A stretch of DNA of 64,000 nt, from positions 8,539,501-8,603,500 of the forward strand of contig OZ022256.1 of the NCBI GenBank assembly GCA_963978905.1, given 5' to 3'. The stretch's first letter is position 1. Each line of letters opens with the position of its first letter. This DNA comes from Trichostrongylus colubriformis (taxonomy: Eukaryota; Nematoda; Chromadorea; Rhabditida; Trichostrongylidae). The notes under the pieces are model-generated. The model was not told the DNA's origin. It ran no database searches and was given only the letters and a program-made list of their open reading frames with translations. This document shows, piece after piece, positions 1-64,000 of this stretch. The position numbers were made by a program, and so were the translations under genes.

Positions 1-1902
1 CATCTGCTATTGCCCGGTCTATTTATGGGATTAACGAGAAGACCGGACAAAGTTGTCGATCGAGCACGAGACATGGGAGAAGAGCGACAAGCCAGAGGTA
101 CAAAGGAACCGCTTGGTTTCTGCTGCTCCTACTACCCGCATTCAATGGATTGTGATCTGACGTCTATAATTTCTATTTGAGCGGTAGTAGCGTTCTAATG
201 ACTGGTCACTTTCCTGCAAAAAGGACATTATCTACTCATAGAGAGGAATGAGTCATTATAGTCATAGCTAGTGTGTGCTTTCGAGGCTAACAATCACAAG
301 AGTGATCAACTCCTTGCATAGGTAGAGCCCTGCGGATCAAGTATAGAATAGGAGATGCGGCTTCCTTGCTAGGTCATAGCCAGGCACATCGGGGGTAACA
401 TAAAAAATAAAGGATAGAAGGATAAATTGGGCGTTTATCGATCTTTTGCTTGGATGCGCCGCGCATATTATATTCAGAGTGGTGGTGTGAAATGAATGTG
501 ATTCATCCTACACAATGACTTACGCGCCCGCCAAGGAGTCTGAAACCAATAAACCAAGGGTTTGGTGTCAATTTATCGATCCCGAAGTAATGAAAGGCCT
601 GGTAAGTCTGAGCGGGCAGCGATGCTGGATTTGACTCCCGCGCCATGAGTGTGAGAGTGCGCATTATCTGTCATCGCATCACCTCCGCCAGTAAAGAAAT
701 AAAAATGTAAAAATATCTCAATTATAAACAGTTATAGGAATGATATTTATTTAGACTTGCATAAATGAGTATGTTAACAGATATTCTGGGCGAACTACAT
801 CATGGTTAGCATCCCACCATTTTCACTACTTCTTCTCTCTTCCGATCTTCGAAGCGAAGTTCTCGAGCTTTTCTGCATCAAAAAACTTAAAAATAATGTT
901 ACCACCACCGTGTCCGTTTTCTAAAGCATTATCCTGCTTTGTAAAATATTGAATTAATATATTTTCACACCAGCTACCCGTTCGTATATAACTATTCGAA
1001 ACAAAGTGGCTGTTTGAGCGATACATAGACTATCTCCTTTATCACGTCCTTAATATACGAGAACTAACGCTGTGTATCGTTGTTTAATTTTTGCCCGACC
1101 GCCAGCGGCGAGTGCGGATTGTTTTCTCGCATGCGATTGCGTACAATCCCTTCGAAGTTTCATGTCTGTATTGAGTATTCACTTATAGGAACGTTATCAT
1201 GATATTGTTACTGTTTTTTTCCCGTGCATGTTACCAGTCTTTTGATGTACAGGGTCTGAAGTGTTCAAAGTGTTAAGTGTTTAAATGTGTATTTCCATAT
1301 AGGGTGCTATCGCAGTGAAATTATTGTGGGTTCCATTTAGTTATTATGGAAAACACTACGCGTATACATGTTGGCGTCATCGACTGTATTAGCGGTCACA
1401 GATATAGTATGTAATGCCTGATAAGCTCCAGTCAGAAACTTATTCAGGAATTAGCAAAAGCTAAAACTCTAAATCGAAGGAGTCGGATTCCACAGAATAT
1501 ACGTATCAAAACAACAGTGAATATCAGAAAATCACCGAAAACTTGTTACAACGAAGGAATGCATCAGGATATAGAGGGGGCCATCAGAGAAATCACAGGA
1601 GGAAACTAATTTGAGGTGCACCAAGACAGTGCTTGGAGAAGGGTTTGAATGAACGCTCTGGAAAACATAGCGTAACATAGACTTCAACAAGCATTTCGTT
1701 CATTTTTTTTGTAACTAATTATCCGTACGTACGCCAAAACACATGTTATGCTATCTACATATTCAAGAGCACCGAACTTGAACAAGGAATGAGCATAAAA
1801 CAGAATAGGAATACATAAATACATACAATGGAGGAGCTGCTACCCTGTTCAACTAGTAGAGCCTCCAATGCCGAACACGGCCACGGCAGTCGCAGCACCG
1901 CC
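1..1902. other. Non-coding start of unit 1
   Basis: No gene was recognised. The stretch is AT-rich, is repeated at 28045 and 62127, and lies downstream of the last exon of the minus-strand receptor A. Short open frames such as 826-1026 are not conserved as frames between the three copies, which argues against coding. Confidence 0.6.
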
Positions 1903-4900
1903 TTAAAACTTCTTCCTTTTAAAAAGGTGTAAAATACTCCGTCGAAGATCCGATGAAAGGAGAGTAAGGGAGAGTGGTGGTATGCTCAGCATAGCGTCAT
2001 TTATCCAGTAAAACTGTAAAATTCCAATCAGAGACGATATTCTCATCGAGGCTTATTAAAAATGGTGGTCTTTTTTATGATCAGGAGCTTCATGATCTGC
2101 TGATAACACCCATCTTGCTTGTATCAAATTCGGTTTTTCTTTCTTGACCCCCTGTCATTTCAAGACTTATGCATGCATTTATTGGATCTCGTTCATGAGT
2201 TTAATCTTGCGTAATTTACAGCAGGTGAGATAACAAATCCGTCTAGAAGAGTTACGATGAAGGTCACCGATTACAAGAGAAGAGAACCATGACAAGACAG
2301 CTCTCTGGGGATAGAAACGCGCTAGTAAGGCTGTCTTGTAAGGCAAAATCACTACGACAATTTCTTCCGGCCATTCTGGCTCCGCCTATTATAAAGTAAT
2401 GTGGCGTGCCATACCCGATAACCCAAATAGTCGCTCATGTAGATTTCAGAGGTAGAATGGTGGTTAGATGAATCCAGTTCCATTCAGTACACTACGTAGC
2501 TATTTCGTAACGTTCCCGCGGCTTTCTGCATTTATTTCCATGGGAAGACAAGTGTGAAGGAAACGTACTTGTTTACTCGCCCAGAGATACAACACGTCAT
2601 TATCACTGGGTGAAGCGATTCCTCTGATGAGTTGTGAACAGCTCAACATTGTGAAAATAAAGACAAGAAGAGTGTACAATAAAAGTCCCCGAATTCATTA
2701 ATTAGTGGCGTGTGAAGTAGTGATATGAAACACAAACACCTTTTACCTTTTCACGGCTTCGGTTCCTCGAAAAATCGTTCATTTTGAACAATCTGTGCCA
2801 TTCGATAACCATTCTTGCATTTAGAGTCACGCTTACTATCGAATAAATAGCACAAGCTCCAATATATGTACACCTGATAAGCTGTAATTTTCCATACCTC
2901 AACATTCTTGGTATGTGACATCACTTAGATTTTCTAACAGCTCAAGAAATTTCTGCAAATTATTGTCGTATTTATTTTCGGTGCACATATCACAGGTAAG
3001 ACTAGCTTTAGATTATTATTCTATCAATCCTGAGAGTGTGAAGAAATCCAAGCTTTCTCAGGTACCAGGGATTATTCCCAGCACTCCAAAAGAGTTACTA
3101 ATATCTCTCATGGTATAGTGCGCTAAAGTCGATTAAAGAACTATCCCTTAAATCATCATACATATCTTTTACAATATATCACCATCACCAGTCATCAACA
3201 CAACAATAGACGTGTAAGGAGTATAGGATTTACAGGAACAGATTTTCTGAATGATTTTTGTTACAGGACAAAGGCCACAGGCTGTCACAGGCTGAGGCCT
3301 AGATTCGTGTGTCCCAACCTACACCCCTCGACTTCCCTAATCCCTACATTACTCATTATTTGCCCGAATTTTCCCTATCGATGCCCCTACTGAAACACTA
3401 TCCAGCCAACTGACCACGTCGATATGCCGTTCGTATCCTTTCAGTATGGTTGTTCCATCGTCATTATGAATATACACTAACTTTGCTGTCAGTACATATA
3501 CAGAGCAACAAAAGCTCACAACATACTGAGTCCCTATAGCGGTCCATACGTTCCTCTTCATCCAGAGCTGCAAGAAACTACACAAATCACGATCAATCAG
3601 TGTATAGCTTCCAGTAACCCAAGGAGCTCACAAAATCAATGTTTTTGACAAACCACTGACTGTGTCGTATCTTTGCATGAGACAAATAGCGGCATATCGA
3701 TTGACGGTTATGAATATATTTCCGAGCATATGCGCAACAAAGCTCACACCGCTTGCAAATGCCAAATATAACACGATGTACTGGATTTCTTCACCCAGAC
3801 CAAGACCTCACCCAGACCTCACCATTCTTCACCCAGACCAAATTCGCGGTTCAGTCACAGAAGAACATTTGAGAGAAGCGAAGTTACGTCAGCTATGCCT
3901 GGACAAAATTTAAAAAAACATCTCATAACAAACAATGTACAAGTTCCTCCAGCACGTGTAATGGCACTTGCCGTAAAAGATGGCTCATCATCTTTTCACA
4001 AATCAGCAACTAGATGTTAGGAGAAAGACGATAAGCTGAGTAAGCTTGCAGCTACGTGAGCTGCAGTGCTAACATACAGAATGTGGGAATGGTCGCCTTC
4101 AGAGGTCCCTGATAAAACATCTAAGCCTTGAGTCTCTCAACCGTTTCGACTTTTTCGCAGTGATATGAAGCAATCGGTGTTAGTATACTCTGCTGCGATT
4201 CGCTTTCAAGGCTGCATTGTCGGATATGCCATTAAGAGAAGACTCATCTTCTGCGCAGGACATCCCGTCCACATAACTGCATCTTCAAATTTTAATTGAT
4301 AATTACTATATAGAAAAGCTTGTTTGACAAACAGTACAAATAACTGAGAAGTAGCTTATATTACATCTTCAAAGTATTTGTAATAGAACCACCCCCGATG
4401 TAGACAGGAGTGTTCCCCATTGTTCAAGGCAAAAAAAGTAGAAGAAGAAGATTATCAGTCTGAATATACGCTTTATTCATCAGTTCAAAAGTAACAGGTT
4501 CCCAAAAGGTTGTCCACTAAGGATCGACGGGCATCCATCAATCACGAAAAGATGAGGGCTCGACCATGTGGACGAGTTATTCGTCGCATAAGATGCATCG
4601 AAGCTAAGGGCTATACGCTGCATATTGACCGCAAGTGGCAGCCCCTAACAACCGTCTCCTAATCTATTTGACTTCACGCTCCACATTGCTCGCCCGAATT
4701 TCGAATCTATTGGCTCACATTCTTGCCGTAGCAGGGTAAGCCTCCATCGAAGAATCATCGTCAGGGAGGGGAGCCTATTTTGTCCGCTGGGAGAGGAGTC
4801 GTAACCGTTGAGGTAGCCAGTGGTCAACGGAATCAGACTGAAGGTCCAACGTGTAAAGGGGATACGGCATTGCTTCAATTGTTGCATACGATGTTCAACT

Positions 4901-6972
4901 GCTTGGAGGTTGTTAACAAGATTTTATTGGCTGACGTTTCGGCGGTTTCGTCTTCTTCGGAGCCTAAAAGAGGGAAAAGTCAAGTCATGACTTACTCGAC
5001 CAAATGCCTCAGACACACCTTCGTAGAAATTCGATGTCATCTCGGAACACCCGCAAACACTAGAGGAAAACACCCTACCTTTACCAGATCCACGGAATCG
5101 ACTGCCACCGACAGAGATTCCGGAGTAAATGAAGTCAGAGTCCCGGTTGAAAAGCTAATCTTATATATGGCGCGAGTCGCACTATCGCTCAGCGCACCCG
5201 TTCCAGACAAAACGAGCGATCGTCAGAAACATGGTTCGAACCGCTGCAAGTGTCTGCACGGGAGTGAATGAAAAGGAAGAATCCGTGGCTAAGGCTAAAG
5301 AAATTGCTGCATTGAATGGCTACAACCTCCTGTCACCGAAGCATAAAACTAGAGCAAGCGCCCTATACCGTAGAACTACCGATGGTCCTCTAGCTGGAAA
5401 AATCCCTTCCTATTACCCTTCATCTCCGACGACATTAATACTTCCATAAGGAAGTGTTTGAAGAGATTGTGTCTAGAAAGCATGGTTGGAATTGTGGTGA
5501 TTCCTCCAGACAACCTAAAGAAACGCCTGGTTCGAAACCGTCAGTATGACCGAATCGCGTCTCATCCAATTGTATGATATGTCCTGCTGACAGGGAAGGC
5601 GATTGTACTGCCACAGGGGTAGTCTATAGAATTTCTTGCCAGAGATGTGGAGATGACTACATTGGAGAGACAGGAAGGCCACTCAATGTGCGCATTAAGG
5701 AGCATCTAGACGGTAAGGCCAGATCTCGCATATCGACCCCTTTAGGTTGCCACAGGCAAGAATCCCACAATGGCGAGGACTTTGAGGTCACAGTTGATGG
5801 CGCACGAATCTCAAATGATGGCGCGTAAAACACTTGAGGCACTGTGGATCCAGATCAAGGATCCAAAAATTAACCGGAGGGGAGAGTGTCTGGCGATTAC
5901 GCGGGAACTCGCGCCATATATAAGATTAGCTTTTCAACCGGGACTCTGACTTCATTTACTCCGGAATCTCTGTCGGTGGCAGTCGATTCCGTGGGGTAAA
6001 GGTAGGGTGTTTTCCTCTAGTGTTTGCGGGTGTATACAACAACTAATATTTGATTTGAACTTTACGTCAAAATTTCGGAGGACATACATAAAGCGGTCCC
6101 CAACAAATAGGAAACAAGATCAGGCACAAACTTTCCGAAGGTAGGTGCTCAAAACAACACTGTAGAGAGTGATAGCGCATGGACAACACAAAAGATAAAT
6201 AGAGTCAAAGGACGCGCCGTAATGCCTTGTTCACAGTTCCTAGTCCCGATACGACCGGGAATAGTGTACCCTCAAACCTAACGGATTGTCGAGGGAAACC
6301 TCATGCATGACGCTTCCCACACTAATGCTAATCGCCCTCCCATTGATCCGAACCGAAAACACGTGCATGGAGACCTCCTACGTTCACCGATTAGGCCGTG
6401 GGACTCGTTATCTATCCATTGATTACAGCATAGATGAATACCTGAAAAACTACTAGATGAAAACGAAAGGTTAGTTGATATGGGCTCCTTTCTTATCCTA
6501 TTGCGATTGCAAGCAGGTAAACTGGTGCTCGCGAACCACTATGCGGACCGAAAAAGGGTTTGTAATCACCCAGGATGGGAATAAAATCATACATGGTGCA
6601 TCCAACAGTGGGGCCGAACAACGCTGATCGTTGGACCTCTGAGAGCAAAAGGTGCAACAGAGGTAGGTACAAGCGAATAAGCATCATGTTGACAAAACTT
6701 TCGAATCGAGTAGGATCTATTACATGTGAAGTCTGAGCCGAGTTGCAACTGCTCGAAAACAAAGCTGTGGAAAGCGAATGATCCTCTTACAGCCTGATAT
6801 TTCCATATAACCTACATATTCTATATAAGAGATGCATAACTGTTGCCACAAACATTACTAAGAATGCACTTTTAAATACTCTCACTCTAGATGTTGCAAT
6901 AGCAAATAGAACAAATATATAGAAGGAGGCGAGTGATAGTTCGATCGCAGTTTGCAATACGTTGATAGCCAT
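1903..6972 (-). pseudogene. Receptor A, unit 1: decayed nematode 7TM chemoreceptor (Srg/Srv-like)
   Basis: Six exons can be placed by homology with the intact unit 2 copy: 6840-6972 (start and TM1), 3661-3898 (TM2-TM3), 3415-3567 (TM4), 2747-2881 (TM5), 2569-2688 (TM6) and 1903-2013 (TM7). Readable segments include NRYAAICLM after TM3 and FYWINDAMLSIPP in TM7. At least five lesions are visible. The exon 1 donor GT is TT. In the 3661-3898 exon an Arg CGA has become TGA, and a 38-base internal expansion shifts the frame. The acceptor AG of the TM6 exon is GG. The last exon stops about 20 codons earlier than in unit 2. A Penelope-like element sits in the first intron. The family normally acts as a chemosensory membrane receptor, and this copy should make no full-length protein. 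The exact Srg versus Srv class is uncertain. Confidence 0.85.
4868..6033 (+). mobile_element. Penelope-like element (PLE) remnant with GIY-YIG endonuclease
   Basis: The open frame 5574-5828 has the PLE-type GIY-YIG core: CPADREGDC, then VVYRISC, DYIGETGR and IKEHLDG. Just upstream, in two frames, is the linker typical of PLEs, including VIPPDNLKKRLVRNRQYD. Inverted arms flank it: about 5048-5172 is repeated in reverse at about 5905-6030. Unit 2 lacks the whole block at about 35575-35610. Most of the reverse transcriptase is missing and frames are broken, so it is a dead fragment. Its left part (4929-4964, minus strand) carries a hammerhead-like motif. Confidence 0.75.
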
Positions 6973-8620
6973 TTCTTTTAAAACAATGAGAGTGATGTAT
7001 GCTGCGGACAGGGCTTTCCAATGACTTTGCGAGGGCGAAACTGATAATTTTGTGCTCTTTAATAGTCTGGACAACTACCAACGATGATTATCTCTCTAGC
7101 TATTCTTCTTTAATGGTAAGAAACTACGGTGTACTCAATGGTAACTAATGGTAACGGTAATGGGATAATTGCTACTGAAGTGCCTTATTTGACGATGACA
7201 GGGATAATTATAATTTTGTGCTCTTAAATTACGAGGATCTAGTGGCGATTATAAGCTGGCTAGGAAATCTTCGTTGATATATTCGACGATGACATGAATC
7301 CTTCCTCCCGGCTGCATCACGTGAAATCACTGAAAGTGACTCGGTACCAATAGTAAATAGCCTTTCCCAGCACTGGAAACGCAAAACGAAGTCGCTCGGT
7401 CTGCTATAAATATGGTAGCAGATGTAATACCGCCTCACCGTAGTATTAGGGTTGAGAGCAGCTCGAGTATCAAATGAGTTACGCCTTTGACGGTAACAGA
7501 TGATCTCGCTGTTCGATTAGCAGGGGAAAACGCTGGTCAGTGGGTTTTGGGTGCTAGTCTTTGATGTTTTGATTTTTGTTAGCTTCTGATTTTTGTCGCA
7601 GCCCGCAAGCGAAAGTTGTAACGAGAATGCTTGCTCACGGGCGGAAGCTTTGGTCTCGTGCGAGATTCTATGCCTCACATGTCTATAGTATGCTAATTCA
7701 TTACACTACTGAGACCCCCTTCAGCTTAACTCGGCTCCTAATGGCATTCATATTTATAAAAGCCTATCAGCAGTCACAGTATAAGCTGTTGGGCCGGCTG
7801 CCGACATCGACGTCAAGACGTGAAGCTGAAAGCCTGAGCGCCAGGTACGACTTTTTCTGAATGTAAGGCCATTTTAGCAGGGCATTGGTAGTATGGGATG
7901 ATGTTGGTGGTGTAGAACGCTGTTTCTGTGGGCATCAATTCGATCCTGGCACTTCCGAAGGCGGAGTGCCGGGACACACTCCTCTTGACCATCCTCGATT
8001 CCTTGATTACGATTTCACTGACACTTGATTGAGGGGTGCCGCGCTCTCTCGGGCCTAAGTCTAATGCAGCTCGATAAACGAATTCTTAATACACACCTCA
8101 TTTCAACGAATAAACCATTTCGACGAGGATGCAGGATGCATAATTCTCAGTCCTAGGAAGAGCTTGGAACACGGTTTACATGCTTGAATATCCGATATCC
8201 ACCGAATCTATCAGCTTAAAGATTCAATTGCGATATTTATTTATTGATACACCAAGTGGTGCGCACAAAAGTAGTTCAAAAATCTTTAGGTATACAGACC
8301 ATGACAAAACGATATCAGCCAATCAACTACCACGTGTGAACGCAACGAGGGCAAACTGAGGAGCAGTGTAAGTGGGCTGCGCTCAAATTAAGAAGCTGTC
8401 AAAAAAACACATCAAGAAGCTGTTAAGAAGAAAAAAATGTCGTGGTGGAACATAATTTCCCTAAAATATTTTCTTCACGCTCTAAAAGACTTTGTCAGTA
8501 CCACTGATATTGAAGCATAGCTATACATAGGTATGGAGTAGAACAAAGAATAGCAAACTGCGAGAAGTAGTGCTCAGCACGGTAGTATTCTATTACCACT
8601 TTTACTGATAAATATTTACA
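6034..8620. other. Intron and intergenic sequence around receptor A exon 1, unit 1
   Basis: Apart from the first exon of receptor A (6840-6972), nothing coding is recognised. About 6540-6620 belongs to a dispersed repeat that also occurs in opposite orientation at 14762-14865. The section from 7100 to 8600 is collinear with 38400-39970 in unit 2 and shows no conserved frame. Confidence 0.5.
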
Positions 8621-8890
8621 ATGATATTCGTAGCTTTGATTAGTTTCACTGCACATATTTTGTTCACCAAAGATGGTTTCTCAGCAGATACACTGGTAAC
8701 AACAAATATCAACTCGTGCGGAATAACGGAAAAAGACGGTTTAGAACTTATCAAAGAGCTACCTGTTGTGATTTTGGATCGAATCTATCGAGAAACTCAT
8801 GATTTCCTCAGAAAAGATGGGGACAAAATGCTTCACATTCACGACTTTCATGGCCAGAGACGTCCAGAATATAATTTGTTCTTGTCATGA
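8621..8890 (+). CDS. Short ORF of unknown function, 89 codons
   Basis: The frame starts at an ATG with a hydrophobic N-terminus (MIFVALISFTAHILF) that could be a signal peptide or a membrane segment, followed by a charged, mostly hydrophilic region ending in NLFLS. I recognise no family. The unit 2 counterpart near 39985-40240 has lost the frame through several small indels and stops, so either the gene died there or the frame is fortuitous. No splice context decides between a single-exon gene and an exon. Confidence 0.25.
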   Translation: MIFVALISFTAHILFTKDGFSADTLVTTNINSCGITEKDGLELIKELPVVILDRIYRETHDFLRKDGDKMLHIHDFHGQRRPEYNLFLS

Positions 8891-10476
8891 GAATTAAGTG
8901 AAAGTGACGATTTCGTCCGATCATTTCTTGTACAGTATTAAGGACGGATAGTTTGATAGCTCGTTGACCATGAATGAAGACATGATATTATTGCGATGGT
9001 CGAAAGCTAACATGAAATGCACACCAAAAAACTTAGATCCAATTCCTTCTGAAGGCGGATGTGTTTTTCGGCCTGTGCCTCTACCCATGAATTGACTGAA
9101 GTCACGTCGATGTGAATATAGAGACCCTACCTCGACTCAGTGTGTCTATTACTTATATATTTACGTGAAGCTACAGTTGAGATAACGCCACTTGCTGGTG
9201 GCTACCAAATAGTTGTAGTGCTGAAGCTCTCACTTCCACATGTACAAAAGAGCAGAATTCTGAAGTAGCTTTGCTGAGCTGGACAAATAGTTCCTAATTC
9301 ATATTTCCCTTTTACACCTGTAGAATGAAATTCCCATTACATGAGGTAATGAGAAATTCTGCGAATTTTAAAAACAGCATTGTTTGTATGGAGTTTTTGA
9401 TTTAAAGCTTACCCACTATGCACAGCGCTTTCAAATTTACCTGCAACCAAAGGAAATATAGAAAGGTCCACGCCACTCGAAAATTTAATGATTTTTTTCC
9501 AGTAAAATAAATTCGTGCGTTACGAATGCCTTTATCTAACTTGTGTTCCTTCTTGGTGAATACTTATAAGCATTCTTATGAGTTTAGTCTGCGCACACCT
9601 CTTATTATACAATTAAGAGCACAATGACTCTTCTGTAGCGTCTGGAGTTTGAGCGTCGATAGAGCTGATGAATGAAATCAAATAGAATCTCAGGGAATGT
9701 GCCCGAGTTGCTTTATCGAAAGACTAACTTGAACTTCTTGCGAAGCTATAGATGCCATTCAATCGGCATCTAATAGAAGCTTTTTGTTGTGGAAAATATA
9801 TTTTCCTTCGAAGTATCACAAAACGACTTCGTCGTGAAGCATATAGCAGTCAACAATAAGTTCTTGCTACAGTGAGCCTTTGATAGCTTGCCTTTCTCTA
9901 AACACAAGACTTTTTATCAATTAATTAATTAACACGGAAGGAATTCATTTAGAATTTGGACGGCCATTGAAGTGTCACAATGGACGAGATGATTGTAACT
10001 GTAGTGGGGGCGAGCGGCAGTCGACGAAAAAAACATGAGTCGTTCAAGTTTTTGAGGGCAATAAGAGGAATAATTCGTGTGTTCAGAAAAAGGAATGGTT
10101 ATTGTAACTAAGCGTTATGGTCCAGGGAAATGTTGTATGGTGCAATATGCTCCAAAAGGCGTATTCTAGTTCCTTCACAGATAACTTCATGATTTTAATT
10201 CTCCAAATATCCTTCTTCTAGATAAAGTAGTACATAGTCAGAATTTCGGGAGGAGCCGAGGAACTCTCTTCGATCCGAAGCAGAAATCGAAAAGAAAGGC
10301 AACTTGTTTGAGTTCCCGCCAAGCAACATTTGAACAGCCGTCGAGTAAAGAAAGCATTTCAATTTTCTCTGCCAATGTTGAGTTGCTTCACTCTGCGTAC
10401 CCCAGCACTACACTGTGGCCTCTGTATACCTGAGCTCTCTAGCGACTACACCCTATCGAACGCCACACCCCATCTC
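8891..10476. other. Non-coding stretch, unit 1
   Basis: The stretch is collinear with about 40250-41800 of unit 2. No conserved open frame, RNA gene or transposon terminus was recognised. Confidence 0.5.
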
Positions 10477-10557
10477 CCGTCCCTTTGAAGAGCTCTATCT
10501 CAACTCGATTCTTGTGTTTTCAAGAATCGAGCTGAGATAGAGCTCTTTAAAAGGACG
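10477..10557. repeat. Long hairpin (about 38 bp arms, 6-base loop)
   Basis: The left arm ends CTCGATTCTTG at 10514 and the right arm starts CAAGAATCGAG at 10521. Pairing extends outward with few mismatches to about 10477 and 10557. Unit 2 has only the left arm (about 41800-41850), followed by unrelated sequence, so the right arm is an inverted duplication or a replacement in unit 1. Confidence 0.8.
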
Positions 10558-11992
10558 GAGATCTTTGTTTCTGTGTTTGGCCCTTTGTGAGAGATATAAC
10601 ATAAATATATAGGGCAACAAAGGAGAGTGCATTCCTGTAGCGATTCGTAAACCAGTCCATCGCAGACAATCAGAATTCCGGAATGTGTGTGACGCGCGAC
10701 GCGATATCTAGCGCAAAAGGAGCCTTGCTAGCTAAGTCTCAAAGCGATTGAGGGATTGGTTCACGGAACTATGAGCTCTTTTGTTACCCAGATATTTACA
10801 TTGTATCAGTCTAATAAGGGCCACATGCGAAGTTTCGCGCGAAAAAAGTGAGAATTCGGCTGAGTTACTCTCTCCAAATTCTCGGCCGGGTGGGCGGAGC
10901 CTCCGCGTAAGAGCCCCATCTCGTCGCCCGCCGCGGTCACGAACGGACAGTGGGACTGTCTCGTACACAGGTCCTCATGTCCTCGTTGCTCCGACTGACG
11001 CTTAATGAAGCGGTCTTTAGCATCTTATCCAAAAAAGTGACCTGATCATCCAACGAGGCAGTTTTATCTTCAGAAAGGCAGTAGTTGAGCCCATCTTGTA
11101 TGGCGAAACACGCGTTGAAAAATGCGCTCCAGGGCGTTATTGCGATCCTAGCGCGTTCACGAACTGCACGCTTTAGTGGCCGAGTTGCCTGCTAGCGGTG
11201 GACAGAGAAGGAGGGACTTATTTCGTTCATGATGATGTTCACCAAGTGAAGAACAAGGGAAACAAACAAGTGAATCAGTGAAAGGGAGAATAACAGAAGA
11301 AGTAGCAAAAATGCGTTCATAAGAAAACTAGCTAATGTTTCGCACTTGATGAGTATGCAAGGCGTCGTGTGTGCAATTGCAGAATAATGTATGGATAATG
11401 TACAAGTGAGTACTGTGGGCTGAAATAGCCCTCTCCGGGTGTCCTCAAGGCCCATTCAACGTGATTGCAAAAGGAACCACATAATAATGCATGTGAATGA
11501 AACTAATGAGAATAACTATTGAATGATACTAAATAAAGAAATTGAAGAAAGGGGAATGATGAGTATCGATTCTAACCATATAAGGATCCTCAGGGAGGCT
11601 TTGGTTTATATGACTCTCAATTACCATTGCTCATAACCAGGCAGCTAAGAGTGGTGATTTCGATGCGCAGTAACCTATAAAGGTCGTGGGCAGCGTTTTT
11701 TGACAAGCCAGTGATGTAGTGGTGTCAGAGGCGCCAATGCCGGTGGCGATAAACGAACTAAAAAAATTGTGGAATGGAGTTTCTTTGCCGTGCTTTGAGC
11801 TGCTTTATAACTCTGCGGTGGTGCCAGCGTGTCTACCGGCGGCACGGAAGGGTTTCGTCCCTTCGACAAGGGGGGCCTGACGCTTGAAGAACCAGCTTTC
11901 GGCTGCTGTATAGTAATAGAATTCCTAAAAATTCACATTGCATCCGCTGCCTTCAAGATTTTGCGAAGCTGTGCGAGTGGCTGGTTGGCTTA
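10558..11992. other. Non-coding stretch, unit 1
   Basis: Collinear with about 41850-43030 in unit 2, with small indels. Short overlapping open frames on both strands near 10732-11005 are not preserved in unit 2. Nothing else was recognised. Confidence 0.45.
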
Positions 11993-12304
11993 TGTCCAGG
12001 GTTAGGCGTCCAGATGAGGAGAATTTTCAAAAAACACGACCCCCCCCCCCCCAAAAAAGGGGGTCTCAATACGACACCCCCCTCTGTTACGTCTGTTATT
12101 GTTATTTTTCACTTTGCTACAATCTGTTGCATATCAATAAAGGGTTCTTAAATGTTAACACAGTTTCTCTCAAAAAACAGCTTCGCGTGGCAAAGAAACC
12201 GCCCTGACTCCCTTCTTCCCACCCCAAGAGAACTTTTTGCGATCGAAAGGTGGAGAACATAATTCCCTTCCTCCCTCCCTTTCCCTCCCACCCCAGGAAA
12301 AGAG

Positions 12305-12363
12305 ATCCCATCCCATTCTCTTTTGTTCACGTTGATGCATAACGAAAGAGAATGGGATGGGAT
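12305..12363. repeat. Perfect 19 bp inverted repeat with 21-base loop
   Basis: ATCCCATCCCATTCTCTTT at 12305-12323 is followed after 21 bases by its exact reverse complement at 12345-12363. It lies inside the unit 1-specific block, so no second copy is available for comparison. Confidence 0.85.
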
Positions 12364-14761
12364 GGGGGAAAATTCCCTGAGTGGCTCAGGACAAGCTGCC
12401 AGCGCGGCTTCAGACCACTGAACTCGCACCTTTTGCAGTGTTCACTATGAAAAGTGAAAAACGTCTCAATATAAAGGCGTTATACATATAGAGGGTCTGC
12501 AAAATCGGACCCCGTGCAAGACAATCAATCGTTCAATCGGGGTCAGGGGTGAGCAAAGTTGGTTAGAGAATGAAATCACCCGTTAATACCAGTAGGCACA
12601 GCTTACAGCTAGGGTCGGGCTCAGTACTGAATTCATAAAGAGAGTACTACATTATGTACCATCATCTCCTAACAGAAGAGTGACTCCACCATCAACAGGC
12701 AGACTGAATAACGAATACTGATTCATCTTTCTTAATCAGGCTGGTCTACTGAGAAAAAAGACATTAACATAAACCGCGGTTGTTGACATTAACTGTGGAT
12801 CAAACCTTGTTCATGAAGCGGTGCCCAAAATCAAGATGACACGGACCAACAGCGAACTGAACTACTTCTGCGTGAGTTCTACTAGGGTCGACAGAATGCC
12901 AAACTAGTGCCGCTGACAAGAGTAGATGCCTGTTCGCACAAGTCTTCGAAAAAAATGAAAGCCACAACAAAAAACACTTTTTGGTCCAACTAACGCCTTC
13001 TATGTATTGCTATAATTGTCAGAATCCTCTCTACTACTACATACTTGATGAGAACGCTAGGCTACACAAAATGATCACTTTACTCGGGCGCGAAGACGCC
13101 AACTCAAAAATGAATGTCATATTTGTGCTGAAGACGCTGAATAATCCGTGCTTGTTGGTTTTGAGAGACAGTGATAAAAGCTACTGCGCCAATACGTCAT
13201 TAAATAGCTCAAACAAAAGGTCAGTGTCATACAAAAGGTCAGTGTCATAATATCGATGTGAAATATGAATAGTCACTATGACTATCGTTTCAGCAAAACA
13301 TCCCCTTCCGGAGTAGAAAGGCTCGATGAAACAAAGCTTTCCTTTTAATAAGGATAATTGTTTTTCAGAGTGGCAAGACCCGAGAAGATGTATTTTTACC
13401 CTTGTAATATGCTGACGGTTTTTGTACGACAAAGCTCCAAAAAATAAGGATTTACGGCGTGAAACTACACCATGTGCAGCAAGCAATACTTAATCTAGCA
13501 TCCCGTATCCCACTAAGACTGCTTCTTCTCAATCTTTCTCTCGCATGATCAAAACTATCATTTTTAACGAATGAGTCATATGGATAAAAGTAGCATTGCA
13601 GCACAGCATTACAGGCATTTCAAAATTGAATGAAGACAAGTCCTAAATGCGATGAGTCATTCTTAGCAATAATCCGCAAAACCTCTCTGCCTCAATAATT
13701 CTCAAATCCGGCAGGGGAATGGGAGTTTTTCTGGTTTCCTCCTATTCAAACATCATCTCACAGATATTTCCTATCACTCCAAGTTGTTCTTACGAAAGAA
13801 ATATCGAGACGAATTGAACAAAGCATGCAGAAACATTTGCCAAGATTGCATAAGAGCACATCAGGCGTTGTAGGCTTTCAAGGGAGCATCATAGAGACTT
13901 GAGCACTGTATTCCGCATCATCACCTTGCTTTTTACAGTATGACTAGATACACTTCTCTTTGCTAGGGGAAAGTAATGCCGGAATAGCCGCAGAAGTGTT
14001 TTGTACTGACAATCGCGACTTTTCACCGTACAGAAACTGTAAAAAAAGAAAGCACCAAAAACTAGATAGCATCTAAATTAAGTAGGCTCGGTCAGTACAG
14101 TCGCAAGAGGTGCGACTGTAGCAGTAAGATAACAGTACATGTACTAGTACATGACTCTGAACAAGGAACTCATCCAAAGGTCTTGCAACAAAGATAGAAT
14201 GTTTGATGGACAGCTGTTTGATGTTTGATCTGAAGCGGGCATAATCGGCTTTTAATTTCGTTTCAGGCGCGGCGATCACGATGGAGCGCGGTATCTCCCC
14301 CATACTGAATTCCAACATTTTGGAAATGCTTCAAACTTTACCTGGAGCCCATCTTTCGAACAGCTGTAAACTGTTTTCCTAATAACTCCCTTAGACCTAT
14401 CTATTGGCCAATTGCTTGCTCCAATGGTTGCTTAGTTCTTAATATGGGTTTTTTGATAAGGATTTGATGAGGAAAATTTCGAAGTGTTTTACGGAAATGG
14501 CCATAACTTCCTTCAAACTCAACCATATGAGTTCGTTTTGGTGAAGCAGGGCCTGCTAGGTTGTCGCTTTCGAATGACTACCTGAGCTAGGCCATATCTT
14601 CAAAACGAAGCAAGAAAAATTCAAGAAAGCCAGTTGAGGAAAGCTTTTTTTCGTCGAATTCGCGAGATCTTCCCACGAATCTTCCCAAAAATTGATTCAT
14701 TGTTACTGAAATTCTTCCAGTATGCATCCTTCGCTCTCGGAGGCCTAGTGGAAAGGCGAGA

Positions 14762-14865
14762 AGCGTCGGTCAGCTTTTCTGTGGGATGCGCCATGCATGA
14801 GGATTTCATTCACATTCGCAATGAATACAAACGTTTTTCCGGCCTTTATAGTGGCCGCCAACACT
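14762..14865 (+). repeat. Dispersed repeat related to 6540-6620 and 36215-36300
   Basis: The segment around ATGCGCCATGCATGAGGA, a following run TTTCATTCACATTC and a GCCTTTATAGTGG motif match, in opposite orientation, sequence near 6540-6620 and 36215-36300. A shorter partial copy lies near 15080-15110. Its identity as a transposon is unknown. Confidence 0.5.
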
Positions 14866-15310
14866 AGATTACGTACTTGCGATCGTAGTGAGATATGGAA
14901 GAAGTCCATATCAGCTAATTTTTCGTCTTTATCTCAATGTTTCTGGAGTGTTCATCCACGGTGGTATCCGTTGATAGATATCGCTTTTCGCGGGCCATCG
15001 GTGATTTTCGGAAGTGTTCCTGTACGTGGTTCCTGTGTCAGCGGACCAGCGAAAGGGCTATTGGCGTTGATCGGTTTCGTTGCGGATTGCGCCATGCATG
15101 AGGTTTCCATGATGATTAACTTAAACTGGTTTCGGCTTCGCACCCCACTATTGTACTATTATTTCTCCCCTCACACTTCAGACCCTCAGCCTGAGAAATT
15201 CTGTTGATCACTGCCTACCTCAACTTTTCTTTTACGACCCCCCCCTCCTAACGGACCAAATACGACCCCCTCGTTGAGGATTCCTCAACGGAGGCTTGAC
15301 CCTGCTTATA

Positions 15311-16475
15311 TCTAAGAAGCAGTATGAGTATCACGGGAGCAGCGCCCTCCATATTTGAAAGATCGATTTCTGATGACGTTTGCATGGTAGGGTAGGTAAT
15401 GGAAAGTGTGTACTGACATTGAAACCTAACCCTTAGCGAACTTGATTAGGCGTCCGATCACCTTCCTCATGAAATAATCTCGATAGTTCTTCAAGGAAGC
15501 ACCCACCACAGCACCACAGTACCTGAGCCCTTCCATTAGAGATATTGGCAGGGGGCTAGGCACCCACACGCATTCCGGGGGACAAATGGACATCACTTTA
15601 GGGCGCCACGAAGGTGCCACCCATTCCGAAGCCCTCTAATGAAGGGAGTCTGGAAGCCAAGGGGCGGCGAGAAGCTCCACTGTGGAGTTGGAAGGATGTA
15701 ATCATTAACGACATCACTGAAATTGGTCCACGGGGCCATGGCCACAATCAGACATCTGAGGCCAGAAATGAAAGAAATGGCGATGTGTCCCAAAAGCAGC
15801 GGACTCACAACAGAGTGAGATTATCGCTGTGGAAAAGATGGCCACTAAAGCGTAGTACTAAAGAAAATCGGGAAGAATGGCGGGGCCACCGCTGGGAGAG
15901 CATCTCACTATGAAGATTATTTCTACTTAAATCTAGAAGCGAGAAGGAATCCCCTTCGCCTCCCCTACAGTTTGGGCAAAAGCGTACGTCTGCGTGTGCA
16001 GACTAACCTCTCGCTGATCCCTCTAAGATGCTTGAATTGCAATTTTTCATAAGATATCCCCTTCATTGCAATAGTACTGTAATTGCGTTTTTGAGAATAA
16101 GTTATACTTTCTGTCAGAAACAAATCGACAGCAATGCTGAAAATCAAAATCTGTTAATGAAAACTGGTCAGAATAGGTGAAGATGAGTAGTGGTGCAGCA
16201 TTATGCAAACTGGGACTGATGCTACATATCGTCAGGTAACTTACTTGATGTTAGTTGTAGTACCGCCTTATTAAGCATCAGTAAGAGTGGCTGATAAAAC
16301 AGTAAAATCGTGATGAATAAGAGATTCTAGAAACGTAACGACGTTAGAATACTACAAAATTAGCGACAGGCTATCCTATGTGATTTGAATGACTCAAGCA
16401 AAGATGACGAGAGGTGAGGGGAAGGTTGAGCGTGCAACGTAATCTTCCCATCACTAATCTGTAGATCAACTCCGC
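15311..16475. other. Non-coding stretch, unit 1
   Basis: Collinear with about 43040-44460 of unit 2. The 99-codon plus-strand frame at 15614-15913 is interrupted in unit 2 by an LTR-like insert and by indels, and resembles no family I know. The undisturbed target site of that insert is at about 15697. Confidence 0.45.
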
Positions 16476-17440
16476 CTGTGGGTAACCGCAGCCGGTCCCA
16501 AGCCCAGATAAAGGAGGAGGGTTGATCCCCCGCCGAGGGATCGTAAAATGTAGGCTTGTAACCACATGGAGAATACTCGCAAGGATCTCGTAAAAGCTAC
16601 CGCATTCGGGGAAGCCGATGCGCCGGCATTGGACAGGATGTCGATGAAAAGTATGCGACTGGTCTCTCACCAAACAAGCTCCTATCATCGAAAACGACAC
16701 TCAGGCTCGCAACGTGGAATATCAGAACAGGGAATCATGTCGGCCAAAAGAAATAGTTGTGCAAGAACTGCTTCGCTACAGCATCTCCGTCGCTGCGATC
16801 ACGGAACTGCGTATGCCGGGAAGTGGATCCATGAGGATCACTTCGCCGAAAGATGGGAAGTGGATGAGGCTCTATTTCTCAGGCGGTGAACATCATACTG
16901 AAGGAGTGGGCTTCGCGGTCGATTCTAAGGCATTCAGGAGTGTCATCGCTTTCCAGCCGTTCTCGAGCAGATTGGCTGTGCTTACCATCGAAGGCACCAT
17001 TAGGATGCATCATGTTGTTGCATACCCCCCTACAGAGGCCAGCCCGGAGGAAACAAAGGATGCTTTCTACGATCAGTTGCAAACTGTCCTTGATTCACTA
17101 CCACATCGTGACATGGTTGTAATTGGAGGTGGTCTGAACGCGCACACGGGCGTCAACAGAGAAGGATGGGAAGACGCTCTGGGCCATTTTGGACACGGAG
17201 AAATCAATAAGAATGGACTTCGATTATTGTCGTTTGCGCTGTCGAACCATCTGATCATAGGCAACACCGTATTTCGTCACCCTCTGAAGCATCAACTAAC
17301 ATGGCGGTCCCCCAATGGGAGGGATCTGGCTATGCTCGACTACTTTCTCATTCCAAGCCGATTTCGATCCTCTTTCTCGGATATTTGTGTCATGCGACGA
17401 GCTGACTGCGAATCCTCGCCTCGCCGGAAACCTCGCCATC
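16476..17440 (+). mobile_element. RTE-like non-LTR retrotransposon fragment, 5' region with endonuclease domain
   Basis: The frame at 16714-17448 (244 codons) is an endonuclease/exonuclease/phosphatase domain of the apurinic-endonuclease type that nicks target DNA for target-primed reverse transcription. Visible landmarks are AITELRMPG (catalytic Glu region), VVAYPPTEAS, VIGGGLNAHTG (normally GDFNA, so the catalytic Asp position is altered), and a C-terminal block with HQLTWRSPNG then LDYFLI. A preceding segment in another frame supplies the RLATWNIRTGN start of the domain. There is no reverse transcriptase, so it is truncated and inactive. Unit 2 lacks it between about 44460 and 44612. Confidence 0.8.
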
Positions 17441-18387
17441 AATGTTAGTTTGAATCATTAATACCCAATACTAACAGCCTTGTTGGCATGAAAGAAAAGG
17501 ATTCGATTGTGACAAAACAACAATTTTTCCAATCAGTGAGCAAATCTCGAAGTCAATGGAAAATTTTTTTCCTTAGCATCTAAGAAGGCGATTCAGCATA
17601 TTCTCTTCTTGAAACTACGTATCTCCTCTCAGACTTACAAAATGACGCAAAAATGGTAGCCAGTATTGGACTCATCCAATATTGAATACAGTGAGTCTTG
17701 TACATGGTTTCGTACGGTTTTTGTGTGTGCAGGAGATTGATACTATACATTGAAGGAGAGCATTTTCCTTGCAATCTCTTAGTTTCTTACAGTGGGGCTC
17801 CTGTGCTTTGAAAGAGCTGGTTTGCGTAAAATTGTGTAAATTGCGGTAGAATACGGTGAGGAAAATCTATGAAAAGAACGTTGAACTTGCGAGGATACAC
17901 TCCTACTAACCACGGCATGGCAACGTCCCTTCCAATGCTGATCGTTGCATTTCGGACAAACTTTGACGCATTTCCGGAAAGCTCTGAGGCACTTAATATC
18001 AGGAAAATCGTGGTTTCCTGTGGTCTCAAATAATGGCTAAAACGCCGCCTTACTATAAACCGCTTTGAGGCTTTATATCTAACAAGAGCAGCTTCTTCTG
18101 AATGAAGTGGCACCCGAGGGATCAGAAAGTGTAAAGCTAAAGTTACTCAAAAAAACATAAAATAATTAGTGGGCACGGTTGAAATTTTTAGTCAGACCCA
18201 GTACTATTATTGATGTTGCTGGTGAATGGGACTTGCTAGTTTGATTTCTGCTAGTTTAGTTTCAAACACTATCCCTCGTTACATCTCCAGTGGCTCACAT
18301 GGTCATCTGTCTAAGTAAACAACAAGTAAATAAGTAAATAAACAATTGAATGTGGTATGACAGCATATGCCATAGCACGATATAATA
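17441..18387. other. Non-coding stretch, unit 1
   Basis: Collinear with about 44612-45620. The 108-codon minus frame at 17787-18113 resembles no family and its unit 2 counterpart is broken by indels. Confidence 0.4.
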
Positions 18388-18511
18388 CAGTCCATTTCAA
18401 TTACGGCTGGCAGGGCGAGGCCTACGGACCTGTATCGATCCCTCTCACCCCGCCACACACTCTCACCCAACTCTGTGGGCCACGCCCCGTCAGCCTACGG
18501 GAACTGGACTG
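18388..18511. mobile_element. 124 bp MITE, Tc1/mariner-type termini
   Basis: The insert starts CAGTCCA and ends TGGACTG, is flanked by TA on both sides, and is largely self-complementary. Unit 2 has a single uninterrupted TA at the matching place (about 45627). The CAGT end and TA target indicate mobilisation by a Tc1/mariner-type transposase. It encodes nothing. Confidence 0.8.
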
Positions 18512-18747
18512 TATGTACAATGCGAAAAGTAATATAAAATACAACCGCGGATCTCATTTCCACGAAATGCGTCGAAAAATCGAAACGTAATGTTTCTGAG
18601 ACCCAAGAATCGTAAGCTAAAAAATTACTGTTACATCTCATCCAGTCGAACCTATGTAGTGCATTTTCGAACTCGACACTTCTACTTCTTCTTAGACTGC
18701 TTTAACAGCGCCTGAAGACTAGCATCCACAGTGATACCCAAGGCAAT

Positions 18748-19128
18748 TTATTTAAATATACTAGCAATGCTCAGTGGCTGCTGTTTTCTCACTATTGTAG
18801 TACGAAGAACAGTTTTGTTTTCGCCCCATGCCATGTTTTTCTTCAAATACATCGGCATCGGCACAAATACGAAATCTGCAGGAAGCAGACTACAACCGTG
18901 AAGATCAAATAACGAATCTAGATCCTCATTCAAGATGAACAGGCTACGACCAGTAGCTGCAAAATCAGATCTTAGAATTCTATGATGAACATAGCAAACA
19001 TTCTTGCAACACATCACTCCACTACCGGAATTAAGCACAGAAAACGGAAAATTTAAGAATGGAACGTGAGTAGCAAACATTTCATGCCTGCTAACCATGA
19101 TAGCTGTGTGAATGCCTATTCGACACAC
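18748..19128 (-). CDS. Hypothetical protein or exon, 126 codons
   Basis: A continuous minus-strand frame with balanced composition, including RSLFILNEDLDSLFD and PADFVFVPMPMYLKK. I recognise no domain. The matching DNA in unit 2 (about 47335-47720) has frame-breaking indels, and the foldback element sits just beyond the end corresponding to its C-terminus. It may be an exon of a gene, a remnant, or chance. Confidence 0.3.
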   Translation of the reverse strand: MCRIGIHTAIMVSRHEMFATHVPFLNFPFSVLNSGSGVMCCKNVCYVHHRILRSDFAATGRSLFILNEDLDSLFDLHGCSLLPADFVFVPMPMYLKKNMAWGENKTVLRTTIVRKQQPLSIASIFK

Positions 19129-19393
19129 TGGCTTGCTCTACACAGAGCAACCGTCTAAAAGCCTTTACACTAGCCTAGACTGATTGGCTTTGGAGCGACC
19201 ACTACTACGCTGAGCTAGTGGGCTGTTTTATGGAAAGAGCTACTAAGGACACCCAAATTCTGCTAGAAATGTGATGCCGTGCACCTCATCGTACAAGGAC
19301 CGGCTTCTCTGTAAAGCCGATTCTCACCATATCAGCACACGGCAAAAAGGGTTGAAAGGATCAAGCTCTTCTGTTGCCCATATGTTTACATTG

Positions 19394-19395
19394 TA
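19394..19395. other. Empty TA target site of the unit 2 mariner/BEL nest
   Basis: Unit 1 reads ACATTG-TA-TTTGC here, followed by GGGCCACATCCAAGTTCC. In unit 2 the same flanks are separated by 9.3 kb, with TA duplicated at 48037-48038 and 57341-57342. Confidence 0.8.
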
Positions 19396-19889
19396 TTTGC
19401 ATTCCATGGGCCACATCCAAGTTCCACGCAAAAAAAACGACAATCCTGCCCAGACAGCCTGCTCATAGGTACGTCCAACGAGGTTATGGGTTTGGGGAAA
19501 AGGGGTTGCGAGCGTTTAAGGAGCAAACAGAATCAAAGAGGCGACGGTCATGAGGTCAGGGACGCAGAGCGAGAAGCAAATCAGCACTAAGCGCGAGATT
19601 TGAACTGTGCTCTTTTCGCCGACAGTTGTTCAAATGTTGCCGGTAGGAATATAGACTAGCAGCGGTTTCCCCGGTTTTTCGATATCTGCATTGGAACATA
19701 GGAAATTTCTTGGTTCTTTTCGTGTTTCTGTTCATGTACTGTATCAATTGGAGTGATTTCGAAAGGAAATTGGACCATTCCTTCAAGTCATAACTCATGC
19801 ATTGCAGGGGACCATTCGACTAGTCTTCCAAACGTTAGCTCCATACCTACGTCATAACCTGAACGGTGATATCATCTTCAGGACCAATT

Positions 19890-20770
19890 ATTTTGCACCA
19901 GCCTCTACTCTGCAAGGACACTGTCCATGGCATCGGGAATTCAACAGGAAGAGGGATGGATATAATCCATATATGAGGTTCATCAGGTGTCATGACGCAG
20001 GTGTTTCCTCGAGTGTCAGCCTGCGCCCACACTTCCTATTTTTACGTGAACACAAAAATGAATCCTTCTCCTCCGTCTCCTCGCTGATTGATGCATCGCA
20101 GGATCGAAACCTTCGTCATACGTCGCCATTTATTCCTGCCTGGGCATCTACTGTCGTGGCCTCGATATCGGTGCGATCCGTCTTGATGACATCCTTCCAT
20201 CACTTCTCTGGGGCTACCCGTGGTCGCCGGCCCGAGGTTTGAACTCTAGACTACCCTTTTTATTGAGTGATTCTCTGGCCTTCTAAGCACGTGCCTGACA
20301 AGTGACAGCTACTTGAGGGCCTCACTGGAGGCTATCAATCCTTCGATCGTGCAGCGAATTCTATGAGCTCTGAGGAAGGAGATCTCTAGCCGCCTGTCGT
20401 GCCATATGTACTTTCAAAGTGTTCATGGTGAGTGGAATCCTTTCCTCCTTTCTTCAGTTGCGCACTCCAACTGTGTGTCGTTATTTGCCTTCTCCGATCA
20501 CCTCTCGAATGTTTCGAATACTCTTCTCACGGTTATCAGTTGTACGCTGTGTAACCCATCCTTCCTTATTCTACCTTTTCGCACAGTTTCCTTGCGCCCC
20601 GTATGCGTGGAACTCGAAGCCACTCTGACCGCCTCCACCTCAACTCTCCTATAGCTTAAATGAGCAAAATGGGTGTGATCGGAATGGGTTTGAGCAAAGG
20701 TAATGTCGTTATGGCGCACCGTGGTGGCGCAAAAGGTGGGTAATTTGGAGACTTGTCCAAAGAACTCTCT
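19890..20770 (-). mobile_element. RTE-like non-LTR retrotransposon 3' remnant
   Basis: Read on the minus strand in two or three frames, the region gives the C-terminus common to RTE-type reverse transcriptases: RHVLRRPENHSIKR, then a PRVAPEKWWKDVIKTD stretch matching the usual GRPxxRWxDxI signature, then RNKWRRMTKVS matching the usual DRxKWRRM. Stops and frameshifts are frequent. Unit 2 shows no equivalent after about 57765, so it is a unit 1 insertion or was lost from unit 2. The plus-strand frame at 19802-20242 is a shadow of it. Confidence 0.6.
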
Positions 20771-21140
20771 CAAGGAAGTGAGTCGCCTTATCTGATTACC
20801 GCGACGTTTGCCTTTAAGAGTTCAGCATTCGATTCTGCTTAATTGCTATACCCCTCCGCTAAACTGGAATAGGACCCACATGGTTACTTATCATAATTAA
20901 CAGCACAAAGACACCGACCAATGCTCACTTATTGTTGGACCTTTCAGGACCTGTGGGAGTCTTGTATGTACCGAAAGGTGAGTAGGGTAAATGATAAGGC
21001 CACGCGACATGTTCAATACCTTCCTCACTTTCTCTGAATAAGAATCGAAGCGAGCATCCTAAATTTTTCGGAGTTGCCTAATATTTCTATTTTTTCTTTT
21101 CCTTTGACAGAACCACGACAGGTGGTGCCGTTTTTATCAC

Positions 21141-21367
21141 TGGGCAAAAGTGTATAGGAAATCCTATATGAAACCATATATTTCGCGGAGAAGGATGGTA
21201 TTGTTGAAGAAGGTGCACTGACAACTGATCTCCGCTCTTTGCTTGTACTAAAGTTTACCGTCCAAAATGCTGATGATCTCATGATCGGGCCCTTCGATCA
21301 TGACAGAGAATTTCTTGACTTGCTCTGGCCAAACTTTTACAAAACTTATGCGTCACGATTCTGTCAG
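21141..21367 (+). CDS. Exon-like frame of unknown function
   Basis: After an in-frame stop, a frame opens that includes EGALTTDLRSLLVLKFTVQN and FDHDREFLDLLWPNFYKTYA and ends at CAG followed by GTGTGT, a possible donor. A separate frame 21481-21702 follows. The composition looks protein-like, but I recognise no family and cannot find a matching start or partner exons. It may be part of a gene between the two receptors or a decayed one. Confidence 0.2.
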
Positions 21368-22647
21368 GTGTGTGTTGAGTTAGCTGTGCAATTCCAACTT
21401 ACAATTTCTATGACTAAGTCATTATATTGGACCACCTTCATTTTTTGGACACACATTTTTTACGTGATCGCAAGAATTGAATGAAAATTAAGGTGAGCAT
21501 TCACCAACGCATGGAACTCGTCAGCCTGACATCTTTCTTGGAATCCTTCCACGATATTCTTTATGCGAGATCATTCTTTATTATCAAAACTTCGAAGTCG
21601 ACCGATAGCAAATACATGAACTTTCACGGTGTTAATTTCATGGAACCTTACTGTATAGAGCGCTATCCCAAACTAACTGTCGAGTTTCAAACAAAGATCT
21701 GATGGCTGAGTACGGGTGAACAATAATTTCTGACATAATTTCTACGAGCTAATCACTGAATCAGCACCTTTACCTATTCCTTCCTTATATTTTCCAGGTA
21801 GAAGAGCCCTGTGCAATGGTTGTCCTGTGAATGACCGGAAATGGACCGTGAGATTGTTCTCGTGCCCTTTTTGATATTTAGGCCATCACTGCTCCATTAT
21901 TCTAGCTGAATTTGGAAACCTCATTTTTTTATATAGAACGATTTATCGGTTTTTGTCTCTCTCACTATTGAGCTCAATATATGATTGTTTTGGAATCTTA
22001 GAGGGCGAGATCCTATCCCCGAGTCCGAATAAATATACAGATCCCCAGATCAATATTATTCGATTGAAGCTGACTCGGAAGCTCCGGCTTCCCCTACTTC
22101 AGCGCTTAGTTGATGTATAGCTCCCACAATGGTGCGCTCGCATGTGTTCTCTAGTGCACTTCTACTTGATATTGCTACCCGGACCATCTATTGCTGAGGG
22201 AAATTAGCACCCTCATGTGAAAGTGCGCAAAACGATAAAAGTGATCAAATGTGCGAATCGCCGTGTCGTGAAGCCACGTTCATACATTGCGCATCGGCGC
22301 CGACGGCGACGGCGGCACTCTGATGAGGCGCTCTGTTTACAAAACGCTTGGCCTAGCCATACTACAATATGGTGATCGTGGTGATAGCTCACGAATTCAA
22401 CTTTGGAATTCGAATAGTCTGGCACAGTACCAAGATCGCTGCAAGATTGTCAGGACGATGAAGAGAGCTCATCGAATTCCTTGAAATGTAGTCAAATTAT
22501 TTTCAGAGGAGGTTATCCAAATTGTATTTTTCAATCGTGCTTTCGTAAACAACGCGTATATATCTCTTTCCAACAACTTCCCTCCCTCGGCGACAAATTC
22601 CATTCGAATAAATCCGTCTGCAAGCGAACTGCGTCTTTCTTTCAGCA

Positions 22648-25527
22648 ATGTCCATTCTGCTGCAGACATTCGTGGAGTGTTTGCTGGCTTCCTTCTACAT
22701 ATTTGTAATGATCGTTATCGTCAGTTCTAAGGCGAAAGTATTCAAAAATTCATTTTTTTCGATATTTGTAGCTACAGGTAAGACATCAGCCTGTATCTCG
22801 CTATTGCGGTAAGCTTTGAAACAGTGCCAGACATCTGCCAGTATTTCCTGCTGAATGTACAAAAAACATAAGTCCCGTCTAGATTAAACGAAGGCTGAAG
22901 TTTGCTTCCCTGAGGTCAAGGAGGCTGCGTGAAGTGCAATCGGCGGTTAAAACCGTGCTGTGAGCGTTGACTGACACTGCATTTAGTGATACTTCTCTAG
23001 AGTGAGGTAGCTGAAGAACCTTTTCGCTTGATTAAAGGGGGTTTCCGTCGCGGATCGCGACGGTGGCCGCCGGGGGCATAGCGCTTTCCGGCCCATCCGC
23101 GTGCGGTTGCAACTGCGGCAGTGCTCCGCGCTCACGGTTGGCTCCGCCCTCTGTGGCTGAGACCAGTATAAAAGGCTGGTCGCCGACTATCAGTCGGTTT
23201 TCACCGGGCAACGCCATGATGCTGCTCGGGATCGGGGTGCGGTGCACCTTGGCTCTCGAGTAGTGGAGCGCTGGCAAATGAGTTGGCCCTGTCCACCCCT
23301 GCTCCCCGCCTGGGAGCAGCCATGTGGTTCAGGTCCCATTTCGGCACCGTCAGCCACATGGCCAAGAGGAAATGCCCGGATGGGGGTCTACTCCGTATAG
23401 CCAACTGATGGAGTCGTCCCAACTGAGGCGACTTGGGAGAGAAGGTAGCAGGTATGATGTTAGTACGTTGATAATAAATGTATTGTGTATGTTATATTGT
23501 GTTATGTCTTAAAACGTAGGATCTGTTCTTACAATGCATTTTGCTATTCTACTGTTGTGTGATATCTTGCCCCTAGGTCCTCGGGGTAGGTCCGCCGAGC
23601 CAGGAGCGGATGTCCTGGTGAGGCGTAGTGATCCGATGGGGCTCTGGCCCAGCAGGTCAGAGCGCCGGGAGTTTGAGAGCGGGTGTACCACCGATGATCG
23701 CACAAGACGAGTGGTCATCCGCGACAGTTTCTCAATAAAATTTTCTGGGAATATGGCATAGGTGAGGCAGAACGCAACTGTACTACCAAATCTGTACCGC
23801 CTCGGGATGAAATTATACCGGAACCTGCAAGCTACCTTTAACTTTTTTATACAGGCATTGCTGATGTCATTTCAATTCTATCGAGTTGTCTACTTCGACT
23901 GAACCGTGAATTGGATTTGGGTGAGGAATACAAACGGATTGTCCTGGTTGCTCAAGTAAGCACCGGCACGGCATATATTACCCATATGATTGGAAACATG
24001 GTCATAGCTATCAATCGATATTCTGCCATCTGCTTTATTCATCAATACGACAAGGTTACTCACGTTATTACATCATTTTTCATTTTTCCTATCCTTCATG
24101 TAGGTAATTCACCTATTCTCAATTCAGAAGAAGATTTGAAAATTTGATTGATTTTCTACCGATAAAAACTAAAATTCGACTGATAAATTGATAGGCTAGC
24201 TGCATGCTGGTCAAAGGGCATGGCTTCGTGATCATCTTAATAATGAAAAATATCGGAATTCCCGATGATGGAAGTGAATGAAAAGCTGTAAAGCACTAAC
24301 GACATTCTAAGATGAAGCCTGCTCTTTAGCCAGCACACAATGTGATGTGATGCGAAAAATTACTTTTAAAACATTTCTAGATATGGGCCAGAAAAAATGT
24401 ATGGATTATCGTAGTGGTTCAGTACGTGGTGGCTCTCAGTGCTTGTATCCATTTCATAGGATCGGATTTGATTTATACGCGGAAGCCCGACGGAACATCA
24501 ACTTACAAGGGGCTGGAAAAACAGACAGACCTGGTTAGTTTTTCCTAGAAAATTTTTGACAAATTTTCTTGTTAGTTGATGGACGAAACAGCCTTTTGTA
24601 AGGCTATCTTATACAAAAGTCCTGCGGCTTACGTGAATTTTCAGTTATAAATTTTGATATGTTGTTTGCAGATTGCAAGGTGCACTTATGTTGCATTTGC
24701 TATGGTCTACGCTTTTGTGGGTGTTTGCATAAACACAAGAATGCTTTTCGAGTGGCGAAAAATATCGCGGTCGAATATTGGACCAGAAACTAAGGCTCGC
24801 GAAAAGGTTAGAGAATTTCTGCTCCAAATCATGTTCGGCAAGTTTAGACAATAAGTTTCTAAAAAACACTCTATAGCCCATCAAAGCATGTTCCAAGAAG
24901 GTGGGGCGTCGAAGTCGCCTTTCAGCACTTTTCAGATTCCGAGGAAACAGGATTTTGAATAAAAAAATATTTGCACAATAATTTTGGCGAAAAATCTGCT
25001 TAATCTAATGGTTTTTGATTGGTACAATCAAAAGCGGAATTATGACCTGCCAAAATTAGGCAATGCAGGGCGACGGATAGTTTTGGGCGACCTAATATAA
25101 AAATAAGAATGTCGAGAAGTGGCCCTCTTCTTGAAACTTTTTTTCGACCTCGCGCAAGTTCACGAGCCTTATGGGCGGCAGTCCCAGATTGAGAGAACCA
25201 GTTAAGGCCAAAGTGAATAGGGGAATGACAGCCACCGGTCGCAGGTAAACAGACTTATGCAGCCTCCCAGCGAACTTCTGCAACACCCGCTTCGACCAGA
25301 CTACTTTCGAAGAGCGTGTCTTTGTAGCAAGTACTACTCAATACTCACTATTCAGGCTAGTTAAACAAGGGTTCAGACAGATCTCTGGTAACACTTCTAT
25401 TAAGAGTTTGCTGATGTACACAGTGATTGTATTCATTTCTACCATGCTGATGTGCTCGTTGCAAATTGTAGTTGGGATCGCTGTCTTTATTGGCAACGAC
25501 AGAGTCTTCATGTCGGCAATTGTACAG
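22648..25527 (+). CDS. Receptor B, unit 1: nematode 7TM chemoreceptor (Srg/Srv-like), last exon not found
   Basis: Five exons join in frame: 22648-22777 (ATG and TM1), 23855-24054 (TM2-TM3), 24381-24533 (TM4), 24672-24806 (TM5) and 25381-25527 (TM6), 255 codons with GT-AG boundaries throughout. The start ATG is three bases after TTTCTTTCAG, which fits a trans-splice or 5'-UTR acceptor. Landmarks are SFYIFVMIVIV in TM1, INRYSAICF after TM3, IWARKNVW before TM4, and a YTVIVFISTMLM run in TM6. Lengths of exons 2-4 equal those of receptor A. No convincing TM7 exon is visible: a Tc1-like element lies 52 bases after exon 5, and the plus frame at 27508-27600 is at best a weak candidate. Intron 1 holds a solo LTR. 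Function may be lost if TM7 is truly absent. Confidence 0.7.
23046..23726 (+). mobile_element. Solo LTR, 681 bp, probably BEL/Pao-type, in intron 1 of receptor B
   Basis: The insert is flanked by a perfect 5 bp duplication GTTTC (23041-23045, 23727-23731) and is missing from unit 2 near 59160. Its ends are inverted: CGTCGCGGAT at the left and ATCCGCGACA at the right, that is TG...CA with the left T changed to C. Internally it has TATAAAAGG (about 23166), an initiator-like TATCAGTCGG about 20 bases on, and AATAAA (about 23472) followed by a GT-rich stretch, the order expected for U3, R and polyadenylation. The left end folds as GTCGCG-GAT-CGCGAC, like the hairpin at the start of the BEL/Pao LTR at 48110. 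GC content is well above its surroundings. Confidence 0.8.
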
Positions 25528-25579
25528 GTCAGCCTATAATTTAAACATTCCAAGGCAAGATACAGTTAGAACGTAAATA

Positions 25580-27495
25580 CAGTGCGTTTCATAATTATAA
25601 GGTCACCCCTGAATTTCAGGTTTTCTCGACAACACTCCATTGAGGAATCTTTTCAGTCTCATAGACGGATTCCTCACCTGAAATAACCCCCGTGTTCGAT
25701 TTTTGGTAGCAGTCTCGTTTACCTTATGTTTTTAGGAGTATTTTTTGTTTTTTTGCACCGTTTCATAATTATAAGGTCACCCTGAAAAAAGAAAAAAGTT
25801 AAGGTCCCGGCAGGTCTGTGACGGTAGATTTGTCTTCCAAATACATCTTCGAGATACATATTCAATCGTCTTGTGGCTAGCTTCTATGTTCCAAGAGAAA
25901 AGCCCAGATTTGGGATTCTTGTGATGCTAGGCTCAGTTTGAGTGCCATTCCGAAAAGAATCGGAAGATACCTGTGCTCAGTTAGATGACATCTGAGAGAT
26001 TCAATGTCTTAAGATGTTTTTCAGGCTCTGGATTCCCTCGTGAGATTATTACCATTAACGAGGAAGGGATTGTGGGGGGCACTTCCTACAGCTCCTCCTC
26101 CATGGACCTGATTTGTTTGGAGTCAAACCATCTTTAGTCTGGAATCACAGCGTGTACAGCAGCGAGGAAGGAGCAAAAACATCACTGAAGAAATAATGAA
26201 GTAGATTCCGAGGCCTACAGCACACCATAGGGCGGAACGACTTCAATTCATAAAGTTGTTCTTGAGCCACGGAATGAACGGAACTGTATTTGTATGGCAG
26301 TTGCACCCTGCATGCGAATAATTCCATCCGAATTGTACTTTTGAGTCTGAAAATACTCTATTTGTATGGTGCAGACGGGTAGAGGTAGTACTAGCTTGGT
26401 CTGGGAAGTGCGTCGATCTAGCGGAGCCTCGGCAATTTTTCTGGGAGAAGGGTGATGGCCTGAGTGGTTTTCGGCAATGAGGCTGCATTGAACCTTGTCT
26501 TCGAAACCTGTAGAATGGACTCCAGAGGCTGCTAAAAGATCCTACGAAGAAATCAACTGCCTTTTGGAGCCGACCGGCTCTTCATAATTGTGTCTAACAG
26601 CATGACAAGGCTGTTGTTCACGTAGGTCATTCAACGGAATCGTGGTTAAAGTTCTGAAATACGGACCTCCAGCAATAGATAACATGCATTCTTGGTCTCA
26701 GCTCTATTGGGGAGACCTGGAAGACATCGCCACAAAAATATTTACCCCAATAATCGCCAGTTCTAGGAAGCAAAGCTGCTGAAACAGGCAATTGTTGAAG
26801 ACTGGAACAATATCTGTGGTAAGGCTCTTCGAAATTTCCTTTCTACTTCCCCAAGCGGCTGGTTGATGTCGTTCTTAATCAGGAGGGAACCATAGATTAT
26901 GAGATCCTTCGAATGCGCTGTTAACTCTAACAAATCTCCTCTTTCTTCGGAGTGACCTTATAATTATGAAACGGCACGAAAATCAGAAAATATTTATAGA
27001 AAAATCGGGCTATAAGGTAATGTCATCAAAACTAGTATGCAAGGGTTTTCTGTGGTGGGGAATCTGTAAAAAATACTTAAAAATTTTTTGGCTGGCTGTG
27101 TGTTCTGAAAACCGGAAATTTGGGGGTGACCTTATAATTATGAAACGCACTGTATCTGTGGTAAGGCTCTTCGAAATTTCGTTTCTACTTCCCCAAATCG
27201 GCTAGTTAATGTCGCTATTAAACAGGAGGGAACCATAGATTATGAGCTCCTTCGCATGCGCTGTTAATTCTAGCAAATCTTCTCTTTCTTCGGGGTGACC
27301 TTATAATTATGAAACGGCACAAAAACCAGAAAATATTCATAGAAAAATCGGGCTAAAAGGTAATGTCATCAAAACTAGTATGGAAGGGTTTTCTGTGGTG
27401 GGGAATCTGTAAAAAATACTTAAAAAATTTTCCGCTGGCTGTGTGTTCTGAAAACCGAAAATTTGGGGGTGACCTTATAATTATGAAACGCACTG
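25580..27495 (+). mobile_element. Tc1-like transposon with duplicated right end
   Basis: The left terminus CAGTGCGTTTCATAATTATA (25580) is inverted at the right as TATAATTATGAAACGCACTG (27476-27495), both next to TA. Plus-strand remnants of a Tc1-type transposase are visible: YWGDLEDIATKI (the usual LWGDL motif, about 26725-26760) and PKRLVDVVLNQEGTIDY (the usual C-terminus, near 26850-26905), with DWNNI between. Frames are broken. The last 342 bp, including a right terminus, occur twice (26811-27152 and 27153-27495). The element lies just after the TM6 exon of receptor B. Unit 2 has no trace of it near 60780-60860. Confidence 0.8.
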
Positions 27496-28769
27496 TAGTT
27501 CTGTATCGTGTTGTTCCAAGGCAAATTCATGATTTTCTTGGCCAAATGGCTAGCATCTCAAGATGGACGCAGAAAAACATTGCTGAAAACAAAAAAACAT
27601 CGCCGCATCGTGCGCGTTGCTGGGCTGCCGCGCACGATGGAATCTAACGTTCCTCGATGGAAACTAGCCTGGAGAGGAGACTTCGCTCGATGGTATCACT
27701 CATGATTCGAGGATATCATTTGTATCTCTCTGCTGACGTTACCTCGACCATAGAAATTTCTGACTTATCTCGTCTTATCGCAACGGCTGGGGAGCCTCCT
27801 TTGCCACGTTGGGAAAAGCTCCGTTCAAAGCCAAGTGTGGTCCTAGTGAGTAGGCAGGAAGGGAGGGGGGAGGGTTACAGCGAGTTTGATGTCGTGATGA
27901 GATGTATTTTATGGCAGCGGAAAAAGGGTGAGGCCTGGACAGTCACCTGAGTATCTATCTGCCCCACCGAGTTATGGCCCTGATTTGATTATCGCAGAGT
28001 ATGCTTTCGAACGGCTTGAACTGGCTTGCCTTTGCTATATTTGACATCTGTTATTGCGCGGTTCTTTGATGGTATTAGCGGGAAGACCGGACAGAGATGT
28101 CGAGGACGGAACATGGGAGCAGAGAAACAAGCTAGAGTTACAAGCGGACCGCTTGGTTTTTGCTGCTCCGATTATCCACATTCAATGGATTGTGATCTGA
28201 CGTCAATAATTTCTATTCGAGTGATGGTAGCGCTTCGATGACTAGTCGCTTTCCGCAAGAAGGAAATGAGTCTACTCGTGGAGAGATCAGGGTCACTCTA
28301 ATCATAGCTAGGTGTGCTTTTGAGGCAAATGATCGAGTGATTAACTTCTTGCATAGGAAGAGTGATTAACTTCTTGCACAGGAAGAGCTCTGCGGATCAA
28401 GTGCAGAATAGGGAATGCGGCTCCCTTGATAAGTCATAGCAGGACGCATCTGAGGGTTATATAAAAAATAAAGGATAGAAGGATAAGGTGTAAGCGTTTA
28501 TTGATCGCCGTGCATTGCTGTTCCTTTCAGGATAGTGGTGTAAGAAGAATGCGATTTGGCCTGAACAGTAACGGTTTGGTAAACGAGTCTCATACAGATT
28601 AGCTAAGGGTCTGGGGGTCTGGTACTGAACCATCCACGTCGAAGTGATGCATAGCTTAGTTAGTCTATGCGGACGTTGATTCGGGATTTGAATCTCACAT
28701 TATGGAAGGGAGTGTGCGCATTGTCTGTAACCACACCACTCGTCAGTAAAAATATAAAAAAGCGGCACA
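27496..28769. other. Junction of unit 1 and unit 2, no gene recognised
   Basis: The sequence runs without a break from the end of unit 1 into unit 2. It matches 60870-62700 apart from the mariner at 61198-61872. A 25 bp tandem duplication of GTGATTAACTTCTTGCAYAG occurs near 28341-28390. Open frames at 27363-27950 are not conserved in unit 2. Confidence 0.5.
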
Positions 28770-29652
28770 GGCGATTGTTTTTCCTTTGTATGCCAACACG
28801 AGGTTAGTTGTGGAACCTTTATTGGCGCTGCAATAAACCGCAGTATTGTTCGAGCACAGTTTCAAAATGATGTTGTCTTAGTAAATATCCCTAACGACAA
28901 CATTGAACGACAACTTGTTCGCAACAGACTGTAAGACAAGCAGTGTATATGCCAAACTGCATTATTTGTCCTTACGGGAAGCCAGAAGATTGTGATAGGG
29001 CTTGCGTTATTTATGAGCTTCAATGTAGGTCTCGTAACAGTACATATATTGGAGAAAAGGGAAGAGTACTGGCTGTACGCGTCAAAGAACATCTAGCTGG
29101 GAAAAGGCGTGGTATTAGAACAACCCCACTTGGCAAGCATAAAGTTGAGGGACATAATGGAAGTGACTTTGATGTTATGTGCTCTATTTTGGCGCATGAG
29201 ACGGAAGTTTTGTCACGAAAAGTGTTAGAATCATTCTGGATTTCTACAAGAAAGCCACGAATGAATAACCGAAACGAGTGTCTTTCGATTGGCAATGAAC
29301 TCCTGCCTTTCGTATCTGAGTGCGAGTTACAGTAAAGGCGACGTACGCGGTAGTAGTTTCTGCCGTATAAGGAACATCGAGTCAAGAAAGACTCATTCGC
29401 CCTCACTGACACATGTGATTGAGGCGTGAGTTGCTGCTCCGCTGGTGGAATCTTGGGTGAATCTGTTGCTTTATTACCGGGTTGTCCGAGAGCGATCTTG
29501 GAACGACGTCGGAAACGCTAGAGAGGTGGCGCTTGTTCAGATACTTTACAAATCAGGGCTCTAAAGAAGACGAGAAGGTCAACACGTTAGGCCAGTAAAG
29601 GTTCCACAATTAACCTCGTGTTGGCATAAAAAGGAAAAACAATCGACAACTA
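28770..29652 (+). mobile_element. Penelope-like element remnant with GIY-YIG ORF and inverted ends
   Basis: The frame at 28943-29335 (130 codons) carries the PLE GIY-YIG endonuclease: CIICPYGKPEDC, then a VIYELQC/TYIGEKGR pair separated as in the family, RVKEHLAGKRRG, GHNGSDFDV, and a C-terminal ESFWISTRKPRMN. Terminal arms are inverted: 28772-28838 (CGATTGTTTTTCC, TGCCAACACGAGGTTA) against 29587-29645. The upstream RT part is almost entirely deleted, and the LVRNRL linker is in another frame. Units 1 and 3 lack it. Near the right arm (29568-29594) is a decayed hammerhead-like motif. Confidence 0.8.
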
Positions 29653-30137
29653 TGCCGAGGTTTCAACAAAGGAGAATAGGGAGCTATTAGAAGACGTGCC
29701 GTCAATTACAAGCAATTCTAGGAACGATGTTTATCATTATATTTACAGCTTCTCTGGGTGAACTACATCATGGTTAGCATACCGCCTTTTTCACTACTTC
29801 TTCTCTCTTCCGATCTTCGAAGCAGAATTTTCGAACTTTTCTGCATCAAAAAACTAAAAAATCAGGTTACCAGCACTGTGTCCGTTTTCTAGAGCATTAG
29901 CCTGCCTCAGAAACACTGAATCAAGGTATTTTTTACATTAGCCACTTGCTCGTAAATAACTCGAAATGAAGTGGGTGTATGAGTTAAATATACATTGTTT
30001 CCTTTGTCACGCCCTTAACATACGGTAACCAACTCCTGTATATCGTTGTGCTCAACTTTCGTGCTGTCGCCCGCGGCGAATAACAGTTTCCAGGCGATTG
30101 CGAGTGATCCTTTTGAAGTTTTATGCCCGTATTATTA
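29653..30137. other. Non-coding stretch shared by all three units
   Basis: Matches about 780-1170 and 62760-63160. No conserved open frame or known signal was recognised. Confidence 0.5.
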
Positions 30138-30919
30138 GGTTGAGTCGATATGGCTCGGACGAATGGTAGTGACGGTTTTTAGAGATGTTAACGCTGCAAA
30201 GAGTTAACGAAAATGGACGCGCGAGGTACCGTTGGAATGACTACAAAAAGCTCCTCGATGTTCAGTCAAACAGTCACTCCAAACTAGTTTCATTCCGCCA
30301 CCATGCCGCACGATGTCAAGCCGTCCAGAGACCACATCCGCAACGTCATACTCTTTCTATCGCTATTTGGCCAAGAACCCGCAGATATCGAAGGCGCCTA
30401 AAGGAACTTTACAGGGAGCATGCCCACGCCAGAAGTACAGTGTACTTGTGGCACTCAAAGTTTGCGTGGGGCGACAATTCCATCAAAGACAAAGACCGCA
30501 TTTGGTGGAGCGTACACGGCGTAGAGTATTGGGAGCTGCTCGATGAAGGTACAACAGTATCCCCGTCATCTACGCTCTTCAATTACGAGAATTGAAAGCA
30601 AATGTCCAAAATTCGCAACGGCCGCGGTTACATTCCCCGAACCTGGTCCCTTCAGATTCCCCCTTTTCTCCCACGTCCAACGCCGCCTGGGCGACCAAGA
30701 CTCCAAAACTCGCGAGGACGTCAAGAAGGCACTCGAGAACTTCTTCGAGGCCCAGCCTCCGACCTCGTGGAGCAAGGGCATCCACAATCTGCCTAACCTG
30801 TGGCAGAAGGTCATCGATAAAGATGGAGCATATTTCAAGTAAACCCCAGTTGTTGGTAAAAAGTTGTACGATTACAATAAAATTTGTCAATTTGTCCGAT
30901 TAGTATTGACTCAACTCAA
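30138..30919 (+). mobile_element. Mariner element with internally deleted transposase
   Basis: The ends are inverted imperfectly (TTGAGTCGATA with TCGGACGAAT at left; the complement of ATTTGTCCGATTAG with TATTGACTCAA at right), next to TA. Units 1 and 3 lack it. Plus frames give an N-terminal helix-turn-helix fragment (ARSTVYLWHSKFAWGD, in 30185-30595) and the C-terminal end typical of mariner transposases (DVKKALENFFEAQ, then IHNLPNLWQKVIDKDGAYF, in 30543-30842). The catalytic core between them is missing, so it is non-autonomous. Confidence 0.8.
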
Positions 30920-31821
30920 TAATTATTTACTCGTAAGATCGTTATCATGCTATTGTTACTGTTTCCTTTCCTTGCATGTTACCATTGTCTTGTACAGGAG
31001 TCTGTTCTACATTGTTAAAAGTATTTCGATTGTTTCTTGGTGTTTAAGGTGTTAGAAGTGTTATGTGTTTGACTGTGTATTTCTTTATATTTTAGGTGCT
31101 ACCGCAGTGAGATTATCGTGGTTCGATCTAGTTATTATGGGAAAACCCATACAGTAGTGGTCAAAAGTTTAGATACCTTTGAATTTTCAACCTCCCTCGA
31201 TCAAGAAACGATCGACTTGTCTCAAATTCACAAAATAGGCATAAAATTATGTGAACACGATGTGTTACGACGTTCTTTGAGTGTGGAAATTTCAAGTGAG
31301 GAAAAAATTGTTTATTCCTGAAAGGACACGTCAGAAGTTTGGACGTCAGAAATTGCACGCTCGCGTAATCGATTGTATTAACGGTCACAAAGTATGTAGT
31401 GTCTGATGAGCTCCAGCTCGAAAGCTTATTCAGTGCAAGGCTGAACTTTCGATTCAAAATAATCGAATTTTACAGAGCAACCGTTTCAAATCAACAGTGA
31501 ACATCAGCAAATTACGGAAATTGTTACAACGAAAAAATACATTAGCATGTGAAGGGAACGATCCGAAAAATCACACAAGAAAACTAATTTGACGTGCTCT
31601 AAGTCACTACTTGAAGAAGTGTCTGTGTGCATGCTCTGGAGAACATAGCGTAACATGGAGCTGACAAACACGTCACCCATTTTTTTTTGCAACTAAAAGG
31701 TTCCCTTATCGTAATCGTACACCCAAAATACATGCTATCCTTTCTACATGATAAGAGCACCTACCTTGAAAAAGGAATGAGCATATGAAACGGAAGAGAG
31801 ATACATACAATGGAGGAACTG
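30920..31821. other. Non-coding stretch, unit 2
   Basis: Aligns with about 1170-1850 of unit 1 and with the end of unit 3. Nothing was recognised. Confidence 0.5.
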
Positions 31822-34800
31822 CTACTTTTTTTGATTAGTAGAGCCTCGAATGCTAAACACCGCCACGGCAGTAGCAGCACCGCCTTCAATTTTTCTCTTT
31901 CTAAAGAGGCGTAATATGCTCTGACGAAGATCCGATGAAAGGAGAGTCAGGGAGAGCGGGGGTATGCTCAGCATGGCGTCATTTATCCAGTAGAACTGTA
32001 AAATTCCAGTTGAGGACAATATTCTCATTGAGGGGTATTGAAAACGATGGTCTTGCTTATGATCAGGAGTTCCATGATGCTGACTGGAGCCATTACGCTT
32101 GTATCAAACGGTTTTTCTTCCGTAATCTCCTGTCATTGAGGCTTATGCATGCAATTATTGAATCTCGCTCAGGAGTTTTGATATCTTGCGTGATTTACAG
32201 GATGAAGGTGGAACCCAAAATCGTTCAGAAGAGTAGCGATGAGGATCCATGCTCTCCGATTACAAGAGGATCGGATCATGACGGGACATCACCACGGCAA
32301 ATCCTTTCGATTATCCTGGCTCCGACTAGCATGCAGTGATGCGGAGTACCATACCGAAAAACGCAAGTAGCCTCTAATTCAGTTTGAGGGGTAGAATGAT
32401 GGTCAGCTCAGTCCAATCTCATTAAGCTCACTATGTAGTTATGTCGTAACTTTCTGCATTTCTATACGACGACAAATGTGAAGCAAACGTACTTGTTTAC
32501 TCGCCCATAGATATAAGGTGTCATTATAACCGAGCGAAGCGATTCCTCTGACGAATTGTTGTGAGCAGCTCAACATTGTAAAAAGAAACACAAGAAGAGT
32601 GTATAAAAAAAGGCCCTGAATCCATTAATTGGTGGCATGTGAAGTGGTGAAATGAAATAATATCACTTCCACCTTCTCGTGCTTTCGATTGGTTGGACCA
32701 CTTGAAAAATGGTTTACTTTGGACATTCTGTGCCATTCGATAAGCATTCTTGCATTGAGAGTCACACTTACTACCGAATAAATCGCACAAGCTCCAATAT
32801 AAGTACACCTGACAAGCTGTAATTTTTCATTACTTAGCATTATTGATATGTGACCTCACATATATTTTTTGACAGCTCGGCAAATTTCCGCAAATTACTG
32901 TTTTGATTATTTTCGATGCACGAATTACGGCGAAATTAGCTTTGGATTATTATTCTATCGATCCTGTGTGTGTGACGAAATCCAAGCCTTCTCGGGTAAA
33001 ATGGATTCTTCCCACCACTTCGATTTATGAATATCTCTCAAGGTAGTTGGTGCGCTGAAGCAGTCTTCTTCAGCTTGACGGTGCTATCCCCTTTATAGGG
33101 GAATGACGATTGCTCACTCCTTCTCCGTTCAGTCAGGTGAGCACTGAACGTAAAGAATGACCACGTCGTATCAGCATACGTATTTCTTTTCCTTCGAGTT
33201 GAGCTGCGCATTCTATTTCCATGGATAAAGTCAGTTACATGGAAAACAGGGGCCCGAAAAACTTATCTATGGCGAAATTCCCGTCGGAAAGAGCGCCCCG
33301 AGCTGTAGAATTAGCGTAACTGTCAGCACTTGATGCCTTTGGATGACAGATCCCACCTCCAGCCGACGTGATCCCTGACTGGCTACGTTGGGAGTGGCTA
33401 AGGAGATGCGACAGAGTTGAAGGTGTCGCGGCGCGCATTCTCAGTTTGCGTTCAAACTCCAGAAATGAGATGTTGCAGTATTTCCGAATATCTCTTCGTG
33501 TTTACAACTTGGCAACATGCCAGTGAAAGACTAATCGGAATTTCTTTTCACGAAGTTCTTCATCCTCGTATTACTAAGAATCTCGACTTCCCTAATCCCT
33601 ACATTATTCATTATTTGCCCGAATTTTCCCTATCGCTGTCTTCTGAAACACTGTCCAGCCAACTGACCACATCAACGTGCCGTTCGTATCCTCTCAGTAT
33701 GGTTGTTCCATCGTCGTTATGAATATACACTAACTTTGTTGTCAATACATATACAGAGCAACAAAAGCTCACAACATACTGAATCTCTACAGCGGTCCAG
33801 AGGTTCCTTCTTATCCAAAGCTGCAAGAAACTATACCAAATTTTAACTTTCTCTTCCATACCAAACAGAATCATGATCAATCAATGTATGGCTTCCAGTA
33901 ACATAAGCTTACGAAATCATTGTTTTTGACAAACCACTAACTGCGTCGTATCTTTGCATAAGGCAAATAGCGGCATATCGATTGACAGTTATGAACATAT
34001 TTCCAAGCATATGCGCAACGAAGCTCACACCGCTTGCAAATGCCAAATATAATACGACGTACTGGAATTCTTCACCCAGACCCAATTCACGATTCAGTCG
34101 CAGAAGAACATTCGAGAGAAGCGAAGTTACGTCAGCTATGCCTGGACTAAGTTAAAAATCATCATATAACAAAGTGCAGTGTTCAACAAATAAAAATGTT
34201 GAACATTCAGTTAATCATGACACATTGGAACAGCACAATATTGAAGTTCAATGTATAAATTTTCCCAGCACTTGGAGTAGAACTTGCCGTAAGAAATGGA
34301 TCATCCATCACCTGTTCACAAATCAGCAACTGGATGTTAGGAGAGCGACGATGAGCTGAGCAAGCTCGCAGCCAGGTGAGCTGTAGTGCTAACATATAAA
34401 AATTGTTCGATCCCCTTGACAGCATGTGCACTTCTTCTGGTGGACTCATTGTTGGGAATTGTCGCCTTTCGAGTTTCCCCAATAAATTATCTAAGCTGTT
34501 GAGCTTTTGATCAAGACACCGTTCCAACTTTTTCACAGTGGTATGATGCAATCGGTGTTAGGGTACTCTACTGCGATTGAAGGCTACCGTGTAGGGTATG
34601 TGCCATTAGGAGAAGATATTGGCATAGCGGCATCCGGGGTAAGACGGGAATGGTGCGAGCTAAATTTTCCGTTGTTTTGTCGTAATGCGATTACAGTCAT
34701 CATGCTGTATGTCGTTAGGCGCAGCTCCTTGCGGTCAATTTACCAATGGGGCGCAAGGGTTATAGCTGTGATCTCAACGCCGACCATCCGACGCATCTTC

Positions 34801-37800
34801 TGCGTAAGACAACCCGTCCACATCAACGAACCCTTAGATTTTCGTACTTGATGCAGAGGGAGGTTATCTCTACGTTTAACCTCCGTCCAAGGGCCCGTGT
34901 AAAACGGGGGTTGAACTACTTCTCTGCTTCTTCCCCCTAAATCTTTTTGAACAAGGTTTCTTTGTTTGCAATTGTTTAATTTTTGATAATTACTACATGA
35001 AGAACCTTTCAGGTCAAACAGTTCAAATTATTGAGAAGTAGCTTATATCACAACTATAAAGCAGTTGTAAAACAAACCTTCCCGAAGTGAACAAGCATGA
35101 GTTTCCCATTGTTCAAAGTGTAGAAGAGTTGAAAAAGTAGAAGAAGGAGAACATTAGTCAGAATACACGCTTGATTCACCAGTCAAAGAGAAACAGGTCC
35201 CCAACAGGTTGTCCATCAAAGACCGGCGGACGTCTATAAATCAAGAAAACTTGAGGGTTGGGCGAGGTCGACGAGTTATCCACCACAGAAAATGCCTTGA
35301 AACTACGGCCTATGTGCCCCCCCCCCCATGCAATTGACCGCAAGTTGCCTTGCCTAACGACCGTCTTCCGATGCATACATCTCCACGCCCCAAAGTGCTC
35401 ACCCAAATTTCTATTGTAATGGCACACATTCTCACCAGTGCAAGTGAAGCCGCCATCGAAGAATCTTTGTCAGGGAGAGGGGCCGTATTTGGCGCTCTGG
35501 GAGGGGAGCCGTAATCTTGAGGTAATCAGTGGTCAACAGAATTTCTCAGGCTGAGGATCCAACGTGTAAAGGGATATGTGATAATATTGACCAAAAGTGG
35601 TCAATCCAATACTAATACATATTTGATTAAACTTTACTAGAAAATCTCGGAGAGCATAGAGAAAGCGGTATGCAAATAGGAAATGAGGTCAGGCACGAAT
35701 TTTGCGAAGGTAAGTGCTCAAACAATATTGTAGAGAGTATAGCGCATTGACAACGCAAAAGATGAATAGGTCAAAGGGCTCGATGTTCCCGTGGTTTTCT
35801 TGGAATGGTGGACTGTGAACAAGTGTCAATCTTCTGCAACCAAACGATATCTTATGCTGTGGTGAGAAGTCGATACTTGATGCCTTGTTCACAGTTCACA
35901 ATTCCAAGACGACCACGGGAATAGTGTACCCTCAAACCTGACGGATTGTCGAGGGAAAGCTCATGCATGACTTTCCCACAGCGAAGGTGCTAGAGATAAT
36001 CGTCCTCCCATTCATCCGCTGGCACCGAAAACACGTGCAAGGGGAACTCCTCCCACGTCCACCGAATAGGCCATGGGGCTCGTCATCTATCCATAGGTCA
36101 CAGCACAGATGAATACTCGAGAAAGTCTTGGATGAAAACGGAAGGTTAGCTGATATGGGCTTCTTCCTTATCCTACTGCGCTTGCAAGCATGTAGACTGG
36201 TGCTCGCGTACCACTATGCAGACCACAAAAGAGTTTCTATTCACATAGAATGTGAATGAAATCATACATGGTGCATCCAACACTGGGGCCAAATAACGCT
36301 GATCGTTGGAATGCCGAGAGCAAAGGATGTGCTTCAGAAGTATCGCAAAAAGAACAAATCTTTTTTTTAGAAAACCGCTTGTAGATCCCACCACTTCGAC
36401 GAAAAAAATGCTCGAAAATTCCACACGAACTAGTTTCTTTGTTCTCGAAATATGGTGTAGTGTAACCACTCCTCAGGAAGCGGCAAGCCCGTTGATTCCG
36501 TCCGCACCCACGAAATTTAGTTTGAAGAAAATTACAACCGTTCCAAGTGAGACACTTCAAAAAAAATTTCGATTTTCCTCGATTGGATTCCCAAGTATAG
36601 CACCAGGCAGCTATTACAAAAACCAGGAGGCCTATAGACTGGGCTAGGAGACTTATTACGAAAACAGTTTACATTACATTGAAAGAATGAGACTTAGTAA
36701 AGTTGCAAGTATTTGAAAGTGTTCAAATTAAATGAAGAAGATGCTGATCGTGGCGTCACTACTGTAATAATGACGCGGCAATCACAGTGGAGAGCTTACA
36801 TGCTCCTGTTTAATCATAAGTTTCCTAATTCATCTTTTTTCATCCTTTATCCATGCCGCATAAGTTGTCGGACTTCGGGCGAGGTTTCCGTTTCGGAACA
36901 TAATTATTGAAAGTTGCTGGCATCTTTTTTTCTTATTTATCGAGTTCGGTCTCAGATAAACGGAGGACTTCAAGTTGTCGTGATTATGAATAGCACTGAC
37001 TGGGTAGGAACCACAAAAATACTGGAACCTGAGGATGAGGGGGGAGTCGTATGGAGAGCCCTTTTGGGGGAGGATCGTATTTTTGACAATATCTCTCGAC
37101 GCCAGGCTTCACGTTGACCGTGGAAAGTGACGATGAGGAAATTAAACGGCTATTTCACCGCAAACAATCAACTTTGAGGAGAATTCTGGAGAGTGAAAAA
37201 TTGCCACTCTTTCACTCAAGGTAAGAAGCCTCCAAGCGGCATAATACGCTCCATTCGTCTACAGGTCATATGTGCTATTGTGTTCCGTCGATTAGTCGAT
37301 TGAAGGTCATGGTACGTGTGAGGAGGTAAAGCTCCTATACTACTAGGTATTGAGAAAACTTCTGGTTGGATTCGCGCATTTACAAGACAATTCCATATCT
37401 GGAATCGCGCTAACAAAGCAACTTACGGATTGCGCTCCTTACAAAGAAAAACAGCCCTTTTTCCACATTAACATAACGTGTTTGAACTGTTAAGGCAATT
37501 TTATTTCACAATAAAAAGGGTACTTCTCTGCCGGCTTCATTCTAATGCGGTTCGACAATTACAAATGTGAGCATTGTGAGGGAAGGAGGAAGCGCGTAAG
37601 AAAGAGAGTATTCTTCATGTTTTTCTAAACTGAAATGAGAACGAGCTGCTTGAGAATTCTGATGATCGAGGCGCTTCCTGTAATTATGGAAATAGCAGGG
37701 AGCGATCCACGTTCATATTCAGGGGAGACATCTGAAGATTATTGTCATGCAGGTGTGTAACTATCTCAATAGCTAGGATCGGTCCAAACTTGACAAGAGA

Positions 37801-38319
37801 GGCTGCGCATCCTGAAGCAGTAATGACACGCAACCGCATTCTTCAAAAATTTCTCAAAATTTGTATCGGTCGCAGACTGGAGCACTCTCTCGTCCGCCAT
37901 CCTCGCCAAAGCTAGCTCTAACAAGCCCATATTCTTTAAGACATATAGATGCTTTTTCAAGTGCACAGTGTTCAGGAAGAGTGGAGGCCTGGGTCAACTA
38001 TTCACTTTTTTGTACATGACAAATTGGAAGGCCTCCACTAAAATGCTACAATCGAGGGAGATCTATTACATGTGCGGTCCGAGCCGAGTTACACCGCCCG
38101 AATACAAAGCTGCGTAAAGCGGCCAAAGTCCTCTTACAGCCTAATATTTCCATATTACCTATATATTCTACATAATAAATGCATACCTGTTGCCACAAAC
38201 ATTACGAAGAATGCACTTCTGAATACTCTTAGTCTGGATGTTGCAATAACGCATAGAACAAACACATAGAAGGAGGCCAGTGAAAGTTCGATTACAGTCT
38301 GCAATACGTTGATCGCCAT
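31822..38319 (-). CDS. Receptor A, unit 2: intact nematode 7TM chemoreceptor (Srg/Srv-like)
   Basis: Six minus-strand exons join to 309 codons including the stop: 38187-38319 (ATG, TM1), 33942-34141 (TM2-TM3), 33668-33820 (TM4), 32673-32816 (TM5), 32493-32615 (TM6), 31822-31995 (TM7 and tail). Every intron is GT-AG. The ATG lies four bases after TTTCAG, consistent with a trans-splice or 5'-UTR acceptor. Landmarks: ASFYVFVLCVIA in TM1, VNRYAAICLM at the end of TM3, LWIRRNLW before TM4, YTLLVFLFTMLSC in TM6, FYWINDAMLSIPP and LLSSDLR in TM7, and a basic tail. Length fits nematode serpentine receptors (roughly 300-350 residues). It should be a sensory-neuron membrane receptor for an unknown ligand. 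All lesions seen in the unit 1 copy are absent. Intron 1 (4 kb) holds a 1.7 kb unit 2-specific block. The class name within the superfamily is uncertain. Confidence 0.85.
36330..38045. other. 1.7 kb unit 2-specific block in intron 1 of receptor A
   Basis: Unit 1 runs from about 6640 to 6712 where unit 2 has this block. No transposase or RT is recognised and no clear terminal repeats are seen. The frame at 36306-36647 resembles nothing known. It could be a non-autonomous insertion or sequence deleted from unit 1. Confidence 0.5.
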
Positions 38320-40687
38320 TTTTCTGAAACAAAGAGAGTAGTGTACGCTATGGACAGGGCTTTCCTAGGGCCTTGTGAGGGCGTAACTGATAATTTTGTG
38401 CTACTAAATAGCCTGAACATTTATTAACGATGTTTATCTGTCTTGCGATTCTTCTTCAATGGTATAAAACAATGGTTTACTTAACGGTAACTAGTGGTAA
38501 CGGTAATGGTATAATTGCTATTGAAGTGTCATATTTGACGATGACAGAGATAATTATAATTCTGTTGTCTTAAATTGAGGGAACCTAGTGGCAATTATTA
38601 GCTGGCCAGGAGTCTTCCGTAAATGGCGTCTAACACACAACCGCTTTCGAATTGGCCTCCTTGACGATGACAGGAGTCCTTCTTCCCGGCTGTATCATGT
38701 AAAATCACTGAAAGTGACGCGGTCACTAGTAGTAAACAGCCTTTCCCAGTACTCGGTCTGCTATAAAGGTGGTGGTACGTGTACAGCCAAATCGTAGTAT
38801 TAGGGTTAAGAGCAGCTCAAGTATCAAACAAGTTCCGCCTTTGACGGTGATAGATGGTGCTGCTGTTTAACTAGCAGGGGAATTCGCCCGTCACACTGAG
38901 TTTAATGACTTGATTTTTGCTAGCGTCTTATTTTTGTCGCAGCCTGCAATGCGAAAGTTGTTACAAGATTGCTGGCTAATAAGCGGAAGCTTTGATCTCG
39001 TGTGGAACTCTAGGTCACATTCTATGCTTCACGGGAGTATACGCCATTTCCTTACACTGCCGAAACCCCTATCAGCTTAACTCAACTTCTTAATGGTTTA
39101 TTTACCGAAGCTTATCAGCAGTCTCTCGTATAAGCTGTTGAGCCCGCCGGCCGACTCAACAGCTCGGCGTCAAGTCATGAATCGGCGTCAAGTCATGAAG
39201 CTGAAAGCTAAGGCTCTAGGTCATCCCATTCAAATATGTACACGATTTCTTATGAATTTAGGGCCATTTTAGCAGGGCACTGGTGTAGGATGATGGTAGT
39301 GTAGTACGCTGTTGCTGTGTGCATCATTCTATCCTAGACTTGCGCTTCCGCAAGAAGACGGAGTACCTTAACGCACTCCTTCCGACCAAACTCAATTCTT
39401 TGAACAAAGTTCGGCTGACATTTGATTGAAGGGTGCCGCGCTTTCTCGGGCTAAGCTTGATGCCGCTCAATAGAATTAGCTACGGACGCTTTACACGCCT
39501 CATTCCAACAAATAAGTTATTCCGACAAAGATGCGAAATTTTCATTCCTAGGTGTGCCTGAAATTCGGTCTCTATGTAAGCATATCTAATATCTACTGAA
39601 ACATTCGGCTTCATGGTTCGGAAGCGATATTTATTTATTTATTCGATTCACCAAGTGATGCGCACAAGTGTAGGTCGATAATCTTTGGGAATACAGACCA
39701 TGACAAAACGATATCAGCAAATCAATGACCACGTGAAACGTGTGAATGCTACAGGTACGGTCAACACATCAATAGTGAATTGAGGAGCAGTTTGAGGGGG
39801 CTGCGCTCAAATTAAGAAGCTGACAGAAAACAAAATATCGTAAAGGATCACAGTTTCATGAAAGTTCTGTCTACACGCTCTGAAATACCTTGGTAGTTTC
39901 AGTGATATTAAAGCATATCTATACATGGGTATGGAACAGAATAAGCTATAAAAGTATTGCTCAGCTGAAAAAATCACAGATATCCGTAGCTTCAGTTAGT
40001 TTTACTGCACCTACTTTGTTTCCACTGATGGTTTCTCAATAGATACTGCCACTGGTAACAACGAATATCAACTCGTGCGGAACAGAGGAGGAAGGCGATT
40101 CAGTGCCTATCAAAGAATTGCCTGTGTTGATACGTTAGATCGAATCTATTGAAAAACCCACGATAATTTCAAGGATGATACAGACAAAGTGCTTCATGAA
40201 TCACAATCTTTATGGCCGGAGACGTCCGGAATAGTAATTTGTTCTTGACATGAGAATAAAGTGAAGTGACGGTTTCGTTCAATCATCTCTTGTTCACTAT
40301 TGAAGATGAGTAGTTTGGTAGCTCGTTGACGGCGAATGAAGACATGATACATATCATTGCGATGGTAAGGAAATGCTAATATGAAATGCACAAAAAAGTT
40401 AGATGCAATCCCTTGCGAAGGCGGATGTGTTTCTCGGCCTGTCCCTCTGCTGATAAGTCGACTGAAGACACATTGATGTGAATATATATATTTATTTATC
40501 TATTATTTATATTTTTATTTATTCATTTATTTATGTGAAACTATAGTTGAGACAACGCCTCTCGCTGGTGACTACCAAGGAATTGGAGTGTTGAGGTTCT
40601 CTCACATGTACAAAAGAGCTGAATTCTGAATTGGCTTTCTTGAGCTAGACAAGTACTTCCTAATATATTTTCCTTTTTACACCTGTA
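38320..40687. other. Non-coding stretch, unit 2
   Basis: Collinear with about 6973-9340 of unit 1. It includes the decayed counterpart of the 8621-8890 frame (about 39985-40240), a 17 bp tandem duplication of CGGCGTCAAGTCATGAA near 39160-39200, and an ATTT-rich simple repeat near 40485-40530. Confidence 0.5.
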
Positions 40688-40747
40688 GCAATGGAGTTCC
40701 CGTTACATGAGGTAATAGCAATGGAGTTCCCGTTACATGAGGTAATG
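40688..40747 (+). repeat. 30 bp tandem duplication
   Basis: AGCAATGGAGTTCCCGTTAC followed by ATGAGGTAAT occurs twice in a row here; unit 1 (near 9325-9355) has one copy. Confidence 0.85.
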
Positions 40748-43447
40748 AGCAATTCTGCCAGTTTTAGATACAGCATTGTTTGTATGAAGCTTTTGATTCA
40801 AAGCTTACGCGCTGTGCATAACGCTTTCATACCTACCTGCAACCAAAGGAGGTATGGAAAGGTCCATGCCACTTGAAAATTCAATAATTTTTTTTCAAGT
40901 AAAATTAGTTCGTACATCAAGAATGCCACTACCTATCTTATTTTCTTTCATGGTGAATCCTTATACACATTTTCATGAGTTTTGTCTGCTGCGCTCCTCT
41001 TGTTATCATATTGAGAGCGCAACGACTCTCTTAGAGCGTCTGCAGTCCGAGAGTCGATAGAGCTGATGAATAAGTGGAATAATGGAATAGGATTCAAGGA
41101 ATGTGCCTAAGTTGCTTTATTCGGATGGCTAACTTGAACTTCTCACGAAGCTATAAATGTCATGGAATTTCCATCTATTAGAAACTTATCCATGTGAAAA
41201 AAACATTTTTCCTTCGAAGAATCACACAGCGATTTCGTTGTGATGCATATAGCAGTCAAAAAGTCCGAAAGAATTCACTTAAAGTCTGAACAGTCACTGA
41301 AGCTCTACAATTGAACGAGATGATTGTAATTGTAGTGGGAGCGAGTGGCAGTCGATGAAAATGATATGAGCCCTCCAAGTTTTTAAGGGTGATAAGTGGA
41401 ATAGTTTGTGTGTACGAAAGAACGAATGGTTATTGCAACTAAGCGTCAGAGTCAAAGGAAATGGAGCAATATGCTCTAAAAGACGTATTCTAGCTCCTTC
41501 ACAGATACTTCAGGGTTTCATTCCTCTTTATATAACTCTTCTAGATAAAGTACATGGATAGAATCTCGAAAGGAACCGAGAAATTCCCTTTGATCCGAAG
41601 CACAAATCGATAAATTGAAGAAGAGCAACACGTTTGTTTTCCCGCCACGCAACATTTCAACACCCGTCGGGGTGAAAAGAGCAGTTCAATTTTTGGTTCC
41701 CATACTGAGTTGCTTCGCACTCTGCGTCCCTCACCACTTCATCGTGGCCTCTTTATACCCAAAACCTTTAGCGTCCACACCCATTCGGACAACAAACCCC
41801 GTCTCCCGTCACTTTGAATAGCTCTATCTCAGCTCGATTCTTGTGTTTTCGCGCGAAACTTTGCATTGGTCCTAAGCAAGCAAATCATCATAAATATATA
41901 GGTAACAAATGAAAGTGAATTCCGGTGAACAATTCTCAACCCTACCCTTCGCAGACCGTCAACACTCCGGAATGAAGACGCGCGAAGCGATAGCTGAGCG
42001 CAAGAGGGGTCGTGTCAGCTAAGTTTCAGAGCAATTAAAAGATTAGTTCACGGAAAAAATGACGCCCTTTGTTACCCATACAGTTATGGCGTATTAGTCT
42101 AGTAAGGGCCACATGCAAAGTTTCACGCTAAAAATTATGGATTCGGCTATGATACAGCTCCCCAATTTCTCGGACGAAAGGCGGAGCCTCCCATGAGAAA
42201 GTGCCATTTTGTGTAGCGGAACTCTCGCTGAAGAACGCGCTCTAGGGCGCTATTGCAATCCTAGTGCTTCACGAACTGCAAGCTTTAGTGGCCGAGTTGC
42301 CCGCTAGCGGTGGGCAGAGAAGGAGGACCTGATTTAGTCTATGATATGTTCACCAAGTGAAGCAGCAAGGGAAAAAAAACAAGTGACTTAGCGAAAAGGA
42401 ATAAGAGCGAAGAAATACCAATAACGCGTTTATGCTAGGAACAAGCTAATGTTTCACACTCGGCCATGGCAAGGCGTCGTGTATGCTATTGCTGAATTAT
42501 GTATAGGTGGATACTGTAGGCTAAAATAGCCCTCTCCGGCTGTCCTCAAAGTCTATTCAATGCGATTGCAAAAAGAATCACATAGTCATGCATGTGAATG
42601 AAACTAATGAGAATAGCTATTGAATAAAACTAAATAAAGAAATTGAAGAAAAGGGAATGATGCGTGGCTCTGGTTTGTGACTCTCAATATTCCATTTATC
42701 ATAACGAGGCATCTAAGGATGGTGATTTCGATGCGCAGTAATTGGTAAAGGTCGTGGGCAGCGTTTTCAGACAAGCTATTGATGTAGTGGTGGGAGACGC
42801 GCCAATGCCAATAGCGTGAATGGAGTTTCTTCGCCGTGTTTTGGGCTGCCTTCAAGCTCTGCGGTGGTGCCTGCGTGTCTACCGGTGGCGCGGAAGGGTT
42901 GCGCCTTCAAGAAATGGGCTTGACGCTTGATAAACCAGCGTTCGGCTGCTGTATAGTAAAAAAAATTCCCGAAAATCCACATTGCATCCGTTGCCTTCAA
43001 GATTCTGCGAAGCTGTGCGAGTGGCTGGTTGGCTCAAAGCTAAGGAGATAATATGAGTCTCTCGGGCGCGGCTCCCTCCATATCTGAAAGATCCTCTTCT
43101 GATGACGCTTGCATGGCAGGGCAAGCCATGGAGAAGGGTCGAGAAGAGTACGTCCTGACACTTAAACCAAAACCCTAAAGGACTTGATTAGTCATTCGAT
43201 CACCTTTCTCATAAAGTAATCTGGATAGCTTCTTAAGGAAGACTACACCAAAACACCTGAACCCTTCCATTAGAGATATGGGCAGTGGAGCTAGGCACCC
43301 AGACGCACTCCGGGCAACAAACGAAATGACCTCACTCCGAGGCGCTAAAAAGGTGAGACTGGCACCCATTCAGAAGCCCTTGAATGGAAGGAGTTTGGTA
43401 GCCAAGGAGCGGTTAGAAGCTCCACTGTGGAGTTGGAAGGATGTAAC
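40748..43447. other. Non-coding stretch, unit 2
   Basis: Collinear with about 9350-11992 and then 15311-15690 of unit 1. The 11993-15310 block is missing at about 43038. No conserved frame was recognised. Confidence 0.5.
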
Positions 43448-43597
43448 TGTTGTGTACGCAGTGCTGTGTGGACTGCTTTATTGAGTTCGGAGACGACAGG
43501 ACAATGAACTGAACTTTACTCCATTCTAGAGGCTTATATAACCGACTTGTTTTGAAAACAACATTTGATACACATGTGATAGTGGAGGGATACAACA
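43448..43597 (+). mobile_element. 150 bp solo LTR or TRIM-like insert
   Basis: The insert begins TGTTGTGTAC and ends GATACAACA, so it has TG...CA ends with extended inversion, and is flanked by GTAAC (43443-43447) and GTAAT (43598-43602), a 5 bp duplication with one change. Unit 1 has the uninterrupted site at about 15697. A TATATAA box is present near 43537. Its small size suggests a solo LTR of a compact LTR element. Confidence 0.65.
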
Positions 43598-45705
43598 GTA
43601 ATCATTAATGACATCACTGAAATTGGTCCATGGGGCCATAGCCATAATCAGACATCCGAGGCCTGAAAGGAAAAAAACTTGCGAGGTCCCAAAAGCAGCG
43701 GATCCCAGGACGGAGTGAGATTATCGCTGTGGAAAAGAAGGCCACCAAAGTGTAATACTGAAGAAAACTAGGAAGGATTGCGGGCCACCGCAGGGAGAGC
43801 ATCTCACTATAAAGACTATTTTTACCTAATTATAGAAGGGAAAAAGAATCCCCTTCGCCTCCACTACGGCTTGGGCAAAAGCATACGTCTGAGTGTGCAG
43901 ACTAACCTCTCGCAGATCCCTTCAAGGTCTCAGATTGCGATTTTTCATATGATAACCTCCGCCCATCTCACTGCAAAAGTACTCGAATTGCGCTTGTTAG
44001 AATAAGACATAATTTCTGTCAAAGCATGGACTGCAGTGCTAAAAATCGAAATCCACCGATGAAAATTGGTCACATCAGGTGGAGATGAGCCGTAACGTAG
44101 CACTATACAAACTGGGACTGCTGCTATACATCATCAGATGAGATTTACTTGAGTATTCTTAGTATGATGTGAACTCATGTGGTAATAAAACGAACCTGAA
44201 CAACAAAATAAACGAGCAAACAAACTTGAATTATATCTTGACAATGTTAGTTGTAATACCGCTTTATTAAGCGTCATTAAGAGCGGCTGAAAAAAACAAT
44301 AAAAGCGTGACGAGTACAGAGATTCTAAAAATAACCATCTCAGAATACTACAAAATTAGCTACAGGCCATCCCATGGGATTTGAATGACGCAAGCAAAGG
44401 TGACGAAAGACGAGGGAAAGGTTGAGCGTGCAACGTAATGTTCCTAGCTCTTATCACTAGATCGCTCAGAAAGTATCCACCGCTTTGAAATGCCTAAATT
44501 CGGAAGGTGATACTTCCGTTTAGATGCATATGTTTGCAACGGGTTCGAGCTTCTCTCTGATGCACTTGCTTGCCACGGATTCTAACTTTTCTCTTCTTGA
44601 AACCTTACCACAGATGTTAGTTTGATTCATTTAATACCTACTCCACCTAACATTCTTGCTCGCATGAAAGAAAAAAATTTGATTATATCAAAACAAAAGC
44701 GATCAGAGTCAACAATTCCTTAGCCTTTAACTGGATCTCAATTATTCATTGGGAAACTTGTTTCCTCAGGATCTAAAAAGGCGATCTTGGCATCTTTCTC
44801 TTCTTGGGACCATATATCTCCTTACAGACTTACTTCAAAATGACAAAACTGGTAGTCAGTATTGGTCACATCCAAGATTGGCAATGAATACAGTAGAACT
44901 CTTGTACACGATTTCGTACAATTTTTTAGTGTGTGCGGAGGATTTATACTGTTCATAGAAGGAGGACATTTTCCTTCCAATCTCTGATTAGTTTTGCAGT
45001 AGGGCTAAACTGCTGTGAAGGAGTTGGTTGTTGAAAATTGTGGTAGAATACGCTGAGGATAGTTCATGAAAAATGATCGAAAGTTGCATCATTTTGTACC
45101 AATTCTCTTTAGACCTTGAATTTGCAGGGCTACACTCCTATTACCCACGGCTTCGCAGAGTCCCTTCCAAAGCTGATCGTCATATTCCGAAAAAAATTTG
45201 ACGTATTTCCAAAGAGCTCTGAGGCACCTGATACAAGCATCGGAAAATAGTGGTTTCCTATGGTTTCAAACAACGGCCTGACAGCGCTCTTCTGGAAAGC
45301 GAGGCTGAGACTTCATACAGAAAAAGTGCAGCTTTTTTCCCAATGGAGTGGCACCTACATGACCCATAAAATTGAAAGCTAAAATTATGAAAAAACACGA
45401 GGAAATTATGAGTGTGTGCGGTGGGAACTTTCATTCGGACCAGGACTAGAATTGGTGTTCCTGGTGACTGGGACCTGCTAGTCAGTTTCTGCTAGTATAG
45501 TTTCAAACACTATCCCTCGTCACATCTTCAGTGGTGTACATGGTTATGTTTCTAGTAACAACAAATAAATAGGTAAGTAAACAATTGACTGTGATGTGAC
45601 ATGCATATGACCTAGCACAATATAATACGTACAAGGCAAGAAGTAGTATAAAATACAACCGCGGTCTCATCTTCACGGAAATGCGTCAAAAAATCGAAAC
45701 GGAGC
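43598..45705. other. Non-coding stretch, unit 2
   Basis: Collinear with about 15697-18590 of unit 1 but lacking the RTE endonuclease fragment and the MITE. About 80 bp near 44152-44240 is specific to this unit. No gene was recognised. Confidence 0.45.
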
Positions 45706-45958
45706 AAATTCCAACTTCTCTCTTCGTGGAACCTCGGCATTGATATTATTTTGAAACTTGTTCTGTTATGCCAACGAGGTTGATAGGTGGAATGTTTATT
45801 GGCGGCCTAACGTTTCGACCAGATTCTTCCTCAAAGGCCCACTCCACCACCGCGCGAGTGGAACGCCGCCACTCCGTGTAAGTTGTCGTCAGTGTTTCAC
45901 TGACGACAACTGAATAAACATTCCACCTATCAACCTCGTTGGCCCAATAGAACAAGTT
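45706..45958 (-). mobile_element. Short Penelope-like terminal remnant with inverted arms
   Basis: A 12 bp target duplication TCGAAACGGAGC flanks it (45694-45705 and 45959-45970); unit 1 has one copy near 18580. The arms TGCCAACGAGGTTGATAGGT (about 45770) and its complement (about 45930) are inverted, and resemble the arms of the PLE at 28770-29652. The minus strand at 45803-45838 has a hammerhead-like core. It has no coding capacity. Confidence 0.7.
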
Positions 45959-46139
45959 TCGAAACGGAGCGTTTCTGAGACACCAAGAATCGTAAGCCAA
46001 AAATTCCCTATACATCTGGTTCAGCCAGACGTGTTGTATTTTTGAGCTCGACTTTTCTACTTCTTCTTGAATCGCTTTTACAGAACCTGAAGGCTATCTG
46101 TCACCCATAGTGATACCCAAAGGAGTTTTCCTTTGAATA

Positions 46140-47332
46140 TTGGGTTGAGGAATAAGTTCCCGTGGTTTTTCTAACCCTGTTTTTCACACTGCTTCCTTCA
46201 TCCTCCGACGAAGCTTATAAATGTTTTAGACAGAGCTGCTCTACGGAGTGCTACTACCTTTTTTCGATTCCTTCGACTACCCATTATTTATGTGATTTTG
46301 GAAATGAAGTAAGCTGAAAGCAAAAATTGGCACTCTCGACACTTCGCCTTCCTCGTCTGCCGTCGAGACCAAAAAATTAATGCGCATATGTTTTCGATAG
46401 AGCTTTTTCAACTCTACAGAACGGTACTACTTTTTTTCCAGATAGCTCAACTTTTTGCTGTTTTTGAGACTCACAAATGCTGTACTTGCAAAAAAGTGCA
46501 CTTTCGTTATCTCCTCTTCCTCGCCTACCATCGAGATTGGAGAGGATGTGCATATATGCATTCGATAGAGCTTTTTTTTTGCTTTACAAGGTGATACCAC
46601 CGACCTTTTGAATTCTTCCATATTTTAGCTTGTTTTCGAGCATTTTCATCCCATGGTGTCAAAACTGCTCGATTTCGTCTACTTTTGGATGATCTAAAAT
46701 GGCAAAAATTGGTTGGAACAAAAATCGTAGACACTTTCTCGTAGAGCGGAAAGAGCTCTATCGAAAGATACAAAACACTCTGCCAAAAGATCATTATGCA
46801 ATTCCGAATTGAAAAACACGTGAAAGCTTATCCCTACATGCTAAAATATGACAGAATACAAAAGAAGGGTGGTATCATCCTGTAGAGGAAAGAAAGCTCT
46901 ATCGAATGCAGTTATGCAAATCTTCTTCGATCTCGATGGTAGGCGAGGAAGAGAAGATAACCACACTGCACACTTTTGCGAGTACTGCATTTCTGAGTCT
47001 TAAATACAGCAAAAAGTTAGCGATTTGAAGAAAAAGTAGCACCGTTCTGTAGAGCTAAAAAGTTCTATCGAAAACATATGCGCATAAATTTTTTGATCTC
47101 GATGGCAGACGAGAAAGATGGGGTGCGCAAGTGCCTATTTTTCGCCTTCAGCTTACTTCATTTCCAAACCTCATAAATATTAGGTAGTCGAAGGAATAGA
47201 AAAACAAATAGCAGTATTTTGTAGAGCAAAAAAAGCTCCATCGAAAACATATACAAGCTTCGGCGAAAGATGAAGGAAACAATGTGAAAAACGGGGTTGA
47301 AAAAAACCGCAAGGACTTATTCCTCATCCCAA
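46140..47332. mobile_element. Foldback element, 1.2 kb near-palindrome with internal sub-repeats
   Basis: The two halves, about 590 bp each, are inverted copies. The outer ends TTGGGTTGAGGAATAAGT and ACTTATTCCTCATCCCAA are flanked by TA (46138-46139, 47333-47334). Unit 1 lacks it near 18757. Each arm carries a motif of about 170 bp repeated about three times, recognisable by TCGATAGAGCTTTTT followed by CTCTACAGAACGGTACTAC (near 46235, 46400 and 46568, with reverse copies at 46740-47230). No transposase was recognised. TA target and terminal inversion suggest a Tc1/mariner-mobilised non-autonomous element. Confidence 0.85.
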
Positions 47333-48036
47333 TATAGTAGCAATGCTCAATGGCTTAGGCCTTTTCACAGTTGTGGTACAATGAATAATTTGTTTTGGCC
47401 CTACGCCATCTTATGCTTCTCTACCACCACTTCGGCATCGGCACAAATGCGAAATCTGCCAGATACGATTACAACCGTAAAGATTCAGTCATTTAGGATA
47501 ATTTTGAACAGATCAAAACTAGTAGCTATAGGATCATATCTTTGAATCCTACAATGAACATGAGCACTTTCGAAACACTTCACTCCACTTCCGGAATGGA
47601 AGCACAGAAGACGGAAAACTTAAGGTTGGAACGGTGAGTAGCAACCATTTCATGCGTGTTACCGATCGCTGTGAGAATGCCTCTTTGACCCACTAACTTG
47701 CTGTACACAGAAGAGCTCGCTCGAAAACCTTCTCACTAGCTTAGGCCAATTGCTTTGGAGCGACCTCCCCTACGCTGAGCTAGTGGGTTGTTGTAAGGAG
47801 AGGCAACAAAGGACACCCAAATTCTGTTCTAGAATGGGAATGCCTTGTCTCCATCGTATAAGGACCGGCTTCTCTGTGAAGCTCTAACTTTCACAATGTC
47901 AGTACCAGTACAGCAACAAGGTCCGAAGGAATCGAGCTTTTTTGTTGCCCGTATATTCATTTGTATTAGGTTGTCCCAAAAGCACACAGCAAGAAGGTCC
48001 GAAGGATTCGAGTTTTTTTGTTGCCCATATCATTTG
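47333..48036. other. Unit 2 flank left of the mariner nest
   Basis: This holds the decayed counterpart of the 18748-19128 frame. About 47911-47980 is repeated in tandem at 47987-48053, and each repeat ends in the first bases of the mariner terminus TTAGGTTGTCCCAAA. Confidence 0.6.
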
Positions 48037-48109
48037 TATTAGGTTGTCCCAAAGGTCTTGTAGGATTTTTCCAGAAAAATCAATAACTCTTATTTACTTC
48101 GAGGCAGGT

Positions 48110-48421
48110 TGTCGTGGATAACACGACACCGGAGACGACGACACCGATCTACCGGAGGCGACCTACCGCACGATCTGGCGGGAAAATGGCGGACCCGACC
48201 GTGTAAAAGGCCACCTAGGGCGCTCCCGGCAGTCGTTTTCTCTTCTTTTCCTTTAGGAGATTTTAGGAGCTATTTAACTTATTGTTGTTGTTGTTTACAA
48301 GTTGCTAAGTTGTTTAATTACCCAAGTTTGAGGTTGTACTACATAAACCTGGATTTGGTGTGGTCGTGTCAGTGTAGAAGGAACACACACATTCTAAAGA
48401 ACCGCGTGGCAGTCTAACTCA
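48110..48421 (+). repeat. BEL/Pao left LTR (312 bp)
   Basis: Identical base for base to 55856-56167. It opens with a hairpin GTCGTG-GATAA-CACGAC (48111-48127). A TATTTAA box lies at 48271, and the SL1-like sequence begins 40 bases further at 48311, close to where transcription should start. A 100-codon frame inside the LTR is chance. Confidence 0.97.
48311..48332 (+). promoter_or_regulatory. SL1 spliced-leader sequence embedded in the left LTR
   Basis: TTTAATTACCCAAGTTTGAG at 48313-48332 matches bases 3-22 of the nematode 22-base SL1 exactly, base 2 (G) also matches, and only base 1 differs (T for G). It is followed at once by GT, as SL1 is in the SL RNA gene, where this GT is the donor. No Sm site or other SL RNA parts are recognised downstream, so it is the leader exon, not a full SL RNA gene. 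The right LTR holds the same sequence at 56057-56078. Confidence 0.9.
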
Positions 48422-48439
48422 TGGTGCATCGGATGGAGC
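48422..48439 (+). promoter_or_regulatory. Primer binding site, tRNA-Gly-like
   Basis: Directly after the LTR, TGGTGCATCGG matches the complement of CCA plus the acceptor end of eukaryotic tRNA-Gly(GCC) at 10 of 11 bases; the match weakens beyond that. The zero-base spacing to the LTR end fits LTR elements. The tRNA identity is tentative. Confidence 0.6.
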
Positions 48440-48665
48440 GAATCCAAAACGAACTCAGGTCAGTCTTCTGAGAGTTCCAAGGGGAGTTTTGAGATTCTTT
48501 CCTTTTTACACTTTCATACAAGTGTAGTACAAGTTGGGAACTTGAACCACAAATCAAGTTTAAGTCGAGCCTGGAATCCAGTGAGGATAAGGTTTAACGA
48601 TTTATCAGTGCCCGATCATTGATTATCAGTGATCTCCGATATCACACCACACCAACCAAGCTGAG

Positions 48666-51600
48666 ATGGTTGCTCAAACAACAACAGTCAAGCGCCGCTT
48701 AACGCGTTTTTGCAACAAACTCGAGCAAGTTTTGCAGCGCTCTAAGGAAGAAAAGCTCGATTCCCTACAAGTTATCACGGAAGACCTTTCGAGTAAGGTT
48801 AACCTAGGCAATCTGTGCCGCCTAGAAGAAGCAGTAGGGACCGTAGAGACAATCAGTAGTCAAGTGGAGAAGGCATTAAGTGACCTATTCTCCCTCGAGG
48901 AAGGGGGTGAAGAAGCAGACCCCAACGACATAGAGCAGTATGTCACCCGTGCAGAGGGAGCTCTCGCACTCGCGCTGGAATACAGTGCACTTTTGCAAGG
49001 TAGAATACATGCGCTTAAGTCTCTGGAGGCACTGAGATTACAGCAGGCAACTCAAAGCGCAGCTACCCCCAACGTGATCCTCAATCAAGTATCAAAGCAA
49101 GCTGAGCTTCCGCCGCTCCCTGTCCCCAAGTTTACGGGCAATATTTGGGACTTCGATAATTTCTGGGAACTGTTCAACGCTAACGTCCACTCAAGGGACT
49201 TACCGGAACTGTTCAAGTTTAACTATTTATTGAATGCCCTTGATGGGGAAGCCAGAGCATCCGTGAAGAAATTTCATGTCACACCCGAGAACTACCTCAG
49301 AGCAGTAAACTTTCTTCACGCTCGGTACGGCAACCCAGAGGAACTGATCCAAAAACTAATTGATCAGCTCGACCATTACCAGTTACGCAGCTTGTCTCTG
49401 CAGGATCAACGCACGCTTTTCGAACAAGTGCAAGTAACTGTGATGCAAATGAAACAAAAAGGGGAACACGTTGATAGTCAAGTAATGGTCAAGAAAATTC
49501 TGAGCAAGTTTCCGGCGCACGTCCAGAGAGGAGTGCTCAGGAAAAAGCGTTCGCTCCCGGTGAATACGTCATTTACAATGGACGCCCTGTTTAACGCAAT
49601 CGAAGACGTCCTGTCAGAGGAAGAAATGATGAACCTTTACGTCAGTCATTCCTCTCACACGCCGTACGCAACATCGACAATGGAGACGAAGAAAAGTTTC
49701 AAGTCTCAGGAAAATATTTGCATGTTCTGCAAAGGAGAACATAAGCCCTCATTCTGTACAACGTACAAGACCCCGAGGGAAAGGGCGAAATACCTTCGGG
49801 ATCAACGACTTTGTCAGTTGTGCGCCTCACCACACCACAAGTCATCGGAATGCAAGCGTAAAAATTGCTTCAAGTGTGGGGGACCCCATCATTCATCAAG
49901 CTGTTTCAAAACTTCGCCAGCAGCAAGTGAAGTTCAGGGGAAACCCCAGCAGGCACAAGATATGCTTTTAAAGAAGACTGATGATAGAACGAAGAAGAAT
50001 GCTAAACTGACTCAAAAGGTCAACGTAGTGGCCGGAGAGGAACCCGTTGAAGAGTCTGAAGCGGCAATTCTTCAAGTTCAGTCGGATCAAGATGTTCATT
50101 CAACCACATTTCTCCCTATAGGCGAAATCCAAGTGGTCGATAACAAGAAAGGCAACCTCCGCAATGTTCCGGTTCTTCTGGACACTGGCGCAGAGATTTC
50201 GTTTATCAACAACACATTGGCTCAGGAGCTTCAGCTACCCACCATTTCAGAGACAACTCTTCTTCTCCATACATTTGGTTCCGAAGAAGTTCAGAGGAAA
50301 AAGTGCCGCATTGTGCAAGTTCAAGTCCGAGACATCGAGGAGAATTACCACGAGTTAGAGCTTGTGACACATGATGTGCTTACGAAACCAATGCGCTGTG
50401 CTCGACTGCTTGAGGAAGACGTCCAGTTCATCGAATCCCTCAACCTTCCAGTTACATTTGGGAAGAAAGGGAAACAAACACAGCCGCTTATACTTCTTGG
50501 CTGTGATCAAGTATGGAAGTTTTGGAGAACGGATAAGCCGCCAGTTCCTCTTCCATCAGGACTCCATCATATACCAACAAAAACTGGCAACCTCATCACA
50601 GGCAGACGTCTACATGGGCGACAAGTTCTTGGAATGCAAACTTGCGAAGAAGTTGAAAGATGGGACAAGTATTGGTCTCTAGAAGCACAAGTCAATACTC
50701 TCTTGGAAAGCAACAAAAATCCATCAGAGGAAGATTCGTGGGACCGTTACTGGGCCCTCGAGAACGAAGGAACTCAAGAATTCAGTGGACCGGAACACGT
50801 TGAAAAAGCCAATATCGATAGACAAGTATGGGACAAGTTCAACCAGACAATAGAACGTCGAGAAGATGGCTACTACGTGCGTCTTCCATGGAAAGAAAAC
50901 TACCTCACTCTGCCCGACAACAAAGCTATTGCTCTGAGAAGACTTATCAACACCTGGAATGCGCTTCAGCGAGACCCAGAGCTGCTACATATGTACAACA
51001 ACGTCTTTGAGGAACAAATTCGACTGAATATCGTAGAGGACGTCCCGAGACATGCCGAGGCAACCGGACCTGTAGTCCACTACATACCGCACCAAGCAGT
51101 GCTTACACCGAACAAGTTGACAACAAAGCTGAGAATCGTTTTCGACGCCTCAGCTCATTATCGAGGAAGCCCTTCTTTGAACGAAGTTCTTCATCGTGGC
51201 CCTGTGATTCTTCCACCTCTTTTCGGAATGCTTTTACGTTTCCGTGTTGGTAGGATTGGTATTATATCCGATGTCGAGAAAGCATTCTTACAAGTACGCC
51301 TCCATGAGTGTGATCGAGACGCAACAAGGTGCCTCTGGATACATACCCACAAGAAGCCTCCTACCTTGGAAAACATCAGGACTCTTCGTTTCACACGAGT
51401 CACGTTTGGACTCAACACTTCACCATTTTTATTGGCGGCTACAACACACTATCATTTGAATTCATATACGGACGACAAGGATCTCGTGGAAGAAATCAAG
51501 AGTAACTTGTACATTGACAATTTGCTCTTAACAGCCGACACTCTAGAAGAAGCAAGATACAAATACAAGCAAGTCAAGCGAATGTTCAGCGACTTGTCCA

Positions 51601-54002
51601 TGAACCTACGAGAGTTCGTTTCCAACGATCCTGCTCTACTGGACGATATAGCCACGGCAGACAAGTCCAAGGACAAGAATCCAAAGGTGCTAGGAATCAG
51701 ATGGAATTCCTCCGCAGACAAATTTCAAATAGCTTGTAAAATTGAAATGAAAGAGCCAGTGACCAAGAGAACTGTAGCAAGTTCAGTGGCCTCGATCTAT
51801 GATCCATTGGGATGGATAACTCCTCTTACACACAAAGCCAAGGTATTCATCCAGTCTCTGTGGAAAGCCAGTTATACGTGGGACGAAAAGCTACCAGATA
51901 TAAAAGTCAAGGAGTGGATAGACATAGTTAATTCTATGCATGGATTCCACAAAGACATTCCGCGAGTCATATCGAAGAGAGCAGAGGAGCAAGTTCTTGT
52001 AGTTTTCGCAGACGCAAGTTTAGAAGGTATGGCAGCATGTGCATACCTATGCTCCGATTGCTCTGCAAATCTGCTGATGGCGCGAGAAAAGCTTCCTTCG
52101 ATACGATCATCGATGACTGTGCCGAAAATGGAGTTGAACGCACTGACGCTAGCAATGCGACTAGTCAATGCACTCCTCAACCAAGTTCGAGAAGTGATAC
52201 AAGTTTGGCAAATTTACGTCTACACCGACTCCGAAATAGTACTCAACTGGCTCAGGAATCCAGGGAAAAAAGAGAAAGGAGTTTTTATCAAACACCGTCT
52301 TACCGAAATCAAGAACATTTATGAACACTTGAAGTCAATCGGACTTCAAGTCTCTTTCATGTTCGTTCCATCGAGTCAGAACCCTGCCGATTGTGCAACT
52401 CGTGGCCTACACAAGAGCGAACTTGACGAGCATTTCTGGGGGAACGGTCCGACTTTTCTACATAAGCCCACATCAGAACTGCTCACACTCAACAAAACCA
52501 GCGTCCCGTGCTTCCTGGAGCTCGAGTGTTGCGAGGAAAGGAACGAGCCTTTTGAGATTGGCGCAGCAGCCACGAGTCACCTACTTCCAGAACAGCAAGC
52601 AGGGGAACTAATCTCAAGTAGACAAGCGACAACGCTCACGAAAGCCAAGAGAATTCTGGCATATGTTCTACGATTTGTACGAGTCATAGCTCTGCGGCTT
52701 CACGCCAAGAATCCAAACAACCTTGAGATCTCGATCTCACTCAAAGAACGTTTGAATCTCGCTTCAACCACGCTAGCAGGAAGAGAGGTCAAGTACGCAG
52801 AAAAGGTACTGATTCGTCATCATCAGCGAACCTGGATCAAGTCAGCAATACTGCAAAAGCTCTGTCATTTGAATGTACAGATAGATAGCGAAGGCATCAT
52901 GCGATGTTTTGGTCGGTTGGGAAAAAGCGAAATGGAAGATGAAGCCAAATACCCCATCTTGATCTTGCAAAAGACCTTTTTGGCGGAACTCATTACACAG
53001 GAAGCTCATATTGGCGGTCATCCAGGGATCAACCACACTATGTCTATTATACGACAAAAATTCTGGATCCCACAGCTACGCTCACAAGTTACAAAGCAAT
53101 TAAGAAAATGCATAGTTTGTCAAAAACTAAATAACTTGCCATGCAAGTACCCTGACCAGCCAAGTCTTCCAGCGGAGCGAGTCGTCAAGCCACGCCCATT
53201 CGAGCATGTTGGGTTGGACTACTTTGGACCGCTTACAATCACCATTCCAACTAAGGAAAAAGAAAAATGTTATGGCGTTATAATTACCTGCATGGTAACA
53301 CATCTAATTCACCTGGACATCGTTCCTAATCAGTCGACGAGTGCTTTCCTTCAGATGCTCCGTAGATTTTTTGCACGAAGAGGCGTTCCTTCCTCAATCA
53401 CCAGCGATAACTCACCGAGGTTCCTTCTAGGTGAAACAATTTTCAAGGAGTGTTCGACTGCAGCGCAGAACGACCCTGCAGTGGCTCGAGAGATCAGCAA
53501 CAAGGAGATTGATTGGCGACATATAACCCCATACGCTCCCTGGCAAGGAGGTTTCTATGAAAGGTTAATCAAGTCAGTCAAGTACTCTCTCTATAAGACG
53601 CTAGGGAAGACCATACTCTCGTTTGAGGAGCTATCAACGGTGGTCGTGGAAATAGAAGCACTGCTGAACACTCGACCGCTTCTCTACTCCGACTCGAGCT
53701 TCGATCGAGAGAGCGTTTTGAGACCCATCGATTTTGTCCAGAACGAGCTACAAGTTCATTTCCCCTTCGAGTCGCTTGACAATGAACTCGAAGATTCCTC
53801 TTATGCTCCACCCCTAGATATTCCAGCGATTCACACAAAAACACAAGCAATCCAGGCTCTACAAAGCTCATGTAAGCTGACCGAAAGATTCTGGCAAGTC
53901 TGGTACACCCAGTATCTTACTGCGCTGAGGGAGAAATATCAAACAAAAGTAGGAAAAAAAGAGCCGGAGCGTTGGTGCCAAAGGTGGGGAGTCTCGTGTT
54001 GA
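48666..54002 (+). CDS. BEL/Pao Gag-Pol polyprotein (1778 codons)
   Basis: A single frame from ATG 48666. In order: an N-terminal coiled-coil-like region; a gag domain of the DUF1759 type (about residues 135-310; PLPVPKFTGNIWDFDNFWEL); a cysteine/histidine module (residues 352-412; CMFCKGEH then CQLCASPHH and CFKCGGPHH); aspartic protease of the DUF1758 type with LLDTGAEISF (Asp 506); RT starting near residue 815 with the active-site box YIDN at 949-952 (family usually YVDD or YVDN); Pao-type domain and RNase H-like region (FADASLEGMAA, YTDSEIVLNWL); integrase zinc finger (His 1448, CIVCQKL); and a DDE core with Asp 1518, Asp 1581 and Glu 1632. The frame ends within the conserved integrase tail, which continues in the -1 frame. 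No internal stop. Expressed in the cytoplasm as a polyprotein cleaved by its protease. Confidence 0.95.
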   Translation: MVAQTTTVKRRLTRFCNKLEQVLQRSKEEKLDSLQVITEDLSSKVNLGNLCRLEEAVGTVETISSQVEKALSDLFSLEEGGEEADPNDIEQYVTRAEGALALALEYSALLQGRIHALKSLEALRLQQATQSAATPNVILNQVSKQAELPPLPVPKFTGNIWDFDNFWELFNANVHSRDLPELFKFNYLLNALDGEARASVKKFHVTPENYLRAVNFLHARYGNPEELIQKLIDQLDHYQLRSLSLQDQRTLFEQVQVTVMQMKQKGEHVDSQVMVKKILSKFPAHVQRGVLRKKRSLPVNTSFTMDALFNAIEDVLSEEEMMNLYVSHSSHTPYATSTMETKKSFKSQENICMFCKGEHKPSFCTTYKTPRERAKYLRDQRLCQLCASPHHKSSECKRKNCFKCGGPHHSSSCFKTSPAASEVQGKPQQAQDMLLKKTDDRTKKNAKLTQKVNVVAGEEPVEESEAAILQVQSDQDVHSTTFLPIGEIQVVDNKKGNLRNVPVLLDTGAEISFINNTLAQELQLPTISETTLLLHTFGSEEVQRKKCRIVQVQVRDIEENYHELELVTHDVLTKPMRCARLLEEDVQFIESLNLPVTFGKKGKQTQPLILLGCDQVWKFWRTDKPPVPLPSGLHHIPTKTGNLITGRRLHGRQVLGMQTCEEVERWDKYWSLEAQVNTLLESNKNPSEEDSWDRYWALENEGTQEFSGPEHVEKANIDRQVWDKFNQTIERREDGYYVRLPWKENYLTLPDNKAIALRRLINTWNALQRDPELLHMYNNVFEEQIRLNIVEDVPRHAEATGPVVHYIPHQAVLTPNKLTTKLRIVFDASAHYRGSPSLNEVLHRGPVILPPLFGMLLRFRVGRIGIISDVEKAFLQVRLHECDRDATRCLWIHTHKKPPTLENIRTLRFTRVTFGLNTSPFLLAATTHYHLNSYTDDKDLVEEIKSNLYIDNLLLTADTLEEARYKYKQVKRMFSDLSMNLREFVSNDPALLDDIATADKSKDKNPKVLGIRWNSSADKFQIACKIEMKEPVTKRTVASSVASIYDPLGWITPLTHKAKVFIQSLWKASYTWDEKLPDIKVKEWIDIVNSMHGFHKDIPRVISKRAEEQVLVVFADASLEGMAACAYLCSDCSANLLMAREKLPSIRSSMTVPKMELNALTLAMRLVNALLNQVREVIQVWQIYVYTDSEIVLNWLRNPGKKEKGVFIKHRLTEIKNIYEHLKSIGLQVSFMFVPSSQNPADCATRGLHKSELDEHFWGNGPTFLHKPTSELLTLNKTSVPCFLELECCEERNEPFEIGAAATSHLLPEQQAGELISSRQATTLTKAKRILAYVLRFVRVIALRLHAKNPNNLEISISLKERLNLASTTLAGREVKYAEKVLIRHHQRTWIKSAILQKLCHLNVQIDSEGIMRCFGRLGKSEMEDEAKYPILILQKTFLAELITQEAHIGGHPGINHTMSIIRQKFWIPQLRSQVTKQLRKCIVCQKLNNLPCKYPDQPSLPAERVVKPRPFEHVGLDYFGPLTITIPTKEKEKCYGVIITCMVTHLIHLDIVPNQSTSAFLQMLRRFFARRGVPSSITSDNSPRFLLGETIFKECSTAAQNDPAVAREISNKEIDWRHITPYAPWQGGFYERLIKSVKYSLYKTLGKTILSFEELSTVVVEIEALLNTRPLLYSDSSFDRESVLRPIDFVQNELQVHFPFESLDNELEDSSYAPPLDIPAIHTKTQAIQALQSSCKLTERFWQVWYTQYLTALREKYQTKVGKKEPERWCQRWGVSC
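53954..53960 (+). promoter_or_regulatory. A7 slippery heptamer at the pol to 3' ORF overlap
   Basis: In the pol frame the run is read GG(A AAA AAA) GAG, the X-XXY-YYZ register required for -1 ribosomal slippage. The -1 frame has no stop between here and 55865, and a slip joins the two halves of the conserved integrase C-terminal domain. No strong downstream stem was seen by eye; a small CGAGG/CCTCG stem lies about 50 bases on. A lost A in this homopolymer is the alternative explanation. Confidence 0.55.
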
Positions 54003-55867
54003 TCTGCGACGAGGTCCAACCTCGACACATGTGGCGGATGGGGAGAATCAGCGCCCTACCAACGAACAGAGATGGAGTCGTCAGAGAAGCAGTGATCAAG
54101 TTACCTTCACATAAACATATAAGAAGGCCGATAAATTTGTTAGTCCCATTGGAATTAGAGGACACCGCTGAGAACGACTGTCAAGATGAACAAGATACAC
54201 GTCACAGTGAAACCCAAGAGGCAGACGGCATTGCACAAGAAGAACGGCAAGTTGTGGAGCCCGCTCATGGTTACAACTTACGTTCACGCTCGCGGCAGTC
54301 GCAAGAGCATAGAAACGGCTCAGCAAATGTTGACCGCAAATGGAAAAGACCGCTGTGGGTATTAGCTCCAACATACCGCAAAGTAAAGAGCTCCCACGTG
54401 CGTAACCTTCATGGGCCTCTCGTTGTCACAATAATAGGGTTACCCAATAAAAAGTTTCTCTCTGTGCGGCCCGTTAACCCAATACGCCTCTGCAAGCCCA
54501 TAAGGCAGCACGAGAAGAAAACCACCTCACTGTATTTCAAGTTCAGTTATATTTCAAGACAATACATAAGTGCTGTCGAATGCGCGAATTCACACGACAT
54601 CGATTTCAGGATGGCTACACGCGACGTCGATGGAGATGCTGCTTACCTCAGCAGATTACTCATCAGATCGCATCCAAGTGCTGAGCAGCTCGAGAACGAA
54701 CTTGAAAGGTGTTTCAATGAGATACAACGTTATATTACTGTTTCGCGTACTATTCGTAACCATTTCAAGTTTATCCAGTCCGATGACCCTTTCAAGAAAG
54801 CCGGGGCGGGGGAGAGGGTCCTCCTTCTTACGAATTTCAGACACTCTGCCAGCACGGTGAAGGAAGTATTGTTGAGAATGGGAACCAGATTCATCCTTAC
54901 TGAGAGGATTTACGCGCGTCACGCAAGTACTGGAGGAGTGTCCTCGGTTCGCTATGAAGATTGGTTGGTCAAGGACTTCGGATCCCACAAAATTGGAGTC
55001 ATCAACATGACCATAGAGATGGAACTCAGACCTCTCATTGAAGTCATCAAGCAGACAGAGGAGCTCCTTACGAAAGCTGAAAAGGAACTCAAGAAGGAAG
55101 TTTGTGAAAGTCATTCACAGCAGTCAAGTGAAGTCAGTGAGAATGTCAACAAGTTTCAGCAAGTTCTGAAGGAGCAGACGGAGGAAATCAAGTCCTTGAA
55201 GGCAAGGCTGTCATCTTTGGAGGTTTGTATGAATGATGCAGATCAACATTTAAAACTGCGTGATCAAGGAGGACATGAAGAAGAAGGTATGGAAATCACT
55301 GACGACGAGTACCTATCCAGGCTAATTGAAGGAACCAGGGACGACGATGAATTTGCTAGATCAAGTAGACGTGAGGCTCAATCCAGCTCCAGATATAGTA
55401 CCTCCACTGGGGACTTCGAGGACCAGCGCCGCTGGATCGAATCGATGGAGGACGCACTCAAAAGATACCCGTACCGCAAGTTAGCTCACATTTCGGAAGG
55501 CATACAGCCAAATCGTCCTTGCAGTTTCTGTGGAGCGCAATATGCTCATTTTTCTGACTCCTGTCCTTCCGTAAGAGACGCTCGTACAAGGGAGCAGATC
55601 GTAGCGTCAAAAAACCTATGTCGCTTCTGCTTAGAAAGATGTGGCGACGGTATTTGCGGCGACAAACAAAGGGAGTGCTTTTACTGTGCCAGAGTGCACG
55701 GCACACCTTTCCAAGACACGATACCGAGAGATGGGGGCCATCACAAGGTACTGTGTCCTGTTCCAGACGCGAAGCGACAAATGGAAATACGTCTCGAAGA
55801 TGCTATCCGCGAATGGAAGGAAATGGGAAGCCGCACTAAATGGAATGGCCGGGAGTGTCGTGGATAA
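53957..55867 (+). CDS. BEL/Pao second frame: integrase tail plus novel 3' region with gag-like zinc module
   Basis: The -1 frame is open across 53957-55867, with a TTG at 53972 and no nearby ATG, so entry by frameshift is likelier than by initiation. It first encodes the integrase-associated DUF5641-type domain (PKVGSLVLICDEVQPRHMWR). It continues about 570 residues with no family I know: a basic stretch, a region around MATRDVDGDAAYL (ATG at 54612, a possible separate start), and a coiled coil (about residues 350-425 counted from 53972; EELLTKAEKELKKEV, LKARLSSLEV). It ends in a Cys/His cluster from residue 517: CSFCGAQYAHFSDSC, LCRFCLERC, CFYCARVHG and HHKVLC, the same spacing style as the gag module. 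There are no envelope hallmarks (no signal peptide, no membrane anchor). The stop is 12 bases inside the right LTR. Confidence 0.8.
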   Translation, partial: KRAGALVPKVGSLVLICDEVQPRHMWRMGRISALPTNRDGVVREAVIKLPSHKHIRRPINLLVPLELEDTAENDCQDEQDTRHSETQEADGIAQEERQVVEPAHGYNLRSRSRQSQEHRNGSANVDRKWKRPLWVLAPTYRKVKSSHVRNLHGPLVVTIIGLPNKKFLSVRPVNPIRLCKPIRQHEKKTTSLYFKFSYISRQYISAVECANSHDIDFRMATRDVDGDAAYLSRLLIRSHPSAEQLENELERCFNEIQRYITVSRTIRNHFKFIQSDDPFKKAGAGERVLLLTNFRHSASTVKEVLLRMGTRFILTERIYARHASTGGVSSVRYEDWLVKDFGSHKIGVINMTIEMELRPLIEVIKQTEELLTKAEKELKKEVCESHSQQSSEVSENVNKFQQVLKEQTEEIKSLKARLSSLEVCMNDADQHLKLRDQGGHEEEGMEITDDEYLSRLIEGTRDDDEFARSSRREAQSSSRYSTSTGDFEDQRRWIESMEDALKRYPYRKLAHISEGIQPNRPCSFCGAQYAHFSDSCPSVRDARTREQIVASKNLCRFCLERCGDGICGDKQRECFYCARVHGTPFQDTIPRDGGHHKVLCPVPDAKRQMEIRLEDAIREWKEMGSRTKWNGRECRG

Positions 55868-56167
55868 CACGACACCGGAGACGACGACACCGATCTACCG
55901 GAGGCGACCTACCGCACGATCTGGCGGGAAAATGGCGGACCCGACCGTGTAAAAGGCCACCTAGGGCGCTCCCGGCAGTCGTTTTCTCTTCTTTTCCTTT
56001 AGGAGATTTTAGGAGCTATTTAACTTATTGTTGTTGTTGTTTACAAGTTGCTAAGTTGTTTAATTACCCAAGTTTGAGGTTGTACTACATAAACCTGGAT
56101 TTGGTGTGGTCGTGTCAGTGTAGAAGGAACACACACATTCTAAAGAACCGCGTGGCAGTCTAACTCA
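55856..56167 (+). repeat. BEL/Pao right LTR (312 bp)
   Basis: Identical to the left LTR and containing the second SL1-like copy at 56057-56078. The purine tract preceding it is weak at the boundary (GGGAG); a better purine run, GGAAGGAAATGGGAAG, lies about 25-40 bases upstream. Confidence 0.97.
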
Positions 56168-56260
56168 CAGGTCTAGGCGGTTCAGAAATATGGTAGAACG
56201 ATCTCTAAGCTTTCTAGTGAAGTATATATTGACCCACCAGATTCCGTGTAGAGAGCTATA

Positions 56261-56608
56261 GTGCCCGTAGTTGATACCCACCCAACACGCGGTGTCATCT
56301 ACTATGAGTGGTCTTGTAACACCAAAGCGACGGAAGCTTGCCACTCCACCAACGCTGCATTGGGCAAGGGATGTGTGAGCTACGGGACCGTGCGCCGCTG
56401 GATCATCAGCTTCAGCAACGGCGAGATTGACATGGAAGACAAGCTACGGACGGGACGCCCACACGCATTCGACGACGAGATGCTGCTTTCCGCCGTTCGA
56501 GCCGATCTTGAAACCACCGTGCGCGAGCTGACGGAGAGGAATGGACAAGCACCCATAAGCGTAAATCGTCGCCTCCACGAGCCGGGGTATCGGAAGGTAC
56601 TGTCGTGA
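56261..56608 (+). pseudogene. Mariner transposase, N-terminal frame
   Basis: The 115-codon frame contains the paired helix-turn-helix DNA-binding region of mariner transposases, ending in RTGRPHAFDDEML where the family has SGRP. The rest of the enzyme follows in two other frames up to about 57130, including all three segments of the DDD catalytic triad, separated by at least two frameshifts and several stops. The BEL/Pao insertion lies upstream, in the 5' untranslated part. It no longer encodes a complete enzyme. Confidence 0.8.
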
Positions 56609-57342
56609 TGAACCCCATGCCCTGACGGATGCTCACGAAAGTGCCCGTGTGAGCATTTGTCGATCGCTGCTGCTCCGCCAGCATCGCAACGACTTTCTCG
56701 TCTATCTGGCTACGGGCGATGACAGCTGGGACATGTACGATACCAAAGCACTCCGCGCCTTTTGGCTGCTACATGACGCCGAGTAGTCAACGCAGCCCAT
56801 GTCCGACCCCATCCGATGAAGTTTCTACTCTGCTGCTTCTGGACGCGGAAGGAATGCTTTTCCAAGAGGTGCTGGCACAAGGCGAGACAGTACCCGCTTC
56901 CGTATAAAGCGCCTAGCTCCAGCAGATCGCCTCGCTATTCGAGAAAAGCGCCTGAAAAGATCCGCTGTCACCCTCCTTCATGATAACGCCTATCCATACG
57001 TCGCGAAGTGTACCCCAAGCTACAGGAGCGCGGCTGAGATGTCCTACCCCACCCTCCAGACATTGCCCCTTCTGACCATCACCTTACCCATCCTCTTGAA
57101 TCCTTCCTGGCCAAGAGAAAATTCGCTAATTGTGATATGCTTGTTAAGGCGATCGCTGACTTCTAAGACTCTCAGAACCCAGAGTTTTGGGAGGAGGGAA
57201 TCAACGATTTACCTATGAGGGGGCAGAGTGTTGTCGATAACAATGGTGAACACGTTGTTGCCTGATTGTTGTTGGTTGGAAGAAAAAATAATAAAAAGTG
57301 ATGATCGAAAAAATCCTACAAGACTTTTGGGACAACCTAATA

Positions 57343-59309
57343 TTTGCCAAGGGCCACATTCAAGTTCCCAGCAAAAAACGACAGTTCTGCCCAGATACAG
57401 TCTCCTACAAGTTACGTTCAACGAAGCTGGGGGTCTGGGGAAGCTGGGCTGCGAGCGCTCAAGTAGCAAAGATACGACGCTGATGTAGTCAGGGACGCAG
57501 AGCGAGCAGTAAATTGCGTGCGAGAATCTGAATTGCGCATTTCCCGCTGACAGTTGTTTGAATGTTAATTGGCAGGAGTTCGAACGATCTTCCGCTTTTT
57601 TGACTTCTGCATCAGAAAATAGGAAATTTTTGGTCCTTTTCTTGTTTCTGTTCATGTACTGCATCAATTGGAGTGATTTTGAAAGAAAGTTGGACCATTC
57701 CTTCAAGTACTGGTCTTCATCCAAACATTGGCTCCATACCTACGCCATAACCTGAACGGTAACGCAGTTTTGATCGTGATTGCTATTCGTCATCAACCAG
57801 CCTACTCGGGCAAAAGTCTACAAAAGAATTCAGTTAGCTGGGCCTCGGAGTAGAAAAATGCGCAGCTGGAGCTTCTAACAAGAGAACAACCGTCGACACT
57901 CGCCGACGTTGCTCCACTGCCTTTCTTTTGCCGACGCATTCTATTTCTTTATATTCATTATATTCATCACTCTCTTGCCTTTTGTTACTCTTTCCTTTTT
58001 CACTTTATTCTTGCTTGTCATCTCTTATTTTTGCCATTTACATTGGTCGCCTAACTATTCAAATGCGTGCTTTAATTTCACATTTATCGCATAAATGTTC
58101 AGTTATTTCGCATTTGATATTTTTTGATTTTCCCTCTCTAATTAATTTTGAGGTCACAATAAAGGCTCTGTTAAGTTCGTCGTTGGTGGTATGCAAGTGA
58201 AGTGGTGCTACAATAACCGCGAGGCATGGGCTAATTATCGCAACAAGTTATTTTAAACGGCCATACCCTGCATGTACGATCTCCATTCTTGAAAAAAATT
58301 TGTCCACACTCTTTGAGAAATGGTAAGCGATACGACGAGATCAGATGGGTATGGTGGAACCCGTGAAGTTCAGTAGGCCGCTTATTAATTTTTTAGGTTT
58401 GTTGCTCGTTATCGTGAAGAGAAATGGGCTCCATTTCATTCGCCACTACTGAGCTCATGGTCTGCGGATTGCATCTCGCGAGCTCCTCACGGTACTTTGC
58501 CACGGACGGACATAATACTACCGCCATTTCGCATTTTGATCGTTTGTGTGCCACAGAAGAAGAGAGGGATATGATGTAGTAGAGCAATCCTCATGGATTC
58601 ACTTTCCACGTCTCAGCAAGGTGCCTGTGTGCATTGCGGCAACCGCAAGCCACCTTCTTCCCATACCGTAAACCGAAACTGCCCTCCTCTCGGTGTCTTT
58701 GATGCACCACTCTTACGCTCCAAAGATGTTCACGAATTAGCTGACAATGTCACTCAACATCAAGAATTCTTTTTAATGTTTCCTCCACTGAAATGCAAAG
58801 GGAAAATGCGATAATGACATAGCCTAAAGCGATTAACGAGTGCGAAATATTTCGTCCACATGTTTCATTGTCAGGTTCACCTTTTGCGTAAGTTCGGGAA
58901 AATTCTTAAAAAGAATATGACTGCCCGGCTTTAATTACTGGAGCATAAAGCGTTGGCAGTTACCAGGCATTAGTATTAACGAAAACTATGCTAACTGGTC
59001 GATGGCTCCAATGTGGCTTAAATCAATTTCCTGAGGTCAAGAAGGCTATATGAGGTGCAATTGGCGGTCAAAAGCGTGCTGTGAGCTTCCGTTGGCTATG
59101 CATTCAACGATGTTTCTCCAAGATGAGGAAGCTGGAAACCTCTTTGTTTGATTAAAGGAGGTTTCTTTGCACGGTTATCCGACAATATGGCACAGGCTGA
59201 GGCAGAATGCAACTGTGCTACCAAATCTGTGTCCGGCTCGGAATGTAATCATAACAGAACTTTTTGAAGACAAGCTACCTCTCGTGTATTCTCAAGTTCT
59301 TCTATGCAG
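57343..59309. other. Unit 2 sequence between the mariner nest and receptor B
   Basis: The first 400 bp match 19396-19860 of unit 1. About 57765-58900 has no clear counterpart in unit 1, is pyrimidine-rich near 57910-58120, and includes a 73-codon frame at 58593-58814 (with CVHCGNRKPP) of no known family. The first exon of receptor B is not found here and appears deleted. The empty site for the unit 1 solo LTR is near 59160. Confidence 0.5.
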
Positions 59310-60736
59310 GCGTTGCTGATGTCACCTAAATCGTTTTGTTTCCTTGGACTGAACCGTGAATTGCATCTGGGCGAAGAATAAAAACGGCTTGTTTTGGTCA
59401 TCTGCTACTTTCATCAATATGACAAAGTTAGAGGATTTGAAAATTTGATTATAACCGGACTGATAGAATCATAGGCGAGCTACATGGTGGTTGAAGGGCA
59501 AAGCTTCTTGATCTTTTAATAGTGAAAAATATCGGAGTTCCCGATGTTGCATGTGGATGGAAAGCGTAAAGCACAAGCGACGACCAAGATAAAGCCTGCT
59601 CTCTAGCCAGAACACAACGGGACGCTGAGAAGTTTCTTTTCAAACATTTTCAGATATGGACCAGAAAAAAATGTGTGGATCATCGTAGTAGTTCAGTATG
59701 TGGTGGCTCTCAGTGCATGTATCCATTTGAGGAGATTGGATTTGGTTTATATTCGGAATTCCTACGGAACATTAACCTTTAAGAGACTGGAGAAACAGAC
59801 GGACATGGTCAGTTTCTCTTGAACATTTTGAAGAAATTTCTGTTATCAGTTAATGAAAGAAAACAGCCTCTGCAAGTCTATCTTATACGAAAATTTAGCA
59901 GCTCACGTGAATTTCAATCATAATTTTTTGACATGACGATTTCAGATTGCGAGGTGCATTTATGCTGCATTCCTTATGGTCTACGCTTTTGTGAGTACTG
60001 GCATAACCTTGAGAATGTTTTTCGTGGCGAAAAAATCGCTGTCGAGTTATGGATCAGAACGTAAGCTTCGCGAAAAGGTTAGAGAGCTTCTCCAAAGCAC
60101 TCGACTCGATTAGCCAACGATAAGTTTCTCAAGATCACCAGATAGCCTATGGGTTATCGCAGTTGAAAGTAAAACCAGACGTGTTAAGCAGCTGTCATTG
60201 GAAAGAAACGTAATTAGATCAGGCAAAAAAAATTTCCGCCGTTTTACTCATCGACTATTTCGCCTTAATTTTACAACCGGAAATCCCACGACTTATAGGG
60301 TTGTTTTGGCTTGCAGAGAAAAAACTTGCTCTTTTGCTCAGTAAAACCTAGCACTATATCAAACCTTAACTCGGCTCTAATTCCAGATCAAAAGAACCAG
60401 GGAAGGCGAAAATAAAGAAGAATGACAGTCACGTGTATGCCAACCGCGTCCCAGGTAAACAGTCTTGTGCAGCCTCCCAGCGAAGTTACGGAACACCGGC
60501 TTCGATCAGACTACTTTCGAAGAGCATGTCTTTGTAATAAATACCTACCAAATGGAGCTATTCGAAACTACGCAAACGTGGGTTTAGACAGACCTCGTAA
60601 CACTTCTATTAAGAGTATGCTGATGTACACAATGATTGTATTCATTTCTACCATGCTGATGTGCTCATTGCAAATTACACTTGAGATCGCTGTCTTTATT
60701 GGCAACGACAGAATCTTAATATCGGCACTTATGCAG
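59310..60736 (+). pseudogene. Receptor B, unit 2: decayed 7TM chemoreceptor
   Basis: Remnants of four exons align with receptor B of unit 1. 59310-59426 (TM2-TM3) has lost 83 bases and has stops after ADVT and in GEE-stop. 59654-59807 (TM4) has one extra A in a run of seven, shifting the frame. 59946-60077 (TM5) is still open (132 bases), with RCIYAAFLMVYAFV. 60592-60736 (TM6) has lost two bases near its start, giving an immediate stop, but SMLMYTMIVFISTMLM remains readable. The TM1 exon is absent. Most splice sites remain GT-AG. It cannot encode a receptor. Confidence 0.8.
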
Positions 60737-61197
60737 GTCAGCCTGTTTTTCAGACTTCTCAAAGTAAGATACAAGTAGAACTAGAACTACAACTAGAACT
60801 AGAAGATACAAGATACAACTAGAGTAAGATACAACTTGAATAAAGCTCTGTGCTCACTGAAAGCTATCGCACGGTTCCAAGGCACATTCATTGTAATCTT
60901 GGTCAAATAGCTAGCATGTGAAGATGGACGCAGGAAAAATAGCTTAAAGGTACACTTCGCGGTAAATTGTAATCGCTATCGTGTCCACTGCTGAAAGTGG
61001 GGCTCCTTATCCACTCTTCAGAGAAACTACGATCAAAAACCCATGGCAACATTGTGAACGAGGTCCTCTGACCACAGACCTTGTACGAGAACTGTAGTCT
61101 GGCGGGGAGACTTTACTTAATGGTACTACTAACAATTCGAAGATATAACTTGAATCGCTCCGTTGACATTGCCTCAACCATAAGCACTTCTAGCTTA
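60737..61197. other. Unit 2 sequence downstream of receptor B
   Basis: It contains a low-complexity tract built from AACTAGAACTA and GATACAA words (about 60770-60840) at the place where unit 1 carries the Tc1-like element. Otherwise collinear with 27498-27760. No gene was recognised. Confidence 0.5.
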
Positions 61198-61872
61198 CGC
61201 AGGTCACTATTTATATTTCGGGAATAGGCAATACTGTTATCATGGGAGTAAATCTTATGGTTTCATCGTAAAGTTCGCCTTCTTTTGACTATACCCCATC
61301 ATTCAATTTGCCGTACGGCGCTTTTTGTTTATTTTACATTCATCTGAAAAATTTTGTTTTTTTCAGGAAATGAAGATGAAATTTTCAAAAATTTTGAAAA
61401 AATTTGGCAATGAAGCTCCATCAAAGACCACAGTGTATCGTTGGCGTAGGGAACTCATTCGTTGTCGTAGTCCGCTGTCCGACGAGATTCATGAAGGATG
61501 TCCGAAATTAGCACTTGTTTAAGAAAACATCGATGCTGTGTGCAATATGATTAAGCAAGATCGCCAATTCACCCATCCTAAGATTGAGGCACTCTTAAAG
61601 ATTATTCCCTCCAACAAACATTCAATTTTACTTGAACACATGGATTTGCAGAGAATATTTTTCCGTTAAAACCCACATAATTTGACAAACTCACCAAGAA
61701 AGGCTTGTGTCGACGAAATTTTCAAAAATTTATAAAATGAACCAATAGCGCCGTGCGACAAATTGGATGATGGGGTCCATGGTTAAAAGAGGCAAACTTT
61801 ACGATGGTATAATCAGATTTACTCCCATGATAAAAGTATTGCCTATTCCCGAAATATAAATAGTGACCCACG
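61198..61872 (+). mobile_element. 675 bp mariner derivative with long inverted ends
   Basis: TA at 61196-61197 and 61873-61874 flank inverted ends of 120 bp or more (GGTCACTATTTATATTTCGG at left, its complement at right). Unit 1 has the uninterrupted site near 27765. The plus frame 61325-61522 and its continuation encode only the N-terminal half of a mariner-type transposase: SKTTVYRWRRELI (helix-turn-helix), IKQDRQFTHPKIEALL (second helix-turn-helix), and PHNLTNSPRKACVDE (linker, usually W-P-H-x-L). The catalytic domain is missing. Confidence 0.85.
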
Positions 61873-62480
61873 TATCTCATCTTATCGAAACAGCTGACGC
61901 AAGCAGCTCGAAAAGCACCGTCCATTGCCAAGTGTGGTCGTAGTAGGTGAGCAGGATTGCAGAGGATTCGAGCGGGTTTGACGCCTTGAGTTGTATGTAG
62001 TGGCAGCACAAAAAAAGTGAGACCTGGACAGACCCCTGTATTTTCTGCCCCAGCGAGTTATGCAGCCGATCTGATTATCGCGGAGTGTGCCTTCGAACGG
62101 CAGAAACTGGGTTGTCCTATATTTGACTCCTGCTATCGGGTGGTTCATTTATGAGATTAACGAGAAGACCGGACAGAGAGGCCGAGTACGACACACGGGA
62201 GGAGAGCGACAAGCTAGAGTTACAAGAGAACCGCTTGGTTTCTGCTGCTCCTGCTATCCACATCCAATGATCAACTTCTTGCATAGAAAAAGCTCTGCGG
62301 ATCAAGTGCAAAATAGGAAATGCGGCGTCCTTGATAGGTCATAGCCGGGCACATCTGGGGGTATTATAAAAAATAAAGGATAGAAGGATAAAGTCTGGGC
62401 TTTATCTTTCCCTTACCAGGATGCGCCGCTCATTGCGTTCTATGCAAGATGGTGGTGTAAAGTAAATGCTGTTCGGCCTA

Positions 62481-62515
62481 TACAATGACTTACGGGTTAG
62501 CCGTAAGTCATTGTA
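62481..62515. repeat. Perfect hairpin, 15 bp stem and 5-base loop
   Basis: TACAATGACTTACGG, loop GTTAG, then CCGTAAGTCATTGTA. Units 1 and 2 do not have the second arm, so it arose in unit 3 by a short inverted duplication. Confidence 0.9.
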
Positions 62516-64000
62516 CAACAAGTCTGGTACAAGTTACCCGAGGGTGTGGTATCAATTCATGGACTCTTAAGTAATGGAAGGCTTGGTTAGTCTGAGTGGG
62601 CGTTGAGGCGGGATTTGCGCACCATGAGCGTGAGAGTGCGCCTCTGTCCCTACTTCACCTCCGCCAGTAAAAATGAAAAATGGGGCAAATAAAATATCTC
62701 AAATACAAGCAATTCTAGCGTGGATGTTTATTTGGACTTGCATGAAAATCATTATATTAACAGATTTTCTGGGCGAATTTTTTGACACATCATGGTCAGC
62801 ATCCCACCCTTTTCACTACTTCCACTATCTTCCGACCTTCAAACCGGAGTTTTGAACTTTTCTGTATCAAAAAACTTGAAAATAATGCAACTGTGTCCAT
62901 TTCCTAGAGCACTAGCCTGCCTCGTAAAATATCGAATCAAAGTATTTTTCACTTAGCTACCTGTTCGTAAATGAATGTTTGCAATAAAGTGGCTATTTTA
63001 GTGAGTTATACACTATCTCCTTTGTCACGTCCTCAACATACGAGAACCAACTGCTGTGTAGCCATAGGCCCAATTTTCGCGCGACCTCTCGCGGTGACTA
63101 TGAGTTGTTCTTGCTCGTGTGCAATCCCTTTGAAGTGTTATGCCTGCAGTGATTATTCATGTATTGGGATCGTTATCATGCTAATTTTACTGTTTTTTTC
63201 CTTGTTATGCTACTATTGTCTATTTATTCACAGGAGTCTGTTTCTACATTGTTCAAAGTATTTCGATTGGTTCTTCTGTTTGAAGTATTTAAAGCGTTAT
63301 GTGTTTAAAGTATTTTTGTATATTTTAGGGGATATCGCAGTGAGGAAGCATCCTACTATGAATGCTGGTTTTACCTAAGTTTAAATGGGGAGGATTCTGT
63401 TTCCTTGTTGAAGCTTAGGCGAAAATATACGCTTGAGAATAATCACCTTAGAGATTCTTAAGTGTGCAGCTCTTCAAAAGATGCCCCATTCATTGCGACA
63501 GCACCATATCCCACTCTATTTGGAGTATTCGAGTATCATTTTTAAAGTACTGCTACAGTGCGAGCCCATTACGTTCTGAGTGGAATGGATTGGTGTTGCG
63601 GTGGTCCTTCAGAACCGACTACGGCAACTCCCACAGGTGGCGCCGCCACTGAGAAGCCGCGAAGCGAAAGTTCGGCATAACGATTTACATCCAGAGCCAA
63701 CGGAACCACTATAAACCGCTTATTCTTAGCCATGGAAAGGAAGGGTCTGCTGAAATGATCGTAGCATACCTTTTACCGTTATTCAAAGATTTTACCTATA
63801 AAGTTATATCTAACTGAGTTCGACCTATTTATTATGGAAAAACACTATGCGTATACATGCTCGCGTCATCGATTGTGTTGACGGTCACAGATAAAATGTA
63901 TTGCCTGATGAAGTTTCAGCTCGGAGACTTATTTAGGGGTCAGCAGAAGCTAAAATTCTAATGTGAAAGGACCGAATTTCATACAACGACCGTATCAAAT
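62516..64000. other. Non-coding start of unit 3
   Basis: Collinear with about 545-1560 and 28580-31560 (minus insertions). The frame at 62971-63378 (135 codons) is not conserved in the other two units and is probably chance. Nothing else was recognised. Confidence 0.5.

Follow-up and report, generated by a model that had tools for sequence, protein, structure and literature searches.

An SL1 spliced-leader sequence lies inside the long terminal repeats of several BEL/Pao retrotransposon families of Trichostrongylus colubriformis and may form part of their R region

Here, we show that a copy of the SL1 spliced leader (the SL1 box) stands inside both long terminal repeats (LTRs) of a BEL/Pao retrotransposon in the nematode Trichostrongylus colubriformis, and that the box is present in at least six BEL/Pao families of the same genome. 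The identity of the box with the SL1 of the host is clear, and the box seems otherwise to be the sole feature in common among LTRs that are dissimilar to one another. In the reading that we favour, and to which we give an even chance, the element is young, and its LTR copy of SL1 is the R region or the 5′ edge of the R region, captured from host RNA and retained in these families.

The analysis started from a window of 64,000 nucleotides on contig OZ022256.1, in which the following features are found, all on the forward strand.

48105 to 48109, + strand: upstream copy of the 5-bp target-site duplication CAGGT, read in the window sequence
48110 to 56167, + strand: complete BEL/Pao element with both ends present, recognised by its LTRs, target duplication, primer site and reading frames
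48110 to 48421, + strand: 5′ LTR, 312 nt, TG...CA, 100% identical to 55856-56167
48271 to 48277, + strand: TATTTAA, TATA-like and a putative promoter element by its sequence, 40 nt upstream of the SL1 box
48311 to 48332, + strand: SL1 box of the 5′ LTR, TGTTTAATTACCCAAGTTTGAG, bases 2-22 exact with 1 mismatch (base 1), then GT
48342 to 48347, + strand: CATAAA, a weak hexamer resembling a poly(A) signal and putatively acting as one, 9 nt after the SL1 box
48422 to 48432, + strand: putative primer binding site motif TGGTGCATCGG, abutting the 5′ LTR
48456 to 48464, + strand: CAG/GTCAGT, the best donor-like site, between primer site and gag, with 8/9 consensus bases
48666 to 54002, + strand: gag-pol frame, 1778 aa, with Pfam matches
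54604 to 54609, + strand: TTTCAG, a candidate acceptor-like site directly 5′ of the G-ATG of the 3′ ORF
54611 to 55867, + strand: 3′ ORF, 418 aa, in the env position, with a Cys/His-rich C-terminus and its stop codon within the 3′ LTR
55856 to 56167, + strand: 3′ LTR, 312 nt, TG...CA, 100% identical to 48110-48421
56057 to 56078, + strand: SL1 box of the 3′ LTR, TGTTTAATTACCCAAGTTTGAG, bases 2-22 exact with 1 mismatch (base 1), then GT
56168 to 56172, + strand: downstream copy of the 5-bp target-site duplication CAGGT, read in the window sequence

The window element is a genuine BEL/Pao LTR retrotransposon, as is evident from the domains in one frame, the TG...CA LTRs, the 5-bp duplication and the nearest proteins. 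Pfam matches in the gag-pol frame comprise DUF1759, an aspartic protease, RVT_1, Peptidase_A17 (Pao, at 1.7e-38) and the zinc finger Integrase_H2C2. The best 8 of 244 pol relatives show 43-50% identity over 99-100% of residues 1-900, and the seven of these eight with a named source all come from Ancylostoma or Haemonchus; a search of viral contigs with a 400-aa part of pol returned no relatives. The full 312 nt of the LTR were obtained from the genome search, a repeat scan of the window alone having shown 300 of them. The primer binding site TGGTGCATCGG is presumably of the tRNA-Gly type. The gag-pol frame stops within the integrase C-terminal region (DUF5641) and is continued in another frame (window 53972-54002), where the T. 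colubriformis protein P0125 reads through; the window copy thus looks frame-broken at this position. Upstream of the element, nested imperfect inverted repeats with 8 arm pairs (46137-47335) form a fold-back or palindromic repeat, and downstream (56261-56608) a short frame resembles, by eye, the start of a mariner-type transposase. A neighbouring BEL fragment, L029, was also considered and set aside, as it contains neither direct repeats of at least 60 nt nor SL1 at up to 3 mismatches.

The sequence-only reading of this DNA had described 21 of 22 SL1 bases followed by GT in each of two identical LTRs of a BEL/Pao element, 40 nt behind a TATTTAA motif, and all of this is borne out, the one mismatch being a T instead of G at base 1. 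At up to 3 mismatches the 64-kb window contains no SL1 site beyond the two LTR boxes, and 0 are expected by chance (100 shuffles). In the genome searched (331 Mb, 52 contigs), about 0.0025 matches of a random 22-mer with at most 1 mismatch would be expected at equal base frequencies. The window family occupies at least 25 LTR places on five contigs. The reading had also named absence of the leader from other family copies as what would speak against it; SL1 is intact in 24 of the 24 family LTRs that span the site, the 25th (L025) ending inside the box, and in L024, read as a solo LTR with the duplication ATCCC, the sequence immediately 5′ of the box is gone but the box remains. Such retention proves little by itself because the family is young: the LTR pairs of single elements differ at only 0-3 compared positions (11 pairs, gaps aside, one of them compared over only 213 positions). 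Likewise, the absence of variable columns from SL1 (0/22, against 30/312 over the LTR) is not significant (P about 0.10), and within-family invariance was rejected as proof of selection. Folding of the RNA around the box revealed no special structure (z-score 0.55). A bacterial promoter and terminator scan was empty, and is not applicable here; the SL1 20-mer occurs 0 times in viral contigs and 0 times in prokaryote genome contigs.

The SL1 box is not unique to the window element. A genome-wide search finds 1,267 exact matches to SL1 bases 3-22 and 0 to the reversed pattern, and allowing the 22-mer up to 3 mismatches gives 2,477 sites, with 5 for the control. SL RNA genes are included in both counts, and many copies are inexact, as the count nearly doubles when 3 mismatches are allowed. 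Of the 1,267 exact matches we read the first 30 by coordinate (L030-L059), all on one chromosome. Clustered by similarity of more than 80 nt in their flanks, these make up 17 groups; the family of the window element accounts for four of the 30, among them both window LTRs. BEL-type proteins match within 1.5 kb of 15 of the 30 loci, in 9 of the 17 groups, although the match at L038 is weak and on the opposite strand and that at L059 concerns the 3′ ORF type only. The queries were 122 relatives of pol and the 3′ ORF, a BEL-based set that is uninformative on Gypsy elements carrying the box, and the eight groups without a protein match may be solo or decayed LTRs, other elements or retrocopies. 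Six of the 17 groups are complete, with an LTR pair 4.5-9.8 kb apart and the box in both LTRs; in the same six, the primer motif TGGTGCATCG follows 15-206 nt 3′ of the box and is itself followed by the N-terminal part of a BEL/Pao protein. In eight LTR pairs, the LTRs are 290-733 nt long, the box starts at position 199-508, and 15-204 nt separate it from the LTR end as aligned.

Around the box, these LTRs have little in common. Over 250 nt before and 38 nt after it, 14 of the 15 pairs among the six families are without blastn similarity (E 0.01), and the remaining pair gives a single 12-nt match. The LTRs of L030 and L033 do start with the same 8 nt, TATAGAGA, which is a sign of common descent, and the groups may go back to a single old ancestor. 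Individual loci show further peculiarities. The 592-nt LTRs of the 4.5-kb-spaced pair L049/L050 are 100% identical, with AT in place of GT after the box. At L037 the primer site extends as TGGTGCATCGGCCGGGAATCGAACCCGGGCCGCCC, like a long complement of a tRNA 3′ half, and a second TGGTGCATCGG begins 77 nt after the first, 3′ of the SL1 box. L056 carries a full SL1 with GG, then ATGCC..., unlike the LTR contexts, and from this arrangement could be an SL1-tagged retrocopy.

For the host leader itself, an SL1 RNA gene array is found at L060 (C1:31911300-31912700), with a unit spacing of about 450 bp. The three units read carry the identical 22-mer, and each has GG at bases 1-2, SL1, then gtactttt..., an intron, an Sm-like stretch and a 3′ stem-loop (by eye). 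The LTR box of the window thus resembles the host genes in the 22-mer and the GT that follows it, and differs from them in lacking the array, the GG, the intron, the Sm-like site and the stem-loop; in the window the sequence 3′ of the box differs from that of the host genes (by eye), which rules out an SL RNA gene inside the LTR. An SL1-tagged processed retrogene without LTRs is ruled out as well, the box being internal to paired LTRs. Rfam at its gathering score reports neither SL1 nor 5S in the 1.4 kb of L060: the SL1 model thus fails to detect the genes of this species, and there is no sign of 5S linkage. Since true SL1 genes are missed too, the other Rfam scans, which gave one tRNA match (in L059) at gathering score and one chance match at E up to 10, are not evidence. 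Ahead of the array, the first 31.9 Mb of C1 contain 51 scattered exact SL1 20-mers, some of which may be SL RNA genes as only the first 30 were read; GG at bases 1-2 is absent in 36 of the 51 and present in 15.

What are the edges of the conserved box? Bases 3-22 are exact because the loci were selected for them, and the flanking positions are unselected. Base 1 varies among the 17 groups (A 8, T 5, G 2, C 2). Of these groups, 16 have G and one has A at base 2; base 23 is G in 12, A in 4 and T in 1, and base 24 is T in 15, A in 1 and G in 1. The box therefore extends from SL1 base 2 to an RT (purine, T) beyond base 22, against a mean flank agreement of 0.25-0.28 in the 17 groups and 0.24-0.35 in the six families. 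GT stands directly 3′ of the box in 11 of the 17 groups (binomial P about 5e-10 if the groups are independent, which is not certain), and four of the six others have AT. Beyond this, likeness to the GTAC that follows SL1 in the host fades, with A matched in 8/17 and C in 7/17, and the next eight bases agree with the host SL RNA genes in 1-7 of 17.

The 5′ edge is informative on the place of the box within the LTR. AATAAA lies immediately 5′ of the box in L030 and L045 and overlaps box base 1 in L033, and another ATAAA hexamer abuts the 5′ side of the box in L054 and in each of the unpaired loci L039 and L059. In all, 4 of the 6 structured families, or 6 of the 17 groups, have AATAAA or ATAAA at the 5′ edge. 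In L049 AATAAA is 3′ of the box and not 5′, and neither this family nor that of the window has AATAAA ahead of the box. If AATAAA acts as the poly(A) signal, as we infer, cleavage would fall in or just after the box, so that R must be or contain the box. In the L033 family the LTR after AATAAA consists of the box and 15 nt, then the primer site, which leaves little room for R besides the box. The AATAAA at the 5′ edge in several families, together with a primer site only 15 nt further on, suggests that the R region consists of SL1 or begins with it. For the window family, the arrangement of motifs is compatible with RNA starting at about 48301-48311 and with a short R whose 5′ part holds the box. 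The U3/R border, where the sequence-only reading had placed the leader, is thus a likely position in view of these hexamers and of the primer sites 15-206 nt 3′.

How would a host leader come to occupy this position? In the reading that we favour, SL1 would most likely be the 5′ end of the genomic RNA of the element and, in the 3′ LTR, most likely the terminal repeat just ahead of poly(A). The most likely source of the box would be host SL1 RNA, by way of trans-spliced element RNA and then reverse transcription, with the cap-adjacent first base of SL1 lost during capture; the loss of base 1 in most copies, like the absence of GG from 36 of the 51 scattered sites, would fit copying from capped RNA if such copying ends before the cap. 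The box would then have been retained in several BEL/Pao families while the surrounding LTR diverged almost beyond recognition. Three things probably favour its retention: the first strand transfer needs matching RNA ends, element RNA led by SL1 would resemble an SL1 mRNA of the host, and any new trans-splicing event at the box end TTTGAG/ would re-create the existing sequence. Whether initiated at the box or trans-spliced to TTTGAG/, the RNA would come out the same, and its ends would stay matched. Capture by way of trans-spliced RNA, the origin put forward in the sequence-only reading, is thus plausible, but it does not predict the conserved T at base 24 and leaves this base and the G at base 23 unexplained. 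Counting against it are also the GG kept in 15 of the 51 scattered sites and the lack of the expected ancestor, as the analysis found no sister LTR that lacks SL1 and has an acceptor at the junction. Capture has its strongest counterargument in the T at base 24, which speaks instead for a DNA element common to SL RNA genes or a 5′ splice site.

The first of these two alternatives, which we consider rather unlikely, holds that the box is a promoter or initiator in the DNA common to SL RNA genes, so that one factor starts both transcripts, and RNA mimicry or capture is unnecessary for its retention. The SL sequence of Ascaris is itself reportedly required for SL RNA transcription. The conservation up to the RT at bases 23-24, where three host SL RNA genes have GT, would be in line with such an element, as would the TATA-like TATTTAA 40 nt upstream of the window box. 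On the other hand, SL1 bases 2-22 are unchanged in dissimilar LTRs, which is stricter than usual for a binding site (3-22 having been selected as exact), and the 10 bases upstream are unlike the upstream region of SL genes (2-7 of 17 per position).

A bolder form of the favoured reading, which we think unlikely, takes SL1 as the R region of an entire radiation of BEL/Pao elements in nematodes, with host trans-splicing supplying or restoring the 5′ copy of R. An RNA starting anywhere upstream would gain SL1, which would pair with the SL1 before poly(A) and so allow the first strand transfer. If this is true, host RNA processing builds a terminal repeat of a retroelement and keeps this repeat equal to the host leader.

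The second alternative, a 5′ splice site, has the box and its GT as an encoded first exon that is cis-spliced from SL1/GT to acceptors like TTTCAG/GATG and thereby mimics SL1 trans-spliced mRNAs; we regard it as quite improbable. The enrichment of GT after the box (11 of 17 groups, with the P value given above if these are independent) speaks for it, and so does the acceptor-like TTTCAG/G ahead of the 3′ ORF, which is intact in 8 of the 9 copies covering the site, the exception being TTTCTG in L014. The 3′ ORF, coiled-coil-like in its middle and Cys/His-rich at its end (by eye), matches no Pfam family above cut-off and has 4 relatives, in two strongylid genera (T. colubriformis and Haemonchus contortus), one T. 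colubriformis protein being 97% identical over 55% of the ORF length. Among these database relatives, P0122 begins at the homologous Met, while P0123 and P0125 are fused to other sequence just upstream of it, as would fit a splice at this place. In addition, the spliced mRNA of the element Cer1 occurs both with and without SL1 in the accessible portion of its report (PMC3315495). Yet the GT after SL1 in the window scores 4/9 consensus bases, the same as 142 of the 417 GTs of the element, and is far inferior to CAG/GTCAGT at 48459, which scores highest of all 417 and is unchanged in 10 of 10 matching 5′ copies; moreover, 6 of the 17 groups lack GT, four of these having AT. The suggestion in the sequence-only reading that the embedded GT may be a donor therefore finds backing in the enrichment among groups and little in the window element itself. 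It is the donor at 48459 that would pair with the acceptor TTTCAG/GATG ahead of the 3′ ORF, and the resulting cis-spliced mRNA would still bear the encoded SL1 near its 5′ end.

We consider it very unlikely that an ancestral BEL/Pao element captured SL1 just once, long ago, and that descendant families inherited it passively, without present function. Common ancestry would account for the BEL/Pao identity and common primer motif of all six structured families, and for the first 8 LTR nt being the same in two of them, but the box persists while the LTR around it has lost almost all similarity, and a passively inherited box should have decayed along with its surroundings. A chance match, which the sequence-only reading had already thought improbable, is refuted by the counts (none expected in the window; 1,267 exact 20-mers against none for the reversed pattern), and with separate families, that of the window being on five contigs, the probability of either chance or an assembly artefact is negligible.

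An association of SL1 with the BEL/Pao superfamily is not new, as PAO elements of Brugia malayi flanked by SL1 have been published; the sequence-only reading had allowed for earlier reports. According to the part of that study accessible to us, B. malayi has 120 SL1 copies outside SL RNA genes, of which 60 are no more than 1 kb away from a PAO element, with an occasional layout of two same-strand SL1s around one PAO element. Its authors infer that RNA expressed from an element received SL1 and that the two then integrated together (Foster et al, 2020; PMC7181701). The likeness is close, namely BEL/Pao elements with two same-strand SL1s away from SL RNA genes, and this layout is found in the window and in the LTR pairs. 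Compared with what that text describes, the box is here base-exact inside the LTR, in a strongylid, in several dissimilar families, with defined edges and a likely R position. Cer1 of C. elegans is likewise a nematode LTR element using SL1, but belongs to a different superfamily (Ty3/Gypsy): as far as the accessible text goes, its spliced mRNA of 2.4 kb acquires SL1 by trans-splicing, its 8-kb RNA is not trans-spliced at that site, and no encoded SL1 is mentioned (PMC3315495). Dinoflagellate retrogenes with a relict spliced leader are similar in that a DNA-encoded leader remnant was fixed by reverse transcription, but these are, in the excerpt available, gene retrocopies rather than LTR elements with the remnant built into their structure (PMC12014239). 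The canonical SL1 of H. contortus, as given in the available passages, is identical to the SL1 used here (PMC7652881). In the portions accessible to us, a further H. contortus paper lists elements only (PMC3156134), a paper on TRIM elements goes no further than competition between an LTR transcript and the leader for an acceptor (PMC4558846), and two chaetognath papers contain nothing on leaders in LTRs (PMC2566580, PMC12460157). Within this partly accessible, open-access literature, no report of SL1 as an R region or in many BEL families was found, and the base-exact place in the LTR, the several dissimilar families in a second nematode group, the edges of the box and its likely R position appear to be new.

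If SL1 does serve as R, the replication of a retroelement superfamily has become coupled to trans-splicing in its host, and insertions of LTRs and solo LTRs would scatter encoded SL1 through the genome. Such scattered copies confound methods that take SL1 in an RNA as proof of trans-splicing. The conservation of SL1 among nematodes and the RNA start of BEL elements would then become directly testable questions.
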